Shown here one piece after another: positions 1 to 64,000 of a DNA stretch of 64,000 nucleotides. The translations under genes and the position numbers were made by a program. Below the pieces are notes generated by a model that did no database searches, was not told the DNA's origin, and worked only from the letters and a program-made list of their open reading frames with translations. The stretch lies in the NCBI GenBank assembly GCA_018268955.1, contig JAFDVO010000041.1, positions 218 through 64,217 on the forward strand. Reading direction: 5' to 3'. Position 1 is the stretch's first letter, and each line of letters starts with the position of its first letter. This DNA comes from Acidobacteriota bacterium. GTDB lineage: Bacteria > Acidobacteriota > Vicinamibacteria > Vicinamibacterales > CAVVIG01.

Positions 1-1166
1 GGATTGTGCAGCTCGATATGGCTGCCATCGGTCATGTTGATCTTGTAGATGACGGAGGGTGCCGTCGCGATCAGGTCGAGATTGAACTCGCGCTCCAGGC
101 GCTCCTGGATGATTTCCAGATGCAGGAGGCCGAGGAAGCCGCAGCGGAACCCGAAGCCCAGCGCCAGTGACGTTTCGGGCTCATAGAAGAACGACGCGTC
201 GTTCAGCCGCAGCTTCTCGAGGGCGTCACGGAGCAGCGGATACTCGCTGCCTTCGACCGGGTAGAACCCGGCGAACACCATCGGCTTCAGTTCCTTGAAC
301 CCTGGGAACGGCTCCGCCGTACGGCGATTCGTCTCCGTGATCGTGTCGCCGATCTTCGCGTCGCTGATCTTCTTGACGTTCGCAACGAGGAAGCCCACCT
401 CGCCCACGCCCAGCTCCTCGACCGGCACCGCCTTTGGAGTGAAGATGCCGAGCTGCTCGGCCTCGTAGTCCTGCCCCTCGGCCATGAAGGTAATCTTCAT
501 CCCCTTGCGGATCACGCCGTCGATCACGCGGATGACAATCACCACGCCGCGATACGGGTCGTACCAGGAGTCGAAGATGAGCGCCTTCAGTGGCGCGTCC
601 TGGGTGCCGGTCGGCGGCGGCAGCCGATGCACGATCGCCTCGAGGATGTCGTGGACGCCTGTCCCCATCTTGGCGCTCGCCGGAATCGCCGACTCGCCGG
701 GTAGCCCCACGATCTCGGACAACTGCCGGCGCGCTTCATCGGGCTGTGCGCTCGGCAGGTCGATCTTGTTGATGACCGGGATGATCTCGAGGTTGTTGTC
801 GACCGCGAGGTAGGCGTTGGCGAGCGTCTGCGCCTCCACGCCCTGCGACGCATCGACCAGCAGCAGCGCGCCCTCGCAGGCGGCCAGCGAGCGCGTGACC
901 TCGTACGAGAAGTCCACGTGCCCGGGCGTATCGATCAGGTTGAGGACGTACTTCTCGCCCGAGTCCGCGGTGTAGTGGAGCCGGACCGGATGCGCCTTGA
1001 TGGTGATGCCCCGCTCCCGCTCGAGGTCCATCGCGTCGAGGACCTGCGCTTCCATCTCGCGCGCCTGCAGCGCGCCCGTCATCTCGAGGAAGCGGTCGGC
1101 CAGCGTCGACTTGCCGTGGTCGATGTGCGCGATGACGGAGAAGTTGCGGATGTAGCGAGGGTCCAT
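1..1166 (-). CDS. lepA: Elongation factor 4 (LepA), C-terminus cut by window edge
   Basis: Translational GTPase of the EF-G family that acts on ribosomes and can promote back-translocation. Reading leftward from an ATG at 1166, the protein begins [20 protein letters not shown]. It shows the P-loop AHIDHGKS, the switch II motif [12 protein letters not shown] and the NKIDLP guanine-specificity motif. These are followed by the domain II and EF-G-like segments seen in LepA ([23 protein letters not shown]). About 388 codons are present; LepA is usually about 600 residues, so roughly the last third lies outside the window. There is no good Shine-Dalgarno, but a TATAAT box lies 17 nt upstream. It is divergent from the RidA-type gene. 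Identification is secure. Confidence 0.97.
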
Positions 1167-1183
1167 GTTCAGGCGAAATCCTG

Positions 1184-1189
1184 ATTATA
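1184..1189 (-). promoter_or_regulatory. Putative -10 box of lepA
   Basis: A perfect TATAAT on the minus strand, 17 nt before the lepA ATG. I see no convincing -35 at the right distance. The implied leader is about 11 nt and has no Shine-Dalgarno. Confidence 0.4.
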
Positions 1190-1281
1190 GCCGGTGAAAG
1201 CCGGGCTGCCTGGCCAGGGCGGCTCTGGCACCTGCCTCGTCTCTGCTAGAGTGCTCCCGAACGTTCATCCGAGGAGCCCTC

Positions 1282-2481
1282 ATGCGCGCACGTCTTGCCC
1301 TGGTCATTACCCTTTGCGCTACCGCGCTGCTCGACGCCCAGTCGCCCCGGCAGTTCGTCACGACCGGGGGGAACCCGAACCTGCCGTTCAGCACGGCGGT
1401 GAAGGCTGGCGGCTTCATCTACGTGGCTGGTGCGATTGGCGACGGAACCACGCCGCTTGCCAGGGGTGACGTCCGGGCGCAGACGCGGCAGACGCTCGAC
1501 GGCATCCAGCGCGTCCTGAAGGAAGCCGGGTCAAGCCTGTCGCGCGCGGCCAGCGTGACGATTTACCTGCGCAACGCCAGCGACGCTGCGGCAATGAACG
1601 AGGTCTACGCCACGTACTTCCCCTCGGCCCCACCGGCCCGCACCACCGTCGTCGTCACCCAGCCGCTCGCGAGCGCTGACGGGTTGGTCGAGATTTCCAT
1701 GATCGCGATCCCGGACGGCGCCGAGCGCACGGTGATCCATCCCGACGGCTGGGCGAAGGTGCCCAGCCCATACAGCTACGGAATCAAGAGCGGTAACACG
1801 CTGTTCCTCTCAGGGCTGGTCAGCCGGAACGTCACCACCAACGCCAACGTGCCTGGTGACATCACCGCCCAGACGAAGTTCGTGCTCGACAATGCCGGCG
1901 CAATCCTGAAGCAGGCCGGGATGGCCTATAGCGACGTCGTGTCGTCGCGCGTCTACCTGGCAGACGACGCGACGTTCCAGGCCATGAATGCCGCATATCG
2001 CCCGTACTTCGCCGACACACCGCCCGCGCGGCTGACCGTCAAGGCGGGCCTGCCAAGCGCGGATTACGCGATCGAGCTGCAGATGGTGGCGGTGAAAGGC
2101 GACGCGCGCTCGGTCGCGACGACCCCGAACGCAGACGGCACTCCGGGGCGTGCGAACCCGAATCTCAGTTCCGCGGTACGCGTGGGCAACACGCTGTACG
2201 TCTCCGGCATCACCGGCAACACACCGCAGAACCGTGGCGACGCGAAGGCGCAGACCGCCGAGGTCCTCGCGCGAACTGGCCGAACGCTGCAGGCGGCGGG
2301 CTACTCCTGGAGCGACGTGGTCGACACCACCGTCTTCATGGCCGACATGACGAAGTTCGGCGACATGAACGAAGTGTACCGCCCGACATTCGGCCGGAGC
2401 TTCCCCGCACGCGCGACCGTCGGCCTTCCGCCGGTCGGCGGCGACACGCTCGTGGAGATGATGTTCGTCGCGGTGAAGTAG
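1282..2481 (+). CDS. Secreted protein with three tandem RidA (YjgF/UK114) domains
   Basis: RidA proteins hydrolyse reactive enamine/imine intermediates released by PLP enzymes; related Rid subfamilies have other or unknown roles. This 399-residue protein has a signal-peptide-like start (MRARLALVITLCATALLDAQS) and then three RidA repeats at about 25-145, 150-272 and 283-399. Each repeat has the GN/GFxYVAG strand near its start and ends in a PAR-containing motif. The arginines at 120, 250 and 377 match the conserved substrate-carboxylate-binding Arg of RidA, so all three sites look intact. Single RidA proteins trimerise; here one chain could supply a whole trimer. The ATG has GAGGAG at 1271-1276 and a TAGAGT -10 candidate at 1247-1252. 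Export is inferred from the leader only. Confidence 0.88.
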   Translation: MRARLALVITLCATALLDAQSPRQFVTTGGNPNLPFSTAVKAGGFIYVAGAIGDGTTPLARGDVRAQTRQTLDGIQRVLKEAGSSLSRAASVTIYLRNASDAAAMNEVYATYFPSAPPARTTVVVTQPLASADGLVEISMIAIPDGAERTVIHPDGWAKVPSPYSYGIKSGNTLFLSGLVSRNVTTNANVPGDITAQTKFVLDNAGAILKQAGMAYSDVVSSRVYLADDATFQAMNAAYRPYFADTPPARLTVKAGLPSADYAIELQMVAVKGDARSVATTPNADGTPGRANPNLSSAVRVGNTLYVSGITGNTPQNRGDAKAQTAEVLARTGRTLQAAGYSWSDVVDTTVFMADMTKFGDMNEVYRPTFGRSFPARATVGLPPVGGDTLVEMMFVAVK

Positions 2482-2493
2482 AGCACCACGGCC

Positions 2494-2604
2494 TGGAAGG
2501 CCGGGAAAGTCGGGAGGGCCGGGGAACCGTCAATCAGCATTGGCGATTGACCTTGAGCGATTGGCAATTAGCGATCGGCAATTAGCGATTGACGATTAGC
2601 GATT
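2494..2604. repeat. Two intergenic tandem arrays (9-bp and 7-bp units)
   Basis: This lies between convergent genes. At 2494-2520 there are three 9-bp units (TGGAAGGCC, GGGAAAGTC, GGGAGGGCC). At 2542-2604 there are nine 7-bp units, mostly AGCGATT alternating with GGCAATT or GACGATT. The same 9-bp family recurs near 56666 and, inverted, near 60144. The AGCGATT heptamer recurs near 61256. No ORF or terminator with a T-run is evident. Confidence 0.85.
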
Positions 2605-2623
2605 GACACGTTCCCCGTGTGGC

Positions 2624-3766
2624 TCACCGGCTCTCGACCGGCACCCACCGCTGCGGAAACTCAGGGCCGACGTATTCCGCGCGCGGACGAATCAGCCGGT
2701 TGTTCGAGAACTGCTCGAGCACGTGCGCGGTCCAGCCGGAAATGCGGCTGACCGCGAAAATCGGCGTAAATAGGTCGGTGGCGATCCCGAGTGCGTGGTA
2801 CGTGGAGGCGGAATAGAAGTCCACGTTCGGGTTCAGCTTCTTCTCGCCCTTCACGAGCGCCTCGATCCGCTGCGACATCTCGTACCAGATCGGCATCCCC
2901 GCTCTCGCACAGAGGTCCTTCGACATCTGGCGGAGGTGCGTCGCACGTGGATCCTCCGTGTGGTACACGCGATGGCCGAAGCCCGGGATCTTCTCCTTCC
3001 GCGCGAGCTTCGCCCGAACCACTTCTTCCGCTTTCTCGACCGGCACATCCTTGCCGATCTCGAGCAGCATCTTCATCACTTCCGCGTTCGCGCCGCCATG
3101 CAGCGGCCCTTTCAGCGCGCCAATCCCTCCAACGACGGCGGAGTAGATGTCGGAGAGGGTTGCCGCAATCACGCGAGCGGCAAAGGTGGAGGCGTTGAGC
3201 TCGTGATCGGCGTGGAGGATCAGCGCCACGTCGAACGCACGGGTCGCCAACGCACTCGGCCGCTCACCGGTGAGCATGTACAGGAAGTTCGCGGCGTGCC
3301 CGAGCACCGGGTCTGGCGCAATCGGCCCGCTGCCGGCGTTGACCCGGCCCATCGTCGCCACGAGCGAGCTGATCTGCGACGTCAGGCGGACCGCCTTGCG
3401 GTAGTTCGCCTGCGGCGTGCTGTTCGACGCGTCCGGGTCGTAGTGCGCGAGGATCGACGTGAGGGTGCGCAGGGTGTCCATGCTGTCGCCGGGCGGCAGC
3501 ATGCGCATTGCGCGGATCACGCCTTCCGGCAACGCTCGTGACGAGACGAGCTGCGATTGCAGATCGCCGAGTTCCGCACGGGTGGGCAACCGCCGATGCC
3601 ACAGCAGGAAGCAGACCTCCTCGAAGGTCGCGTGACGCGCGAGTTCGTGGATGTCGTACCCGCAGTACGAAAGAACCCCACGATCGCCATCGATGAAGCA
3701 GATGGCTGAGGAGGTTGCGACGGTATCTTCCAGACCGGCTTTCGGCTTCGCGTCGGCTGTGCTCAT
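2624..3766 (-). CDS. gltA: Citrate synthase
   Basis: Condenses acetyl-CoA and oxaloacetate to citrate in the TCA cycle. At 380 residues it is of the short type shared by Bacillus-like citrate synthases and 2-methylcitrate synthases; sequence alone does not exclude propionyl-CoA activity. Catalytic residues are visible: His223 in PLHGGAN, His265 in GFGHRVYHTEDPRA and Asp316 in NVDFYSA. HADHELNAS (His185/His188) is the usual oxaloacetate-side motif. The ATG is preceded by a TATGAT -10 candidate only 8 nt upstream and no Shine-Dalgarno, so the message may be nearly leaderless. It is divergent from dprE1 and convergent with the RidA gene. Confidence 0.95.
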   Translation of the reverse strand: MSTADAKPKAGLEDTVATSSAICFIDGDRGVLSYCGYDIHELARHATFEEVCFLLWHRRLPTRAELGDLQSQLVSSRALPEGVIRAMRMLPPGDSMDTLRTLTSILAHYDPDASNSTPQANYRKAVRLTSQISSLVATMGRVNAGSGPIAPDPVLGHAANFLYMLTGERPSALATRAFDVALILHADHELNASTFAARVIAATLSDIYSAVVGGIGALKGPLHGGANAEVMKMLLEIGKDVPVEKAEEVVRAKLARKEKIPGFGHRVYHTEDPRATHLRQMSKDLCARAGMPIWYEMSQRIEALVKGEKKLNPNVDFYSASTYHALGIATDLFTPIFAVSRISGWTAHVLEQFSNNRLIRPRAEYVGPEFPQRWVPVESR

Positions 3767-3774
3767 GAGGGGCG

Positions 3775-3798
3775 ATCATAACAGGCGCATTCGCGCCT
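3775..3798 (-). promoter_or_regulatory. gltA -10 box with adjacent palindrome
   Basis: TATGAT (minus strand, 3780-3775) lies 8 nt before the gltA ATG. Just upstream is a perfect 6-bp inverted repeat, AGGCGC-ATTC-GCGCCT (3783-3798). It would sit between the -10 and -35 positions, a place where an operator could act. A -35 is not recognisable. Confidence 0.35.
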
Positions 3799-3840
3799 CA
3801 GTGCCTTCACCGGCTGTGTCGCGGTTGGCGTCGCCCCGCC

Positions 3841-5187
3841 ATGCCACAATTGGGGGCCGTGGCTGTGAATACCAACACCACACACCGGTTGTCCGGATGG
3901 GGACGCGTGCCGATCGTACCCGGGTACGAGGTCCGCTCGGAGAACCTGGACGCGATCACGCGGGACGTCCCCCTGACCCGCGGGCTCGGTCGTGCGTACG
4001 GTGACGCAGCGCTGCCGGCGCCTGGCGACCTGCGTGTCGCGGGCAGCGTGCTCGCCGATCGGATCCTCGCCTTCGACAGCGCAGGCGGCCTGCTCACGGC
4101 CGAAGCCGGCCTGTCCCTGGACGAGTTGTACCGCGCGCTGCTGCCGAAGGGCTGGTTCACGCCGGTGACGCCGGGCACCAGGTTCGTGACGGTCGGCGGG
4201 ATGGTCGCGGCGGACGTGCACGGCAAGAACCACCACGTGGACGGCTGCTTCGGCCGTCATGTCGTGTCGCTCCGCCTCCGCGTCGCAGACGGCCGCATCG
4301 TGCACTGCTCGCGCGAGGAGCACCCCGACCTGTTCCTCGCGACGCTCGGCGGAATGGGCCTGACCGGCCACATCCTCGACGTCACGTTCCGTCTCGCACG
4401 GGTGTCCTCACCGTGGATCTATCAGGAGGTCGAGCGGGTCCCCGACATCGACGCCTACATGGATGCGCTGAAGACGTCCGCGAAGTCGTGGCCGATGACG
4501 GTCGGCTGGATCGACTGCCTGTCGAAGGGCGCGTCGATGGGCCGAGGGGTCCTGTTGAAAGGCCGCTGGGCGGAGCCGCACGAAGCGAAGCAGGGGTTTC
4601 CCACGCTCGGAGCGCAGATCCCGGTCCCGTTCATGTTCCCGAACGGGGTGCTTGGGATCCCAACAGTGAAGGCGTTCAACGCGCTCTACTATCGTCTGCC
4701 ACGTCCCCATCGCGCCGTCGTCCACCCGGCCCCGTACTTCTACCCGCTGGATGTCGCGCGCGACTGGCATCGCGTCTATGGACCGCGCGGGTTCACGCAG
4801 TACCAGTGCGTGCTGCCCGCGTCAGGCGGACACGCGGCGGTCCGCCGGTTCCTGGAACTCGTCACACGCGGCGGCGGCGCGTCGTTCCTGTGCGTCATCA
4901 AGGACTGCGGCCCGGAAGGCGACGGCATGCTGTCGTTCCCGAAGGAGGGCACGTCCATCGCGCTCGACCTCGCGATGCGCGACGACACGCAGCGGCTCGT
5001 CGACCAGATGAACGAGTGCGTGATCGCCGAGGGCGGCCGCATCTACCTCGCGAAGGACGCGCTGACCCGCCCGGAGCACTTCCGGGCGATGGAGTCGCGT
5101 CTCGATCGGTTTCTCGCGGTACGGCGCACGTGGGATCCCGATGGCCGAATCCGCAGCGCCCAGTCCGTCCGACTCTTTGGCTGGTAG
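3841..5187 (+). CDS. dprE1: DprE1-like FAD oxidoreductase (polyprenylphosphoryl-ribose 2'-epimerase, oxidase subunit)
   Basis: In mycobacteria DprE1 oxidises decaprenylphosphoryl-ribose at C2' and DprE2 then reduces it, giving the D-arabinofuranose donor. This 448-residue protein matches the family along its length: LSGWGR, GLGRAYGD, VTPGTRFVTVGGMVAADVHGKNHH (FAD domain), GCFGRHV and ATLGGMGLTGHILD. The conserved Lys is at 405 (IYLAKD). The position of the mycobacterial benzothiazinone-reactive Cys (NICVDFP) is Ala374 here (SIALDLA). The partner dprE2 starts 3 nt downstream. The start is uncertain: the ATG has no Shine-Dalgarno, while GTG codons at 3859 or 3865 follow a GGGGG run. The lipid carrier and final glycan are unknown. 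Confidence 0.85.
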   Translation: MPQLGAVAVNTNTTHRLSGWGRVPIVPGYEVRSENLDAITRDVPLTRGLGRAYGDAALPAPGDLRVAGSVLADRILAFDSAGGLLTAEAGLSLDELYRALLPKGWFTPVTPGTRFVTVGGMVAADVHGKNHHVDGCFGRHVVSLRLRVADGRIVHCSREEHPDLFLATLGGMGLTGHILDVTFRLARVSSPWIYQEVERVPDIDAYMDALKTSAKSWPMTVGWIDCLSKGASMGRGVLLKGRWAEPHEAKQGFPTLGAQIPVPFMFPNGVLGIPTVKAFNALYYRLPRPHRAVVHPAPYFYPLDVARDWHRVYGPRGFTQYQCVLPASGGHAAVRRFLELVTRGGGASFLCVIKDCGPEGDGMLSFPKEGTSIALDLAMRDDTQRLVDQMNECVIAEGGRIYLAKDALTRPEHFRAMESRLDRFLAVRRTWDPDGRIRSAQSVRLFGW

Positions 5188-5190
5188 ACG

Positions 5191-5937
5191 ATGGCTTTGA
5201 ATGTGTTGATGGTGGGGGCCACCAAGGGCATCGGCCGTGCCGTCGCACGGCGGCTGGCCGCGCGCGGCGATCGCCTGCATCTCGTGGGACGCAACCTGGA
5301 CGACCTCGCGAAGTGCGCCGAGGACCTCCGCGCCAGGATGCCTGCAGGCGCACGGGTGACGATCTCACATGGAGATCTCGAACAGCCCGGGACCTTCGAC
5401 CACGTGGTGCAGGACGCATCGGACGCGCTTGGCGGGTTCGACACGGTCGTGATCACGGCCGGCCTCTTCGCCACGCAGCCCGATCTCGAGCAGGACCTCG
5501 CGTTCACGCAGCGCATGCTTACCGTGAACTTCGCGAACACCGTGTTGTTCTGCGAGCACGTCCGCCGATACCTGCTGGCACGCGGCCGCGGGACGCTGTG
5601 CGTGCTGAGTTCAGTGGCAGGGGACCGGGGACGGAAGCCGGTCGTCTTGTACGGCGCGAGCAAGGCGGGGTTGTCGGCCTACCTGGAAGGGCTCGATCAC
5701 CGCTACCGTGCGGCTGGCCTCACCACCATTTGCGTGAAACCCGGGTTCGTGCGGACCGGCATGACGCAGGGGCTGCCGGACCCCCCGTTCGCAGCAGACC
5801 CGGACGAAGTGGCGGCGGTCGCGATCGCAGCAATCGATCGCGGCACGCCGCTCGTCTACGCCCCTGGGATCTGGCGGCTCGTCATGCTCCTGATTCGACA
5901 TCTCCCGCGATTCGTCATGCGAAAGGTCGGCTTCTGA
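5191..5937 (+). CDS. dprE2: DprE2-like SDR reductase
   Basis: Short-chain dehydrogenase of 248 residues, expected to reduce the 2'-keto intermediate made by DprE1 using NADH, forming polyprenylphosphoryl-arabinose. It has the cofactor loop GATKGIG (9-15), a Ser in LSSVAGDRG (140/141) and the catalytic YGASK (Tyr154, Lys158). The SSVAGDRGRKP segment and the hydrophobic C-terminal part (LVMLLIRHLPRFVMRK), a possible membrane-contact helix, are typical of DprE2. It follows dprE1 with a 3-nt gap, so the two are almost certainly co-transcribed. Assignment rests on this pairing as well as the motifs, since SDRs are hard to separate by sequence alone. Confidence 0.82.
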   Translation: MALNVLMVGATKGIGRAVARRLAARGDRLHLVGRNLDDLAKCAEDLRARMPAGARVTISHGDLEQPGTFDHVVQDASDALGGFDTVVITAGLFATQPDLEQDLAFTQRMLTVNFANTVLFCEHVRRYLLARGRGTLCVLSSVAGDRGRKPVVLYGASKAGLSAYLEGLDHRYRAAGLTTICVKPGFVRTGMTQGLPDPPFAADPDEVAAVAIAAIDRGTPLVYAPGIWRLVMLLIRHLPRFVMRKVGF

Positions 5938-5946
5938 GGTTCCGTC

Positions 5947-7440
5947 CTACGTCCTGGCTTCGAGCTTCGGCACGCTGACCGGGTCGCCGGCGTACTGCTG
6001 CACGACCGACAGCAGGCCGGTGTAGAGGAACCCAATCTGGAAGAGGACCAGGAAGGGCACCGTGCCGTAGATGCCGTTGGCGAGCGCGTAGAACACCGTG
6101 GCAGTGAAGTACAGGCCGAGCGCCAGTTCGATCAGAGGCTGCACGGCGACCGACTGCCGGTACTTCTTCCCCACCCACTCGTCCTGGCCGTCCTCGATGC
6201 GGTACTTCGGCGTCCGCGCGAACTCGCTCTGCTTGTTGAACAGCGCCTCGAACACCGCCTTCGAGTTGTTGATGCAGAGCCCGATGCCGATCGACATCAG
6301 GAAGGGCAAGTACTTGATCCGCGCGCGCCAATCCGGGTGTATCTCGCGCTGACAGACCAGGTAGAAGTTACAGACCGAGAAGGTGGCCGCGAAGAACAGC
6401 GGCACGTCGATCAGCATCATCTCGTACCAGCCCATGTTGTAGCGGATGACCATGGACGGGAACATGAGGACCGACAGGATGACCATCAACGGGTAGTTGA
6501 AGTTCGCGGTCAGGTGGAAGAAGGCCTCGGCCTTCACGCCGAACGGCACGTCGGCGGCGAGGATCTGCGGCAGCAGCTTGCGGCAGGTCTGGATGGATCC
6601 CTTCGCCCAGCGGTGCTGCTGCGACTTGAAGGCGTTCATCTCCACCGGCACTTCCGCTGGAGCGATCACGTCCGGGACAAACACGAACTTCCATCCTCGC
6701 AGCTGCGCGCGGTAGCTGAGATCGAGGTCTTCCGTCAGGGTGTCATGCTGCCAGCCGCCCGCATCCTGGATGACGGCCCGCCGCCAGATGCCGGCCGTGC
6801 CGTTGAAGTTGAAGAAGCAGCCGCCGCGATTGCGCCCGCCGTGCTCGAGTACGAAGTGCCCGTCGAGGAGGATCGACTGAATCTTCGTGAGGAGTGAGTA
6901 ATCCTGGTTGATGTGCCCCCACCGCGCCTGCACCATCCCGACCTTCGGGTCGGCGAAGTGCGGGAGCAGGCGGACCAGGAAGTCCGAGCCCGGCAGGAAG
7001 TCCGCGTCGAAGATCGCCACGAACTCGCCGCGCGCCACCTTGAGGCCCGCCTCGAGCGCGCCCGCCTTGAACCCGGTGCGGTCCGAGCGGTGGTAGTACT
7101 TGATGTCGAAGCCCTGGCTGGCGAAGCGGCGGACGGCAGCTTCGGCAATGCCCTGCGTTTCGTCGGTCGAGTCGTCGAGCACCTGGATTTCGAGGAGCTC
7201 GCGAGGATAGTCAATCTCGCACACCGATTCGACCAGCCGGTCCGCCACGTACATCTCGTTGTAGAGCGGCAGCTGAATCGTGACCACCGGCAGAGGCGAC
7301 AGCTGCGCTCCCGCGCGCGGCTGCTTGTCCCGGTTCCTCATGTACATGTAAACGAGGTAGTACCGGTGCCATCCGTAGAAAGCGAGAATGATGAGGACGA
7401 AGAAGTACGAAGCGAGCGTAAGAGTTTCAGCGGGCGTCAT
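5947..7440 (-). CDS. Processive membrane glycosyltransferase, GT2 family (CslA/cellulose-synthase-like)
   Basis: A 497-residue membrane protein with one N-terminal TM segment (about 8-24), a cytoplasmic GT-A domain and about four C-terminal TM segments. The GT2 motifs are present: Asp89/Asp90 in VLDDSTDET, DAD at 145-147, TEDLD at 236-240 and QQHRW at 274-278. The QxxRW motif marks processive enzymes that extend and export a polysaccharide, such as glucomannan or cellulose synthases. The HINQDYSLLTKIQ and GTAGIWRR stretches resemble CslA-like mannan synthases. There is no PilZ domain, and no co-operonic partner is seen. Its 3' end converges on dprE2. The product polymer is unknown. Confidence 0.85.
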   Translation of the reverse strand: MTPAETLTLASYFFVLIILAFYGWHRYYLVYMYMRNRDKQPRAGAQLSPLPVVTIQLPLYNEMYVADRLVESVCEIDYPRELLEIQVLDDSTDETQGIAEAAVRRFASQGFDIKYYHRSDRTGFKAGALEAGLKVARGEFVAIFDADFLPGSDFLVRLLPHFADPKVGMVQARWGHINQDYSLLTKIQSILLDGHFVLEHGGRNRGGCFFNFNGTAGIWRRAVIQDAGGWQHDTLTEDLDLSYRAQLRGWKFVFVPDVIAPAEVPVEMNAFKSQQHRWAKGSIQTCRKLLPQILAADVPFGVKAEAFFHLTANFNYPLMVILSVLMFPSMVIRYNMGWYEMMLIDVPLFFAATFSVCNFYLVCQREIHPDWRARIKYLPFLMSIGIGLCINNSKAVFEALFNKQSEFARTPKYRIEDGQDEWVGKKYRQSVAVQPLIELALGLYFTATVFYALANGIYGTVPFLVLFQIGFLYTGLLSVVQQYAGDPVSVPKLEART

Positions 7441-7453
7441 TTAGCAAGAATCG

Positions 7454-7459
7454 ATTATA
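7454..7459 (-). promoter_or_regulatory. Putative -10 box of the GT2 gene
   Basis: A perfect TATAAT on the minus strand, 13 nt before the ATG at 7440. The predicted leader is about 7 nt, too short for a Shine-Dalgarno. No clear -35 is visible. Confidence 0.45.
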
Positions 7460-7517
7460 GTAGCGTTGAGCTCGGATCCGGGCAACAAAACCGAGCGGCC
7501 GTCCCGCCAGTCCACGC

Positions 7518-8276
7518 ATGAACACGTCCCAACTCAGAGCCCTCCTCGAGCAGGTCGCCGCCGGCCGGCTGGACACCAGCGCCGCCGAGCGTGAGCTGCT
7601 CGATGCGCTGCGTGCGCGACCGTTCGAGGACCTCGGGTTCGCCCGCGTCGATCACCACCGTGCGGTACGGCAGGGATTCCCAGAGGTCGTCCTCGGCTTA
7701 GGCAAAACACCTGCCCAGATCGCCGCGATCTCGCGCGAGATCGCCAGCCGCGGCTCGACGCTCCTCGTGACGCGCGCCACCCTCGAGGCGTATGAGGCGG
7801 TCGCCGCCGAGGTACCAGAGGCCACGTACCTTGCCGTGCCGCGGCTGATTACGCTCCGACAGGGCGACATTGCCCCGGGCAAGGGCCAACTCCTCGTCGT
7901 GGCCGCCGGCACGTCAGACCTGCCGGTCGCGGAAGAAGCGGCGTGCACAGCCGAGCTCATGGGCAACGACGTCGCTCGCCTCTACGACGTCGGGGTCGCC
8001 GGCCTCCATCGCCTCCTCCACGAGCGGCAGCGGCTCGCGTCGGCGCACGTCATCATCGTCGTGGCGGGCATGGAAGGGGCGCTGCCGAGCGTGGTCTCCG
8101 GCCTGGTGTCCGTGCCGGTGATTGCGGTACCAACCTCGATCGGCTACGGCGCCAGCTTCGGCGGAATTGCGGCACTCCTCGGCATGTTGAACAGCTGTGC
8201 GTCAGGCGTGTCCGTCGTCAACATCGACAACGGCTTCGGCGCGGCGAATATCGCCAGCCTCATCAACCACTTGTAG
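7518..8276 (+). CDS. larB: Nickel pincer cofactor biosynthesis protein LarB
   Basis: LarB carboxylates nicotinic acid adenine dinucleotide at C5, the first step in making the nickel-pincer nucleotide used by lactate racemase and related LarA enzymes. At 252 residues it has the usual length. The C-terminal half resembles PurE-type AIR carboxylase (VVAAGTSDLPVAEEAACTAE; GYGASFGGIAALLGMLNSCA). Cys227 in LNSCA is in the position of the cysteine that covalently binds the nucleotide in characterised LarB. larC, larE and larA are not adjacent, so the pathway must be completed elsewhere if active. It is divergent from the GT2 gene with a 77-nt shared upstream region. Confidence 0.92.
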   Translation: MNTSQLRALLEQVAAGRLDTSAAERELLDALRARPFEDLGFARVDHHRAVRQGFPEVVLGLGKTPAQIAAISREIASRGSTLLVTRATLEAYEAVAAEVPEATYLAVPRLITLRQGDIAPGKGQLLVVAAGTSDLPVAEEAACTAELMGNDVARLYDVGVAGLHRLLHERQRLASAHVIIVVAGMEGALPSVVSGLVSVPVIAVPTSIGYGASFGGIAALLGMLNSCASGVSVVNIDNGFGAANIASLINHL

Positions 8277-8314
8277 CGACGGCTCGCGCTTCCGGCCAGC
8301 CGATACGGCTGGGG

Positions 8315-8351
8315 TATGCTGCTTGCAACGCACGCAGCCATACCAAGGAGG
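8315..8351 (+). promoter_or_regulatory. -10 box and strong ribosome binding site of barrel gene
   Basis: TATGCT at 8315-8320 is a -10 candidate. AAGGAGG at 8345-8351, 6 nt before the ATG at 8358, is the best Shine-Dalgarno in the window and fixes the start of the next gene. In contrast to many genes here, this one clearly has a leader. Confidence 0.55.
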
Positions 8352-8357
8352 CTCTCA

Positions 8358-9062
8358 ATGCATATCCGTTTCGCAGCGGCCACCGCCGTGTTCATGGCGG
8401 CCGCCGTGCTTGCACCCGTGCTTGCCAGCGCGCAGGCTCTGACGGCGGGACCGTCGTCTTCCGCACCGTCCAGTGCATCGTTCCTCGTGACCGGCGTGGC
8501 CCAGCCGCCGCAGGGCCAGCCTGCGCCTGTTGTCAGGGGTGGCGGGGGCGGCATCGGGTTCGGCGTGAAGGGCGGCCTCCTGTTCTCCTCGTACCGCGAG
8601 GCCGGTGAGTCCTACAAGAACAACAACGGATGGGAAGGCGGCATCTTCTTCGGTGGCAATCGCCTGGGTGACGTCGGCGTGATGGGCGAAATCCTGTACG
8701 CCAAGAAGGGCGCAAAGGACCAGTCGGGTCTCGTGGTCGACAACTACTACCTCGAAATTCCGGTCCTCATCCGCATGAACCTGGGCTCCGCGAACAAGAA
8801 CAGCGGCGCCATCGTCTACGCGATCGGCGGGCCTGTTGCGGACATCCTGTTGAAAGCCACGCAGAAGAACCTCGACGTCAAGAACAACTACGAGAGCCTC
8901 GACCTCGGCCTCATCGCAGGCGGCGGTGTCGAAATCTCACGGCTGCTCATCGAAGCCCGGCTGAACTGGGGCCTGAAGAACGTCGCGAAGGCCAGTGGCG
9001 CCGCGGCCACGGACATCAAGACGCGGTCGTTTGCGGTGCTCGCGGGCCTTCGCTTCAACTGA
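8358..9062 (+). CDS. Outer membrane beta-barrel protein
   Basis: A 234-residue exported protein. The start is set by AAGGAGG just upstream, giving the signal peptide MHIRFAAATAVFMAAAVLAPVLASAQ with an ASA-Q cleavage site. The mature part opens with a Ser/Pro/Gly-rich stretch, then alternating amphipathic strands (GIGFGVKGGLLFSSY, DVGVMGEILYAKKG, NYYLEIPVLIRMNLG, FAVLAGLRFN). It ends in Phe-Asn, close to the C-terminal aromatic signature of outer-membrane barrels. The pattern matches the porin/OMP_b-brl family of small 8-stranded barrels, whose members vary in role. It stands alone between larB and mutS2, followed by a hairpin. The exact function cannot be assigned. Confidence 0.8.
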   Translation: MHIRFAAATAVFMAAAVLAPVLASAQALTAGPSSSAPSSASFLVTGVAQPPQGQPAPVVRGGGGGIGFGVKGGLLFSSYREAGESYKNNNGWEGGIFFGGNRLGDVGVMGEILYAKKGAKDQSGLVVDNYYLEIPVLIRMNLGSANKNSGAIVYAIGGPVADILLKATQKNLDVKNNYESLDLGLIAGGGVEISRLLIEARLNWGLKNVAKASGAAATDIKTRSFAVLAGLRFN

Positions 9063-9073
9063 CCCACAGAAGG

Positions 9074-9103
9074 GAGAAGCGCATCGCCGCCGGTGCGCTT
9101 CTC
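9074..9103 (+). terminator. Hairpin 3' of the barrel gene
   Basis: Perfect 10-bp stem GAGAAGCGCA / TGCGCTTCTC around a 10-nt loop, starting 11 nt after the stop codon. It has no T-run, so it may be a weak terminator or an mRNA 3'-end stabiliser. Confidence 0.5.
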
Positions 9104-9176
9104 ACCGTCAGCCCGTACGGTAGAATACGGGGTTCCCCGCCGCACGATCGCCCGACCTGGCACGCTGTTCTGAGGT

Positions 9177-11558
9177 ATGCACACCGCCGCTCTTCGAGCG
9201 CTCGAATTCGATCGGATCGTCGAAGCCGTGCGCACGTTCGCCCTCACGCCGATGGGCGACGAGCGGCTGGCCCGCCTCCGGCCGTCCACTGACGCTGCCG
9301 AGGTTGCGGACCTGCTCGCGTCCACGACGCAGGCGTCGCGATACATCGCACGCCAGGGCGGTTTCCCGCTCCGGGCCGTTGACGAACTGCCGGACATCAT
9401 CAGCGCACTCGCAACCGAAGGACGCGCGCTCGAGGCGCCAAGGCTCCTCGCACTCTCGAGTTTCCTCGACTCGGTCGAGGACACGCGTGCCGCGGTCCAC
9501 CGCATGGCGGCCGAGTTCCCGCTGCTCGAGCGAGCAGGGGCACCGGCAGCATCGTTCAAGGGCGAGATCGCCCGCGTGCGCGCTGCGATCGACCCGGCGG
9601 GCGATGTGGTGGACGATGCGAGCCCGGCACTGAGGGGAATCCGCGATCGGCTTCGCCGGCAGAAGGTGCGGCTGCGCGGGACGCTCGAGTCGTACCTCCG
9701 TGGCAAGGACACCTCGAAGTACCTCCAGGACCAGGTCGTCACGGAGCGGAACGGGCGTTACGTGCTCCTCGTCAAGGCGGAGCATCGCGGCGGCATCCCC
9801 GGAATCGTCCACGGCGCCTCCGCCAGCGGTGCGAGCCTGTTCCTCGAGCCGCTCAGCACGGTCGACATCAACAACGACATCGTCGCGCTCGAGGAGCAGG
9901 AGTTCGAGGAGGTACGGCGGATCCTTCTCGAGTTGACCGACCAGTTCAGGGGGCGGCCCGATGACATCGCCCGAACGGTCAGGGCGGCGACCGAACTCGA
10001 CGTGTTGCAGGCGCGGGCGCGCTACTCGGATTCGGTCGACGGCATCGAACCCGCGCTGTCCACCGACGGCGCCTTCGAGCTGCTCGCCGCCCGGCACCCG
10101 CTGCTGAAGGCGGCGGTTCCGGTCACCATCCGCATCATCCCGCCAGCGACGGTCCTGCTGGTGACCGGGCCGAACACGGGCGGCAAGACGGTCGCATTGA
10201 AGACCGCGGGTCTTCTCGCGCTGATGGCGCAGTCGGGCCTTCGGATTCCGGTCGTGGACGGCTCACGGCTGCCGGTCTTTCGAACGGTGTTTGCCGACAT
10301 CGGGGACGAGCAATCGATCGAGGCCAGCCTGAGCACGTTCTCGGCGCACATCACGAACATCGCGTCGATGGATCGCGACCTTGCGGTGCCCGGCCTGGTG
10401 CTCCTGGACGAAATCGGGTCCGGCACCGATCCCGCCGAGGGCGGCGCACTCGGCGTGGCGGTCATCGATCACTTTCGCCGCCGTGGGGCCACGATCGTTG
10501 CGACCAGCCACTACGACGCACTGAAGTCCTACGCCTCGACGACGGAGGGCGTGCAGTCGGCTGCGTTCGGGTTCGACGCGCAGACCTTCGCGCCAACGTA
10601 CCAGCTGGTGTACGGCTCGCCAGGACGGAGCCTGGCCCTCGAGATTGCCGGCCGCCTTGGGCTGAGCCCCGCGGTCATCGCGGCGGCGCGCCGCAACCTC
10701 AGCGCTCGTGAGGCGCAACTCGCCGAACACCTCGCCAAGATCGATCGCGACATGCGTGCGCTCGAGCACGACCGGCGGATCGCCGCCAGGGAGCGGGAGA
10801 CGCTGGCGGCCGCCGAGGCCCGGATGCGCGAGCGCGAACAGGCGCTGCGCGCGCGGGAGGATGCCTCGAAGAAGCGGCTGGCCGAGGAACTCGATCGGCA
10901 GGTCCGGGACGCACGCCGGCAGATCGACGGGGTCATCGAGAAGCTGAAGCAGAAGACCGACGCGATGGCGCACGACGCGGCTCGCCGTGCGGTGAACACC
11001 GGCGCGAGCGGCGCAGCACGGGTGGAAGCGCGCGAGGCGGTGGAGGCGATCGCCTCCCGGCTGGTGGAGCCGGCTGCCCTCGACGCGAGGACCGACTCTG
11101 CCCCCCCGCGGCCGGTTACAGTCGGCGCCAAGGTGGTCCTCGGAGCGCTGGGCCTCGAAGGGGTCGTCACCTCGATGCACGCGGACACGGCCGAGGTCGA
11201 CGTACGAGGCAAGCGGATGCGCGCGGCGGCCAAGGACCTGCGCGTCATCGGTTCGGCGACGCCTGGGGTTGCCAAGGTCAACGTGCACGTGGAACTGCAG
11301 CCGCGCGACAGCAGCCCGTCGGAACTGAACGTGATCGGCTGCACGGTGGACGAGGCGCTGACCCGGGTGGAACGGTTCATGGACGAGTCCCTCCTGAACG
11401 ATCAACGGGTCCTTCGCTTCGTCCACGGCCACGGCACGGGCCAGTTGAAGAAGGCGATCACGAAGTACCTGCAGCAGCACCCCCTCGTGGCCACCATCAC
11501 TCCGGCCCCCCCGAATCAGGGCGGTGGCGGCGTGACGATCGCGGAGCTCAAGGACTGA
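9177..11558 (+). CDS. mutS2: MutS2 (RqcU-type) ATPase with Smr domain
   Basis: MutS2 proteins bind branched DNA or collided ribosomes; in Bacillus MutS2 acts in ribosome rescue, while other homologues suppress recombination. The 793 residues carry the MutS core and clamp, Walker A GPNTGGKT (331-338), Walker B LLDE (409-412), the signature GSGTDPAEG, a long coiled coil at about 515-610, a KOW-like linker and a C-terminal Smr domain. Smr shows the HGHGTGQL motif, but its first motif reads ELNVIG rather than the ELDLRG of Bacillus MutS2, a possible difference in nuclease activity. It begins the mutS2-dnaG-rpoD unit. A TAGAAT -10 candidate lies at 9121-9126 and GAGG just before the ATG. Confidence 0.95.
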   Translation: MHTAALRALEFDRIVEAVRTFALTPMGDERLARLRPSTDAAEVADLLASTTQASRYIARQGGFPLRAVDELPDIISALATEGRALEAPRLLALSSFLDSVEDTRAAVHRMAAEFPLLERAGAPAASFKGEIARVRAAIDPAGDVVDDASPALRGIRDRLRRQKVRLRGTLESYLRGKDTSKYLQDQVVTERNGRYVLLVKAEHRGGIPGIVHGASASGASLFLEPLSTVDINNDIVALEEQEFEEVRRILLELTDQFRGRPDDIARTVRAATELDVLQARARYSDSVDGIEPALSTDGAFELLAARHPLLKAAVPVTIRIIPPATVLLVTGPNTGGKTVALKTAGLLALMAQSGLRIPVVDGSRLPVFRTVFADIGDEQSIEASLSTFSAHITNIASMDRDLAVPGLVLLDEIGSGTDPAEGGALGVAVIDHFRRRGATIVATSHYDALKSYASTTEGVQSAAFGFDAQTFAPTYQLVYGSPGRSLALEIAGRLGLSPAVIAAARRNLSAREAQLAEHLAKIDRDMRALEHDRRIAARERETLAAAEARMREREQALRAREDASKKRLAEELDRQVRDARRQIDGVIEKLKQKTDAMAHDAARRAVNTGASGAARVEAREAVEAIASRLVEPAALDARTDSAPPRPVTVGAKVVLGALGLEGVVTSMHADTAEVDVRGKRMRAAAKDLRVIGSATPGVAKVNVHVELQPRDSSPSELNVIGCTVDEALTRVERFMDESLLNDQRVLRFVHGHGTGQLKKAITKYLQQHPLVATITPAPPNQGGGGVTIAELKD

Positions 11559-11559
11559 C

Positions 11560-13332
11560 GTGGCCATCTACCCCCAGGCGTTCATCGACGAGCTGAAACT
11601 GCACGCCAACATCGTTCAGGTGGTGCAGGAGTACGTGTCGCTGAAGCGCGCGGGGCGGGTGTACAAGGGTCTGTGTCCCTTCCATTCGGAGAAGACACCG
11701 TCGTTCCAGGTCGACCCGGACAAGGGGTTCTTCTACTGCTTCGGGTGCCAGAAGGGTGGGGACGTCTTCAAGTTCATCGAGCTGCAGGAGAACGTCGGGT
11801 TCGGCGAGGCGATCAAGCTGCTGGCGCAGAAGGCCGGACTCTCCCTGCCAGAACCCACCGAGGCGGACCCCTCCGCTCGGCAGGATGCGGCGCTTCGCGA
11901 AGCGCTCCTGAAAATCCACGAGGTGGCGGCCGCCTACTTCCGTGAGCAACTGGGGGCGCCGGGCGGCGCTCGTGCGCGGCAACAACTCCGCGACCGGGAC
12001 GTGACACCGCAGACGATCGAGCAGCTCGGGCTTGGCTACGCGCCACAGGGCCGCGACGGGCTGCGGAGCCGGCTGGCCCAGCAGGGGTTCAGCACGCCGG
12101 TGCTCCTCCAAAGCGGACTGGTGCTCCAGCGTGACACGGGAGAGCTGGTGGACCGTTTTCGCAACCGGCTGATGATCCCGATCTGCCGTGACACGGGATC
12201 GATCATCGCGTTCGGGGGACGCGCGATGGACCCCGACCAGGTGCCCAAGTACCTGAACTCTCCGGAGACGCCGATCTACTCGAAGTCTCGCACCCTGTAT
12301 GGCCTCAACCTGTCGAAGCAGGCGATCCGCAAGCTCGGGTATGCGGTGATGGTGGAGGGCTACTTCGACTTCGCGCAGGTCTATCAGTCACAGGCCGCAC
12401 CGGTGGTGGCCACGTGCGGCACGGCGCTGACGCCCACCCAGGCGCAGTTGCTGCGACGGTTCACGACCCGTGTCGTCCTCAGCTTCGATCCTGACAACGC
12501 CGGGCAGGGAGCAGCGGTCCGGTCGAGTGAATTGCTGGTCAGCGAAGGATTCGATGTCAACGTCCTGATTCTGAACAAGGGCGAGGATCCGGACGCGTTC
12601 ATCAGGAAGAACGGGGCCGAAGCCTATCGCGATCGACTTCGCCAGTCGCGGCCGTACCTGGAGTACCTGCTCGAAAGGGCGGGGGCAGGCGTCGACTTCA
12701 GCCAGGATGAGGCCCGTCGGCAGTTCCTGTCGAAGATGCTGGGGGTCGCGGCCAAGATCCCGGATGCCGCCGCCAGGGACCAGTTCGCGGACCGGATCGC
12801 CTTCCGCGCCAGGGTGACGGAGGACGTGGTCCGGGCCGAAATCCGCAAGGCAGCCGTCCAGAAGCGCACCGAGCTGACGCCACGCGAGCTCCCGGCAACG
12901 AGCCCGCTCAAGCCCGCCGAGAAAGGCCTGCTTTGGGCGCTCGTACATAATAGTAGGCAGGGGCTGAGTGCGCTCCATGAGCTGGACGATGCCGACATGG
13001 CCCAGCTGGCGGCGCGCCCCATATTCGAGGCGGCACGTGAACTCGAGGCGACGGTGACCGCCGAGGCACTTCCATCTGCGCTATTTCAGCGTCTAAGTAC
13101 CGAGAGCGCCCGCGTGCTCACCGCGGTGGCCGCCGTCGAATCGGCGCCGGCCGTGTCACCGATGGAGTGTGCCCGGACCATCAAGCGCCTGCGCTGGCAG
13201 CGCGAGCGGGCGGACATCCAGCGCGAAATCGACCGTCTGCAGCGTGACGGCACCGGCAGCCACAACCCGGAAATTGACGTTCTGCTGCGGAAGAAGAATG
13301 ATCTAGGGCTCCGAATCGAGCAACTGACGTAG
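11560..13332 (+). CDS. dnaG: DNA primase DnaG
   Basis: Synthesises RNA primers at replication forks. It starts with GTG one nucleotide after the mutS2 stop. The 590 residues contain an N-terminal CHC2-type zinc ribbon (Cys39, His42, Cys60, Cys63 within [12 protein letters not shown] and [12 protein letters not shown]). The central TOPRIM core follows, with VMVEGYFDF and the metal-binding [10 protein letters not shown]-terminal helical region fits the DnaB-interaction domain. Length is normal. It lies directly upstream of rpoD, as in the classical macromolecular-synthesis operon, but mutS2 rather than rpsU is in front. An AT-rich spot at 12946-12957 inside the gene could hold an internal promoter for rpoD. 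Confidence 0.97.
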
Positions 13333-13348
13333 GACGAGGCTGAATTTC

Positions 13349-15064
<1,716 letters not shown>

Positions 15065-15154
15065 GAAACGAGGTTGCTGTCAAGGTCCTCCGCCGCAGCA
15101 GGAAGAACGAAAGGCTGCTTCGGAGGACGTCTTCGCGTGGGCTTGCCCGTCGAA

Positions 15155-15183
15155 GCTCACGCGATAGGCGCGCAAGCGTGAGC
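15155..15183. other. Hairpin between rpoD and the tRNA
   Basis: Perfect 8-bp stem GCTCACGC / GCGTGAGC (15155-15162, 15176-15183). An overlapping outer inverted pair, GTCTTCGC (15129-15136) and GCGAAGAC (15182-15189), could form an alternative fold. It ends right at the tRNA 5' end, so it may guide processing or stop rpoD transcription. No T-run follows. Confidence 0.5.
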
Positions 15184-15189
15184 GAAGAC

Positions 15190-15265
15190 GGGCCCATAGC
15201 TCAACGGTTAGAGCCGCCGGCTCATAACCGGCCTGTTCCAGGTTCGAATCCTGGTGGGCCCACCA
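15190..15265 (+). tRNA. tRNA with CAU anticodon (probably tRNA-Ile2; otherwise tRNA-Met)
   Basis: A full cloverleaf: acceptor stem GGGCCCA/TGGGCCC, D-arm GCTC/GAGC, anticodon stem GCCGG/CCGGC around loop CTCATAA, T-arm CCAGG-TTCGAAT-CCTGG, discriminator A and an encoded CCA. The anticodon is CAU. The C4-G69 and C5-G68 acceptor pairs and GC-rich anticodon stem are features that the lysidine synthetase TilS favours, so tRNA-Ile (AUA codons) is more likely than elongator Met. It lacks the initiator-type C1:A72 mismatch. Confidence 0.93.
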
Positions 15266-15354
15266 ACTCGTTGCTGGAATTGCACGATTGCTGATTTCAG
15301 AGTGCAGCTTGGAACGTCGACTGGAAGATGACGGTGACCCTGCGGTCGCCGGTG

Positions 15355-15387
15355 AGCCCCGGTACGCACAGTGCCGGGGCTTTTTTT
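15355..15387 (+). terminator. Strong intrinsic terminator
   Basis: 8-bp stem AGCCCCGG / CCGGGGCT with an 11-nt loop, followed immediately by a run of seven T. It probably ends transcripts coming from rpoD and the tRNA. A second small hairpin (GGTGACC-CTGC-GGTCGCC, about 15333-15350) lies just before it. Confidence 0.9.
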
Positions 15388-15422
15388 GTGCCCGCGTGGC
15401 GGCGCACGCCAGGACCTGACCT

Positions 15423-16154
15423 ATGCATGCAGATGTGGCACGGCTGATTGACCTCCAGCGGATCGACTCCGCGATTCACGATGCCGAGCGGACGCTGGCA
15501 GGAGAACCGGGGCGCCTCCAGGCGCTCGATTCCCGGCTCACCTCCGCGCGTGGCGAGGTCGATGCCGTGAAGCAGCGCATCGCCGCCAACACCGCCGCCC
15601 GCCGCGAGATCGACAAGGACATCGCGCTTCATCAGGGTCGGCTGTCCAAGTACCGCGAGCAGTCGATGAACGTGAAGACCAACCAGGAGTACCACGCGAT
15701 CCAGCATGAGATCGCGTTCGCCCAGAACGAGGTGAAGTCCCACGAAGAGCGCATGCTCGAGCGGATGATGGAAAGTGACGAACTGGCAGGCGCACTGAAG
15801 GCCGCGGAATCGTCGCTGGTAACCGCGCAACACGAGGTCGAGGCCAGCAAGCGGGCGATTGCCGCCGAGCACGACGTGCTGCGAGAGAAGCTGGCGGCGC
15901 TCAAGGCCGAACGGACCTCGGTCGTCGAGCAGCTCACGCCCAGCGCGCTGTCCGTCTTCGAGCTGGTCTCGAGCCGGCGCCACGGCGTGGCGATGGCGGA
16001 AGCGAGGGACGGCATCTGCACGGTCTGCCACGTGCGCCTGCGGCCGCAGGTCTTCAACTCGGTGCGCCGCAACGAAGCCATCATCCAGTGCGACAGTTGC
16101 CACCGGATCCTGTACTTCGTTCCGCCTGCAGCCGCGCCTGCGGCGACGACCTGA
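15423..16154 (+). CDS. Coiled-coil protein with C4 zinc ribbon (COG1579 family)
   Basis: A 243-residue soluble protein. Residues about 5-180 form long antiparallel coiled coils rich in Glu, Ala, Arg and Lys. They include the conserved NVKTNQEYHAIQHEI segment at about 83-97 that marks this family. A zinc ribbon follows, with Cys199-x2-Cys202 and Cys223-x2-Cys226. Structures of related proteins suggest a nucleic-acid-binding or scaffold role, but the function is not established. It starts 35 nt after the terminator, so it should have its own promoter, though I do not see a clear one. Its 3' end converges on pgeF with only a 5-nt gap. Confidence 0.85.
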   Translation: MHADVARLIDLQRIDSAIHDAERTLAGEPGRLQALDSRLTSARGEVDAVKQRIAANTAARREIDKDIALHQGRLSKYREQSMNVKTNQEYHAIQHEIAFAQNEVKSHEERMLERMMESDELAGALKAAESSLVTAQHEVEASKRAIAAEHDVLREKLAALKAERTSVVEQLTPSALSVFELVSSRRHGVAMAEARDGICTVCHVRLRPQVFNSVRRNEAIIQCDSCHRILYFVPPAAAPAATT

Positions 16155-16159
16155 GTCGG

Positions 16160-16978
16160 TCAGCAGTCCCTCGGCACCACGATCACTCCGGCAATCCGCC
16201 CCGCGGAAGCCCCGTCGCGGCGGTACGAACACAGCACCTCAGGATGGCTGGCAGTACAGAGCTCGGCTCTGTGGATCTGCCCGTGCGGAACGCCCGCGTT
16301 CACCAGCTGATCGAACGCACACTGCCACCCGTCGAAGAAGGCATGCCCGGGTCGCGGCGTTCTCGCAACTCCTGGCATCGGCGTGTTTCGCGGGACATCC
16401 GCCCGCGACGCCACGAACCATCGCGCCATCTCCATGCGTGTGGCCCCGGATTGCTCGAACGCGGTGATCACGTCCGGTCCGATTTCATAGCAGCAGGCCC
16501 CGATGGACGGCCCGATGGCGACCACCAGGTCCGCCGGCCTGCTCCCGTACGCCGCTGACAGGGCGCACACGGCCTCCATCGGCACCCGTTGCGCCAGTCC
16601 GCGCCAGCCGGCGTGCGCGGCAGCAACCACGCGCAGCCGCCGGTCGGCCACCAGCAACGGAATGCAGTCCGCCCCCTGCACCGCGATTGCCCGCCCTGCA
16701 CGGCTGCTCACGATGATGTCGGCGTCAGGACGCTCCCGCGGCGCGTCGTCATCAGCCACGAATAGCGCCCGGCCATGCACCTGGTTGACGCGGATCAGAT
16801 CGGGGCAACCTACGGTGTCGGCAATCTCACGCCACGGCTCATCCCCGGTGCGCGTGGACCCAAGCAGGAAACGCTGCGTGGTGAAGAGGTGCGGTGCCAC
16901 GATATCGAGCGCACCGCAGGTGAGTACCGGGGCAACGCGAGTTGCCTTCCATTCGAAGCCGGCCCCTGGGCTCGGCAT
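16160..16978 (-). CDS. pgeF: Peptidoglycan editing factor PgeF (YfiH, laccase-domain family)
   Basis: PgeF removes wrongly incorporated L-Ser from UDP-MurNAc precursors; earlier annotations call the family multicopper polyphenol oxidase. Metal and active-site residues are visible: NQVHG (His68), GADCIPLL (Cys105) and AHAGWRG (His122), numbered from the start chosen here. I took ATG at 16978 (272 residues) because AGAGGA lies 7 nt upstream. The frame stays open to 17092, but that stretch contains a strong hairpin and is poorly like the family. An alternative ATG is at 16999. It is convergent with the zinc-ribbon gene, and its role fits the large murein cluster nearby. Confidence 0.9.
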   Translation of the reverse strand: MPSPGAGFEWKATRVAPVLTCGALDIVAPHLFTTQRFLLGSTRTGDEPWREIADTVGCPDLIRVNQVHGRALFVADDDAPRERPDADIIVSSRAGRAIAVQGADCIPLLVADRRLRVVAAAHAGWRGLAQRVPMEAVCALSAAYGSRPADLVVAIGPSIGACCYEIGPDVITAFEQSGATRMEMARWFVASRADVPRNTPMPGVARTPRPGHAFFDGWQCAFDQLVNAGVPHGQIHRAELCTASHPEVLCSYRRDGASAGRIAGVIVVPRDC

Positions 16979-17283
16979 CAGACCGTCCTCTTTCAGCATT
17001 GCCAGGAGTTCTCCCACGCTGCGCGTGGGAGACAGGCCCTCACGCGGCTCGCAGTCATTGTCCCCGACGTGATCGGGCGGCGAAAGTGGCACCGCCAGTT
17101 GTCATGGCGCGGGGGCGTCCGCGGACATCCCTGACTCACGTCGCTCGCTCCGCCGAAGCAAGTCCCACCGTGTTCGCAGTTTGCGGCCACGCAACAGCGC
17201 GCGGCCCGGCAGGTACTCCGCTTGAAGCTGCCTGAACACCGATGAGCGGGCGCAGCACAGCGCCAACACCAAGGAGCGTCAAC
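16979..17283. other. Divergent intergenic region with a strong hairpin
   Basis: A 305-nt region between pgeF (leftward) and the SpoVG-like gene (rightward). It holds a perfect 10-bp inverted repeat, TCTCCCACGC-TGC-GCGTGGGAGA, at 17010-17032. This would form in the pgeF leader about 30 nt before its start, and the 3' arm on the minus strand ends in GGGAGA. No consensus promoter is obvious on either strand. The minus-strand frame of pgeF remains open up to 17092, so part of this could be coding if an upstream start is used. Confidence 0.5.
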
Positions 17284-17586
17284 GTGATTATCCGAATTAC
17301 CCCGAACGACAAGGGCAACCCGCCGGGGAAGCTTGCGGACGCCGAACTGCACTTCACCGACGGCCCGCTCGAGGGCATGAAGCTGATTGGCTTCGGCATC
17401 TGGGAGCGCCGGGGCGGCGGTGGCCGAAACGTCACGTTCCCCGCACGTCAGTACGCCGTCAACGGGGAACGCCGCAGCTACGCGCTACTGCGTCCCATCG
17501 TCGACTCGACAGCACAGACGAAGATCCGCGACCTGGTGCTCGAGGCGTATCAGGAGTACGAAGAACGGGCCGCGATCGCGTCGTGA
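17284..17586 (+). CDS. Small SpoVG-like protein
   Basis: A 100-residue protein starting at GTG 17284, chosen because AAGGAG (17271-17276) lies 7 nt upstream; an in-frame ATG at 17242 has no such site. The layout resembles SpoVG. There is an N-terminal strand (VIIRITPND), then KLADAELHF, a Gly-rich turn before a NVTFPARQ strand (compare NNGLFVAMPSR in SpoVG), NGERRSYALLRPI (compare DGEFRDIAHPI) and a final helix TKIRDLVLEAYQEYEE (compare REKIQDAVLEEY). SpoVG proteins bind nucleic acids and act as global regulators. This is a by-eye match across about 70 residues, not a proven homology. It stands alone, divergent from pgeF. Confidence 0.55.
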   Translation: MIIRITPNDKGNPPGKLADAELHFTDGPLEGMKLIGFGIWERRGGGGRNVTFPARQYAVNGERRSYALLRPIVDSTAQTKIRDLVLEAYQEYEERAAIAS

Positions 17587-17656
17587 TGTCGCCGGGAGCC
17601 GGCCCGAATGACCCGGGCGGTGACGAGGCGGCGTTCCGCGTCGCGCCGTCACCGGG

Positions 17657-19402
17657 TCAGAGCATGGGCAGCAGCAGGCCGGCGTTCTCGTGCGCGCGTT
17701 TCGGTGGGAGGGTCCACTCGGCGCGAGTGGACTTCTCGAACTCGTTGCGGAAGAAGGTGGACTTCATCCCGCCGTCGATGATGTCCCAGGGGAGCACGGC
17801 GTCGCGGCTGCGATCGCGGAAGATGAAGAAGTCGGCGTCCACGCCGGCCTCCTCCACCGCCGCACGCCAGTTCTGGCCGTTGCGCTCGGCAGCGACAATC
17901 GCCGGCGCCACGCGCCTGTCGCCCAACGACAACAGGGCCTGGTAGTAGGAATGCCGCTCGGACTTGATGTTGAAGTACACGTTGTCGATGCCCGACATGA
18001 GCGAACGCAGGCGCTTGATTTTGCGATCGGTCACGGCGGGGTCTTCCATCGGCAGCCACTGATACGCCGTCGCCGGCTTCGGGATGAGCGGGTTCACGCT
18101 GCCGACGATCTTCCCGATCTGCCCCCTCGGCCGTGCGTACTTCAGCATGACGTCGCGCATCTTGAGCGTGAGATCCCGAATGGCCACGAGGTCGTCGTCA
18201 TCCTCGGTGGGCAGGCCAATCATGAAGTAGAGCTTCAGGTTCTCGATGCCGTTCCGGAAGATCACGTCGGCGCGATCGAGGATCTCGTCCTCGGTGACGG
18301 TCTTGTTGATCACGCGGCGCATGCGATCCGAGCCGGCTTCCGGCGCAATCGTGATGCTCCGCTCACCGCTCTCGACGAGCATCTTGACGATGGGATCGGT
18401 CAGGTCATCGAGCCGGAGGGACGCAGGGCTGATCTGGTAGCCCATCGAGAGCAATCCCCTCAGGATGCGCTCGATCTCAGGATGGTCACACAGCGCGATC
18501 GAGACGAGCCCGGCACGCGAGGCGTGCGCTCGCGCCCCACGCGCGAGTTCGAGGATGCGGTCGGCGGGAAAGGCACGGACCGGCAGGTAGTTGTATCCGG
18601 CCCAGCAGAAGCGGCACAGGTTGGCGCACCCGCGGACCACCTCCACGAGGAACCGCGAGCCGAACTCCGTATCCGGCGTGAAGATGCTGGTGCACGGGGG
18701 ATCGACAGCATCCGTTCCGCGGAGCGCCGCCTTCCGCACCGGCATCGGTGCGTGGGTCCCAGGCACCGGCTCGTAACGGTCGATGGTCCCGTCGACCGCA
18801 TAGTGGGGTTCGTAGAACGAGGGGATGTAGAAGCCCCGCTCCTGCGCCAGCTGCCGCAGCAGTCCGTCGCGGTCTGGTGCCTCACGGAAAGCGCGCTCGA
18901 GCGACGGGATCAGCACCTCCGCTTCACCGGCAGCAATCACGTCGGCGAACGGCGCGAGCGGCTCGGGATTCACGAACGTCACGGCCCCACCGACCATCAC
19001 GAGCGGGTCGTGGGTGGTCCGCTCGGCCGCATACGGCTTGATGCCCGCCAGACGCAGCAGGGTGAGGACGTTCACGTAGTCCCACTCGAACGACACGGAG
19101 AACGCGAAGACGTCGAAGTCGCGGACCGGCGTCTGCGACTCGATTGTCACGAGTGGTGCTCCAGCCGCCAGCTGTGCCGCGAGTTCCTGCTTTGGCGGCA
19201 GGAACACCCGTTCGCACACGATGTCGGGCTGCGCGTTGAAGAGGCGGTACACCGTCTGGAAGCCGAGGTTGGACATGCCAACCCAGTAGGTGTTCGGGAA
19301 CGCCAGCGCGATGCGCAGGCGTCCGCCATGCGGCTTCTGGATGTAGCCGGTTTCCTTCGAAAGGATGTCCAGTGCGCGTTCGCGTTGTTGCCAGGACTTC
19401 AT
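17657..19402 (-). CDS. B12-binding-domain radical SAM protein (TIGR03960-type)
   Basis: A 581-residue protein with an N-terminal cobalamin-binding-like domain (about 25-170) and a radical SAM core. The 4Fe-4S cluster cysteines are Cys259, Cys263 and Cys266 (CX3CX2C, in RGCANLCRFCWAG). AAGSDRMRRVINK-like and GLPTEDDDDL motifs follow in the core. The segment order matches the TIGR03960 family of unknown reaction. Many members continue into a DUF2344 domain or have it as the next gene; here it is absent and the protein ends at about residue 581. The gene lies 167 nt after ftsZ on the same strand. A TAAAGT -10-like element sits about 115 nt upstream. Confidence 0.85.
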   Translation of the reverse strand: MKSWQQRERALDILSKETGYIQKPHGGRLRIALAFPNTYWVGMSNLGFQTVYRLFNAQPDIVCERVFLPPKQELAAQLAAGAPLVTIESQTPVRDFDVFAFSVSFEWDYVNVLTLLRLAGIKPYAAERTTHDPLVMVGGAVTFVNPEPLAPFADVIAAGEAEVLIPSLERAFREAPDRDGLLRQLAQERGFYIPSFYEPHYAVDGTIDRYEPVPGTHAPMPVRKAALRGTDAVDPPCTSIFTPDTEFGSRFLVEVVRGCANLCRFCWAGYNYLPVRAFPADRILELARGARAHASRAGLVSIALCDHPEIERILRGLLSMGYQISPASLRLDDLTDPIVKMLVESGERSITIAPEAGSDRMRRVINKTVTEDEILDRADVIFRNGIENLKLYFMIGLPTEDDDDLVAIRDLTLKMRDVMLKYARPRGQIGKIVGSVNPLIPKPATAYQWLPMEDPAVTDRKIKRLRSLMSGIDNVYFNIKSERHSYYQALLSLGDRRVAPAIVAAERNGQNWRAAVEEAGVDADFFIFRDRSRDAVLPWDIIDGGMKSTFFRNEFEKSTRAEWTLPPKRAHENAGLLLPML

Positions 19403-19569
19403 GGGCGCCGGTCCAGCATGGGCGCCTGCGGGACGACGGCTCGCCAGGCAAGCCGTCGCGGTGTGGATTCACGCGCGCGCTCACGCTGGCACGGCGGCGC
19501 TCCCGGGTGCCGTGGATCTATCTACTTTACCACCGGGAACCGGCGCCGTCCGGCGCGCATCGGAACAGA

Positions 19570-20865
19570 TCAGCCCTCATGCCGACGCAGGAACGCTGGA
19601 ACGTCGAGCGCGGTATTCCCCTCGAGGTCTCCGTCGACATCTTCGAACGCTGGGCCATCCGAGGACCCGATCGGCCGGCTGTTGATCGCCGGGAGGTCGA
19701 CGAAGCCTCGGCGACCGCCGACCGCCATCTTGCTCTGGGCGTACCGCTCAGCCGCCGGGACCGCCGGCTCAGCTCGCCGGACGACGTCTGAGTAGGCGTT
19801 GAGGTCGATGGGAGTCGACATCGTGGATGCCGGCATGCGCATGTGTCCGCCCGCCGCGAACCCGGTCGCGATGACGGTGATCTTCACCTTCCCGGTCAGC
19901 GCCGGATCGACGACCGCCCCGAAGATGATGTTCGCGTCTTCGTCGGCGGCTTCCTGGACGATGGTCGAGGCGTCGCTCACTTCGAGCAGCGAGAGGTCGG
20001 GGCCGCCCGTCACGTTGATGATGACGCCGCGCGCGCCGTTCACGGATGCGCCCTCGAGCAGCGGGCTCGAAATCGCTCGCTTTGCCGCCTCGATCGCGCG
20101 TCCCTCACCCTCGGCGACGCCCGTGCCCATCATCGCCATGCCCATGCCGGACATGATCGTCTTGACGTCGGCGAAGTCGAGGTTGATCAGGCCGGGCACC
20201 AGGATCAGGTCGGAGATGCCCTGGATCGCCTGCCGCAGCACGTCGTCCGCGGTGCAGAACGCGTCGGTGAGCGGTGTCGCGCGATCGATGATCGTCAACA
20301 GGCGCTCGTTCGGAATCGTGATGATCGTGTCCACCGAGTCGCGGAGCGCTTCGAGGCCGCGATCGGCCTGCACCTGCCGCTTCTTGCCCTCGAACTTGAA
20401 GGGCTTCGTCACGACCGCGACAGTCAGGGCACCGAGTTCCGTCGCCAGGCTCGCGATCACCGGCGCCGCACCGGTGCCGGTCCCGCCGCCGAGACCGGTG
20501 GTCACGAAGATCATGTCGGCGCCGTCGAGCGCCTGGATGATCTTGTCGGTGTCTTCCAGCGCTGCCTGGCGTCCGACGTTGGGATCGGCGCCAGCCCCAA
20601 GCCCCTTGGTCAGCTTCGACCCGATCTGCAGTTTGACGTGCGCGGCGTTGTTCTTCAGCGCCTGCACGTCCGTGTTGGCCACGATGAACTCGACGCCGTC
20701 GAGGCCAGTGCGGGCCATGCGGTTCACCGCGTTACCGCCGCCACCGCCGACTCCGATGACCTTGATGCGGGCACCGGTGAACGCTTCTTCCTCGAGGCGG
20801 AGCCTCAGGCGCTCTTCGGGCGTTCCGTCGGTCGGGTCACCCGGCATGTTGATGAACTCGGCCAT
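19570..20865 (-). CDS. ftsZ: Cell division GTPase FtsZ
   Basis: Tubulin-like GTPase that forms the Z ring. 431 residues with the GTP signature GGGTGTG at 126-132, N-terminal [12 protein letters not shown] and the NTDVQAL strand. The GTPase body is preceded by an unusually charged extension of about 33 residues ([14 protein letters not shown]). The C-terminal linker ends in DVPAFLRR, the conserved tail that binds FtsA and other partners. It is the last gene of the dcw cluster, 22 nt after ftsA. The start ATG is used in preference to an internal Met because it is followed by the family-like extension and is close to ftsA. Confidence 0.98.
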
Positions 20866-20887
20866 TGGTTCAACTCCCCTCGCAGTG

Positions 20888-22126
20888 TTAGAAAAATTCC
20901 TTGAAGATGCCGCGGAGCTTCACCGCGACCCGGGACAGCGCCCCGGGCCCGACCATCGCTCTCGAGCTCTCGTCTTCCGAATTCTTGAACCCGTACAGCG
21001 CGAGGCCGACGGCCGTCGCGAATGTGGGGCTGTTCACGTGATCGGCAAGCCCGCCCACACCGGTCGGGCACCCTCGCCGAATCGGCAGGTCGAAGATCTG
21101 CTCAGCGATTTCCGGCATGCCGTCGAGGATGGCGCCCCCTCCGGTCAGGACGATCCCCGAGTTCAGGCTCTTCTCGTAGCCGGCGCGACGGATCTCGTCC
21201 CACACCAGGTGGAAGATCTCCTCGGCCCTCGGCTGCAGGATCTCCGAGAGGATTCGGCGCGCCATGACGCGGGGCTTTCTCCCGCCCACGCTCGTCACTT
21301 CCATCGTCTCGTCCTCATCGACCATGCCGGAGAGCGCGCACCCGCACTTGCGCTTGATTTTTTCCGCGTCAGGTATTGGCGTTCGGAGCCCAACCGCAAT
21401 GTCGTTCGTGAAGTGGTCGCCGCCGACGTTGATGACCGCGGTGTGCCAGAGGCTGCCACGCTCGTAGATCGCCAGGTCGGTCGTCCCGCCGCCGATGTCC
21501 ACGAGCGCGACGCCCAGTTCCTTCTCGTCGCGCGTCAGCACCGACTCGCTTGCGGCCAGTTGCGACACCACGGTCTCCACCACGTTCACACCGGCCCGGT
21601 TCACGCAGCTCACCGCGTTGACGGTGACCCCCTGGCTGCCCGTGATGATGTGGACGTTCACCTCGAGGCGCGCCCCCATCATGCCCACGGGCGCAGGAAT
21701 CCCGTCCTGCTCGTCGACGACGAAGTCCTGCGGGAGCACGTGCAGGATCTCGCGGCCAGCGGGCAGCGACACCGCCTTGGCGGCCTCAATGGCGCGGCGC
21801 ACGTCCTCTTTCGTGATCTCGCGATTCTTGCCGGCGACGGCAATCACCCCGCGGCTGTTGAATCCCTTGATGTGCGGCCCCGACACCCCGAGATACACGT
21901 CGTCGATCTCGACGCCGGCCATCAGCTCCGCTTCGCCGATGGCCTTCTTGATGGACTCGACCACATCGTCCACGTTGTTGACCTGGCCGCGGCGGATCCC
22001 GCGTGACTCGGCAACGCCGAGCCCGACGATGTCGAGGGTGCCGCCGTCGACGACCTCGCCGACGACAGCCGTCACCTTCGAGGTGCCGACGTCCAGGCCG
22101 ACCAGATATCGTGCTTTCCGTGCCAC
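20888..22126 (-). CDS. ftsA: Cell division protein FtsA
   Basis: Actin-like ATPase that tethers FtsZ to the membrane. 412 residues; the first phosphate motif is [14 protein letters not shown] near the N-terminus, [12 protein letters not shown] is the second phosphate motif and [11 protein letters not shown] the adenosine motif. The last residues ([14 protein letters not shown]) form an amphipathic helix of the kind used for membrane targeting. It starts at GTG 22126, 13 nt after ftsQ. Length and order are typical. Confidence 0.97.
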
Positions 22127-22139
22127 TCGTCCTCCGGCC

Positions 22140-23003
22140 CTAGCGGCGGTGCGCGTCGTTCACGCGATTGACCGCCTGGACACCATTACTGTCTCGTCCC
22201 GGTTTCCCGGCTGGCCGCACATACACACGGCCGTCGAACCGCAAATCCACGTAGTCAATCTCCGGCACGCGCTCGTGGAGCGCGTCCGACAGCGACAGGT
22301 ACGACTCGACCCGCTGCAGGAAGTGGTCGTCGCCCACCCGCAGCTCCGCAGGGTCGTTGTTCAGCAGGATGATCACGTTGTGCACGTCCTTGACGTTCAC
22401 CTGCGACAGCCGGCTGGCGACCTCTTTCTTGTCACGTAGCGCCATGATCACGCGTGCGGCAAGTGCCCCGCGGGCCTCGTCCTCAGCGGCGTCCTCGCTG
22501 AACCCATCGACGATCGGCAAATCGAGACCGGCGTAGCCGGGACCGTACTCGTCGATCTCGGTCCCGCGCTCGTCCACGAGCACGAGCCGGCCAGACCGGC
22601 GGGCCACGGCGATCGGCACGCGCTCCTGCACCACGACCTCGATGCTCGACGGCAGCGATCGCCGGAACGACACGTCACGAATCCACCGCGATGCCATGAG
22701 GCTAGTGCGCCAGGCCTCGAGGTCCACGAACAGGATGTTCTCGCCCTTCAGCCCATCGAGCCTCGCCCGGACCACGTCGGACGGAACACGCTGGTTGCCA
22801 GAGGGCTCGATGCTCTGGATGCGGAGCAGTGGCGAGGTCGACGCAAAGGTCCTCGCCTCGAGCGCTGCCCACACGACGCACGCCAGGACGGCAACCCACT
22901 TCACCGACGTCACGAGCGCGGCGCGCCACGCGTTGCGGCGCCTCGTGGGCTTCACGTGCGCCCGGTGGAATCGGCGGTCAGCCGCGACTGCGACAGGGCT
23001 CAT
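22140..23003 (-). CDS. ftsQ: Cell division protein FtsQ (POTRA domain)
   Basis: Bitopic divisome protein of 287 residues. It has a short basic cytoplasmic tail, one TM segment at about 31-50 (SVKWVAVLACVVWAALEA), then an extracytoplasmic POTRA domain (LLRIQSIEPSGNQRVPSDVVRARL, residues about 58-130) and an FtsQ beta domain. It connects FtsL-type partners to the divisome. The ATG overlaps the murC stop (ATGA), so translation is probably coupled. murB and ddl, which often separate murC and ftsQ, are absent here. Confidence 0.93.
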   Translation of the reverse strand: MSPVAVAADRRFHRAHVKPTRRRNAWRAALVTSVKWVAVLACVVWAALEARTFASTSPLLRIQSIEPSGNQRVPSDVVRARLDGLKGENILFVDLEAWRTSLMASRWIRDVSFRRSLPSSIEVVVQERVPIAVARRSGRLVLVDERGTEIDEYGPGYAGLDLPIVDGFSEDAAEDEARGALAARVIMALRDKKEVASRLSQVNVKDVHNVIILLNNDPAELRVGDDHFLQRVESYLSLSDALHERVPEIDYVDLRFDGRVYVRPAGKPGRDSNGVQAVNRVNDAHRR

Positions 23004-24430
23004 GCCTGTGCTCCTGCCGGCTTTGCCGCCGCTCGCCGTTCGAGCAACGCGATCAGTTGCCCGGGCACGCTGGCGATCGACCCTGCACCAAGCGTAATCA
23101 CCACATCGCCGCTGCGCGCTATGGCGGCCAGCGCCGGAGCAACGTCCGACAACTCCGGAACGACGTCAACAGGTGCGTCCAGCTGCCCCCGCATCACGGC
23201 GGCTAGCGCGTCGACCGTAATGCCCTCGATCGGATCCTCACCTGCCGCATAGATGTCGGTCAGGAGGACGTGGTCGGCACCTCGCAACGCCGGACCGAAT
23301 GCATCGAGCAGCGCACGCGTCCGGGTGTAGCGATGCGGCTGGAACGCCACGACGATCCGTCGCTGCATCGCACGGGCCGCGGCAATGACGGCCGCGAGTT
23401 CGGTCGGGTGGTGCCCGTAATCGTCGACGACGAGAATTCCACGAAGGTCGCCGCGTACCTCGAATCGCCGCTCTGCGCCCCGGAATTCCTGCAGGCCCGG
23501 AGCCATCCTGTCGAAGGGCACGCCGAGTTCGAGTCCGACCGCGACCGCGCCGAGTGCGTTCAGCAGGTTGTGATGCCCCGGCACGTTCAGTTCGAGACGG
23601 CCGAGTGTCACGAGCGTTTCAGCCGGATCCACGGCCCGTCGCGCACGCCGCTTCACCGTGGCGCTCACGGACATGGGTCCGAGCACCACGTCGTCCGCAG
23701 TGACGTCAGCGTGTTCAGACATCCCGTATGTGGTCACGCGCCGCGTCATCCATCCGATCACAGCGGTCAGGTGCGGGTCGTCCGCACAGCAGACAACGGC
23801 ACCGTAGAACGGCACCTTGTTGGCGAAATCCACGAAGGCCTGGCGCAGGTCGTCGAAGCTGCCGTAGTTCTCCAGGTGCTCGTAGTCGATGTTCGTAATC
23901 ACCGCCACCGTCGGGAACAGCTTCAGGAACGAGCGATCGCTCTCGTCCGCTTCCGCCACCATCAGCTCGCCACGCCCGAGCCGCGCATTGCTGCCAAACG
24001 CGCTCAACCGTCCCCCGATCACCGCCGTGGGGTCCAGTCCTGCCCGCTCCAGTGCCAACGCGATCATCGAGGTCGTCGTCGTCTTTCCATGCGCACCAGC
24101 AACCGCGACGGCGTAGCGCATGCGCATCAACTCGGCGAGCATCTCCGCTCGAGGGATCACGGGAATCCCGCGGCGGTGGGCCTCTACCACTTCCGGGTTG
24201 GTGGCACGGACCGCCGACGAGATCACCACGACGTCGGCTCCGCCCACATGCTGGGCCGCGTGGCCGATGTCGACCTTCACGCCGAGCGACGCCAGGCGGT
24301 CAGTGACGGACGAACGTCTCTCGTCCGAGCCGGTGACCACGTACTCCTGGTTGGCCAGCACCTCGGCGATCCCGCTCATCCCGCTGCCACCGACACCCAC
24401 GAAATGGATGCGACGCGTTCGTCCTAGCAC
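23000..24430 (-). CDS. murC: UDP-N-acetylmuramate--L-alanine ligase MurC
   Basis: Adds L-Ala to UDP-MurNAc, the first amino-acid ligation of the murein stem. It has the Rossmann-like IHFVGVGGSGMSGIAEVL start, the ATP loop GAHGKTTTT, EADESDRSFL, and the ligase C-terminal domain with DDYGHHPTEL. I chose GTG at 24430 (476 residues) because the protein then begins LGRTRRIHFVG, as MurC proteins usually do, and GGGAG lies 5 nt upstream. The frame is open to a TTG at 24472 inside the end of murG. murG ends at 24453, 22 nt upstream of the chosen start. Confidence 0.96.
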   Translation of the reverse strand: MLGRTRRIHFVGVGGSGMSGIAEVLANQEYVVTGSDERRSSVTDRLASLGVKVDIGHAAQHVGGADVVVISSAVRATNPEVVEAHRRGIPVIPRAEMLAELMRMRYAVAVAGAHGKTTTTSMIALALERAGLDPTAVIGGRLSAFGSNARLGRGELMVAEADESDRSFLKLFPTVAVITNIDYEHLENYGSFDDLRQAFVDFANKVPFYGAVVCCADDPHLTAVIGWMTRRVTTYGMSEHADVTADDVVLGPMSVSATVKRRARRAVDPAETLVTLGRLELNVPGHHNLLNALGAVAVGLELGVPFDRMAPGLQEFRGAERRFEVRGDLRGILVVDDYGHHPTELAAVIAAARAMQRRIVVAFQPHRYTRTRALLDAFGPALRGADHVLLTDIYAAGEDPIEGITVDALAAVMRGQLDAPVDVVPELSDVAPALAAIARSGDVVITLGAGSIASVPGQLIALLERRAAAKPAGAQA

Positions 24431-24452
24431 CAGTGCTCCCACACACCCACGT

Positions 24453-25553
24453 TCACGCCGCCCTGCCGGCAAGCGCCATGACCCGGTCCACGATCACGCG
24501 TGCGGCGTCCGGCCGCGCCAGCGTCCGGGCTGCGGCGCTCATCCGCGCCCGTCGATCCCCATCGCCGGCCAGAGCTTGAATCCGCTGCGCGAGCAACGAA
24601 CCGGTCGCCTCGGCTTGGAGTACCACCTCCGCGGCCCCGGCGGCCGCAAGGGCCTCCGCGTTCTTCCGCTGGTGGTCGTCGGTCGCTGTCGGCAGCGGGA
24701 TCAGCACCGCGGCCTTTCCCGCAGACGTCAGTTCCGCCAGCGTCGTCGCGCCGGCCCGACAAATCACGAGGTCCGCGTCAGCGAGTTGCCTGCCCATGTC
24801 GTAGATGAACGGCTCCACGTCCGCCTCGATCCCCGCCTCGCGATACGCGCGTTGCACCATCTCCAGGTCGCGTTCGCCAGTCTGGTGAACCACTCGGATC
24901 GCCAGCCCGGCCGAGCGAAGCAGTGGCGCCGCGCTTGCCATTGCCTCGTTGATGGCGTGCGCCCCCTGCGACCCGCCGAACACCAGCAGGTGCAGTCGGT
25001 CATCACGCCCCGTCCCTTGCCCGACCTGCATGGGCGCCGTGAACTCCGCGCGTACCGGGTTCCCGCTCACGAAGGCCTTCGCGCCAAAGTAGGCGCGTGT
25101 CGGCTCGTACGTGACAGCTGCCGCTCGTACCACGCGCGCCAGCAGCCGATTGGTCAGCCCCGGCACCGCGTTCTGCTCCAGCAGCATCGTCGGGATCCCC
25201 CGCATCGACGCCGCAAGCACCACCGGCCCCGAGCTGTACCCGCCGACGCCGATCACCACGTCCGGCGAGCGGCGCGTCAGAATGCCCCAGGCATCGAGCA
25301 GCCCCAGCGGAATCAATGCCGCGCCACGCGCACGATCCGTCATCGACTTGCCCTTCAGCCCGCCACTCCGAATCGTGTCGAGTTCGAACCCCTCGCGCGG
25401 AACCACCCTCGACTCGATGCCGCGGGCCGTCCCCGCGAACGTCACGGTGGTGCCAGGCATGCGGGCGATCAGCTCACGCGCGACCGCAATGCCGGGGTAG
25501 AGGTGTCCGCCCGTACCCCCTCCGGCAATCACCACACGTAGCGGCCCCGTCAT
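24453..25553 (-). CDS. murG: Lipid II synthase MurG (GT28)
   Basis: Transfers GlcNAc from UDP-GlcNAc to lipid I at the inner face of the membrane. 366 residues with the N-terminal GGGTGGHLYPG loop, IGVGGYSSGPV, LLEQNAVPGLTNRLL, and the C-terminal donor-binding FGGSQGAHAIN, RAGATTLAEL and PLPTATDDHQRKNA motifs. All are standard for MurG. It starts 6 nt after the ftsW stop. Confidence 0.97.
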   Translation of the reverse strand: MTGPLRVVIAGGGTGGHLYPGIAVARELIARMPGTTVTFAGTARGIESRVVPREGFELDTIRSGGLKGKSMTDRARGAALIPLGLLDAWGILTRRSPDVVIGVGGYSSGPVVLAASMRGIPTMLLEQNAVPGLTNRLLARVVRAAAVTYEPTRAYFGAKAFVSGNPVRAEFTAPMQVGQGTGRDDRLHLLVFGGSQGAHAINEAMASAAPLLRSAGLAIRVVHQTGERDLEMVQRAYREAGIEADVEPFIYDMGRQLADADLVICRAGATTLAELTSAGKAAVLIPLPTATDDHQRKNAEALAAAGAAEVVLQAEATGSLLAQRIQALAGDGDRRARMSAAARTLARPDAARVIVDRVMALAGRAA

Positions 25554-25559
25554 GCCGTG

Positions 25560-26660
25560 TCATGCGCGGGAGGACGCGTGCCGCGATACGTTGAGCAGCA
25601 CGCCCATCCCGAGCAGGTTGATGATCAGCGACGACCCGCCCGCACTCACCAGCGGGAGCGGAATCCCCTTCGTCGGCAACAGGCCCAGGACGACACTGAT
25701 GTTGACCAGCGCCTGCACCGAGATCATCGTCGTGAGGCCGAGCGCGACGAAGGCGCCGAACGTGTCCGGCGCCTTGGTGGCAACGCGCAGCCCCCTCCAG
25801 GCGATGACGCAGAAGCAGATTAGTACGGCTGTGGCTCCAATGAGCCCCAATTCTTCCGAGATCACTGCGTAGATGAAGTCCGAGTGCGGCTCCGGCAGGA
25901 AGAACAGCTTCTGGACCCCCTGCATCAGCCCCTTGCCGGCCACGCCGCCGGTCGCGACGGCGATCAACGACTGAATCAGCTGGAAGCCGCTGCCCTGAGC
26001 GTCCTTCCACGGATCCAGGAACGCCAGCAGGCGCCGCTTGCGGTAGTCCGCGCCCATCATCACCGCGAAGGCGAGCGGCACGAGCAGTGCCGCCGCCCCG
26101 AGCACGTAGACGTAGCTCAACCCGGCGGCGAACACCATCACGGCCGCAATAAGGACCAGCGACATCGACGTGCCGAAGTCCGGCTCGAGCAGGATCAGGC
26201 CGATGAGGACGCCAACCACAAGTCCGATCGGCAGCAACGAGTAGCCCACCTCGTTGATGCGGTGCATCCGCCGTTCGAGCATCGATGCGATGAAGAAGAT
26301 CGCCACGAGCTTGGCGAGTTCCGACGGCTGGATGCCGAGGCCGCCCACGCTGAACCAGCGACGTGCGTTGTTCACCGGCGGGCTGAAGAGCACGGCCACG
26401 AGGCAGAGCGTCACGGCGCCGAGCCCGGCCCAGATGACCTTCTCCTCCTTGAACGTGTGGTAGTCCAGGTTCATGCCGGCGTACAGGGCGGCCAGCCCCA
26501 TGCCGGACCACATCAACTGCTTCATCAGGAAGTAGTACGGCTGCTGGTACTTCTGCATGGCCAGCACCGCCGACGCACTCCACACCATGACGATGCTGAC
26601 GCAGACGAGCGCCACCGTCGCCAGGAAGAGCACCGGATCTGACTTCAGTGTTCTGGGCAT
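25560..26660 (-). CDS. ftsW: SEDS peptidoglycan glycosyltransferase FtsW
   Basis: Septal lipid II polymerase working with the class B PBP FtsI. 366 residues with about ten TM segments, starting PVLFLATVALVCVSIVMVWSAS. SEDS motifs include SLIAVATGGVAGKGLMQG, FFLPEPHSDFIYAVISEELGLIGA and the C-terminal GIPLPLVSAGGSS. Position between murD and murG identifies it as FtsW rather than RodA. The gene is preceded by a 176-nt non-coding gap, the only sizeable break in the cluster apart from the region upstream of mraZ. Confidence 0.95.
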   Translation of the reverse strand: MPRTLKSDPVLFLATVALVCVSIVMVWSASAVLAMQKYQQPYYFLMKQLMWSGMGLAALYAGMNLDYHTFKEEKVIWAGLGAVTLCLVAVLFSPPVNNARRWFSVGGLGIQPSELAKLVAIFFIASMLERRMHRINEVGYSLLPIGLVVGVLIGLILLEPDFGTSMSLVLIAAVMVFAAGLSYVYVLGAAALLVPLAFAVMMGADYRKRRLLAFLDPWKDAQGSGFQLIQSLIAVATGGVAGKGLMQGVQKLFFLPEPHSDFIYAVISEELGLIGATAVLICFCVIAWRGLRVATKAPDTFGAFVALGLTTMISVQALVNISVVLGLLPTKGIPLPLVSAGGSSLIINLLGMGVLLNVSRHASSRA

Positions 26661-26698
26661 GTGTCTCTACAGTCCTGGCAGCAACAGTCCGGGAAATC

Positions 26699-26824
26699 GT
26701 GAGCGGTCAGCAGTCATCAGTCGGCCCGGGACGAAGGCACCAGCTTCACAGGCCGGGGCAGCCTGCGTTTCCCAGCAGCCGACCCTCCGTCGCGCGGACC
26801 GACTGACGACAGCTCACCGCTCAC
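26699..26824. repeat. Long imperfect inverted repeat between murD and ftsW
   Basis: Arms 26699-26724 and 26799-26824 (26 nt each, about four mismatches) are inverted copies starting GTGAGCGGT, separated by 74 nt. It lies in the one substantial gap inside the dcw operon, where a long hairpin in the mRNA could affect processing or downstream expression. No ORF is supported in the gap. Confidence 0.75.
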
Positions 26825-26836
26825 GCTCGATTCCCT

Positions 26837-28216
26837 CTACGCGCGGCTGTCCACCAGCCGCTGCACCGCGTCCTTGAAGCGGTGCCCCCGCTCCGCATAA
26901 TCGCGAAACATGTCGAAGCTGGCACAGGCCGGCGCGAGCACCACGACCCCAGCCGGCTTCGCAAGCTCGAACGCGACCGCCACCGCTTCTTCCATCGACG
27001 ACGCATCGTGTACGGCAATCACGTCGTCCAGCGCCTCTCGTACGAGCACCTTGGATTCACCAATCGCCACAACCGCCTTCCCGCGTCCACCCAGCGGCGT
27101 CCGCAGCAGCCGAAGGTCACCCCCCTTGTACTTGCCGCCGATGATCGCCACGACGCCGCCAGGAAAGCTCTCGATTGACCGGACCGCGGCCTCCACGTTG
27201 GTCGCCTTCGAGTCGTTCACGAACCGCACGCCATCGATGTCGGCCACCAGTTCCATCGCGTGCTCGAGCCCTCCGAACCGTTCAACCGCCGCAACCATCG
27301 CCGACGGCGGCACACCGGCCACACGGGCGACCGTCGCTGCGGCCAGGACATCGTCGACAAGATGTGGACCGAGCAGGCGCACGCTCGACAGCGGCAGCAG
27401 TCGCTCGATTGCACCCTCGCTGCCCCGGAACACGACCCACCCCTCCTCGACCCTGGTGTCCGCCGAAGGGTGCCCTCTCCGCGAGAAGAGGAGGCGAACC
27501 GCTTCCGTCGCAGCCGACAACCTCATCGCCGGCTCGTCGTCAGCGTTCACCACCGCGACGTCATCCGGACGCTGGTTCTCGAAAATCCGCCGCTTTGCTG
27601 CGGCGTACGCCTCGACGGTGCCGTGGCGGTCGAGGTGATCGGGCGAAAAGTTGAGCATCACCGCAATCCATGGCCTGAACCGCTCGATCGTCTCGAGCTG
27701 AAAGCTGCTGACCTCGACCACGTGCAGCGTGTCCGGGGTCGACTCCTCCACCTGCGCGCTCAGCGGCGCGCCGATGTTCCCGCCCACCGTCACCAACCGC
27801 CCCGCCTCGTGAAGCATTCGTCCAATCAGCGACGTGGTGGTCGACTTCCCCTTCGTTCCGGTCACCGCAATGACCCGGCCCTGCAGCCATCGGAAGGCGA
27901 GTTCAACCTCGCCGATGACCGGCGTCCCCTTCGCTCGCGCGCTGGCGACCGTCTGGATCTCCGGCGGGACGCCCGGACTCAGCACAATCAGGTCGGCCCT
28001 TTCGAACGCCTCGGCACCGTGGCCACCGAGCTCGAGGCTGACGCCCGCGTCTTCCAGCCGCTGCCGCTCTGCGTCCGACAGCGTCGGTCGGGAATCCGAC
28101 AGCACGACCCGTGCTCCACGTCGCGTCAGCAGTTCTGCGGCGGCAATCCCGCTTCGAGCCGCTCCAACCACCGTGACCCGCTGCCCTTCGACCGAGAACT
28201 CCTCTCTCGCCGACAT
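26837..28216 (-). CDS. murD: UDP-N-acetylmuramoyl-L-alanine--D-glutamate ligase MurD
   Basis: Adds D-Glu to UDP-MurNAc-L-Ala in the cytoplasm. 459 residues from ATG 28216, whose A is also the last base of the mraY stop (TGATG). The frame stays open further upstream, inside mraY, but family length and the coupling support this start. Motifs: VVGAARSGIAAAELL, ATP loop VTGTKGKSTTT, NFSPDHLDRH, and C-terminal NDSKATN and LAPACASFDMF. Intact and typical. Confidence 0.96.
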   Translation of the reverse strand: MSAREEFSVEGQRVTVVGAARSGIAAAELLTRRGARVVLSDSRPTLSDAERQRLEDAGVSLELGGHGAEAFERADLIVLSPGVPPEIQTVASARAKGTPVIGEVELAFRWLQGRVIAVTGTKGKSTTTSLIGRMLHEAGRLVTVGGNIGAPLSAQVEESTPDTLHVVEVSSFQLETIERFRPWIAVMLNFSPDHLDRHGTVEAYAAAKRRIFENQRPDDVAVVNADDEPAMRLSAATEAVRLLFSRRGHPSADTRVEEGWVVFRGSEGAIERLLPLSSVRLLGPHLVDDVLAAATVARVAGVPPSAMVAAVERFGGLEHAMELVADIDGVRFVNDSKATNVEAAVRSIESFPGGVVAIIGGKYKGGDLRLLRTPLGGRGKAVVAIGESKVLVREALDDVIAVHDASSMEEAVAVAFELAKPAGVVVLAPACASFDMFRDYAERGHRFKDAVQRLVDSRA

Positions 28217-29301
28217 CACCGCAACTTCAGCGTCGTCAGGCTGAACAGCGCGAAGACGATGCCGACGATGACGAACCGTGCATAGACCTTCGGCTCGCTC
28301 CACCCGCTCAACTCGAAGTGGTGGTGCAGCGGAGCCATGCGAAAGACACGCTTGCCGGTCAGCTTGAACGACGCCACCTGGATGACAACCGACATCGCTT
28401 CCATGACGAAGACACCGCCGACCACGACCAGCAGCAGCTCCTGCTTGATCAGCGTCGCCACCGTGCCGATCGCCGCGCCGAGCGCGAGCGACCCCACGTC
28501 CCCCATGAAGATCTCTGCCGGGTACGCGTTGTACCAGAGGAACCCGAGCGATGCGCCGACGAGGGCGCCGCAGAACACGGTGAGTTCAGCCGACTCCGGG
28601 AACCGCACGAGCAGCAGGTAATCAGCAAGCACGCGGTGGCCGGTCACGTACGCGAGGGCCGTGAACGTCGCAGCCACGATCGCAAACGTGCTGATGGCCA
28701 GGCCGTCGAGGCCGTCCGTCAGGTTGACGGCGTTCGACCACGCGACGAGCACGAACACCACGAACGGCAGGTAGAACCAGCCGAGATCCGGAATGAGCCG
28801 CTTGAAGAACGGGAAGATCAAGCGCGTGTTGTACGCCCCCTGCTCCTGCAGCATCATCAGCACGATGCCCACGACGAGGGCCACGACGATCTGCCAGCCC
28901 ATCTTGTAGCGCGGCAGCAGGCCGTGATGATCGCGCCTGACGATCTTGAGGTAGTCATCTGCGAATCCGATCGCACCGTAAGCGGCTGTCGTCAGCACGG
29001 CAATCCAGACGTACGCGTTGGTCAGGTCCGCCCAGAGAAGCGTCGGGACGAGGGCCGCTGCGAGAATCAGCAGCCCTCCCATCGTCGGCGTTCCGGCCTT
29101 GGCGCGATGGCTCTGAGGCCCTTCCTGGCGAATCACCTGCCCGATCTGGAACTCGCGCAGGCGACGCACGAGCCAGGGGCCGAGCAGCAGGCTGATCGCC
29201 AGTGCCGACAAGCTCGCCGCCGCCGTGCGAAAGGTGATGTACCGGATCACATTCAACGCGCCGAAGTGCGTGTGGAACGGATAGAGAAGGTGGAGCAACA
29301 C
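28216..29301 (-). CDS. mraY: Phospho-MurNAc-pentapeptide translocase MraY
   Basis: Integral membrane enzyme that transfers phospho-MurNAc-pentapeptide to undecaprenyl phosphate, making lipid I. 361 residues with about ten TM segments. Catalytic acidic motifs are present: GFADDYLK, AVNLTDGLDGLA and FMGDVGSLALG. The basic HHHFELSGWSE segment near the C-terminus is the expected substrate-binding loop. It starts at GTG 29301, 2 nt after the murE stop. murF, which normally sits between murE and mraY, is missing. Confidence 0.97.
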   Translation of the reverse strand: MLLHLLYPFHTHFGALNVIRYITFRTAAASLSALAISLLLGPWLVRRLREFQIGQVIRQEGPQSHRAKAGTPTMGGLLILAAALVPTLLWADLTNAYVWIAVLTTAAYGAIGFADDYLKIVRRDHHGLLPRYKMGWQIVVALVVGIVLMMLQEQGAYNTRLIFPFFKRLIPDLGWFYLPFVVFVLVAWSNAVNLTDGLDGLAISTFAIVAATFTALAYVTGHRVLADYLLLVRFPESAELTVFCGALVGASLGFLWYNAYPAEIFMGDVGSLALGAAIGTVATLIKQELLLVVVGGVFVMEAMSVVIQVASFKLTGKRVFRMAPLHHHFELSGWSEPKVYARFVIVGIVFALFSLTTLKLR

Positions 29302-29303
29302 GG

Positions 29304-30812
29304 CTACTGCTCCTCCGTCCGTGCGCGACGGCGCGCAAGGGCTGCGCGTGCGACTTCGACGTCGTCGAAGGGCAGCGTGCGGGCGCCAATCGTCTGGAAC
29401 TTCTCGTGGCCCTTGCCGGCAATCAGCACGAGGTCGCCCGGATGCGCTGCGGCGATCGCCGTGTCGATGGCCTCCTGTCGATCGACGATCGCCTCGATGT
29501 GCTGCTCGCCTGAGCGCCGCGTGTCGTGCGTGATCCCCCGCTGAATTTCTTCGATGATGCGGGTCGGATCCTCGCCGCGCGGGTTATCTGAGGTGATGTA
29601 GATCGCGTCGCTCAGCCGGCCCGCCACCGCGCCCATCAGTGGACGCTTGGTACGGTCGCGGTCACCGCCGCAGCCGAATACGGTGATCACGCGACCGGTG
29701 GACAGCGGACGGGCGGTTTCGAGTAGGTTCCGCAGGGCATCGTCCGTGTGCGCGTAGTCGACGACCGCCGTCACGTCGTCGGCGCCGGAGGAGACGACCT
29801 GAAAACGACCGGGCACCGCATCGAGCGCGGCGATGCCCCGCTCGATTGCCGCCGTGGGCAGGTCCAGAGCCACGCCCGTCGCAACCGCCGCGAGGATGTT
29901 GTAGACATTCGGCCGTCCTACCAGCGAGGAACGGACCGCGACCGGTCCGCGTGGGGTCGTCGCCACGAAGTCGAGCCCACGCAGTGAATACGAGAGCTCC
30001 GCCGGCATGACGTCGGCGGCGCAGGCGATGCCGTAGGTGACGGCCCGTCCGGCTGTGGCCAGCAGAGACGCCGCCCGCGGATCGTCTGCGTTGATGATGG
30101 CGGGGTTCTCGCGAGGCAACAACTGGAACAGACGACGCTTCGCCTGGAAGTAGTCCTCCATGTCGGCGTGGAAGTCCAGGTGGTCGCGCGTCAGGTTCGT
30201 GAACACCGCTGCCGCGAACCGCATGCCGTCCACGCGATTGAGCGCGAGCGCGTGGGATGACACCTCCATCACGCAGGCAGCACAGCCATGACGCACCATC
30301 TCGGACAGCAGTGCCTGAACGTCCGATGCTTCAGGCGTCGTCCGGGTCGCTTCCCGCTCTTCGGCACCAATGCGGTACACGACGGTGCCGAGCAGTCCGC
30401 ACCGAAGGCCCGCCGCTTCGAGGATCGAGCACACCAGGTACGCCGTTGTCGTCTTGCCGTTCGTGCCGGTGATGCCAACCACTTGCATGCGATGGCTTGG
30501 GTGGCCGTGCACGGCGGCTGCTGCGAACGCAAGGGCGAGGCGTGCGTCTGTGACCTGCAGCCACGGTGACGCGCTGCCTGCGGGCGCGGGCTCCTGGGCG
30601 ACGACGGCCACCGCGCCCTGCGCAATCGCCTGGCTCACGAACGTCGTGCCGTCCGCGTGCTGGCCGCGGAGCGCGACGAATACGTCGCCGGGCCCCACGC
30701 GTCGGGAGTCGTATGCCACGCCCGTGACGACGACGCCCGGCGCGAGCGGGCCGCTGGCGGCGACGAGCAGCCCGCGATCCTGCAGCACGCCGTGAATCTC
30801 ACCCAGGGTCAT
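29304..30812 (-). CDS. murE: UDP-MurNAc-tripeptide synthetase MurE (meso-DAP type)
   Basis: Adds the third amino acid of the stem peptide. 502 residues with the ATP loop GTNGKTTT (116-123), TTPEASD and the DNPR motif (409-412), which marks enzymes adding meso-diaminopimelate rather than lysine. So the murein is probably the Gram-negative A1-gamma type. The ATG overlaps the ftsI stop (ATGA). The length is normal for MurE alone, so this is not a MurE-MurF fusion. Confidence 0.96.
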   Translation of the reverse strand: MTLGEIHGVLQDRGLLVAASGPLAPGVVVTGVAYDSRRVGPGDVFVALRGQHADGTTFVSQAIAQGAVAVVAQEPAPAGSASPWLQVTDARLALAFAAAAVHGHPSHRMQVVGITGTNGKTTTAYLVCSILEAAGLRCGLLGTVVYRIGAEEREATRTTPEASDVQALLSEMVRHGCAACVMEVSSHALALNRVDGMRFAAAVFTNLTRDHLDFHADMEDYFQAKRRLFQLLPRENPAIINADDPRAASLLATAGRAVTYGIACAADVMPAELSYSLRGLDFVATTPRGPVAVRSSLVGRPNVYNILAAVATGVALDLPTAAIERGIAALDAVPGRFQVVSSGADDVTAVVDYAHTDDALRNLLETARPLSTGRVITVFGCGGDRDRTKRPLMGAVAGRLSDAIYITSDNPRGEDPTRIIEEIQRGITHDTRRSGEQHIEAIVDRQEAIDTAIAAAHPGDLVLIAGKGHEKFQTIGARTLPFDDVEVARAALARRRARTEEQ

Positions 30813-32872
30813 TGCGTTCTCGTGTTAGAGACGGTGCGCGTGAGCGAACGCGCGAGGGTGAGTCGACAGACTGTGTCGTCGTTCAGTTGCGTGCCAGGCT
30901 GTGGGTCCTGGTCCGTCACGAACCCGTCACCGTGCATGCGGGCGCGCACGCCGAACTGGGTGAGCTTCCGCACGGCGTCACGAGCGCTGAGGCCGCGCAC
31001 GTCCGGCATGGTGCCGGGCTCCTCGGGCTCCATCGGCAGCTGCGGCTCGGGAACGACCGCGTGCGCCGGCAGCGTCAGCCCGCGGCTCGCATCGGCGACC
31101 AGCACCGGCGCGTCGGGGTTGATCGTCGGCGGCACGCGCAAGTACCGCAGCGTCTCCTCGGCGATGCGCTTGAAGATCGGCGCCGACACTGGCCCGCCGA
31201 AGTGACCGTTCGGGCCGCGCGGTGAGTCCAATACGACGAGCACGGTGGCGACCGGGTCGACCGACGGCACGAAGCCGACAAACGAAGCGTAGGTATCGCT
31301 GGAGTAGCGGCCGTTCGCCAGCTTGTTCGCGGTGCCGGTCTTGCCGGCAATCGTGTAGCCCGGGATCTTCGCGGCAGTTGCCGTACCGCGCTCCACGACC
31401 TGCTCCATGATGGCCGTCATGGAGGCCGCGGTGTCACGGCTGATGGCCTGCCGGATGGCCTTGGGCTTCACGGCGAGCCGACGTCCATTGCGGTAGACGG
31501 CACGCAGCACGCGCGGCTCGATGTAGTGGCCGCCGTTGGCGACGGTGCTCACGGCCGTGACCATCTGCAGGGGCGTGACGCCCACCTGGTAACCCATCGA
31601 CACCGAGGCGAGCGCGCTGTCGGTCCACTTCGTGCGCTCCCAGACAATGCCAGGGCTCTCCGAGGGGAAGTCCGGGGAGACCGGTCGACCGAACCCGAAC
31701 TTCTGCACGTAATCACTCAGCCGGTCCGTGCCGAGCTTGAAGCCGATGCGGATCGCCCCGACATTGCTCGACTTGACGATCACGTCCGTGAACGAGAGGA
31801 CCCCGTAATCGTGCGTGTCACGAACGACACGAGACCCGATGGACATGCGGCCGCCGCTGACGTCGATCATCGTGTCGACCGGCATCAGCCGCTCCTCGAT
31901 CGCCGCGGATGCGGTGACGACCTTGAACGTGGAGCCGGGCTCGTACAGGTCCTGGACCGCGCGGTTGCGTCGCGCTCGCTCGTCCGCCGCGCGGTAGTCG
32001 TTCGGGTCGAAGGTCGGCTCGTTCGCCATCGCGAGGACCTCGCCGGTATGGGGGTCCATCACGAGCGCCGTCCCGCCCAGCGCGTGGTTCTCGATGACGC
32101 CGGCGCGCAGTTCGCGCTCGGCAATGTGCTGCAGGAAGCTGTCGATCGTCAGTTCGACCGTGGCGCCAGCCGTCGGCGGGCGCTCGAAGCGGCTGAACGC
32201 ATGGCCTTTCGCATCGGTCTGCACGAGGACCTGACCGTCCTTGCCGCGAATCGACTTCTCGTACGCCGACTCGATGCCGCTCAGCCCCTTGCTGTCGATC
32301 CCGACGAATCCGAGCACATGCGCGGCGAGTTCGTGATTCGGGTACTCGCGATGACTCTCCTTGACCGTGCCGACACCCTCGAGGTTCAACTTGCGTACGC
32401 GCTCCGCGACATCCAGCGCGACCTGCCGGCGCACGTAGATGAAGTGCCGCTTCGGCTTCAGGCGCTCCAGAAGGTCTTTCCGTTCCTTCGCCGTGCAGTC
32501 GCCGAACGCCTCACACAGCTTCCGGACGGTCCCGTCATCGTCTGTGATGACCGACGGAACGGCGTAAATCGTATCCGCGTCCACGCTGGTCGCGAGCACA
32601 CGGCCCTTGCGGTCGACGATGTCGCCGCGCTTGGCCGCGAGCGTGTTCGTCTGGCTCTGCTGGCGCTGCGCCAGTTCGACCATGTCCGCGTGCTGGATCA
32701 CCTGCAGATTGACGAGACGCGCCTCGATGCCAAGGGCCCACAGGCCGAAGAACACCGCAGCAAGCCCGACGCGGCGCGTGAGCGTCTGCCGCCAGTCGGC
32801 CGCGGGCTCGCCAATCGCCGCGTTGCGGACGTTACCTGGGCGCCAGCCAAGGCGCCGAAGACGCTCGATCAC
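30809..32872 (-). CDS. ftsI: Class B penicillin-binding protein FtsI with C-terminal PASTA domain
   Basis: Septal transpeptidase. I placed the start at GTG 32872, which overlaps the ftsL stop (GTGA) and gives 687 residues; the longer open frame upstream merely overlaps ftsL. One TM segment at about 34-52, a dimerisation domain, then the transpeptidase domain with Ser314-x-x-Lys317 (GSTFK), Ser368-Ser-Asn and Lys511-Thr-Gly. A single PASTA domain (MPDVRGLSARDAVRKL onward, about 620-675) ends the protein, as in sporulation/division PBPs of Firmicutes and several other phyla. Proteobacterial FtsI lacks PASTA. Confidence 0.95.
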   Translation of the reverse strand: MIERLRRLGWRPGNVRNAAIGEPAADWRQTLTRRVGLAAVFFGLWALGIEARLVNLQVIQHADMVELAQRQQSQTNTLAAKRGDIVDRKGRVLATSVDADTIYAVPSVITDDDGTVRKLCEAFGDCTAKERKDLLERLKPKRHFIYVRRQVALDVAERVRKLNLEGVGTVKESHREYPNHELAAHVLGFVGIDSKGLSGIESAYEKSIRGKDGQVLVQTDAKGHAFSRFERPPTAGATVELTIDSFLQHIAERELRAGVIENHALGGTALVMDPHTGEVLAMANEPTFDPNDYRAADERARRNRAVQDLYEPGSTFKVVTASAAIEERLMPVDTMIDVSGGRMSIGSRVVRDTHDYGVLSFTDVIVKSSNVGAIRIGFKLGTDRLSDYVQKFGFGRPVSPDFPSESPGIVWERTKWTDSALASVSMGYQVGVTPLQMVTAVSTVANGGHYIEPRVLRAVYRNGRRLAVKPKAIRQAISRDTAASMTAIMEQVVERGTATAAKIPGYTIAGKTGTANKLANGRYSSDTYASFVGFVPSVDPVATVLVVLDSPRGPNGHFGGPVSAPIFKRIAEETLRYLRVPPTINPDAPVLVADASRGLTLPAHAVVPEPQLPMEPEEPGTMPDVRGLSARDAVRKLTQFGVRARMHGDGFVTDQDPQPGTQLNDDTVCRLTLARSLTRTVSNTRTQ

Positions 32873-33258
32873 CGGCGTGCGACCACGGACTTGGCCGGCG
32901 GCTCCGCCGGCACGACACGTTCGATGACGATGGCGTCGGCACGCGTGGGCGTGACGAGGCTCAACCGCCCCCGCGCCAGCGTCTCGATCCGCTTGGGCGA
33001 TCGCAGGCCCTCGATCTGCAGCTTGAGGTGACGGGTGGTGCTCTCCTCTTCCGTCTGCGCGCGCTGGATCTCCTCCAGTCGATATCCGTGCCGCAGCAGT
33101 TCGAAGTGCTGCCACGTCCAGAACATCACCGCGAGGACCACCAGCATCGCCATGCCGAGCATCTTCCACATCTCGGCCTGACGCTTCGCGTCGACTTCGC
33201 GGACGATCGGGTTGTTCCGCACGTCCTTGCGAACCGCATATTCGAAGGCTTCAGCCAT
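32869..33258 (-). CDS. ftsL: Cell division protein FtsL
   Basis: Small bitopic divisome protein, 129 residues. It has a basic cytoplasmic part, one TM helix at about 34-50 (LGMAMLVVLAVMFWTWQ) and a periplasmic coiled coil (YRLEEIQRAQTEEESTTRHLKLQIEGLRSP). The ATG shares its A with the rsmH stop (TGATG); a GTG one codon earlier is also possible. FtsL is poorly conserved, so the call rests on topology and position between rsmH and ftsI. Confidence 0.85.
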   Translation of the reverse strand: MAEAFEYAVRKDVRNNPIVREVDAKRQAEMWKMLGMAMLVVLAVMFWTWQHFELLRHGYRLEEIQRAQTEEESTTRHLKLQIEGLRSPKRIETLARGRLSLVTPTRADAIVIERVVPAEPPAKSVVARR

Positions 33259-34139
33259 CACGCCACTCCTTCGAGCGCGCGCAGCTTCGCGCTGCGCGCA
33301 CGGGGGTTCTGATGCAGTTCCTTGTCGCCTGCCGTCTCCGGCTTGCGGGTGATGATGGTTCCGCGCCCTGCCTGCTGCAGCGCGCGAAACGTGTGCTTCA
33401 CGATCCGGTCCTCGAGTGAATGGAAGCTGATCACGACGAGCCGTGCCCCCTCGCGCAGCCGTTGCGCCAGCGCGATGAGGAACTGATCAAGCCCCTCGAG
33501 CTCACGATTGACCCAGATCCGCAGTGCCTGGAACGTACGGGTCGCGGGGTCGATCCGGCTGTAGCCGCGGACCGGCACAGCACGGCGCACGATCGTCGCG
33601 AGCCGTCCTGTCGTGAGGATTGGCTCGATCTCGCGCGCGGCCACGATGGCGCGCGCAATGCGCCGCGAGAACCGCTCTTCGCCGTACTGGAAGATCGCGT
33701 CTGCGAGGTCGGGCTCTGACGCCGTTGCCACGAGGTCCGCAGCGGTCCTCTCCTCTGTGCGGTCCATTCGCATGTCGAGCGGCTCATCGCGCATGAAGCT
33801 GAAGCCGCGTCCTTCGCGATCGAGCTGCATCGACGAGGCGCCGAGGTCTGCGAGCGCGCCGTCGACCCGGTCGATCCCACGCGCGTCCAGCTCGCGCTCG
33901 ACGTGCCGGTAGTCGGAATGCACCAGCTCCACCCTGTCGGCCCACGGAGCGAGCGTCTGGCTCGCGACCGTCAGCGCATCGGGGTCGCGGTCGAACCCCA
34001 CCAACCGCGACGCGCCTGCCTCGAGCAGGGCCCGCGCATGTCCCCCGAGGCCGACCGTGCAGTCGACGAACAGACCACCGCGCTCCGGCCGCAGGTGCCG
34101 CAGGACGTCAGCGGTGAGCACTGGGACGTGGCCCGTCAA
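33258..34139 (-). CDS. rsmH: 16S rRNA m4C1402 methyltransferase RsmH
   Basis: SAM-dependent methyltransferase of 293 residues acting on N4 of C1402 in the ribosomal P site. It starts HVPVLTADVLRHL and has the SAM loop VDCTVGLGGHARALL, LADLGASSMQLD, RTFQALRIWVNRELEGL and the C-terminal SFHSLEDRIVKHTFR. All are family hallmarks. The start is TTG at 34139, overlapping the mraZ stop as TTGA. A weak start here may keep expression below that of mraZ. Confidence 0.97.
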   Translation of the reverse strand: MTGHVPVLTADVLRHLRPERGGLFVDCTVGLGGHARALLEAGASRLVGFDRDPDALTVASQTLAPWADRVELVHSDYRHVERELDARGIDRVDGALADLGASSMQLDREGRGFSFMRDEPLDMRMDRTEERTAADLVATASEPDLADAIFQYGEERFSRRIARAIVAAREIEPILTTGRLATIVRRAVPVRGYSRIDPATRTFQALRIWVNRELEGLDQFLIALAQRLREGARLVVISFHSLEDRIVKHTFRALQQAGRGTIITRKPETAGDKELHQNPRARSAKLRALEGVA

Positions 34140-34576
34140 ATCCCGAACTCCGACAGCACACGCGCGTCGTCGTCGGTGAACGGCTCACGCTGCAGCTTCG
34201 AGAGGAACCGGTCGTGGTTCCACACATCGAGATAGCTGAACTGACCGAGCACGTCGACGTCGCCGAACATCGTTGCGGATTCACGCAGGCGCACGGGAAT
34301 GAGGACCCGGCCTTGCCCGTCGAGTTCCGCGATGGATCCGAAGTAGTTGACGCGGTCGAGGAAGCGGGCCTTGGACGGATTCGTAGAGGGGACCTGGCTC
34401 AGCTTCTCCTCGAGTTCCAGCCACACCGGCATCGGATAGATCCGGACGTACTCGCCCGTCAGGCTGGTGAGGTACAGCTCGCGCCCGTACTTGTTGTCGA
34501 GCAGGGACTTGAAGGCGGTCGGGACCTTCAGTCGCCCTTTCTCGTCGATTCGCGCGGGCGCGTTCCCTCTAAACAC
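34136..34576 (-). CDS. mraZ: Transcriptional regulator MraZ
   Basis: MraZ is a ring-forming DNA-binding protein that represses or activates its own dcw operon. 146 residues from a GTG start, with two AbrB-like half-domains carrying the signature ARIDEKGRLKVP (about 8-19) and AELDGQGRVLIP (about 83-94). It is the first gene of the cluster. Three GTGG(A/T) boxes spaced like known MraZ operators overlap its promoter, which strongly suggests autoregulation. Confidence 0.97.
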   Translation of the reverse strand: MFRGNAPARIDEKGRLKVPTAFKSLLDNKYGRELYLTSLTGEYVRIYPMPVWLELEEKLSQVPSTNPSKARFLDRVNYFGSIAELDGQGRVLIPVRLRESATMFGDVDVLGQFSYLDVWNHDRFLSKLQREPFTDDDARVLSEFGI

Positions 34577-34586
34577 GCGACACTAC

Positions 34587-34644
34587 TCCACTTCTGACCA
34601 CAAATTTCCACGTCGATAGTAGGAGAGGGCCGGAGGAGTGTCAA
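34587..34644 (-). promoter_or_regulatory. dcw operon promoter with MraZ operator
   Basis: On the minus strand: TTGACA (34644-34639), a 17-nt spacer, then TACTAT (34621-34616), a near-consensus sigma-70 promoter. From the predicted start site on come three direct boxes, GTGGA (34611-34607), GTGGT (34601-34597) and GTGGA (34591-34587), each separated by 5 nt. Three G-rich pentamers at 10-nt periodicity upstream of mraZ are the established form of MraZ-binding sites. The layout, overlapping the start and early transcribed region, suits repression. Confidence 0.85.
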
Positions 34645-34840
34645 CGCCAAAACGTCGCGTTTCAGTAGGTTAGGTCCAATTTTATCGCCGGCGAATGGCT
34701 TGGGTGTACGCCCAGTACCGGAGCTCGTAGGGTGCGCGCCCAATCAGCCCTGGCCAGACCCGTCCGCACCTCCATTCCGTCGAGCTGTGCGGGAGTGGAA
34801 ACCAGGGCGGTGGGATCTGCTGTACGATCCGGGGTTCCGC

Positions 34841-35707
34841 ATGAACGAACTCGCTGAGTCGACATCCGTGCTGGTGCCGGCCTACAACGAGGCCCACGCG
34901 GTGGGCGATCTGGTCCGCGCGCTTCAGTCCGTGGCCCGCTGGCACGAAGTCCTAGTCATCGACGACGGGTCGACGGATGGGACGGCCACGCTGGCTGCCG
35001 GCGCGGGCGCGCGCGTCCTGAGTCATCCCTACAACAAGGGCAACGGCGCGGCGGTGAAGACCGGTCTCCGCAACGCGACAGGCGCGTACGTCCTGATTGT
35101 CGACGCCGACGGGCAGCACAGGCCAGGCGATGCGCTCCGCCTGGTGGATCAATTGGATCGGTACGAGCTGGTCGTCGGCGCGCGATCGGCCGATTCTCAG
35201 GCGTCGTGGTCGCGGCGCATCGGCAACGCGGCCCTGAACCGAATTGCGAGCTACCTCACGGGACGAGACATCCCGGACCTCACGTCAGGCTTCCGCGCGG
35301 CGCGGCGGGACTGCATGCTGGAATTCATTCACCTGTTCCCGAATGGATTTTCCACTCCCACAACGTCTACCATGTCCTTTATCCGCGCGGGATACAGCGT
35401 CAGGTTCGAACCGGTCGTTGCGGCCCAGCGGCTGGGCTCCTCGAAGATCCGTCTTGGCTCGGATGGTGCGCGGTTCGTGCTGATCCTGCTGAAGGTGATT
35501 ACGATCTTCAGCCCGCTGCGCCTGTTCATCCCTGTTGCCGGCGGCTGCTTCGCGCTGGGGTTCGGGTACGCCGCCTGGACCATCGCCACGCAGTCGCATG
35601 TCACCAATTCATCAGTGCTGTTGATTCTGTCGAGCATCGTGATCCTCCTGATCGGCCTCGTCTCGGAACAGATCGCGTCGCTCCGCCCTGAAGGACGCCG
35701 GCCATGA
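34841..35707 (+). CDS. Polyprenyl-phosphate-type glycosyltransferase, GT2 (GtrB/DPM-like)
   Basis: A 288-residue GT2 enzyme. The GT-A domain starts TSVLVPAYNEAHAVGDLV, with IDDGSTDGT and the metal-binding DADGQH, then DLTSGFRAARRD. Two TM segments lie near the C-terminus (about 213-237 and 247-272). The architecture matches enzymes that load a sugar on polyprenyl phosphate for periplasmic transfer. I chose ATG 34841, after a TACGAT -10 candidate at 34823-34828, since the frame upstream is not family-like. First gene of a five-gene operon, divergent from mraZ. The sugar is unknown. Confidence 0.85.
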   Translation: MNELAESTSVLVPAYNEAHAVGDLVRALQSVARWHEVLVIDDGSTDGTATLAAGAGARVLSHPYNKGNGAAVKTGLRNATGAYVLIVDADGQHRPGDALRLVDQLDRYELVVGARSADSQASWSRRIGNAALNRIASYLTGRDIPDLTSGFRAARRDCMLEFIHLFPNGFSTPTTSTMSFIRAGYSVRFEPVVAAQRLGSSKIRLGSDGARFVLILLKVITIFSPLRLFIPVAGGCFALGFGYAAWTIATQSHVTNSSVLLILSSIVILLIGLVSEQIASLRPEGRRP

Positions 35708-36447
35708 GCCTCTCCGCGCTGGTTGTCATCCCGACGTACAACGAACGCACGAACATCCCGGTGCTCGTCACTGGCCTGATGAAGCACGCCAACGTCCGCG
35801 TGCTCGTCGTCGATGACAACTCACCCGACGGGACCGGCGATGTCGCGGACTCGCTTTCAGCCCAGTTCCCTGGGCGAGTGTCGGTGCTGCACCGCACCAC
35901 GAACCGGGGCTTCGGCCGTTCGTACATTGACGGGATGAAGCAGGCGCTCGCGGAGCCGGTCGATGTCATCTGCCAGATGGACGCGGACCTGAGCCACGAC
36001 CCCGAGCAGCTGCCCTCGCTGATTGCAGCCGCGGAACGGGCCGACATGGTGATCGGCGCGCGCTACGTGCCTGGCGGACGGATCGTCAACTGGCCGCTGA
36101 AGCGACACGTCCTGAGCCGCTTCGCCAACGTGTACATCCGCACCGTCACGCGAGTACGCGCCCACGACTGCACGTCCGGCTACCGATGCTGGCGGAAGGA
36201 GGCGCTCGCCTCGCTTCCGCTCGATCAGTTCTTCTCGGATGGCTACTCCTTCCTGGTGGAGATGCTGTTCGAAGCGCATCGTCGCGGCTGCCGGATCGCC
36301 GAGGTGCCGATTACATTCGTCGAGCGCCGCGAAGGAGAGTCAAAGGTGTCGCGTGCGGTGCTCGTGGAGTCCGCCGTCACACCGTGGCGCCTGATCTCCA
36401 GGCCGGCGCGCACAGGCGAGTCGGCTGCACCGGCCAAGACCTCGTGA
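35704..36447 (+). CDS. Polyprenol monophosphomannose synthase-like GT2
   Basis: A 247-residue GT2 enzyme of the DPM1 type without C-terminal TM segments. Motifs: VVIPTYNERTNIPVLV, VVDDNSPDGTGD, NRGFGRSYIDGM, MDADLSHDPEQLP, GARYVPGG, and VPITFVERREGESK near the end. These are typical of enzymes moving mannose (or a related hexose) from the nucleotide sugar to polyprenyl phosphate. The ATG overlaps the previous stop (ATGA). Two carrier-loading GTs side by side suggest that two different sugars are prepared for one glycan. Confidence 0.87.
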   Translation: MSLSALVVIPTYNERTNIPVLVTGLMKHANVRVLVVDDNSPDGTGDVADSLSAQFPGRVSVLHRTTNRGFGRSYIDGMKQALAEPVDVICQMDADLSHDPEQLPSLIAAAERADMVIGARYVPGGRIVNWPLKRHVLSRFANVYIRTVTRVRAHDCTSGYRCWRKEALASLPLDQFFSDGYSFLVEMLFEAHRRGCRIAEVPITFVERREGESKVSRAVLVESAVTPWRLISRPARTGESAAPAKTS

Positions 36448-37466
36448 TCGTCGACTACACACGTTTCTACGCCGGTCGCCGCGTGCTGGTCACCGGCGGC
36501 CTCGGCTTCATCGGCAGCACGGTGGCGCGGCAGCTCGTCGCGCTGGACGCCGACGTCCACATCGTCGACGCGCTGCTCCCCGAGTGCGGCGGCAACCCCT
36601 TCAACATCGACGGGGTCGAAGGTCGTATCCGCGTATCGCACGCCGATCTTCGCGATCGCGCCGCGATGCACGCGCTCGTGCGCGACTGCGACGTCATCTT
36701 CAACCTGGCCGGCCAGGTCAGCCACATCGACAGCATGCGGGACCCGTATGCCGATCTCGAAGTGAACTGCCTGAGTCACCTCACGCTGCTGGAGGCCTGT
36801 CGGCACGTGAATCCGCACGCGAAGGTCGTGTACGCGGGCACACGCCAGATCTACGGCCGGCCCGATTCCCTGCCGGTCGACGAGTCGCACCTGGTGCGGC
36901 CGACTGACGTGAACGGCATCAACAAGGCGGCAGGCGAGCAGTACCACCTCGTCTACAACAACGTGTTCGGCATTCGTGCCTGCTCGCTCCGCCTGACGAA
37001 CATCTACGGACCGCGGCAACTGATCCGTCACAACCGACAAGGCTTCATCGGCTGGTTCATCCGGCTTGCCCTCGAGAACAAGACCATCCAGATCTACGGT
37101 GATGGCTCCCAGCTCCGGGACTTCGTGCACGTCGACGACGTGGCCGACGCCTTCCTGCGGGCGGGCACCAGCGACGCGTGCAACGGGCAGGTCTTCAACG
37201 TCGGTGGGCCCGAGCCGATCAGCCATCGCGACCTGACGACGATGCTGATCGAGGCGGCGGGGTCGGGTCAGGTCGCGTACATCGAATGGCCCACCGAGAA
37301 GAAGGCCATCGACATCGGCAGCTTCTACGCCGACTCCAGCAGGTTCCGGCAGGCAACCGGCTGGACTCCGAGCATTGGACTGCGCGAGGGTCTCGCATCC
37401 ACCCTCGCGTTCTATCGCGCGCACTTCGACCGGTATGTCAACGTCGCCGCGCAGGAGCGCGCATGA
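36444..37466 (+). CDS. NAD-dependent sugar-nucleotide epimerase/dehydratase with altered YxxxK
   Basis: Extended SDR of 340 residues, starting at GTG 36444 (GTGA overlap with the previous gene). It has the NAD loop VTGGLGFIGSTVAR and the family strands FNLAGQVSHIDSM and LRLTNIYGPRQ. At the catalytic YxxxK position it reads Asn157-Gly-Ile-Asn-Lys161: Lys is kept but Tyr is replaced by Asn. DVNGINK-type proteins occur in polysaccharide loci, so this may be a subfamily trait rather than damage, but the normal proton-transfer chemistry would be affected. The substrate cannot be predicted. Confidence 0.82.
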   Translation: MIVDYTRFYAGRRVLVTGGLGFIGSTVARQLVALDADVHIVDALLPECGGNPFNIDGVEGRIRVSHADLRDRAAMHALVRDCDVIFNLAGQVSHIDSMRDPYADLEVNCLSHLTLLEACRHVNPHAKVVYAGTRQIYGRPDSLPVDESHLVRPTDVNGINKAAGEQYHLVYNNVFGIRACSLRLTNIYGPRQLIRHNRQGFIGWFIRLALENKTIQIYGDGSQLRDFVHVDDVADAFLRAGTSDACNGQVFNVGGPEPISHRDLTTMLIEAAGSGQVAYIEWPTEKKAIDIGSFYADSSRFRQATGWTPSIGLREGLASTLAFYRAHFDRYVNVAAQERA

Positions 37467-38560
37467 GTTCACCCCGGGTTCCCTTCGGCTCACCGGCACC
37501 GCGTGAAGACGCAGCGGCGGTGCGCGCCGCCATCGAACGGGTGGTGGCGAGTGGCTGGTACGTGCTCGGGCCGGAGGTCACCGCGTTCGAAGCCGAATTC
37601 GCGACGGCGTGCGGTGCGCGGCACGCCGTCGGGGTTGGGACGGGCACTGACGCGATCGCACTCATCCTGCGAGGCCTGGGCATCGGCCCTGGCGATGAGG
37701 TGATTACCACGCCGCTGTCAGCGGCGTACACCGCGCTTGCGGTGATGATGGCCGGTGCGACCCCGGTGTTCGCCGACATCGATCCCGAGCGGCTCACCCT
37801 GTCTCCTGCATCGGTTGCTGCGGCGATCACTGCCCGCACGAAGGCCATCCTGCCGGTGCACCTGTACGGCCAGGCGGCCGACATGCGAGCCCTGGAAGAG
37901 GTTGCGGCTCGGCACGGTGTCGCGATCGTGGAGGATGCCTGCCAGGCACACCTCGCGACTACGGACGGGCGGCCCGTCGGCACGGTCGGCGTCGCCGGGG
38001 CTTTCAGTTTCTACCCGACCAAGAACCTTGGTGCCCTTGGTGATGGTGGCGCGATTGTCACGAACGACGAATCTCTCGCCACGAAGCTGCGCCGACTCAG
38101 GAACGGCGGACAGACCAGCCGGTACCATCACCAGGAGCCCGGCATCAACTCGCGGCTCGACGAGATGCAGGCGGCGATCCTCCGCGCGAGGCTGCCCTTC
38201 CTGCGCGCCTGGACCGGCAGGCGCCGTGAACTTGCGCGCCAGTACCGCGTCGAACTCGCCGCCGCGCCGGTGACGCTCCTGAGGGAGTTCGACGCGGGAC
38301 ACGTCTATCACCTCTTCGTCGTGCGCACGCGGGCACGTCAGCGCCTGCAGGCACATCTGACGCAGGAGGGGATCGAAACACTCGTGCACTACCCAGTGCC
38401 CATTCCACGCCAGCCCGCGCTGGCCAGCCTGCATCCTGCCGACTGCCCTGAGGCCAACCGGGCCTGCGACGAAGTGGTATCGCTTCCCCTCCATCCTGGG
38501 CTTGCGACCGCCGACGTCACGACCGTCGCCTCGGCGATCTGCCGCTTTCACGAGGACTGA
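37463..38560 (+). CDS. DegT/DnrJ/EryC1/StrS-family sugar aminotransferase
   Basis: A 365-residue PLP enzyme that would convert a nucleotide keto-sugar to an amino sugar. The PLP Lys is Lys187 in FSFYPTKNLGALGDGGAI. Other landmarks: SGWYVLGPEVTAFEAEFA, GVGTGTDAI, DIDPERLTLSP, VEDACQAHL and INSRLDEMQAAIL. It starts at ATG 37463, overlapping the epimerase stop (ATGA). It fits with the adjacent SDRs in making an amino-deoxy sugar. Its frame is open upstream, but that part is only a shadow of the previous gene. Confidence 0.9.
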   Translation: MSSPRVPFGSPAPREDAAAVRAAIERVVASGWYVLGPEVTAFEAEFATACGARHAVGVGTGTDAIALILRGLGIGPGDEVITTPLSAAYTALAVMMAGATPVFADIDPERLTLSPASVAAAITARTKAILPVHLYGQAADMRALEEVAARHGVAIVEDACQAHLATTDGRPVGTVGVAGAFSFYPTKNLGALGDGGAIVTNDESLATKLRRLRNGGQTSRYHHQEPGINSRLDEMQAAILRARLPFLRAWTGRRRELARQYRVELAAAPVTLLREFDAGHVYHLFVVRTRARQRLQAHLTQEGIETLVHYPVPIPRQPALASLHPADCPEANRACDEVVSLPLHPGLATADVTTVASAICRFHED

Positions 38561-38562
38561 AC

Positions 38563-39525
38563 ATGCGCGTACTCATCACGGGAGGCGCCGGATTCATCGG
38601 CTCGCACCTGTCAGAGGCTCTTCTCGCCGCCAACCATCAGGTGCACGTGCTCGACAACCTGTCGACCGGGTCCATCGACAACATCGCGCACCTGAAGACG
38701 AGGCCCGGGTTCACGTACGACATCGATGCCGTCGAGAACGAGTCGCTGCTCGCAGAGCTGATCGACCGGGCAGACGTGGTGTTCCACTTCGCAGCCGCCG
38801 TCGGCGTGAAGCTGATCGTCGAGCAGCCGGTCCACACGATCGAGACCAACGTGCACGGGACGGAGGTGGTCCTCAAGCACGCGAACAAGAAGAAGAAGCT
38901 CGTGGTCGTTGCGTCCACGTCTGAGGTCTACGGCAAGAGCACCGACGTGCCCTTCCGCGAAGATGCCGACCTCGTGATGGGACCGACACCCAAGCACCGG
39001 TGGGCGTATGCCTGCAGCAAGGCGATCGATGAGTTCCTCGCGCTCGCGTACTGGAAGGAGCGCAAGCTGCCGGTGATCATCGTGCGCTTCTTCAACACCG
39101 TCGGGCCGAGGCAGACCGGCCAGTACGGCATGGTCATCCCCAACTTCGTGCGCCAGGCGCTCGCGGGTGAACCAATCACGGTGTTCGGCGATGGTACGCA
39201 GTGCCGCTCGTTCACGCACGTGTACGATGTCGTCCGCGCACTGACGGCGCTCATGGCGGAGCCGAAGGCGATCGGTGAAGTCATCAACGTCGGAAACGTC
39301 GAGGAGGTCTCGATTCTCGGCCTCGCCGAACGGGTGAAGGCCTTGACGGGATCCAACTCGCCGATCCGTCTCATTCCGTACGATCAGGCCTATGAATCCG
39401 GCTTCGAGGACATGCCACGCCGGCTTCCCGACCTGACGAAGATCAGACGGATGATCGGATACGAGCCGACCCACGCGCTCGACTCGATCCTTGCGGACGT
39501 CGTCGAGTTCATCCGCAACCAGTAG
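38563..39525 (+). CDS. NAD-dependent epimerase/decarboxylase (UDP-glucose 4-epimerase / UDP-glucuronate decarboxylase-like)
   Basis: A 320-residue extended SDR with an intact active site: VLITGGAGFIGSHL for NAD, VVASTSEVYGKS with the Ser/Thr, and YACSK for the Tyr/Lys pair. FFNTVGPRQTGQYGMVIPNFV and ITVFGDGTQCRSFTHVYDVV are substrate-side motifs of the nucleotide-sugar group. It could be an epimerase or a glucuronate decarboxylase; sequence alone does not decide. It is 2 nt after the aminotransferase and is the last gene of the glycan operon. The next gene has its own -10 box. Confidence 0.85.
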   Translation: MRVLITGGAGFIGSHLSEALLAANHQVHVLDNLSTGSIDNIAHLKTRPGFTYDIDAVENESLLAELIDRADVVFHFAAAVGVKLIVEQPVHTIETNVHGTEVVLKHANKKKKLVVVASTSEVYGKSTDVPFREDADLVMGPTPKHRWAYACSKAIDEFLALAYWKERKLPVIIVRFFNTVGPRQTGQYGMVIPNFVRQALAGEPITVFGDGTQCRSFTHVYDVVRALTALMAEPKAIGEVINVGNVEEVSILGLAERVKALTGSNSPIRLIPYDQAYESGFEDMPRRLPDLTKIRRMIGYEPTHALDSILADVVEFIRNQ

Positions 39526-39528
39526 CCG

Positions 39529-39534
39529 TATACT
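39529..39534 (+). promoter_or_regulatory. -10 box positioned for a leaderless mRNA
   Basis: TATACT ends 6 nt before the ATG at 39541, so the predicted transcription start falls on the start codon itself. No Shine-Dalgarno exists. A -35 is not clear. Confidence 0.5.
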
Positions 39535-39540
39535 GGCGCC

Positions 39541-40266
39541 ATGGGACTGCGCGGGTGCGTCGTCGTCGTCGCCGGGTTGATGGCGGTTGCGTCCCCCGCG
39601 CGCGCTGACGTTCACATGACCATCGTCGATGGCCATGTCACGCTGTCGGCGAAGGACGCCACCGTCAGACAGATTCTGGCGGAGTGGGCACGCGTCGGCC
39701 AGACGCGCATCGTCAACGCCGAGCGAGTGTCGGGAGGTCCGATCACGCTCGAGCTGACGAACGTTCCTGAAGCGCAGGCCCTGGACATCGTCCTGCGAGC
39801 CGTCAGCGGATACCTCGCGGCACCACGCACGAAGCCGGAGCCGACCACGTCGATCTACGACCGGATTTTCCTGCTCGCCACCAGCAGTGCGGCTTCCGGT
39901 CGCCCGGTTCCGACAGCGCCGCCATCGTCACGCCCGTTCAGCGCGCCGCCAGTCTTTACGCAGCCGGGGACGAGCGATCCGGACGATCAGGCGGTGGAGG
40001 CACCGATGCCGGCGCCCCCCATTCCAGCCCCGAACGGGTTTCGGCAGCCCGGCGTCCAGGCATTCCCCGTTCCGGCCGGACCTTCAGGGCAACAGGATCC
40101 GCCCCCGACCGCTCCCGGTGTGACACCGCCGTCCACGTTCGGTGCCCCGAGTTCGCCCGGCGCACCGGTCGGCGTCACGACTCCGGGCATGGTGGTCCCC
40201 GCGCCCCAACAGAATGGACCGTCCACCTCGCCAGGCTCACCGGTCACGGCGGCGGACCGTCGCTAA
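39541..40266 (+). CDS. Secreted protein with STN (secretin/TonB N-terminal-like) domain and Pro-rich tail
   Basis: A 241-residue exported protein. The signal peptide is about 1-22 (ending SPARA). Residues about 25-85 look like an STN/N0 domain: VTLSAKDATVRQILAEWARVGQTRIVNAERV followed by PITLELTNVPEAQALDIVLRAVSGY. This domain is normally found at the start of secretins and some TonB receptors. Here there is no secretin or barrel: residues about 95-241 are a low-complexity Pro/Ser/Gly-rich tail. It may be a periplasmic adaptor or wall-spanning protein. The function is unknown. Confidence 0.75.
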   Translation: MGLRGCVVVVAGLMAVASPARADVHMTIVDGHVTLSAKDATVRQILAEWARVGQTRIVNAERVSGGPITLELTNVPEAQALDIVLRAVSGYLAAPRTKPEPTTSIYDRIFLLATSSAASGRPVPTAPPSSRPFSAPPVFTQPGTSDPDDQAVEAPMPAPPIPAPNGFRQPGVQAFPVPAGPSGQQDPPPTAPGVTPPSTFGAPSSPGAPVGVTTPGMVVPAPQQNGPSTSPGSPVTAADRR

Positions 40267-40285
40267 CTAAGGAGTTCGTCGAACC

Positions 40286-40738
40286 ATGTCGCTCGTCACC
40301 GAGGTCACCACCGCGATCGCCGAGGCCATGCGCCAGAAGGATGCGCCGCGCCTGTCCGCGCTGCGCATGCTGAAGGCCGCGTTCATGAACAAGGCTGTCG
40401 AGAAGGGGCACGAACTGGACGATGCGGAGGCGCGACAGGTGGTGAGCGCACTCGTCAAGCAGCGCAAGGACTCAATCGAGCAGTTCCTCGCGGCAGGGCG
40501 GCAGGATCTCGTCGACAAGGAGACGGCCGACCTGACCGTTCTCGAGTCCTACCTTCCCCCGGCCGCCGACCCCGCCCTGATCGAGCGCGCCGTGACGGAA
40601 GCCATCGCCGAGACGGGAGCCACCTCGCCGAAGGACATGGGCAAGGTGATGAAAGCTGCCATGACGAAGCTTGCCGGCCAGACGATCGACGGGAAGGTCG
40701 TGAACGAACTCGTCCGCGCAAAGCTGTCCGGCGCCTAG
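40286..40738 (+). CDS. yqeY: GatB/YqeY-domain protein
   Basis: A 150-residue soluble protein of the YqeY family, related to the C-terminal tRNA-binding part of GatB. Conserved segments: MRQKDAPRLSALRMLKAAFMNK, VVSALVKQRKDSIEQFLAAGRQDLVDKE, LESYLPP and GKVMKAAMTKLAGQTIDGKVVNELVRAKL. Its cellular role is not established; a link to tRNA amidotransferase or aminoacyl-tRNA metabolism is inferred from the fold. AAGGAG lies 12 nt upstream of the ATG. It is followed 3 nt later by murJ. Confidence 0.92.
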   Translation: MSLVTEVTTAIAEAMRQKDAPRLSALRMLKAAFMNKAVEKGHELDDAEARQVVSALVKQRKDSIEQFLAAGRQDLVDKETADLTVLESYLPPAADPALIERAVTEAIAETGATSPKDMGKVMKAAMTKLAGQTIDGKVVNELVRAKLSGA

Positions 40739-40741
40739 CGC

Positions 40742-42373
40742 ATGGCGCACGACACCGTCGCGGATTCCGCAGCAACCTCCTCCCCCTCCGATCGTCTTGC
40801 TCACGCCGCCGGCCTCGCCGGCGCCGCCACCCTGACCAGCCGCATCCTCGGGCTCATTCGCGAGCAGGTCCTTGCTGCGCTCTTCGGCGCAGGCGATCAG
40901 ATGGACGCGTACCTGGTCGCCTTCCGCATCCCGAACCTCGTGCGCGACCTCTTCGCCGAAGGGGCAATGAGCGCCGCGTTCGTGCCCACCTTCACGCGAC
41001 ATCTCACGCTGCACGGGAAGGACGATGCGTGGCGGCTCGGCAACAACGTGATCAACGCCCTGCTGCTGATCACGGGCCTGATCGTCGTCCTCGGCGGCGT
41101 ATTCGCCGGGCCGCTCGTCACGCTGTACGCGGAGCAGTTCGCCTCGGTCCCTGGGAAGCTGGAGCTGACCATCACGCTCGCGCGCGTGATGTTCCCGTTC
41201 CTCACGCTCGTCGCCATCGCGGCCGCGATGATGGGGATGTTGAACTCGCTCCGGCACTACTTCGTGCCGGCCGTATCTCCGGCCACCTTCAACGTCGTCG
41301 CAATCGTGTTCGCCATCGGGCTGACGCCCCTGATGCCGGCGCTCGGCCTGCCTCGCATCATGTCCATTGCGATCGCCGCGCTGGTGGGTGGCCTGATGCA
41401 GGTGCTCGTGCAGTGGCCGTCGCTTCGCGGGGAAGGCTTCCGCTACCGCCCGGTGCTCGACCTGCGCGATCCGGGGCTGCATCAGGTGCTGGTGCTGATG
41501 GGGCCAGGCACCGTGGGGCTGGCTGCGACACAGCTCAACCTGTTCGTGACGACGCTGCTGGCCACGAGTCAGGGTACGGGCGCCGTGTCGTGGCTGCAGT
41601 ACGCCTTCAGGGTCATGTACCTGCCGCTCGGCCTGTTCGGCGTCTCGATCGCCACGGCTGTGCTGCCGACGGCGGCACGCAATGCCGCGCTCGAGGACCG
41701 CGCCGCGATCCGAGCCACGGTCGCAAGAGGCCTCGCGCTCATGCTGGTCGTCAACCTGCCAGCGACCTGCGGGCTTGTCGCGCTCTCGACGCCGATCATC
41801 AGGCTCCTTCTCGAACGCGGGCACTTCACGAGCGCCGACACCGCATCGACCGCGTGGGCGCTGCGGCTGTACGCCGTCGGGCTGGTCGGGTACTCGACGG
41901 CGCGCATCGTCTCGCCAGTGTTCTACGCGCTGGGACGCAGCCGCGTGCCGGTGCTCCTCAGCACGGTCTCGGTCCTGACCAACCTCGCCCTCAGTCTCGT
42001 CTTCGTGCGCGTCATGGGATTCGGAGGGCTGGCGCTGGCCACGTCGCTCGCGGCGCTGCTCAACGCGGCGTTGTGCGTGTGGCTGTTGCGTCGTGAGCTG
42101 GGCGGCAGCCTGGACGATGCCCGCCTGATGGGCGTGCTCACGAAGGTTGGAATCGCATCGATCGCGATGACCGCCGCCGTCGTCACTGCCGACCGTGCAC
42201 TGTACCGATTCACGTCAGGAGCCAGCACGCTGTCACGGGCGGCTGCACTGTCCGCGACGATTGCGGCGGGTGTCGTCGCACTCGGCCTGGCTGCACGCGC
42301 ACTGCAAATCGAGGAGTTCGGGTTCCTCACTGCAGAAGCGCGCAGGCGGGTACAGAAGTTGCTCGACCGCTGA
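40742..42373 (+). CDS. murJ: Lipid II flippase MurJ (MviN)
   Basis: Moves lipid II across the inner membrane for murein synthesis. 543 residues with about 14 TM segments in the MOP-exporter fold. Family landmarks: TLTSRILGLIREQVLAALFGAGDQMDAYLVAFRIPNLVRDLFAEGAMSAAFVPTF at the N-terminus, GPGTVGLAATQLNLFVTTLLA, and GAVSWLQYAFRVMYLPLGLFGVSIATAVLPTAAR. It is separate from the dcw cluster but only about 6 kb from its start, and co-directional with yqeY. Confidence 0.96.
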   Translation: MAHDTVADSAATSSPSDRLAHAAGLAGAATLTSRILGLIREQVLAALFGAGDQMDAYLVAFRIPNLVRDLFAEGAMSAAFVPTFTRHLTLHGKDDAWRLGNNVINALLLITGLIVVLGGVFAGPLVTLYAEQFASVPGKLELTITLARVMFPFLTLVAIAAAMMGMLNSLRHYFVPAVSPATFNVVAIVFAIGLTPLMPALGLPRIMSIAIAALVGGLMQVLVQWPSLRGEGFRYRPVLDLRDPGLHQVLVLMGPGTVGLAATQLNLFVTTLLATSQGTGAVSWLQYAFRVMYLPLGLFGVSIATAVLPTAARNAALEDRAAIRATVARGLALMLVVNLPATCGLVALSTPIIRLLLERGHFTSADTASTAWALRLYAVGLVGYSTARIVSPVFYALGRSRVPVLLSTVSVLTNLALSLVFVRVMGFGGLALATSLAALLNAALCVWLLRRELGGSLDDARLMGVLTKVGIASIAMTAAVVTADRALYRFTSGASTLSRAAALSATIAAGVVALGLAARALQIEEFGFLTAEARRRVQKLLDR

Positions 42374-42412
42374 CAATCCGATTGTGGCCGGTGCTACGAT
42401 CGAACCCGCGAG

Positions 42413-43174
42413 ATGCGACGCAGCCCCTACTCTCCATACGGATCGCAGATGTCCTTCGGCCCCGGCCCGTTGTCGCCGGCGCTGATGTGGCTGATCGCCG
42501 CCAATGTCCTCGTGTTCCTGGCGCAGCTCCTCCTGCCGCCGGTGGCAGGGGTGCGGCTGGAAGGGACGCTCGGGCTGCTCCCCCACCGCGTGCTCACCGA
42601 TTTCACGGTGTGGCAGGTGGGCACCTACATGTTCCTGCATGCGGGTGTCTTCCACCTGCTGTTCAACATGCTCGCACTCTGGATGTTCGGCACGGAACTC
42701 GAGCGCATGTGGGGCACGCCGTACTTCCTGAAGTTCTACTTCGTGACCGGCATCGGGGCAGGCGTCCTGACGGTCCTGTTCGGGCTGCTCCCGTTCTCGT
42801 TCGCCCAACAGGTCCAGCACAGCATCATCATCGGCGCATCCGGCGCGATCTTCGGACTGCTGCTGGCGTACGCGATGTACTTCCCGCGCCGGCCGATGTA
42901 CCTGTACTTCCTGTTCCCGGTTGAAACCCGCTATGCCGTGATGATCTTCGGGGCGATCGAACTCTTCGCTGCCCTGAGCGGTCCCAGCGGCGTGGCCAAC
43001 GCAACCCACCTGGGTGGGCTCATCGTTGGCTACCTGTTCCTCAAGAGCGGACGGATTCACCCGTGGTCGGAGGTGAATTACCGCTACCTCAAGTGGAAGA
43101 TCAACCGCGCGCGGTCCAAGTTCGACGTCTACAACGGCGGCCGGGCGAACGACTGGAACCGCCGGGTGCACTGA
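42413..43174 (+). CDS. Rhomboid-family intramembrane serine protease
   Basis: A 253-residue membrane protein with about six TM segments. The catalytic Ser143 lies in GASGAIFG and the catalytic His199 in NATHLGGL; HLLFNM (His81, Asn85) supplies the oxyanion-side residues. So it should be an active rhomboid, cleaving TM substrates in the inner membrane. The C-terminal tail is basic and cytoplasmic. The ATG at 42413 follows a TACGAT -10 candidate (42395-42400) by 12 nt with no Shine-Dalgarno. Its substrate is unknown. Confidence 0.9.
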   Translation: MRRSPYSPYGSQMSFGPGPLSPALMWLIAANVLVFLAQLLLPPVAGVRLEGTLGLLPHRVLTDFTVWQVGTYMFLHAGVFHLLFNMLALWMFGTELERMWGTPYFLKFYFVTGIGAGVLTVLFGLLPFSFAQQVQHSIIIGASGAIFGLLLAYAMYFPRRPMYLYFLFPVETRYAVMIFGAIELFAALSGPSGVANATHLGGLIVGYLFLKSGRIHPWSEVNYRYLKWKINRARSKFDVYNGGRANDWNRRVH

Positions 43175-43185
43175 GGGAGGCCAGC

Positions 43186-43227
43186 GGTTGGAGGTTAGAG
43201 GTTAGAGGTTAGAGGTTAGAGGTTAGA
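43186..43227. repeat. Heptamer tandem array (GGTTAGA)x6
   Basis: Six head-to-tail 7-bp units, GGTTGGA followed by five exact GGTTAGA, in the 90-nt gap between the convergent rhomboid and DoxX genes. There is no coding potential. Copy number is likely to vary among strains by slippage. Confidence 0.95.
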
Positions 43228-43264
43228 CGTTCAGAAGTGGAGAGCCCGAACCCGAGAGGGTCGC

Positions 43265-43705
43265 TCAGCGACGCAAGCTGAACGGCAGGCGGATGCCGCC
43301 GATTGCCAGGCCGAGCGTCGGCCCCACCACTGGCAGCCCGTAACCGTTGGTCAGGAAGGCGTACTTGAATAGTGCGCCGCTCGCCACATGGATGTTCATC
43401 ACCATGACGAAGGCGAGGAACGCGGCCAGCGGAGTCCAGAACCCCACGATCAGCGCCAGACCCGCCGCCAGTTCTCCGAGCGGCACGAGCCGCGCGAACA
43501 CCTGCGTCCCCGGGATCGCCACGTGCTCCAGGTACCACCGGCTCGTGGATCCGGCCGCGGCGTCACCGAGCCACGCGTTGAACCGGCCCGCGAGAATCGA
43601 CGCGTTCGTCAGCCACGCGATCTTGCCGATGCCTTCACACAGGAAGAACACCCCAAGGCAGATGCGGATGATCGTGAGCCCTGTTCCTTGCCGGTCGATT
43701 GCCAT
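43265..43705 (-). CDS. DoxX-family membrane protein
   Basis: A 146-residue membrane protein with four TM segments, starting at ATG 43705 (MAIDRQGTG). It has the DoxX features ICLGVFFLCEGIGKI (first TM, with the Glu/Gly pair) and LVPLGELAAGLALIVGFWTPLAAFLAFVMVMNIHVA. DoxX/SURF4-like proteins are linked to redox or thiosulfate metabolism in some organisms, but most are uncharacterised. The open frame upstream of 43705 covers the cupin gene in another frame and is not coding. It lies 50 nt after the cupin gene, so possibly co-transcribed. Confidence 0.82.
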   Translation of the reverse strand: MAIDRQGTGLTIIRICLGVFFLCEGIGKIAWLTNASILAGRFNAWLGDAAAGSTSRWYLEHVAIPGTQVFARLVPLGELAAGLALIVGFWTPLAAFLAFVMVMNIHVASGALFKYAFLTNGYGLPVVGPTLGLAIGGIRLPFSLRR

Positions 43706-43755
43706 TCCTGATCCTGTCCTCTGGAGGCGTGTGGCAGGCAGCCCGCGCCTGCGCA

Positions 43756-44118
43756 TCATCGGAGAAGGTCGTCCTCGCCCTCGGTGAGCCACTCCGCGCG
43801 GATCGGGCTGAAGACGTCGAGTTCGAACGTGTCCTCGAGCGCCTCGGCCTGATGCTCGACGCCTGAGGGAATGTGAATGACCTCGCCTTCGCGCACGGTG
43901 ATCTCTTCGCCGGCGACGAGGAATTTGAGTCCGCCCTGCAGCACGTAGGTCATCTGCTCGCTCTGGTGCGCGTGCAGCGGGATGAGGCACCCCCGCTTGA
44001 TGTAGACCTGCACCAGCATCTCACGCTCGCCCGTGACGATCTTCCGCGAGAGCATCTCCGTCACTTTTTCAAGGGCGATCTCGTCCCACCGGTGCAGTCG
44101 CACCCCTGTTTGACCCAT
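43756..44118 (-). CDS. Cupin-domain protein
   Basis: A 120-residue single-domain cupin. Metal-ligand motif 1 is His-x-His-x4-Glu ([20 protein letters not shown]) and motif 2 contains the later His ([13 protein letters not shown]). The fold binds a divalent metal and could be an enzyme or a sensor; no specific substrate is indicated. It diverges from the E1 dehydrogenase gene with only about 50 nt between starts. The pair may share a regulatory region. Confidence 0.88.
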
Positions 44119-44152
44119 GCAGGCTGAGGATATATCAACCGGAACCGGGTGC

Positions 44153-44158
44153 TATACT
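44153..44158 (+). promoter_or_regulatory. -10 box of the E1 gene
   Basis: TATACT ends 9 nt before ATG 44168. This favours that ATG as the start over the in-frame ATG at 44117, which would lie upstream of the transcript. The leader would be about 3 nt. Confidence 0.45.
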
Positions 44159-44167
44159 TCGGGGTTG

Positions 44168-46312
44168 ATGAAGAGCGCCGTCGTCAACGGTGATCGACAG
44201 GCCATGCAGGCGTCGCAGCCCGCGTACGACGGACTCTCACGCGAGCAGATCCTCGACGCGTACCGCACGATCGTGCGGTCCCGCCGCATCGACGACAAGG
44301 AAATCCAGCTCAAGAACCAGAGTCAGGCGTTCTTCCAGATCAGCGGCGCCGGCCACGAGGCGATTCTCGTCGCCGTCGGCATGACGCTGCGGGCGGGATA
44401 CGACTGGTTCCACGCCTACTATCGCGATCGCGCGCTCTGCCTCCAGCTCGGCGTCACGTCGCTCGACATGCTGCTCGCCGCGGTTGGCGCGGATGCAGAC
44501 CCCAGCAACGCGGGGCGGCAGATGCCCTCGCATTGGGGCAACAGGTCTCTCAACATCGTCGCCGGCTCCAGCGCAACCGCGACCCAGGTGCTGCACGCGG
44601 TCGGCATGGCCGAAGCGGGCATGCTCTACAGCCGCATCGACGAGATTGCGAACCGCGCGTCGATGTTCCACGCGGACGAAATCGTCTACACGTCGCTCGG
44701 GGAAGGGTCCACGAGCGAGGGTGAGTTCTGGGAATCGATCAGCGCGGCGTGCACGCGTCACCTGCCCGTGCTGTTCCTCGTGGAAGACAACGGCTACGCG
44801 ATCTCGACGCCGGTGGAGGTCGAAACGCCCGGCGGCGACATCTCGAAGCTGCTGCGCGGGTTCCCCGGGCTGCACATCGAAACAGCGGACGGCACCGACC
44901 TGTTCGACAGCCTCCGCGCCGTCCGCGCTGCGGCCGACTACATCCGCACGACCCGCGGTCCGGCACTCGTCCACGCGCACGTCATCCGCCCCTATTCGCA
45001 CTCGCTCTCGGACGACGAGAAGCTGTACAAGACGGCGGCGGAGCGCGAAGCCGAAGCCCGCCGGGATCCGATCGGGCGGCTCGCCCAATTCATCCTCGCG
45101 AACGGCATTGCGACAACGGCGGAACTCGCCGCGATGGAATCCGACATCGAGCGCGAGATCGCGCTCGCAGCGGAACAGGCGGTTGCCGCACCGAAGCCGG
45201 CGAAGAGCACCGCAGGCCTGTACGTCTACTCGCCCAACGTCGACCCGACCTCGTCCGCATTCGAAACGCCGGCCACGCCGCACGGCAAGCCGGAGACGAT
45301 GGTCGATGCGATCAATCGCACGCTGAAGGACGAGATGGCGCACAACCCGCGCATCGTCGTCTTCGGCGAGGACGTGGCGGATGCGAGCCGGAAGGACGCC
45401 CTGAAGGAAGTGAAGGGCAAGGGCGGCGTGTTCAAGGTCACCCACGGGCTCCAGCGTCACTTCGGCGAGCACCGCGTGTTCAACGCGCCGATCGCCGAGG
45501 CGAGCATCATCGGGCGGGCCGTCGGCATGGCCATGCGGGGCCTCAAGCCCGTCGTCGAGATCCAGTTCTTCGACTACATCTGGCCGGCGATGATGCAGAT
45601 TCGCGATGAGATGTCGATGCTGCGGTACCGGTCCGGGAATCACTGGTCCTGCCCGCTCGTCATCCGCGTGCCGATTGGCGGCTACCTGCGCGGTGGCGGC
45701 CCGTACCACAGCCAGTCGGGCGAGAGCATCTTCGCCCACTGCCCGGGCATACGCATCGTGTATCCCTGCAACGCCGTCGACGCGGCTGGCTTGCTGCGTA
45801 CCTCGATCCGGTGCGACGACCCGGTGCTGTTCCTCGAGCACAAGCACCTCTATCGACAGACGTACAACAAGGGCGAGTATCCGGGCGCGGAGTTCATGAT
45901 CCCGTTCGGGAAGGGGAGCCTCCGCCGTGAGGGGTCGGACGTCCTCGTGATCACGTGGGGCGCACTCGTCCAGCGCTCGATGCTCGCGGCGCAGCAGGCC
46001 GCCGAACGCGATGGCATCCAGTCCGCCGTGCTCGATCTCCGCACGATCATGCCGTTCGACTGGGATGGAATCACGAGGCTCGTGAAGCAGACCAATCGCG
46101 TGGTCATCGCACATGAGGACACGCTGACCTGTGGGTTCGGCGCCGAGCTCGCCGCCCGCATTGCCGACGAACTGTTCCCCTACCTGGACGCGCCGGTCAG
46201 GCGCGTGGCCGCGCTCGACACGCCGGTGGCCTACTCGCCGGATCTCGAAGAAGCGATCCTGCCGCAGCCTGCCGACGTCCTCGAAGCGATTCGCGCCGTC
46301 GCACGCTATTGA
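44168..46312 (+). CDS. 2-oxoacid dehydrogenase E1, fused alpha and beta subunits
   Basis: TPP-dependent E1 that decarboxylates a 2-oxoacid and acylates the lipoyl E2. At 714 residues it joins an alpha part (about 20-340) to a beta part (from about 378, [13 protein letters not shown]). The TPP motif is GEGSTSEGE...DNGYAIS (178-213). The beta half shows [42 protein letters not shown] and [14 protein letters not shown]. The alpha half is closest in style to branched-chain 2-oxoisovalerate dehydrogenases, so Val/Leu/Ile breakdown is likely, though pyruvate is possible. No E2 or E3 gene is adjacent. Confidence 0.88.
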
Positions 46313-47319
46313 GGTCGCTGGCCGCAGCAGTCGCCGGCCTGCTCTCCATCTCCGCCCTTGTACTCGCGATCGGCGCCGACACCCTGATGCCGGTCCGATC
46401 CGTCCCGCCAGAGATCGCCGGCCGCTTCCGTGAGCCGCGCGGATTTCAGCAGTCGGCCTCCGGGCAGTACTACGTCTTCGACCGCCGCGCGCACGAGATG
46501 TGGGGCATCGATCCGCGGATGGACGGACCGTTCCGCATCGTCGAGATAGGCGCCGAGCCCGGGCGGATCATCGATCCGACTTCCTTCGCCGTCGCGCCTG
46601 ATGGCAGCTTCGTCGTCGCCGACGCGCCGCGTGGGACGGCGCGCATCCAGGCCTTCACGCCTGCCGGATTCAGGACGGCCGGGTTCTTCATCAGCGGAGG
46701 CACGCGCCCCCGCATCACGCTGGACGGCGTGGTGGTCAGCGGGATCGGCTCAATGCAGTTCACCGGGACATCAGTGCTGCTGTCGCAGCCGGAGAACGGA
46801 TCGCTGGTGTCGGAGTACCTGCTGACCGGGCAGCCGAAGCGCAGCGTCGGCCAATTGCGGCCCACCGCGCACGAGGGCGACCCGGAGGTACACGTCGCGC
46901 TGAACAGTGGGATTCCGCTGCTCACACCGTCTGGCGAGCTGTACTACGTGTTCCAGGCTGGCGTCCCGGCGTTCCGCAAGTACGATGCGAGCGGCCGCCT
47001 CCTGTTCGAGCGGCCCATCCAGGGGCGGGAAATCGACGACCTGCTGCCGACGCTGCCTTCGTCCTGGCCTCGCAACCCCGTGGACGGCGAGTTGCCGCTG
47101 GTCAAGCCGAACATCCGGGCGGCGGCCGTGGATCAGAAGGGCCGGCTGTGGATTGCCTTCGAGGCCGGCTTCACGTACGTATTCGACGGTGATGGCGACA
47201 AGATCCGCATGGTCCGCTTTCGCGGTGCTGGCGCTGTCTCCCCCGGCACCATGTTCTTCGGACCGGGCGGACATCTGCTGGTCACGCCGGGCCTTCACGA
47301 GTACGAGGTGAATTGGTGA
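46309..47319 (+). CDS. Secreted beta-propeller-like protein
   Basis: A 336-residue protein with a TTG start overlapping the E1 stop (TTGA). The N-terminal hydrophobic stretch ([22 protein letters not shown]) is a signal peptide or anchor. The rest has repeated strand-turn units with NHL/6-bladed-propeller character ([63 protein letters not shown]). Function unknown; coupling to E1 may be only positional. The stop codon lies inside the TTGGTGAG repeat array. Confidence 0.7.
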
Positions 47320-47340
47320 GTTGGTGAGTTGGTGAGTTGG
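47313..47340. repeat. 8-bp tandem array TTGGTGAG, copy 1
   Basis: Three exact TTGGTGAG units plus half a unit. The first unit supplies the TGA stop of the preceding gene. The same unit forms an array on the other side of fadN (49674-49721). Confidence 0.95.
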
Positions 47341-47386
47341 CGTCACAATCGTTCCTGAAGACCTCCTCCCACAGGGCATCCGCACG

Positions 47387-49669
47387 ATGAGCACGACAAC
47401 CTCGATCCGCTCGGCAGCCGTCCTCGGCGCGGGCACCATGGGCGCGCAGATTGCCGCGCATCTCGCCAACGCCGGCATCAGTGTGCTGCTGCTGGACGTC
47501 ACGCCGGACGCCGCACGTGAAGGGCTGAAGCGTGCGTCCGCCCTGAAGCCGGACCCGTTCTTCACCGCCGCAGCGGCGACACTGATCAGGACCGGCGGCT
47601 TCGACGACAGCCTGGCGCAGGTGTCGAGCGTGGACTGGATCATCGAGGCGGTGGTCGAGCGGCTCGACATCAAGCAGGGGCTCTTCGCCCGGCTCGAGCC
47701 ACTGCGGGCCGCACACGCGATCGTCTCGTCGAACACGAGCGGCATCCCCATTGGCGCACTGGCTGATGGCCGCAGCACGGAGTTCAGGCAGCACTTCCTG
47801 GGCACGCACTTCTTCAACCCGCCCAGGTACCTGCGGCTCGTCGAAATCATCCCGACCGCCGACACGGCTCCGGCGGTCGTGGAGCGCCTCAGCCGGTTCA
47901 TTGAGGTGTCCCTCGGCAAGGGCGTGGTATCAACGAAGGACACCCCGAACTTCATCGCCAACCACATCGGCCTGTACGGTGTCGTGCAGGTGATGCGCGC
48001 GATGGCCGCCGGCGACTACACGATCGAAGAGGTGGACGCCATCACCGGCCCGGCGCTCGGACGCCCGAAGAGCGCGACCTTCCGCACGATGGACATTGCG
48101 GGGCTCGACGTCTTCGAGCACGTGATGCGGAACCTCCAGGGGCGCATGCCGGAAGAGACGGCGCGCTCCGGGTTCACGCTTCCGCCCCTCGTGGCCGACC
48201 TCGTCCAGCAGGGTCGAACGGGCCAGAAGGTCGGACAGGGCTTCTACAAGCGCGAGGGCTCGGACATCCTCACGCTCGATCCAGCCACGATGACGTATCG
48301 CGCGAAGCAGTCGCCGCGCATCGCGTCGCTCGACGCGGTCAAGGGCATGGACGATGTCGCGGAGCGGGTCCGGACGCTGTTCAACGCGAAGGACAAGGCG
48401 GGCACGCTCCTGCGCGACTCACTCGCACCGCTGCTCGTCTACACGGCCGAGGTCGCTCCTTCCATTGCGCACTCGATCGACGACGTCGACCGTGCGATGC
48501 AGTGGGGTTTCGGCTGGGAACTCGGGCCGTTCGAATTGTGGGACGCGATCGGCATCAAGGAAGTGCTGGCGGTGGCGAAGCCCGCGCACGTGCCTGCCCT
48601 GGTGGCCGAGCAGCTGTCGGCCGGACGCAACCGCTTCAGGGATGGACGCGTTCCGCCCGCCGGTCCCGGCCTGCAGCTGCTGCGAGCGGCGAAGGCTCGG
48701 ACGTCCGTGCTGCGGAAGAACCCGGGCGGCTCGCTCGTGGACCTCGGCGACGGCGTGCTCTGCGTCGAGCTGCACTCGAAGATGAACATCATCGGTGCCG
48801 ACACGATGCAGATCATCCAGGCAGGGCTGAACGAGGCGGCGGCGAACTTCCAGGCGCTCGTGATCGGCACCGACGCAGTGAACTTCTCCGCCGGTGCGAA
48901 TCTCATGCTCGTGCTGGTGGAAGCGCAGGATGGCAACTGGGACGAGATCGACCTCATGGTTCGAACGTTCCAGCGAACAACGCTCTCATTGCGCTATGCA
49001 CCCGTGCCGGTCGTCGTCGCACCAGCGGGGCTCGCGCTTGGGGGCGGCTGCGAGTTCATCCTGCACGCGGATCGTGTGCAGGCGGCGGCTGAAACCTACA
49101 TGGGCCTGGTGGAAGTCGGTGTCGGCCTGATCCCCGCCGGTGGTGGGACGAAGGAGATGGTGCAGCGCGCAGGTCGCACGGCCGCCGCCGCGAAGGCGGA
49201 CCTGCTGCCATTCGTGCAGGCGGCATTCGAGACCATGGCGCTCGCCAAGGTGTCCACCAGCGAACCGCACGCACAGCAGCTCGGATACCTGCGCGGATAC
49301 GACTGCATCTCCATGAATCGCGAGCGGCTGATCGCGGACGCGAAGGGGCTCGCGCTCGACCGCGTGCGCGAGGGCTACCGCCCGCCGCAGCCGGAACCGA
49401 TCCCCGTTGGCGGCGCGAACGTGGAGTCTGCGCTCAAGCTGGGCGTGCATCTCGCCTGGCGCTCGGGCCGGGCCACGGACTACGACGTGGTGATCGGCCG
49501 TGCCCTGGCCCACGTGGCTGCGGGCGGATCGCTGCCGCATGCGACGATGGTCAGCGAGCAGTATCTACTGGACCTCGAACGCGAGGCGTTCCTGAAGCTG
49601 TGTGGCGAACGCCGTACCCTCGAACGGATTCAGCACACGCTCAAGACCGGAAAGCCGTTGAGGAATTAG
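47387..49669 (+). CDS. fadN: 3-hydroxyacyl-CoA dehydrogenase / enoyl-CoA hydratase (FadN-like)
   Basis: Bifunctional beta-oxidation enzyme of 760 residues. The dehydrogenase comes first (NAD loop VLGAGTMGAQIAAHLANAG, SSNTSGIPIG, HFFNPPRYLRLVEIIP), followed by its C-terminal domain. The hydratase part comes second (about 440-660), with NFSAGANLML and the oxyanion/Glu segment ALGGGCEFILHADRVQAAAETYMGLVEVGVGLIPAGGGTKEM. This dehydrogenase-first order is that of Bacillus FadN, opposite to proteobacterial FadB. fadA and fadE follow, separated by two alpha/beta-hydrolases. No Shine-Dalgarno is evident. Confidence 0.93.
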   Translation: MSTTTSIRSAAVLGAGTMGAQIAAHLANAGISVLLLDVTPDAAREGLKRASALKPDPFFTAAAATLIRTGGFDDSLAQVSSVDWIIEAVVERLDIKQGLFARLEPLRAAHAIVSSNTSGIPIGALADGRSTEFRQHFLGTHFFNPPRYLRLVEIIPTADTAPAVVERLSRFIEVSLGKGVVSTKDTPNFIANHIGLYGVVQVMRAMAAGDYTIEEVDAITGPALGRPKSATFRTMDIAGLDVFEHVMRNLQGRMPEETARSGFTLPPLVADLVQQGRTGQKVGQGFYKREGSDILTLDPATMTYRAKQSPRIASLDAVKGMDDVAERVRTLFNAKDKAGTLLRDSLAPLLVYTAEVAPSIAHSIDDVDRAMQWGFGWELGPFELWDAIGIKEVLAVAKPAHVPALVAEQLSAGRNRFRDGRVPPAGPGLQLLRAAKARTSVLRKNPGGSLVDLGDGVLCVELHSKMNIIGADTMQIIQAGLNEAAANFQALVIGTDAVNFSAGANLMLVLVEAQDGNWDEIDLMVRTFQRTTLSLRYAPVPVVVAPAGLALGGGCEFILHADRVQAAAETYMGLVEVGVGLIPAGGGTKEMVQRAGRTAAAAKADLLPFVQAAFETMALAKVSTSEPHAQQLGYLRGYDCISMNRERLIADAKGLALDRVREGYRPPQPEPIPVGGANVESALKLGVHLAWRSGRATDYDVVIGRALAHVAAGGSLPHATMVSEQYLLDLEREAFLKLCGERRTLERIQHTLKTGKPLRN

Positions 49670-49673
49670 AGAC

Positions 49674-49721
49674 TTGGTGAGCCAGTGAATTGGTGAGTTG
49701 GTGACGTGGTGAGTTGGTGAG
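49674..49721. repeat. 8-bp tandem array TTGGTGAG, copy 2
   Basis: Units at 49674, 49690, 49698 (TTGGTGAC), 49706 (GTGGTGAG) and 49714, with one diverged unit between the first two. The final unit contains the probable GTG start of the next gene. With the array at 47313 it brackets fadN as direct repeats. Confidence 0.95.
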
Positions 49722-50529
49722 GAACACGATCGAGTTCGTGGAGCGCGGCTCGGGGCCGCCGCTGGTGCTCGTGCCTGGCGTGCAGGGGCGCTGGGAGTAC
49801 TCGCGTGCGCTCGTCGACGCGCTGGCGACGCACTATCGCGTCATCACGTTCTCGCTGTGCGACGAGCGCCACGGACGCGACGATGCCGAGTCGCCGGTCG
49901 ACGTGTTTGCCCATCAGGTCGAGCGGGCCCTCGATAACGCCCACGTTCAGGGCGCCCCAGTGGTCGGGGTGTCGTTTGGCGGACTGGTGGCGCTGCGATT
50001 TGCGGCGACACGTCCCGAGCGCACGCGGGCCTTGGTGATGATCTCGGCGCCTGGCCCGCAGTGGCACCTGCGGCCGCGACACGACATGTACGCCCGCCTG
50101 CCGTGGCTATTCGGCCCGCTGTTCCTGGCGGAGACGCCGTTCCGCCTTCGCAAGGAGATTGCGGCGGCGCTCCCCGACAGACGGGCGCGGCGCCACTACC
50201 TGCTCGAGCAGGCACGAACGATCCTGCGGGCGCCCGTGTCGCTCGCGCGAATGGCCGCGCGTGCACGGCTCATCGGTCGATACGATCGGCTTGCCGACTG
50301 CCAGCGCGTGCGGGTGCCGACGCTGATCCTCCAGGGCGACGACGCCCTGGACCATGTGACGGGCTCAGGCGGAACGCTGGATTACGCGCGGCTCATCGCA
50401 GGCGCCCGTCACGCGCGCATGGAACGCACCGGGCACCTGGGATCGGTGACCAGGCCCGACGACTGCGCCGAACTCGTTCACCGCTTCATCGCTGACGCGA
50501 CAAAGGATCAACAACACAGTGCTGCGTGA
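49717..50529 (+). CDS. Alpha/beta-hydrolase
   Basis: A 270-residue hydrolase, probably starting at GTG 49717 inside a TTGGTGAG repeat (TTG 49714 is also possible). The oxyanion stretch VLVPGVQGRW precedes the nucleophile Ser in GVSFGGLVAL. The acid Asp lies in LQGDDALDHV and the His in RTGHLGSV. The triad looks complete. Substrate unknown; its place between fadN and fadA suggests a role with acyl-CoA or lipid esters. It overlaps the next gene by 11 nt. Confidence 0.82.
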   Translation: MRNTIEFVERGSGPPLVLVPGVQGRWEYSRALVDALATHYRVITFSLCDERHGRDDAESPVDVFAHQVERALDNAHVQGAPVVGVSFGGLVALRFAATRPERTRALVMISAPGPQWHLRPRHDMYARLPWLFGPLFLAETPFRLRKEIAAALPDRRARRHYLLEQARTILRAPVSLARMAARARLIGRYDRLADCQRVRVPTLILQGDDALDHVTGSGGTLDYARLIAGARHARMERTGHLGSVTRPDDCAELVHRFIADATKDQQHSAA

Positions 50530-51220
50530 GATTCCAGGACCTGCGGGGCGCCTCGAGGTGCTCCTCGACATGCCGTCCCACCGTGGCGTGACCGCCGACG
50601 GCCTGCTCGCAACCGGAGCGGAAGGGGGCATCCGGGCTGCCGTCGTGCTCGGCCACCCTCACCCGCAGTTCGGCGGGACGATGCATACGAAAGGCATCTA
50701 TCACACGGCGAAGGGGCTGTCGCGCATCGGGTGTGCCGTGCTGCGCTTCAACTTCCGCGGCGTCGGGCGCAGTGATGGGACGTACGACGAGGGGCGCGGC
50801 GAGCGTGACGACTTCCGTGCAGCGCTCGACTTCATGAGCGGACGCCTCCCGGGGCTGCCGCTCTGGGCTGGCGGCATGTCATTCGGATCCTGGGTTGGCC
50901 TCAACGTCGGCGTCGAGGACCCGCGCGTGTCCCTGCTGCTCGGGGTTGCGGCTCCGGTGAACAAGTGGGACTTCTCGGCCGTCGAGCGGAGCCCGAAGCC
51001 GAAGTTCTTCGTCCACGGCGAACTCGACGAGATCTGCGGCTTCCGTGACATCAACGCGTTCTACGCGCGCTGTGCCGATCCGAAGGAACTGGTCATCATC
51101 GACAGCTCCGATCACCTCTTCAACGGGGTGGTCAACGAAGTCGCTGATGCGGTCGAGGAACTGCTCGGGGATTGGCAGGCCCCGGGCGCACCCGGCCATC
51201 AGGCCCACCACGAGGAGTGA
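50519..51220 (+). CDS. Alpha/beta-hydrolase, COG2945-like
   Basis: A 233-residue hydrolase starting at GTG 50519. [20 protein letters not shown] and [18 protein letters not shown] are hallmarks of the COG2945 group. The nucleophile Ser is in [11 protein letters not shown], the acid in [10 protein letters not shown] and the His in SSDHLFNG. Members are predicted esterases or thioesterases with little experimental work. It overlaps the preceding hydrolase and lies 5 nt before fadA, so it is part of the beta-oxidation operon. Confidence 0.85.
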
Positions 51221-51225
51221 ACGCC

Positions 51226-52395
51226 ATGAACGACGCAGTCATCGTGTCCGCCGTCCGCACCGCCGTGGGCAAGGCGCCGAACGGCGCGCTGCGCGGCTCG
51301 CGGCCGGACGACCTCGGCGCCGCCGTCATCGCCGAGGCGCTCACGCGCGCGCCCGGTATCCAGCCGACGGACATCGAAGACGTCATTCTTGGATGCGCCA
51401 TGCCTGAAGGCGAACAGGGCATGAACGTCGCGCGCATCGCGAGCCTGCGCGCCGGCATCCCGGTCTCCGCGTCGGCGGTCACCGTGAACCGCTTCTGCTC
51501 CTCCGGGCTCCAGGCGATCGCGTACGCCGCCGAGCGCATCATGGTTGGCGCGGCCTCCGCGATCGTCGCGGGGGGGACCGAGTCGATGAGCATGATCCCG
51601 ATGGGCGGCTTCAAGATCTCGCCGAACCCCACCCTGATGGACAGCTATCCGGACGTCTATCTCAGCACGGGGCTCGTCGCCGAAAACCACGTGCGCGACT
51701 ACGGCATCACCCGAGACGAGCAGGACGCCTTCGCGCTGCGCAGCCACCAGCGCGCGCTCGCGGCAATCGATGACGGACGCTTCGCCGAGGAGATCGTGCC
51801 TGTGACGGCACGCGTGTTCGACGGCGCCGCCGGCAAGACCGTCGAGACGACGTTCGCCGTGGACGAGGGGCCGCGTCGCGACACCTCCGCCGCGGCGCTC
51901 GCGAAACTGCGTCCCGCCTTCCATGTGTCCGGCACCGTCACGGCCGGGAACTCCTCGCAGACCAGCGACGGTGCCGCCGCCGTCATCGTCACCAGCGCGG
52001 CGCTCGCCAGGGAGCGCGGACTGCAGCCCCTCGCCCGCTTCGTCGCGTTCGCGACGGCCGGGGTCGAGCCGGAGAAGTTCGGTATCGGGCCGGTGCAGGC
52101 GATACGCAAGGCCCTGACAATTGCCGGGCTCTCGCTCGAGCAGATGGATCTCATCGAGCTCAACGAGGCGTTCGCGGCGCAGGCGCTCGCATGCCTTCGC
52201 GAACTGCCGATCGATCCCGAGCGTCTCAACGTCAACGGCGGCGCGATCGCGCTGGGGCACCCGCTCGGCTGCACTGGCGCAAAGCTGACGACCACGATCC
52301 TGCACGAACTCAAACGGCGCAACGGCCGCTACGGCCTGGTGACGATGTGCGTCGGTGGGGGGATGGGTGCAGCCGGTATCTTCGAGCGGATGTGA
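51226..52395 (+). CDS. fadA: Acetyl-CoA C-acyltransferase (3-ketoacyl-CoA thiolase)
   Basis: Last step of beta-oxidation, cleaving 3-ketoacyl-CoA with CoA. 389 residues from ATG 51226, set by GAGGAG about 9 nt upstream. Catalytic residues: Cys91 in [11 protein letters not shown], His345 in GHPLGCTG and Cys375 in CVGGGMG. Length and motifs are standard for degradative thiolases. It sits between the hydrolases and fadE, 3 nt before the latter. Confidence 0.95.
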
Positions 52396-52398
52396 GCC

Positions 52399-54201
<1,803 letters not shown>

Positions 54202-54336
54202 AACCTGCTGCACAACCTTCACCACGGTCCACACAGCGAAACACGGAGCTACACTGTTCCGGACCGATCTTCAAGACGTCACGCTTCCGCGCTGGCGCGC
54301 TCGCTCTTCGAACGCGCGTCTGGAACTCGAGGATAG

Positions 54337-54774
54337 GTGCCGCAGCGAAAGAAGCGGGAGAAACGAACACTTGTCGACAAGCGGGATACAGGCATGTTCG
54401 GACTGACCTCGCAGGCCCCCCTCGCACCACGCGAGGTCTTTATCCGCCGGCTGATCGGATCGGTGCTGCTGGCCTTCGGCGTGATCGTGGTCAGCCTCGG
54501 CATCGGGATGACCGGCTACCACTGGCTTGCCGGTCTGGGCTGGGTCGACGCGTTCCTGAACGCCTCGATGATCCTCGGCGGCATGGGCCCCGTGAACGTC
54601 CTGGACGGCACCCTCGCCAAGCTCTTCGCCGGCGTGTACGCGCTCTTCTCTGGCCTGGTCCTCGTCGGCGCGACGGGTCTCGTGCTCGGCCCCATCCTGC
54701 ACCGCATGCTGCACAAGTTCCACCTCGACGACATCGACCTGGCAGACGACGACCGCCAGGGCCCGCGGATGTGA
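54337..54774 (+). CDS. Small membrane protein, unknown
   Basis: A 145-residue protein with a basic N-terminus (PQRKKREKR) and two clear TM segments at about 40-63 and 86-116, then an acidic C-terminal tail (DDIDLADDDRQ). The GTG at 54337 has GAGGA a few nt upstream; an ATG at 54394 would remove the basic part. The hydrophobic hairpin recalls two-TM channel-like proteins, but there is no selectivity-filter motif. I do not recognise the family. A TACACT -10-like element lies at 54250-54255. Confidence 0.6.
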   Translation: MPQRKKREKRTLVDKRDTGMFGLTSQAPLAPREVFIRRLIGSVLLAFGVIVVSLGIGMTGYHWLAGLGWVDAFLNASMILGGMGPVNVLDGTLAKLFAGVYALFSGLVLVGATGLVLGPILHRMLHKFHLDDIDLADDDRQGPRM

Positions 54775-54802
54775 CCGGCCTGGCGGGTGAGCCATAACCA
54801 GG

Positions 54803-55297
54803 ATGATGTGGATCATGCCTCTCGGGCGCTGTCGCTCGCGCCTGGCTGCGGCACTCCTGTGCGCGGCACTGCCGGTGTGGTGGCCTGGCGTTGCGTGTGG
54901 CCAGACCACTGCTCATGGCGCACTCGGAGCCGGAGCCACGCAGGGCGAAGTGGGCGTCGAAGTCGTCCGCGGTCGCGCAGGAGCTGGCGCCGTCGGTGGC
55001 GTGGGCGCGGTGCTCCTCGGTTCGATCTTCGGCTCGTATGGCCTCCTGCGCAGCGGTCGTCCGGTGGACGTGCGGCTGACTGCCGGGGTTACCGTGCTCA
55101 GCAGCAGCGAGGTCTCGTCGAAGGGTCTCGAGGCGGGCGTGAACACGTCCCTGTGGGTGACCCGACATCTCGCGCTCTACGGCACGGGCGCTCGCTACCT
55201 CCGGATCCACGAGACCCGCTCGGTGCAGGCGCCGGGCTACCGTTACAACGTTCCGTACTGGCGAGCCGCGGCGGGCATTGCCGTCCGGCTCCGGTAG
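54803..55297 (+). CDS. Predicted secreted protein, possibly a small outer-membrane barrel
   Basis: A 164-residue protein with a signal peptide (RLAAALLCAALPVWWPGVACGQ; start at 54803 or the in-frame ATGs just after). The mature part is Gly-rich with amphipathic strands (VDVRLTAGVTVLSSSE, LEAGVNTSLWVTRHLALYGTGARYLRI, WRAAAGIAVRLR). This suggests a minimal beta-barrel fragment. No family recognised. It is followed by a lipoprotein gene with its own -10 box. Confidence 0.55.
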   Translation: MMWIMPLGRCRSRLAAALLCAALPVWWPGVACGQTTAHGALGAGATQGEVGVEVVRGRAGAGAVGGVGAVLLGSIFGSYGLLRSGRPVDVRLTAGVTVLSSSEVSSKGLEAGVNTSLWVTRHLALYGTGARYLRIHETRSVQAPGYRYNVPYWRAAAGIAVRLR

Positions 55298-55312
55298 TTC
55301 TGCCCGGCCGGA

Positions 55313-55318
55313 TAGAAT
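55313..55318 (+). promoter_or_regulatory. -10 box of the DUF1684 gene
   Basis: TAGAAT ends 8 nt before ATG 55327. The predicted leader is 1-2 nt and there is no Shine-Dalgarno. Confidence 0.45.
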
Positions 55319-55326
55319 AGGCGTCG

Positions 55327-55971
55327 ATGCGAGGCATTCGTTTTCGCGTACCGGTCATGTTCCCGGCCCTGGTCGCCGTGGCCATGCTCGCGGCCTGCAG
55401 CAACAGGCCGCACGAGGAGAGCACGGAGGACTACGTCCGCAAGATCACGGCAGGGCGCGCCGCGAAGGACGCGGACTTCCGCGCGGGACACGATGTCATC
55501 CCCGACGCGAAGAAGGACGAGTTCCTGCCGCTCGCGTACTTCCCCGTCGACCCGGCGTACAACGTGCTCGCCGGCCTCAAGCCTGCCACCCAGGACATCG
55601 TCGTCGACATGCCGACCTCCACTGGGGTCCGCCGCAAGATGCGCGAGGTGGGGACGATGGAGTTCACGTTGAAGGGGCAGCAGATGTCGCTGCTGGCGTT
55701 CAACGAGGTCGGCGCGCCGGACAACAACCACGTGACGCTGATGTTCAGCGACATGACCAGCGGGACAGAGACGTACGCGGCGGGCCGCTACATCGACCTG
55801 GCGATGACGGCGAGCGGCATCTACGCGCTCGACTTCAACCTTGCGTACCACCCGTACTGCTATTACAACCCGACCTACGAGTGCCCTTACCCGCCGCCAG
55901 AGAACCGGCTGAAGGTACCGATTCACGCTGGCGAGCGGATGAAGAAGCCGGCCGAAGCGCAGACGAAATGA
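55327..55971 (+). CDS. DUF1684-family lipoprotein
   Basis: A 214-residue protein with a lipobox (AMLAAC, Cys about 24) after a short hydrophobic leader, so probably a lipid-anchored envelope protein. The body fits DUF1684: FRAGHDVIPDAKKDEFLPLAYFPVDPAYNV, and near the end GRYIDL followed by DFNLAYHPYCYYNPTYECPYPPPENRL. The conserved Cys/Tyr/Pro-rich motif near the C-terminus suggests a binding site, but the function is not established. Its stop overlaps the next start (ATGA). Confidence 0.83.
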   Translation: MRGIRFRVPVMFPALVAVAMLAACSNRPHEESTEDYVRKITAGRAAKDADFRAGHDVIPDAKKDEFLPLAYFPVDPAYNVLAGLKPATQDIVVDMPTSTGVRRKMREVGTMEFTLKGQQMSLLAFNEVGAPDNNHVTLMFSDMTSGTETYAAGRYIDLAMTASGIYALDFNLAYHPYCYYNPTYECPYPPPENRLKVPIHAGERMKKPAEAQTK

Positions 55972-56639
55972 TCCGAGCCGTCGTATTCGACTTCGATGGT
56001 GTGCTCGCCAACAGCGAGCCGCTCCACTACCGCGGCTATCGCGACGTGCTCGCGCCTCGCGGCATCACGCTGACCGAGCGCGCCTACTACGCCAACTACC
56101 TTGGCTACGACGACATCGGCGCGTTCAAGGCGATCGGCTTCGACATGGGTGCCCCGTTCAGCGAGGCTGACGTCGCGGAGCTCGTCGCGCAGAAGGCGAT
56201 CCGCCTGGAGGAGCTCGAGAAGACCGCCTCGGTCCTCTTCCCTGGCGCGCGCGAAGCGATCGAGCGCATGTCGGCCGCTGGGCCCGTGGCGATCGCGTCC
56301 GGTGCGTTGAAGGGTGAGATCCTGCGCGTGCTCGACAACGAACGGCTGCGTCCGCACTTCCCGATCGTCGTCGCCGCCGAGGACACGCCAGCGAGCAAGC
56401 CGGACCCGGCGCCCTATGCCCTTGCGGTGGACCTGCTGGCGCGGCGACACCCTGGCCTGCGCGCTGCCGAGTGCGTGGCCATCGAGGATTCGAAGTGGGG
56501 CCTCATGTCCGCGCGAGGCGCGGGCCTGCGCACCGTCGCCATCACGCACACCTACCCAGCCGCCGAGCTCGCGGACGCCGCGGATCTGGTCATCGAGCAT
56601 CTCGATCAGTTCACGCCGGAACTGCTGCGCTCGCTGTAG
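55968..56639 (+). CDS. HAD-superfamily phosphatase / beta-phosphoglucomutase-like
   Basis: A 223-residue HAD hydrolase from ATG 55968 (ATGA overlap). Motif I is VVFDFDGVLANSEPLHY (nucleophile Asp), motif II is IASGALKGE, the motif III Lys is in SKPDPAPY and motif IV acids lie in CVAIEDSKWG. The cap is of the helical C1 type. The family includes phosphoglycolate phosphatases and beta-phosphoglucomutases; the substrate is not predictable here. Confidence 0.87.
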   Translation: MIRAVVFDFDGVLANSEPLHYRGYRDVLAPRGITLTERAYYANYLGYDDIGAFKAIGFDMGAPFSEADVAELVAQKAIRLEELEKTASVLFPGAREAIERMSAAGPVAIASGALKGEILRVLDNERLRPHFPIVVAAEDTPASKPDPAPYALAVDLLARRHPGLRAAECVAIEDSKWGLMSARGAGLRTVAITHTYPAAELADAADLVIEHLDQFTPELLRSL

Positions 56640-56998
56640 GGGAGGCCTAGAGGGCTGGGAACGGCGGGAAGGCCGGGAAGGCCAGGAGAGCTGGCGGGGC
56701 TACCGGTTCAAACCTCCCCCCTCCGCACGCGTTGTGAACGCGCCTTCGGCGCTGTGCTCCGGCGGGCAAGCCGGCCCCTGTCCTCCGTCGTCCGTCTTCC
56801 GTCCGAGTCCCGAGCCCCGAGTCCCCAGTCCCGAGTCGCCAACCTCCGCCCTCGTCCCCGTATTCAGCCATCCGTCACAGACGGTTTCTTGGAGCCGTGA
56901 CGAACGACAGGGACGAGCGTTCGTCCCAGTGACGAGTAGCGGGTTGCACCTTCGATACTCGGCGCATGCACGACTTTCCCCGACGGAGGATGTCAGAC
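56640..56998. repeat. Intergenic region with 9-bp and 7-bp repeat arrays
   Basis: A 359-nt gap without a gene. At 56666-56692 there are two exact GGGAAGGCC units and a related AGGAGAGCT. At 56805-56840 there are about five GAGTCCC-like heptamers, partly of 6 or 8 bp. A small GC hairpin, CCGGCGGGCAAGCCGG, lies near 56759-56774. GGAGG at 56985-56989 is the Shine-Dalgarno for the next gene. No clear promoter was found. Confidence 0.8.
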
Positions 56999-59900
56999 AT
57001 GCGACTCATGAAGGCGGCTCTCGCGCTGCTCGTCACGCTGTGCATCGGCGGCCTCGCCCACGCGCAGAGCACGACCGGAACGATCCGAGGCCACGTCAGC
57101 GATGCACAGGGGCTCGCACTGCCGGGAGTGACCGTCAGCGTCAGCTCACCGAACCTGCAAGGCACCCGAACTGCCGTCAGCGCGGACAATGGTGATTACG
57201 TCCTGACGCTCCTGCCCTCCGGCACGTACACCGTGCGATTCGACATCGGCGGGTTCGAAACGGTCTCCCGCACGGTCAGCCTGGCACCCACGCAGGATCT
57301 CCCGCTCGACGTGAGCCTCGGTCCAGCGGCGGTGTCAGAGGAGCTCACGATCGTCGGACGTCGGGCGGATGTCCTCACGCAGACGGCGCAGGTCGCCACG
57401 AACTTCAAGCAGGACCTCATCGAATCACTCCCCACCAATCGCGACATCAACGCCTACCTGCTCCTGGCACCGGCCGTCCATCCGACGGGCCCGAACGGCG
57501 GGTACTCAATCGCGGGGTCCGCGTCGTACGAAAGCCTGTTTCTCGTGAATGGTGTGACCGTGAACGAGAACCTGCGGGGGCAGGCCAACGACCTCTACAT
57601 CGAGGACGCCATCCAGGAGACGACCGTCGCGACCGCCGGCATCTCGGCGGAGTACGGGCGGTTCAGCGGCGGGGTCGTGAACGTCGTCACGAAATCGGGC
57701 GGGAACACCTTCTCGGGGTCGTTTCGTGAGTCATTGTTCAACGACGGCTGGCGGACGCTGACGCCGTTCGAGGAGCGCGCCATTGCACGGGACCCCGCGC
57801 ACCGCGAGCTGCGGGTCGACAAGGTGGTGCCGACACACGAGTACACCTTCGGCGGCCCCATCATGAAGGACCGGCTCTGGTTCTTCACGGCGGGGCGCAT
57901 CCAGACGCAGTCGGAGGGTCGCACGCTGGTCGGCACGAACCTGCCTTACACCTACAAGCGCCCCACGCAGCGCTACGAGGGCAAGGGCACGTTCTCGCTG
58001 ACGTCGAGCCACCGGTTCCAGGGGACCTTCTCGAAGATCCTCGACGAGCAGCAGAACAACACGTTCAACACGTCCGTGTCGTCGGACCTGGCGAGCCTGA
58101 ATACCAGGAAGACGCCGCAGGACCTCGCGGTCGTCAACTACAACGGCGTGCTCGGGAGCCGGTTCTTCGTGGAGGCGCTGTTCTCGCAGCGCCACTTCAC
58201 GTTCGAGGGGGACGGCGCGAACTCGACCGATCTCGTCAACGGCACGCTGATGATCGACAACTCACAGGGGTACCGGTTCTGGTCCGCCACATTCTGCGGC
58301 GTCTGCGACCCGACGAAGCGCGACAACATCGACCTCTACGGCAAGGCGACGTACTTCCTCGCACCGGAGCGGGGCGGCTCTCACACCCTGACGTTCGGCA
58401 TGGACGCGTTCAACGACAAGATCTTCGCAAACAACCACCAGTCAGGCAGTGACTACCGCATCTACAACACGGGGACGATCATCCGCGGCACGGGTGAGAG
58501 CGCCGTCATATATCCGGTGTCGCTCGGCGACGGATCCACCTTCATCCAGTGGAACCCGATTCCGTTGAACAGCAAGGGTTCCAACTTCCGTACCTACTCG
58601 ACGTTCGTGAACGACAGCTGGCGTGTGAGCAGCCGGGTCACGGCCAACCTTGGCGTTCGATGGGACAAGAACCGCGGCCGCGACCAGCAGGGCTCGCTGG
58701 TCGCCAACGACAGCGCCTTCAGCCCGCGGCTCGGTGTCGTCGTCGATCCGCGCGGCGATCAGAAGTGGTCCGTGACCGCGAGCTTCGCGCAATACGTGGC
58801 AGCGCTCAACAACGCGATTGGAGACTCGGCATCGGGTGCCGGCAACCCCCAGACGTTCCGGTTCGCGTACCGTGGACCAGACATCAACGCCGACCAGAAT
58901 GGGGCGCTTACACCGACGCCGCAAGCGATCCGGCAGATCTTCGACTGGTACTTTGCGAACGGCGCAGACCGCCTGCCGTACCTGTCACAGCCCACCATTC
59001 CCGGGGTGACGCCGCAGATCCGCGGAAACCTCAAATCGCCGAACGTGCTCGAGTATGCGGCCGGCGTGAACAGGCAGTTCGGTGCCCGCGCGGCCCTGCG
59101 CGCCGACTTCGTGTATCGGCGCTATCGCGACTTCTACGCGCAGCGCACGGACACGGGCACGGGGCGGGTGACCAACGCACTCGGACAGAGCTTCGACCTG
59201 ACGCTCGTGGAGAACACGAATGCGCTGAAGCGTCGCTACAAGGGGATTACGGCGCAGGGCACCTATCGGTTTGGCGCGCGGACCGACGTCGGCGGCACCT
59301 ACACCCTCTCGCGGACGTGGGGCAACGACAACGGCGAGAACGTCGTCTCCGGCCCGGTGCCGTCCGGGCTGCTCAGCTATCCTGAGTACGCCCAGCCGTC
59401 GTGGGGCTATCCCGAAGGTGACCTCCAGGTCGATCAGCGCCATCGGGCGCGTTTGTGGGTGAACATCGGCGTGCCGCGCATGCGGAACCTCACCCTCAGC
59501 CTCCTGCAGACGCTCGAGAGTGGCGTGCCGTTCGGACCGAACAACATCAACGCGGCGAACTTCAACGGCATCGACCCGCGTCCGTACGTCGTCAACCCTG
59601 GCTACCTGACCCCGCCCGACGGCGCATCGACCGCCTACTTCTACACGGTTGATTGCTCAACCGTACCGGCAGCCGTAACGGCCGCGGGGTTCGGCTGTAC
59701 GAGTGGACGCTCCCGTGATGCGTTCCGCACGGTCGGCCAGAAGCGCACGGACCTCGGCATCAACTACACCTTCCGCATGCCTGCCACGAAGTCGCTCGAG
59801 TTCTTCGCCCACGCAGATGTGATCAACCTGTTCGATCAGTCACAGCTGTGCGGCTGCGGCGGCACGGTGTTCGGCAACTCGAACGCACACGGCGGCGGCG

Positions 59901-60097
59901 TCAGCCAGACGCGCATCGACCAGACCGTCCGCACCGCCGTCTCACATCCAGCGCTCTACGCCCCGTTCAATCCGTTCACGACAACACCGGTGCAGGGGGT
60001 GAACTGGAACTACGGCCCGAACTTCGGGACCGCGCTGAACCGCTTCGCCTACACCACGCCGCGCACGTTCAGGGTGAACGTCGGGGTCAGGTTCTAG
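56999..60097 (+). CDS. Oar-like TonB-dependent receptor with carboxypeptidase-regulatory domain
   Basis: Outer-membrane protein of 1032 residues. ATG 56999 is chosen because GGAGG ends 9 nt upstream, whereas the earlier ATG at 56990 abuts it. The signal peptide is LMKAALALLVTLCIGGLAHAQ. A CarboxypepD_reg domain follows (about 25-110: GTIRGHVSDAQGLALPGVTVSV, SGTYTVRFDIGGFETVSR), then a plug (about 125-240, with VNGVTVNEN and SAEYGRFSGGVVNVVTKSGGN) and a long barrel ending in aromatic Phe (NVGVRF). Such Oar-type proteins, abundant in Acidobacteriota, take up large ligands or act in secretion. The ligand is unknown and no TonB/ExbBD is nearby. Confidence 0.92.
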   Translation: MRLMKAALALLVTLCIGGLAHAQSTTGTIRGHVSDAQGLALPGVTVSVSSPNLQGTRTAVSADNGDYVLTLLPSGTYTVRFDIGGFETVSRTVSLAPTQDLPLDVSLGPAAVSEELTIVGRRADVLTQTAQVATNFKQDLIESLPTNRDINAYLLLAPAVHPTGPNGGYSIAGSASYESLFLVNGVTVNENLRGQANDLYIEDAIQETTVATAGISAEYGRFSGGVVNVVTKSGGNTFSGSFRESLFNDGWRTLTPFEERAIARDPAHRELRVDKVVPTHEYTFGGPIMKDRLWFFTAGRIQTQSEGRTLVGTNLPYTYKRPTQRYEGKGTFSLTSSHRFQGTFSKILDEQQNNTFNTSVSSDLASLNTRKTPQDLAVVNYNGVLGSRFFVEALFSQRHFTFEGDGANSTDLVNGTLMIDNSQGYRFWSATFCGVCDPTKRDNIDLYGKATYFLAPERGGSHTLTFGMDAFNDKIFANNHQSGSDYRIYNTGTIIRGTGESAVIYPVSLGDGSTFIQWNPIPLNSKGSNFRTYSTFVNDSWRVSSRVTANLGVRWDKNRGRDQQGSLVANDSAFSPRLGVVVDPRGDQKWSVTASFAQYVAALNNAIGDSASGAGNPQTFRFAYRGPDINADQNGALTPTPQAIRQIFDWYFANGADRLPYLSQPTIPGVTPQIRGNLKSPNVLEYAAGVNRQFGARAALRADFVYRRYRDFYAQRTDTGTGRVTNALGQSFDLTLVENTNALKRRYKGITAQGTYRFGARTDVGGTYTLSRTWGNDNGENVVSGPVPSGLLSYPEYAQPSWGYPEGDLQVDQRHRARLWVNIGVPRMRNLTLSLLQTLESGVPFGPNNINAANFNGIDPRPYVVNPGYLTPPDGASTAYFYTVDCSTVPAAVTAAGFGCTSGRSRDAFRTVGQKRTDLGINYTFRMPATKSLEFFAHADVINLFDQSQLCGCGGTVFGNSNAHGGGVSQTRIDQTVRTAVSHPALYAPFNPFTTTPVQGVNWNYGPNFGTALNRFAYTTPRTFRVNVGVRF

Positions 60098-60143
60098 GAA
60101 GAGGCCGTGAGAGACAGGAGGGTCGGAACGGCCTGGAACAGTT

Positions 60144-60179
60144 CCTGGCCCTCCTGGCTCTCCTGGCTCTCCTGCCTTC
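60144..60179. repeat. 9-bp tandem array CCTGGCTCT
   Basis: About four units (CCTGGCCCT, CCTGGCTCT, CCTGGCTCT, CCTGCCTTC) in the 148-nt gap after the TonB receptor. Its reverse complement matches the GGGAAGGCC/AGGAGAGC arrays near 56666 and 2494. A GGAAC-A-GTTCC palindrome (60135-60145) abuts it. Confidence 0.88.
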
Positions 60180-60233
60180 CGGGCGTTCCCTTCCTGGCCT
60201 TCCTGCCCAGCCCGCCGCCCTGCCCCTCTGCGC

Positions 60234-60239
60234 TATGCT
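60234..60239 (+). promoter_or_regulatory. -10 box positioned for a leaderless mRNA
   Basis: TATGCT ends exactly 6 nt before the GTG start at 60246, placing the predicted transcription start on the start codon. No Shine-Dalgarno. Confidence 0.48.
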
Positions 60240-60245
60240 AACGAC

Positions 60246-61148
60246 GTGATTGACGAGGCGCTGGTCCGGGAGTTCACGTCGATGGTCCACAGTCCGGACC
60301 CGGATCTCGCCGGGCCCGCCCTGGTGATGGCGCGACTGGGCTACCCGCACCTGGATGCCGAAGCCTACGTGGCGCGGCTCGACGCCCTCGGACGCGAGGC
60401 CCTCACCCGCGTGTCTGCCGCCACCACCACGACCCACGAGATCCCACCGCATGTGGACCCGCTCGTCTTCGCACGCGTCGCCGCCTTGAACGAGTTCCTG
60501 TTCGAGGACGAGCGGTTCACCGGGAACGACAAGCAGTACGACGACCCTCGCAACAGCTTCCTCAACGAAGTGCTCGACCGGCGCACAGGCATTCCAATCA
60601 CGCTCGCACTCGTGTACATGGAGGTCGCACGCCGCGCCGGCCTCGATCTGGAGGGGGTCAACTTCCCGGGGCACTTCCTCGTACGCCATCGGGGCGTGCA
60701 GGGCACGTCGTATTCACGAGACCTGCTGATCGACGCGCATCACGCCGGCGCGATCCTGAGCGAGGCCATGTGCCGTGATCTGCTGGCCCGGCACACCGGC
60801 AAGGACGTGCTGTGGGAGCCGGACCTGCTCGCACACGCGACGAAGGTGCAGATCCTCACGCGCATGCTCCTGAACCTGAAGCGTGCGTACGTTCGGCTCT
60901 ATTCGTTTGCGCAGGCGCGGGAGGTCACCGAGCTGCTGCTGGCACTGAACCCGTCAGCGGCGACAGAACTGCGGGACCGTGGCCTGCTCGCCTACCACCT
61001 GAACGACCTGCCGTCGGCGCTTCGCGACCTGCAGACCTATCTCGAACGCTCGAAGGGCGCGGAGCTCGACGAGGACGAGCGGGCCGAACACGCCCGCATC
61101 TGGGAGCACGTCAAGACGCTGCGCCGCCGCGTCGCCGCCCTCAACTGA
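60246..61148 (+). CDS. SirB1/transglutaminase-like protein with TPR-like C-terminus
   Basis: A 300-residue soluble protein. The N-terminal two-thirds match the SirB1 (YchA) group: LNEFLFEDERFTGNDKQYDDPRNSFLNEVLDRRTGIPITLALVYMEVARRAGLDLEGVNFPGHFLVRH. The transglutaminase-like Cys is not obvious, so it may not be a protease. The last about 90 residues form helical pairs like TPRs. Function is unknown in most bacteria. Start is GTG 60246. Convergent with the M20 peptidase gene. Confidence 0.83.
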   Translation: MIDEALVREFTSMVHSPDPDLAGPALVMARLGYPHLDAEAYVARLDALGREALTRVSAATTTTHEIPPHVDPLVFARVAALNEFLFEDERFTGNDKQYDDPRNSFLNEVLDRRTGIPITLALVYMEVARRAGLDLEGVNFPGHFLVRHRGVQGTSYSRDLLIDAHHAGAILSEAMCRDLLARHTGKDVLWEPDLLAHATKVQILTRMLLNLKRAYVRLYSFAQAREVTELLLALNPSAATELRDRGLLAYHLNDLPSALRDLQTYLERSKGAELDEDERAEHARIWEHVKTLRRRVAALN

Positions 61149-61255
61149 GCGGCCACGGAGCACACGAAGCCACACTGTCTCCGACGACGGCGGCTCCGTG
61201 ACCTTCGCACACGGCGCGATTCGCGATCAGCACTCCGCAATGAGCGATCAGCACT

Positions 61256-61310
61256 CGCGATTAGCGATTAGCATTTAGCGATTAGCGTTTAGCATTTACC
61301 GATTAGCGTT
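61256..61310. repeat. Heptamer tandem array AGCGATT
   Basis: Eight consecutive 7-bp units (CGCGATT, AGCGATT, AGCATTT, AGCGATT, AGCGTTT, AGCATTT, ACCGATT, AGCGTT) run up to the stop codon of the M20 gene. Diverged copies extend left to about 61215. It is the same unit as at 2542-2604, and again lies between convergent genes. Confidence 0.92.
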
Positions 61311-62680
61311 CACCTGATCTTCCCGATCTCCTCATACAGGATCGCCGACGAGATGATGCCGCTCTGGAAGTTGCCGCAGTCGAGCTTCTCGTTGGGTGCG
61401 TGCGCGTTCTCGTCGGGCAGGCCCACACCGAACAGCACCGAGGGGAGCCCGAGTTCCTCCTGGAACGTGGCAACGACCGGGATCGAGCCCCCTTCGCGCG
61501 TGAAGACCGGCGCCCGGCCGAAGCCCTGCTCGATTGCGCGGCCCGCCGCCTGGATGTACTTGTTGTCGAAGGAGGCCATCCACGGCTTGCCGCCGTGCAT
61601 GCGGGTGACCTTCACTTCCACCGTCTTCGGCGCGATCTTCGCGAGGTAGTCCTCGAACAGCTTCGCGATCTTGTCCGGGTCCTGGTTGGGCACCAGCCGC
61701 ATGCTGACCTTTGCCATGGCGACGGCCGGCAGCACCGTCTTCGCGCCTTCACCGGTGAACCCGGAGAGCAGCCCGTTCACCTCGAAGGTCGGGCGGGCCC
61801 ACGTCCGCTCCAGCGTCGTGTAGCCCGGCTCCCCGTGCACCTTGGGGATGCCGAAGTCCTTGCGGTACTGCTTCTCGTTGAACGGCAGCGTGGCCCACGC
61901 CTTCCGCTCCTCGTCCTGCAACGGCACCACATCGTCATAGAAACCGGCAATCTTGATGTTGCCGCTGCGGTCCTTGCACTGCGCGAGCATCTGCGCGAGC
62001 ACCATGGCCGGATTGGCCACGGCGCCGCCGAAGACACCTGAGTGGAGATCGGTGCTGCTGCCGCGCAGGTCGATCTGGAAGTACACCAGGCCGCGGAGTC
62101 CGTAGCAGATCGAGGGCACGCCGCGCGCGAACATGGCCGAGTCCGAGATGACCACGACATCCGCCGCGAGCTTCTCCCGGTTGGCCTTCACGAAGTTGTC
62201 GAGGTTGACGCTGCCGACCTCCTCTTCGCCCTCGAGGATGATCTTGATGTTCACCGGCAGGCGGCCGTTCTGCTTGATGTGCGCCTCGATCGCCTTGAGG
62301 TGCATGAAGACCTGCCCCTTGTCGTCCGCGGCGCCGCGCGCGTAGATCTCGCCGTCGCGCACCGTCGCCTCGAACGGCGGCGTCGTCCAGAGGTCCAGCG
62401 GGTCGACCGGCTGCACGTCGTAGTGGCCGTAGAAGAGGATCGTCGGCGCGCCCTCTGCACCCTTCCATTCGCCGTAGACGACCGGGTTGCCAGGCGTCTC
62501 TATCAGCTCGACCCCCTGGAGCCCCACCCGCCGCATCTCGTCCGCGCACCACTCGGCGCACCGGCGCACATCGGGTGCATGCTCGGGCAGCGCGCTGATG
62601 CTCGGGATCGCGAGCAGCGCCTTCAGTTCGTCGAGGTAGCGTTCGCGATTGACGTTGATGAAGTCGATGACGTTGTTCAT
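61310..62680 (-). CDS. M20-family metallodipeptidase
   Basis: A 456-residue zinc peptidase of the M20A dipeptidase group (CNDP/DapE-like). Metal-site motifs: FYGHYDVQPVD (His and Asp), ARGAADDKGQ (bridging Asp), EGEEEVGS (general-base Glu pair) and the late His in DENAHAPNEKL. A dimerisation/lid domain occupies about 200-330. ATG 62680 is chosen (MNNVIDFI); the longer open frame upstream is not family-like. No signal peptide, so cytoplasmic. It may work on small peptides taken up or made during turnover. The downstream side carries the AGCGATT array. Confidence 0.93.
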   Translation of the reverse strand: MNNVIDFINVNRERYLDELKALLAIPSISALPEHAPDVRRCAEWCADEMRRVGLQGVELIETPGNPVVYGEWKGAEGAPTILFYGHYDVQPVDPLDLWTTPPFEATVRDGEIYARGAADDKGQVFMHLKAIEAHIKQNGRLPVNIKIILEGEEEVGSVNLDNFVKANREKLAADVVVISDSAMFARGVPSICYGLRGLVYFQIDLRGSSTDLHSGVFGGAVANPAMVLAQMLAQCKDRSGNIKIAGFYDDVVPLQDEERKAWATLPFNEKQYRKDFGIPKVHGEPGYTTLERTWARPTFEVNGLLSGFTGEGAKTVLPAVAMAKVSMRLVPNQDPDKIAKLFEDYLAKIAPKTVEVKVTRMHGGKPWMASFDNKYIQAAGRAIEQGFGRAPVFTREGGSIPVVATFQEELGLPSVLFGVGLPDENAHAPNEKLDCGNFQSGIISSAILYEEIGKIR

Positions 62681-62708
62681 GGCGTGGGAGCACTCCTCGC
62701 GAGGGCGG

Positions 62709-63515
62709 TCAGCGGGACGACCACTGGTCGGCGTCGACCTCGGCCCTGCCCTCTCGTCTGAGCTTGTCGAGATGCGCGCGCACGGTCTCGTGCGCGGCCG
62801 GCATGAGCGCCGGATCCAACCCATCATAGATGGATTCGGCGATGGCCTGCACGGTGCTGAATCCGGCGGCGAGCGCCGCCAGCACCTGTGTCTCACGCAC
62901 GTGCCTGTGCTCGATCACCCGGCTGAGCACGCGTTGTGGATCTTCGATGGCCGGGCCGTGCGCCGGCAGCAGCAAGCGAGGCCGCAGCGCACGCACCCGT
63001 TCGAGTGAGGCGAGGTACTCGCGCAGGTCTCCGCCCCGGCTTGCATGGATCACCACGCTCCCTCGAGCCATTAGCAGATCCCCGACGAACAGCGTCCCGC
63101 TCGGTTCGTGCCAGAACGCGAGGTGATCGGGCGCGTGTCCTGGCGTGTGGATGGCGATCAGCGTGTGGCCGCCAACGTCAACCGCTTCCTCGTCCCGAAG
63201 CGCCTGCCAGGCAAGGCCGAATCGGCGATCGAAGTCCTCCCAGGGCAGCTTTCGGAAACACGCCTGCGGGAAGGCGTCGAGCAGGCGTGGCGCACCCGAG
63301 GCGTGATCGGTGTGTCCGTGGGTCACGAGGACCTGCTCCAGCCTCGCGCGGCGCGTCCGCAGTTCTGAGCCAATCAGCGAGAGATGTTCCGGGTGCCCTT
63401 GTCCTGCGTCGATCAGCGCCGCATGACCGCCGCGACCGACGATCAGGAACGTGTTGTTCCCTTCGCCGGTCCACGGGCCAGGGTTGTGCGCGTGCAGGAC
63501 GATCGGCTCGAACAC
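62709..63515 (-). CDS. MBL-fold metallo-hydrolase (LACTB2-like)
   Basis: A 268-residue metallo-beta-lactamase-fold protein from GTG 63515, with AGGGG just upstream. Zinc motif THGHTDHASG, then IHTPGHAPDHLAF, LFVGDLLM (Asp) and LLPAHGP (His). A C-terminal winged-helix-like tail (HVRETQVLAALAAGFSTVQAIAESIY) is typical of the LACTB2/glyoxalase-II-like subgroup, some members of which are RNases or thioesterases. It lies 5 nt after the next gene upstream and 28 nt before the M20 gene, so the three are probably an operon. Confidence 0.88.
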   Translation of the reverse strand: MFEPIVLHAHNPGPWTGEGNNTFLIVGRGGHAALIDAGQGHPEHLSLIGSELRTRRARLEQVLVTHGHTDHASGAPRLLDAFPQACFRKLPWEDFDRRFGLAWQALRDEEAVDVGGHTLIAIHTPGHAPDHLAFWHEPSGTLFVGDLLMARGSVVIHASRGGDLREYLASLERVRALRPRLLLPAHGPAIEDPQRVLSRVIEHRHVRETQVLAALAAGFSTVQAIAESIYDGLDPALMPAAHETVRAHLDKLRREGRAEVDADQWSSR

Positions 63516-63520
63516 GTCCC

Positions 63521-64000
63521 CTACTTCTGTGCGGTCTGGGCCGTGCGGTGGTCCAGGAGCAACCCGACCGACGTGCGGGGCTGGAAGCCCTTGAAGTCCG
63601 CGCCGTCCTTCTCGAAGTACGTGCGGCGATCCTGCTGCCCCCTCACGAACAGGTCGAAGAAGGCGGTCGCGAAGTGGTCCAGGATGTTGTTCATCCGCAC
63701 GCTGTCCCACACCGCGTCGGCATAGTGCGTGAACGGATAGCCCTTCAGCGTGTCCGAGTACTGGTAGGTCTCGATAGGAGCCGGAATCGGCGCGCCGGCA
63801 TTGTGGTTCGCGTTCACGTAGGTCAGCAGCCAGCGTTCGGCGTTGACCGCCCCGTCGAAGATAGCCTTCGTCCCGGTCTCGTACCGCGCCACTGCGTCGG
63901 CACTCCCGGCGACGAACAGCACCGGCGTGCGAATGCCCGCGAGGCCGCGTGCGTCCCAATACCCGTTCTGCATTCCCCACGGCGCGATCGCGATGGCCGC
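63521..64000 (-). CDS. Dienelactone-hydrolase-type alpha/beta-hydrolase, N-terminus outside the window
   Basis: About 159 C-terminal residues of a COG4188-like hydrolase; the reading frame runs off the right edge (AAIAIAPWGMQNGYWD), so the ATG at 63973 is not the true start. The acid Asp lies in VAGSADAVARYE and the His in YVNANHNAG. The C-terminal helices (MNNILDHFATAFFDLFVRGQQDRRTYFE) are characteristic. The catalytic Ser would be upstream, beyond the edge. Substrate unknown. Confidence 0.8.
   Translation of the reverse strand, partial: AAIAIAPWGMQNGYWDARGLAGIRTPVLFVAGSADAVARYETGTKAIFDGAVNAERWLLTYVNANHNAGAPIPAPIETYQYSDTLKGYPFTHYADAVWDSVRMNNILDHFATAFFDLFVRGQQDRRTYFEKDGADFKGFQPRTSVGLLLDHRTAQTAQK

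Follow-up and report, generated by a model that had tools for sequence, protein, structure and literature searches.

RidA, a small enzyme, usually acts within the cell to remove reactive imines. RidA, TdcF and YjgF are single-domain proteins assembled as homotrimers, and the roles of Arg105 and Glu120 have been described for TdcF (PMC1884159); the arginine binds the carboxylate, its loss nearly abolishes imine hydrolysis, and replacement of the tyrosine in S. enterica RidA is reported to have little effect (PMC4433059). Proteins with three RidA domains in tandem, exemplified by EF_0115 of Enterococcus faecalis, were named 3x-RidA by Niehaus et al. in 2015 and presumed to be covalent trimers (PMC4433059). 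RidA is on record outside the cytosol as well, together with L-amino acid oxidase in the Chlamydomonas periplasm (LAO1/LAO2(RidA)) and, as a proposal, in Gluconacetobacter, where the lao-cccA-ridA cluster places a RidA gene with an oxidase predicted to be Tat-exported (PMC5053998, PMC10805672). Concatenation of RidA trimers is, in addition, a proposed route to the cyanuric acid hydrolases and perhaps the chorismatases: the AtzD paper argues for YjgF concatenation in connection with the Toblerone fold of the former (PMC3758960), and a preprint presents the FBXO22 FIST domain as pseudo-three-fold, with chorismatases and cyanuric acid hydrolases similar to FIST in fold and possibly derived from YjgF monomers (PMC11185555).

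The window considered here, a stretch of 64,000 nucleotides from an Acidobacteriota contig (JAFDVO010000041.1; source genome assembly of 4.77 Mb in 58 contigs), encodes a 3x-RidA protein with a predicted export signal and three unequal domains (Table 1). Linked triples and exported RidA are each known; the combination of apparent export with three uneven domains sets this conserved triple apart as a version of its own, and new are the ancient divergence of the domains, the restriction of the tyrosine usually to the middle domain and the haem domain carried by two relatives. The original prediction had presented the tandem triple as a departure from the RidA norm, and on this point it was preceded by the 2015 naming of 3x-RidA with the same covalent-trimer idea. 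The three tandem domains are common to EF_0115 and the window protein, whereas export signal, domain asymmetry and Acidobacteriota members, the first of them predicted and the others seen here, do not figure in the passages on 3x-RidA of the 2015 paper, the main text of which contains no mention of periplasm, signal peptide, acidobacteria or secretion. Abstracts and passages of the literature yielded no description of the exported triple family or its asymmetry, nor of the haem-domain fusion, the latter without a query by name.

Table 1. Features of the 3x-RidA gene and its surroundings in the window
Feature	Residues	Position	Strand	Remarks
3x-RidA gene	399 aa	1282..2481	+	ORF, ATG start, stop included; PF01042, TIGR00004, homologues
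Predicted Sec signal peptide	1-19	1282..1338	+	cleavage predicted at LDA/QS
RidA domain 1	20-146 (borders approximate)	1339..1719	+	Arg120, Glu137; Phe36 at Tyr17 place
Arg120 codon	120	1639..1641	+	Arg in 76/76 family proteins
RidA domain 2	147-275	1720..2106	+	Tyr164, Gly178, Asn204, Asn236, Arg250, Glu265; most canonical of the three
Conserved linker	R149-P154-W157			opens domain 2
Arg250 codon	250	2029..2031	+	Arg in 76/76 family proteins
RidA domain 3	276-399	2107..2478	+	Arg377, Glu392; Leu295 at Tyr17 place, Arg331 at Asn56 place
Arg377 codon	377	2410..2412	+	Arg in 71/76 family proteins
Citrate synthase		2624..3766	-	convergent neighbour, outside the system

Catalytic residues and origin of the three domains

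The window protein exceeds both profile cut-offs relevant to the Rid family and belongs to it by profile score. PF01042 (Ribonuc_L-PSP, Pfam) matches it three times over (E 1.7e-75; 251.2 bits, cut-off 27.3) and is the only Pfam family above threshold, a Kelch match remaining below it; TIGR00004 (NCBIfam, Rid family detoxifying hydrolase) gives 226.6 bits for the whole protein against a cut-off of 106.25, under which the single domains, at 76.5-82.6 bits each, fall. The three domains that make the protein a 3x-RidA share 37-42% pairwise identity over 111-113 aa. The claim of three tandem RidA domains is thus borne out, and so is that of arginines 120, 250 and 377 within P-A-R motifs: all three, read from the DNA, occupy the place of RidA Arg105, so that the protein retains the active-site arginine that characterizes RidA/Rid1-Rid3.

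Conservation was assessed over 76 family proteins (the window's included), obtained from 112 long-match loci out of 118 matched by dropping the six short-match loci and keeping one copy of any sequences identical over their last 360 aa, while near-duplicates were retained; alignment columns were matched to TdcF residues by eye. Next to the arginines (Table 1), the glutamates are kept almost throughout (Glu137 in 72/76, Glu265 in 75/76, Glu392 in 74/76). The Arg, Glu, Gly and Asn positions are common to the window protein and the RidA/TdcF/YjgF homotrimers, which differ in being single-domain: here three domains lie in one exported chain, and Tyr17 has its counterpart usually in domain 2 only. 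At that place, domain 2 has Tyr in 71/76 proteins, domain 1 has Phe in 58 and Tyr in 8, and domain 3 has Leu in 64 and Tyr in 4. The Asn56 place is mixed in domain 1 (Asn in 39/76), Asn in 66 proteins in domain 2 and Arg in 62 in domain 3. Other positions are conserved in a domain-specific manner, namely P154 and W157 of the linker (76/76 each), R149 (72/76) and R182 (71/76). R377 is absent at its column in five proteins (L034, L083, L088, L115, L116) and position 137 is Gln in four (L088, L114, L115, L116), the lineage of L088, L115 and L116, to which the haem-fused members belong, having lost both Arg377 and Glu137.

Chance or an assembly artefact was ruled out as the origin of the gene by homologues across the order and the phylum and by purifying selection: in an alignment of 29 rows, homologues match the window protein along its full length with 44-75% identity (besides the window protein, 28 of the 30 loci found are included, as L006 is the window itself and L015 was left out), and dN is 0.17 against a dS of 0.96 in comparison with a same-genus homologue. 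For a tree, the 81 domains of 27 triples, hand-picked among the 76, were combined with 22 single-domain RidAs. One branch sets apart every domain-2 row (support 88/97) and another every domain-3 row (95/88), while 24 of the 27 domain-1 rows form a group (94/90) with the other three nearby; built on 131 columns, the tree is poorly supported in its deep branches, and the bootstrap had yet to converge. The pattern is consistent with a single ancient triplication after which each domain evolved on its own, and recent copying appears disfavoured.

Predicted export and fold

The original prediction of export stands as a prediction. By eye, the N-terminus MRARLALVITLCATALLDAQ reads as a Sec signal, with cleavage, also placed by eye, after MRARLALVITLCATALLDA and before Q, and a rule that looks for a hydrophobic window after a positive charge passes the window protein along with 64 others in the family (65/76 in all). 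The same rule passes 7/22 single-domain RidAs from eight genomes, 0/10 among L001 and L124-L132, and 128/670 flanking ORFs taken at the called start only; by rule and controls, then, a cleavable signal peptide is predicted. Leaders ending in A-Q or A-x-A-like sequences are found in many family members, and the signal peptide changes faster, 7/20 residues being kept relative to L007. Residues 14-19 constitute the sole stretch of three or more with pLDDT below 50 in the structure model. Of the 11/76 proteins that fail the rule, two (L088, L116) have a hydrophobic leader ahead of an extra domain, five (L020, L033, L034, L083, L117) are signal-like by eye, two (L028, L081) are doubtful, one (L071) is truncated and one (L085) lacks a signal. 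No export signal was seen in the triples of L085 and the 371-aa frame of L149 (G029), and cytosolic triples therefore probably exist, as far as leader sequences can tell. In L033 and L035 the leader contains a lipobox-like LIAC (by eye), and the 3x-RidA of that lineage is probably a lipoprotein.

The AlphaFold2 (AF2) model of the window protein is compact (mean pLDDT 91.5, pTM 0.89), so that the domains are placed confidently relative to each other; independent domains, which the structure prediction called for in the original proposal might have revealed, are not seen in this single predicted fold. The best seven Foldseek matches to the model are chorismatases (350-363 columns), and VIA-align superposes these at Z 27 (27.2) over 282-284 residues with an rmsd of 2.9-3.1, the alignment covering model residues 42-398; single RidA chains match one domain at Z ~18-21. 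With the chorismatases FkbO/Hyg5 (4bps, 5a3k, 5ag3) the window protein thus has the whole-chain fold in common, and it differs from them in its predicted export and a sequence identity of 14-16%. A second model, of the divergent relative L088 (pLDDT 80.9, pTM 0.75, the haem part poorly modelled), matches over the whole triple to chorismatases (Z 27.8), to the FBXO22 FIST domain (Z 15.6-16.1) and to several proteins that are cyanuric acid hydrolases or related to them (Z 11.2-11.8, rmsd ~4.7-5.1); no cyanuric acid hydrolase occurs among the 50 matches listed for the window model. Given the confident AF2 model, the whole-chain chorismatase match and, for L088, the matches to FIST and cyanuric acid hydrolases, the proposal of an intramolecular trimer is well supported at the level of prediction, and the window protein would conform to the covalently linked trimer presumed for 3x-RidA.

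In L088 (1622-3199, + strand) and L116 (1060-2640, + strand), a Haem_bd domain (PF14376; 128.1 and 149.4 bits, respectively, cut-off 27) lies between leader and triple and has one CxxCH motif, CYNCH/CYDCH by eye. Haem of the c type is attached outside the cytosol, and export of these two haem-triples is therefore very likely, judged from their sequences.

Gene neighbours and proposed function

The window gene lies between lepA (minus strand, named by eye from a homologue) and citrate synthase, separated from their frames by 115 and 148 nt; from this lone position, it is probably transcribed alone. A consensus scan for promoters and terminators gave no match. Short tandem repeats occur in the window at 2490-2608, 56653-56687 and 61216-61312, as GGCCGGGAA arrays and as AT-richer AGCGATT/GCGATTA heptamer arrays, and one array lies directly behind the 3x-RidA gene. 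No gene neighbour is common to the whole family, the commonest occurring in 24/57 loci. SpoIID-domain, SET, esterase-like, radical-SAM, amidase, YjbQ, FdhD and 2-thiouracil desulfurase/DUF1722 genes recur (SET, esterase-like and radical-SAM named by eye), neighbours differ from lineage to lineage, and several of the recurring ones look like local synteny.

Threonine dehydratase is a classic source of the RidA substrate. At three loci, the 3x-RidA gene overlaps the next gene by ATGA (L071 ~1090, L073 ~3299, L081 ~11137), which in L073 is a threonine ammonia-lyase (TIGR01127, 387.7 against 378.75 bits) and in L071 and L081 is threonine dehydratase-like by similarity. The linkage is limited to these loci and export is doubtful in part of their lineage, where L073 passes the signal rule with a weak-looking signal, L081 does not pass it and L071 is truncated; it therefore supports the chemistry more than the place. 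The original view that the usual enamine substrates are not to be expected in the periplasm does not hold up, since the periplasmic RidA/L-amino acid oxidase on record (PMC5053998, PMC10805672) makes imine substrates outside the cytosol unsurprising, and the window's own genome encodes three FAD amine oxidases (PF01593) with Tat-like twin-arginine leaders (by eye). As in the reading proposed below, RidA in the Chlamydomonas LAO1/LAO2(RidA) lies outside the cytosol beside an amino-acid oxidase; there and in Gluconacetobacter, however, RidA is described as a subunit or gene of its own within a cluster for the oxidase, whereas the window gene is without a linked oxidase. An exported oxidase as the universal partner was ruled out by the lack of co-occurrence across the order: 3x-RidA is present in 14/22 genomes with the oxidase and 45/84 without (Fisher p 0.47), and in 14/26 and 45/80, respectively, when a second oxidase served as query (p 1.0). 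On another contig of the window's own genome (C54, locus L175, 2993-9862), genes for a DsrE-like protein and a single-domain RidA, both exported, lie on one strand, diverging from a TonB-receptor-like gene that is closely followed by one for an FAD amine oxidase whose leader is Tat-like; names are by eye except PF01042 and PF01593.

The reading we favour, and hold to be somewhat probable, is that of an exported, covalently linked RidA pseudo-trimer acting as imine/enamine hydrolase in the periplasm. Once exported by Sec and freed of residues 1-19, the chain would close its three domains round a central barrel, with each inter-domain cleft holding one arginine as carboxylate anchor and one glutamate; imines or enamines of amino acids would be hydrolysed to the keto acids with release of ammonia, and their likeliest source would be exported amine or amino-acid oxidases. 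Linkage of the domains would fix which residues meet in each cleft and keep the trimer intact outside the cell. The clefts would be unequal, one probably being the main site, because domain 2 alone usually keeps the canonical Tyr and Asn56, and the other two weaker or used with other substrates. The RidA reaction is argued for by the Arg and Glu kept in the clefts; domain content, signals, haem fusion, fold, the threonine dehydratase overlap, and the oxidases with their precedent count in the same direction. Counting against it are the missing constant neighbour, the oxidase results across the order, the lack of Tyr in two of three domains, the 11/76 signal-rule failures and the cytosolic-looking triples of L085 and L149.

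The inequality of the clefts and the domain-specific conservation (R149, P154, W157, R182) would also be expected of an enzyme repurposed for new chemistry on another envelope carboxylate or amide, its linked clefts having diverged as in chorismatase and cyanuric acid hydrolase. The resemblance of the whole chain to chorismatases in fold (Z 27 over 283 aa, rmsd 2.9) and the loss of Arg377 and Glu137 in the lineage of L088, L115 and L116 point the same way, as does one group of relatives in which a same-strand amidase gene lies upstream (14 loci, some from the same genome; PF01425 in L078, where the leader is Tat-like by eye) and YjbQ downstream. We nevertheless consider repurposing rather unlikely: the imine-site Arg and Glu are kept in nearly all 76 proteins, the NCBIfam chorismatase model TIGR04444 gives 17.8 bits where 325 are required, and Pfam finds no cyclic amide hydrolase or cyanuric acid hydrolase family in the window protein. 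In AtzD, the active site is described in the central barrel, and that of RidA-type trimers in the outer clefts (PMC3758960).

Conservation of the cleft Arg and Glu would be left unexplained if the exported triple were a chlorine-activated periplasmic chaperone, and no known stress gene is among the identified neighbours, most neighbours being unnamed. Such a role appears quite improbable, even though RidA turns into a holdase in the cytosol on N-chlorination, according to a review (PMC7464077), and a periplasmic copy would meet oxidants first. Still less credible is an N-terminus that stays uncleaved as an anchor or fails in export, leaving the triple to act on cytosolic imines or at the membrane; the signal-less triples of L085 and L149 (G029) speak for it, the A-Q or A-x-A-like leader ends, the LIAC of L033/L035 and the CxxCH haem domain of L088/L116 against it.

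Beyond the periplasmic imine hydrolase favoured here, one may speculate, with small probability, that the exported triple stands, as an extant intermediate, between the symmetric trimers of RidA and concatenated enzymes with a single site (chorismatase, cyanuric acid hydrolase, FIST), its three clefts already specialised and its substrate a periplasmic metabolite new to Rid proteins, coupled in some lineages to electron transfer; the canonical domain 2, the Tyr mostly lost from domains 1 and 3, and the loss of Arg377 and Glu137 in a lineage with haem-fused members are what this idea draws on. Independently of this, a sizeable family that is still clearly RidA-like has become concatenated and retains its catalytic residues even as its domains diverge. 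The concatenation idea becomes testable in this way, for a one-chain triple allows the Arg of a single cleft to be mutated, which is impossible in a homotrimer. A periplasmic role would, in turn, add evidence for imine clearance outside the cytosol, in a phylum little studied for it.

Distribution of the family

The 3x-RidA gene, with its predicted export, belongs to a conserved family. A 29-row profile matches at 1e-50 in 59 of 106 genomes of the order that are at least 90% complete, and in 57 of 100 when contamination is also limited to 5%; across the Acidobacteriota, at least 41 of 396 genomes match, a lower bound given that four first-look candidates were scored per genome. The best match spans fewer than 300 positions in 4/59 and 3/41 of these, respectively. 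Presence is patchy across genomes, and 3x-RidA is therefore an accessory function. A protein search of 60 genomes, own included, returned many full-length matches. A scan of named genomes with one peptide pattern from domain 2, by which relatives without the pattern are missed, gave 59 loci, 56 of the 3x-RidA family and three weak. The contigs are titled Acidobacteria almost throughout, one Vicinamibacterales; the exceptions among the 56 are one Bifidobacterium, one Cyanobacteria and one Woeseiaceae MAG. The Bifidobacterium and Cyanobacteria titles we take to be mislabelled bins, the former because its match coordinates are identical to those of a same-genus genome (G001).

A tblastn search of plasmids matched 1007 records, 117 with one place covering 80% of the query; the 30 matches listed of these 117 span ~330-450 bases, which rules them out as triples, single domains having been hit three times. 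At L145, a RidA domain ends a long ORF, the upstream part of which resembles FG-GAP/VCBS repeats by eye. In a viral structure library, one whole-chain match was obtained, a 387-aa YjgF-family protein of Pandoravirus neocaledonia (A0A2U7UCQ5) that matches the whole model (E 5.3e-15, rmsd 9.5); judged from this structural match, a giant virus may also carry a RidA triple.
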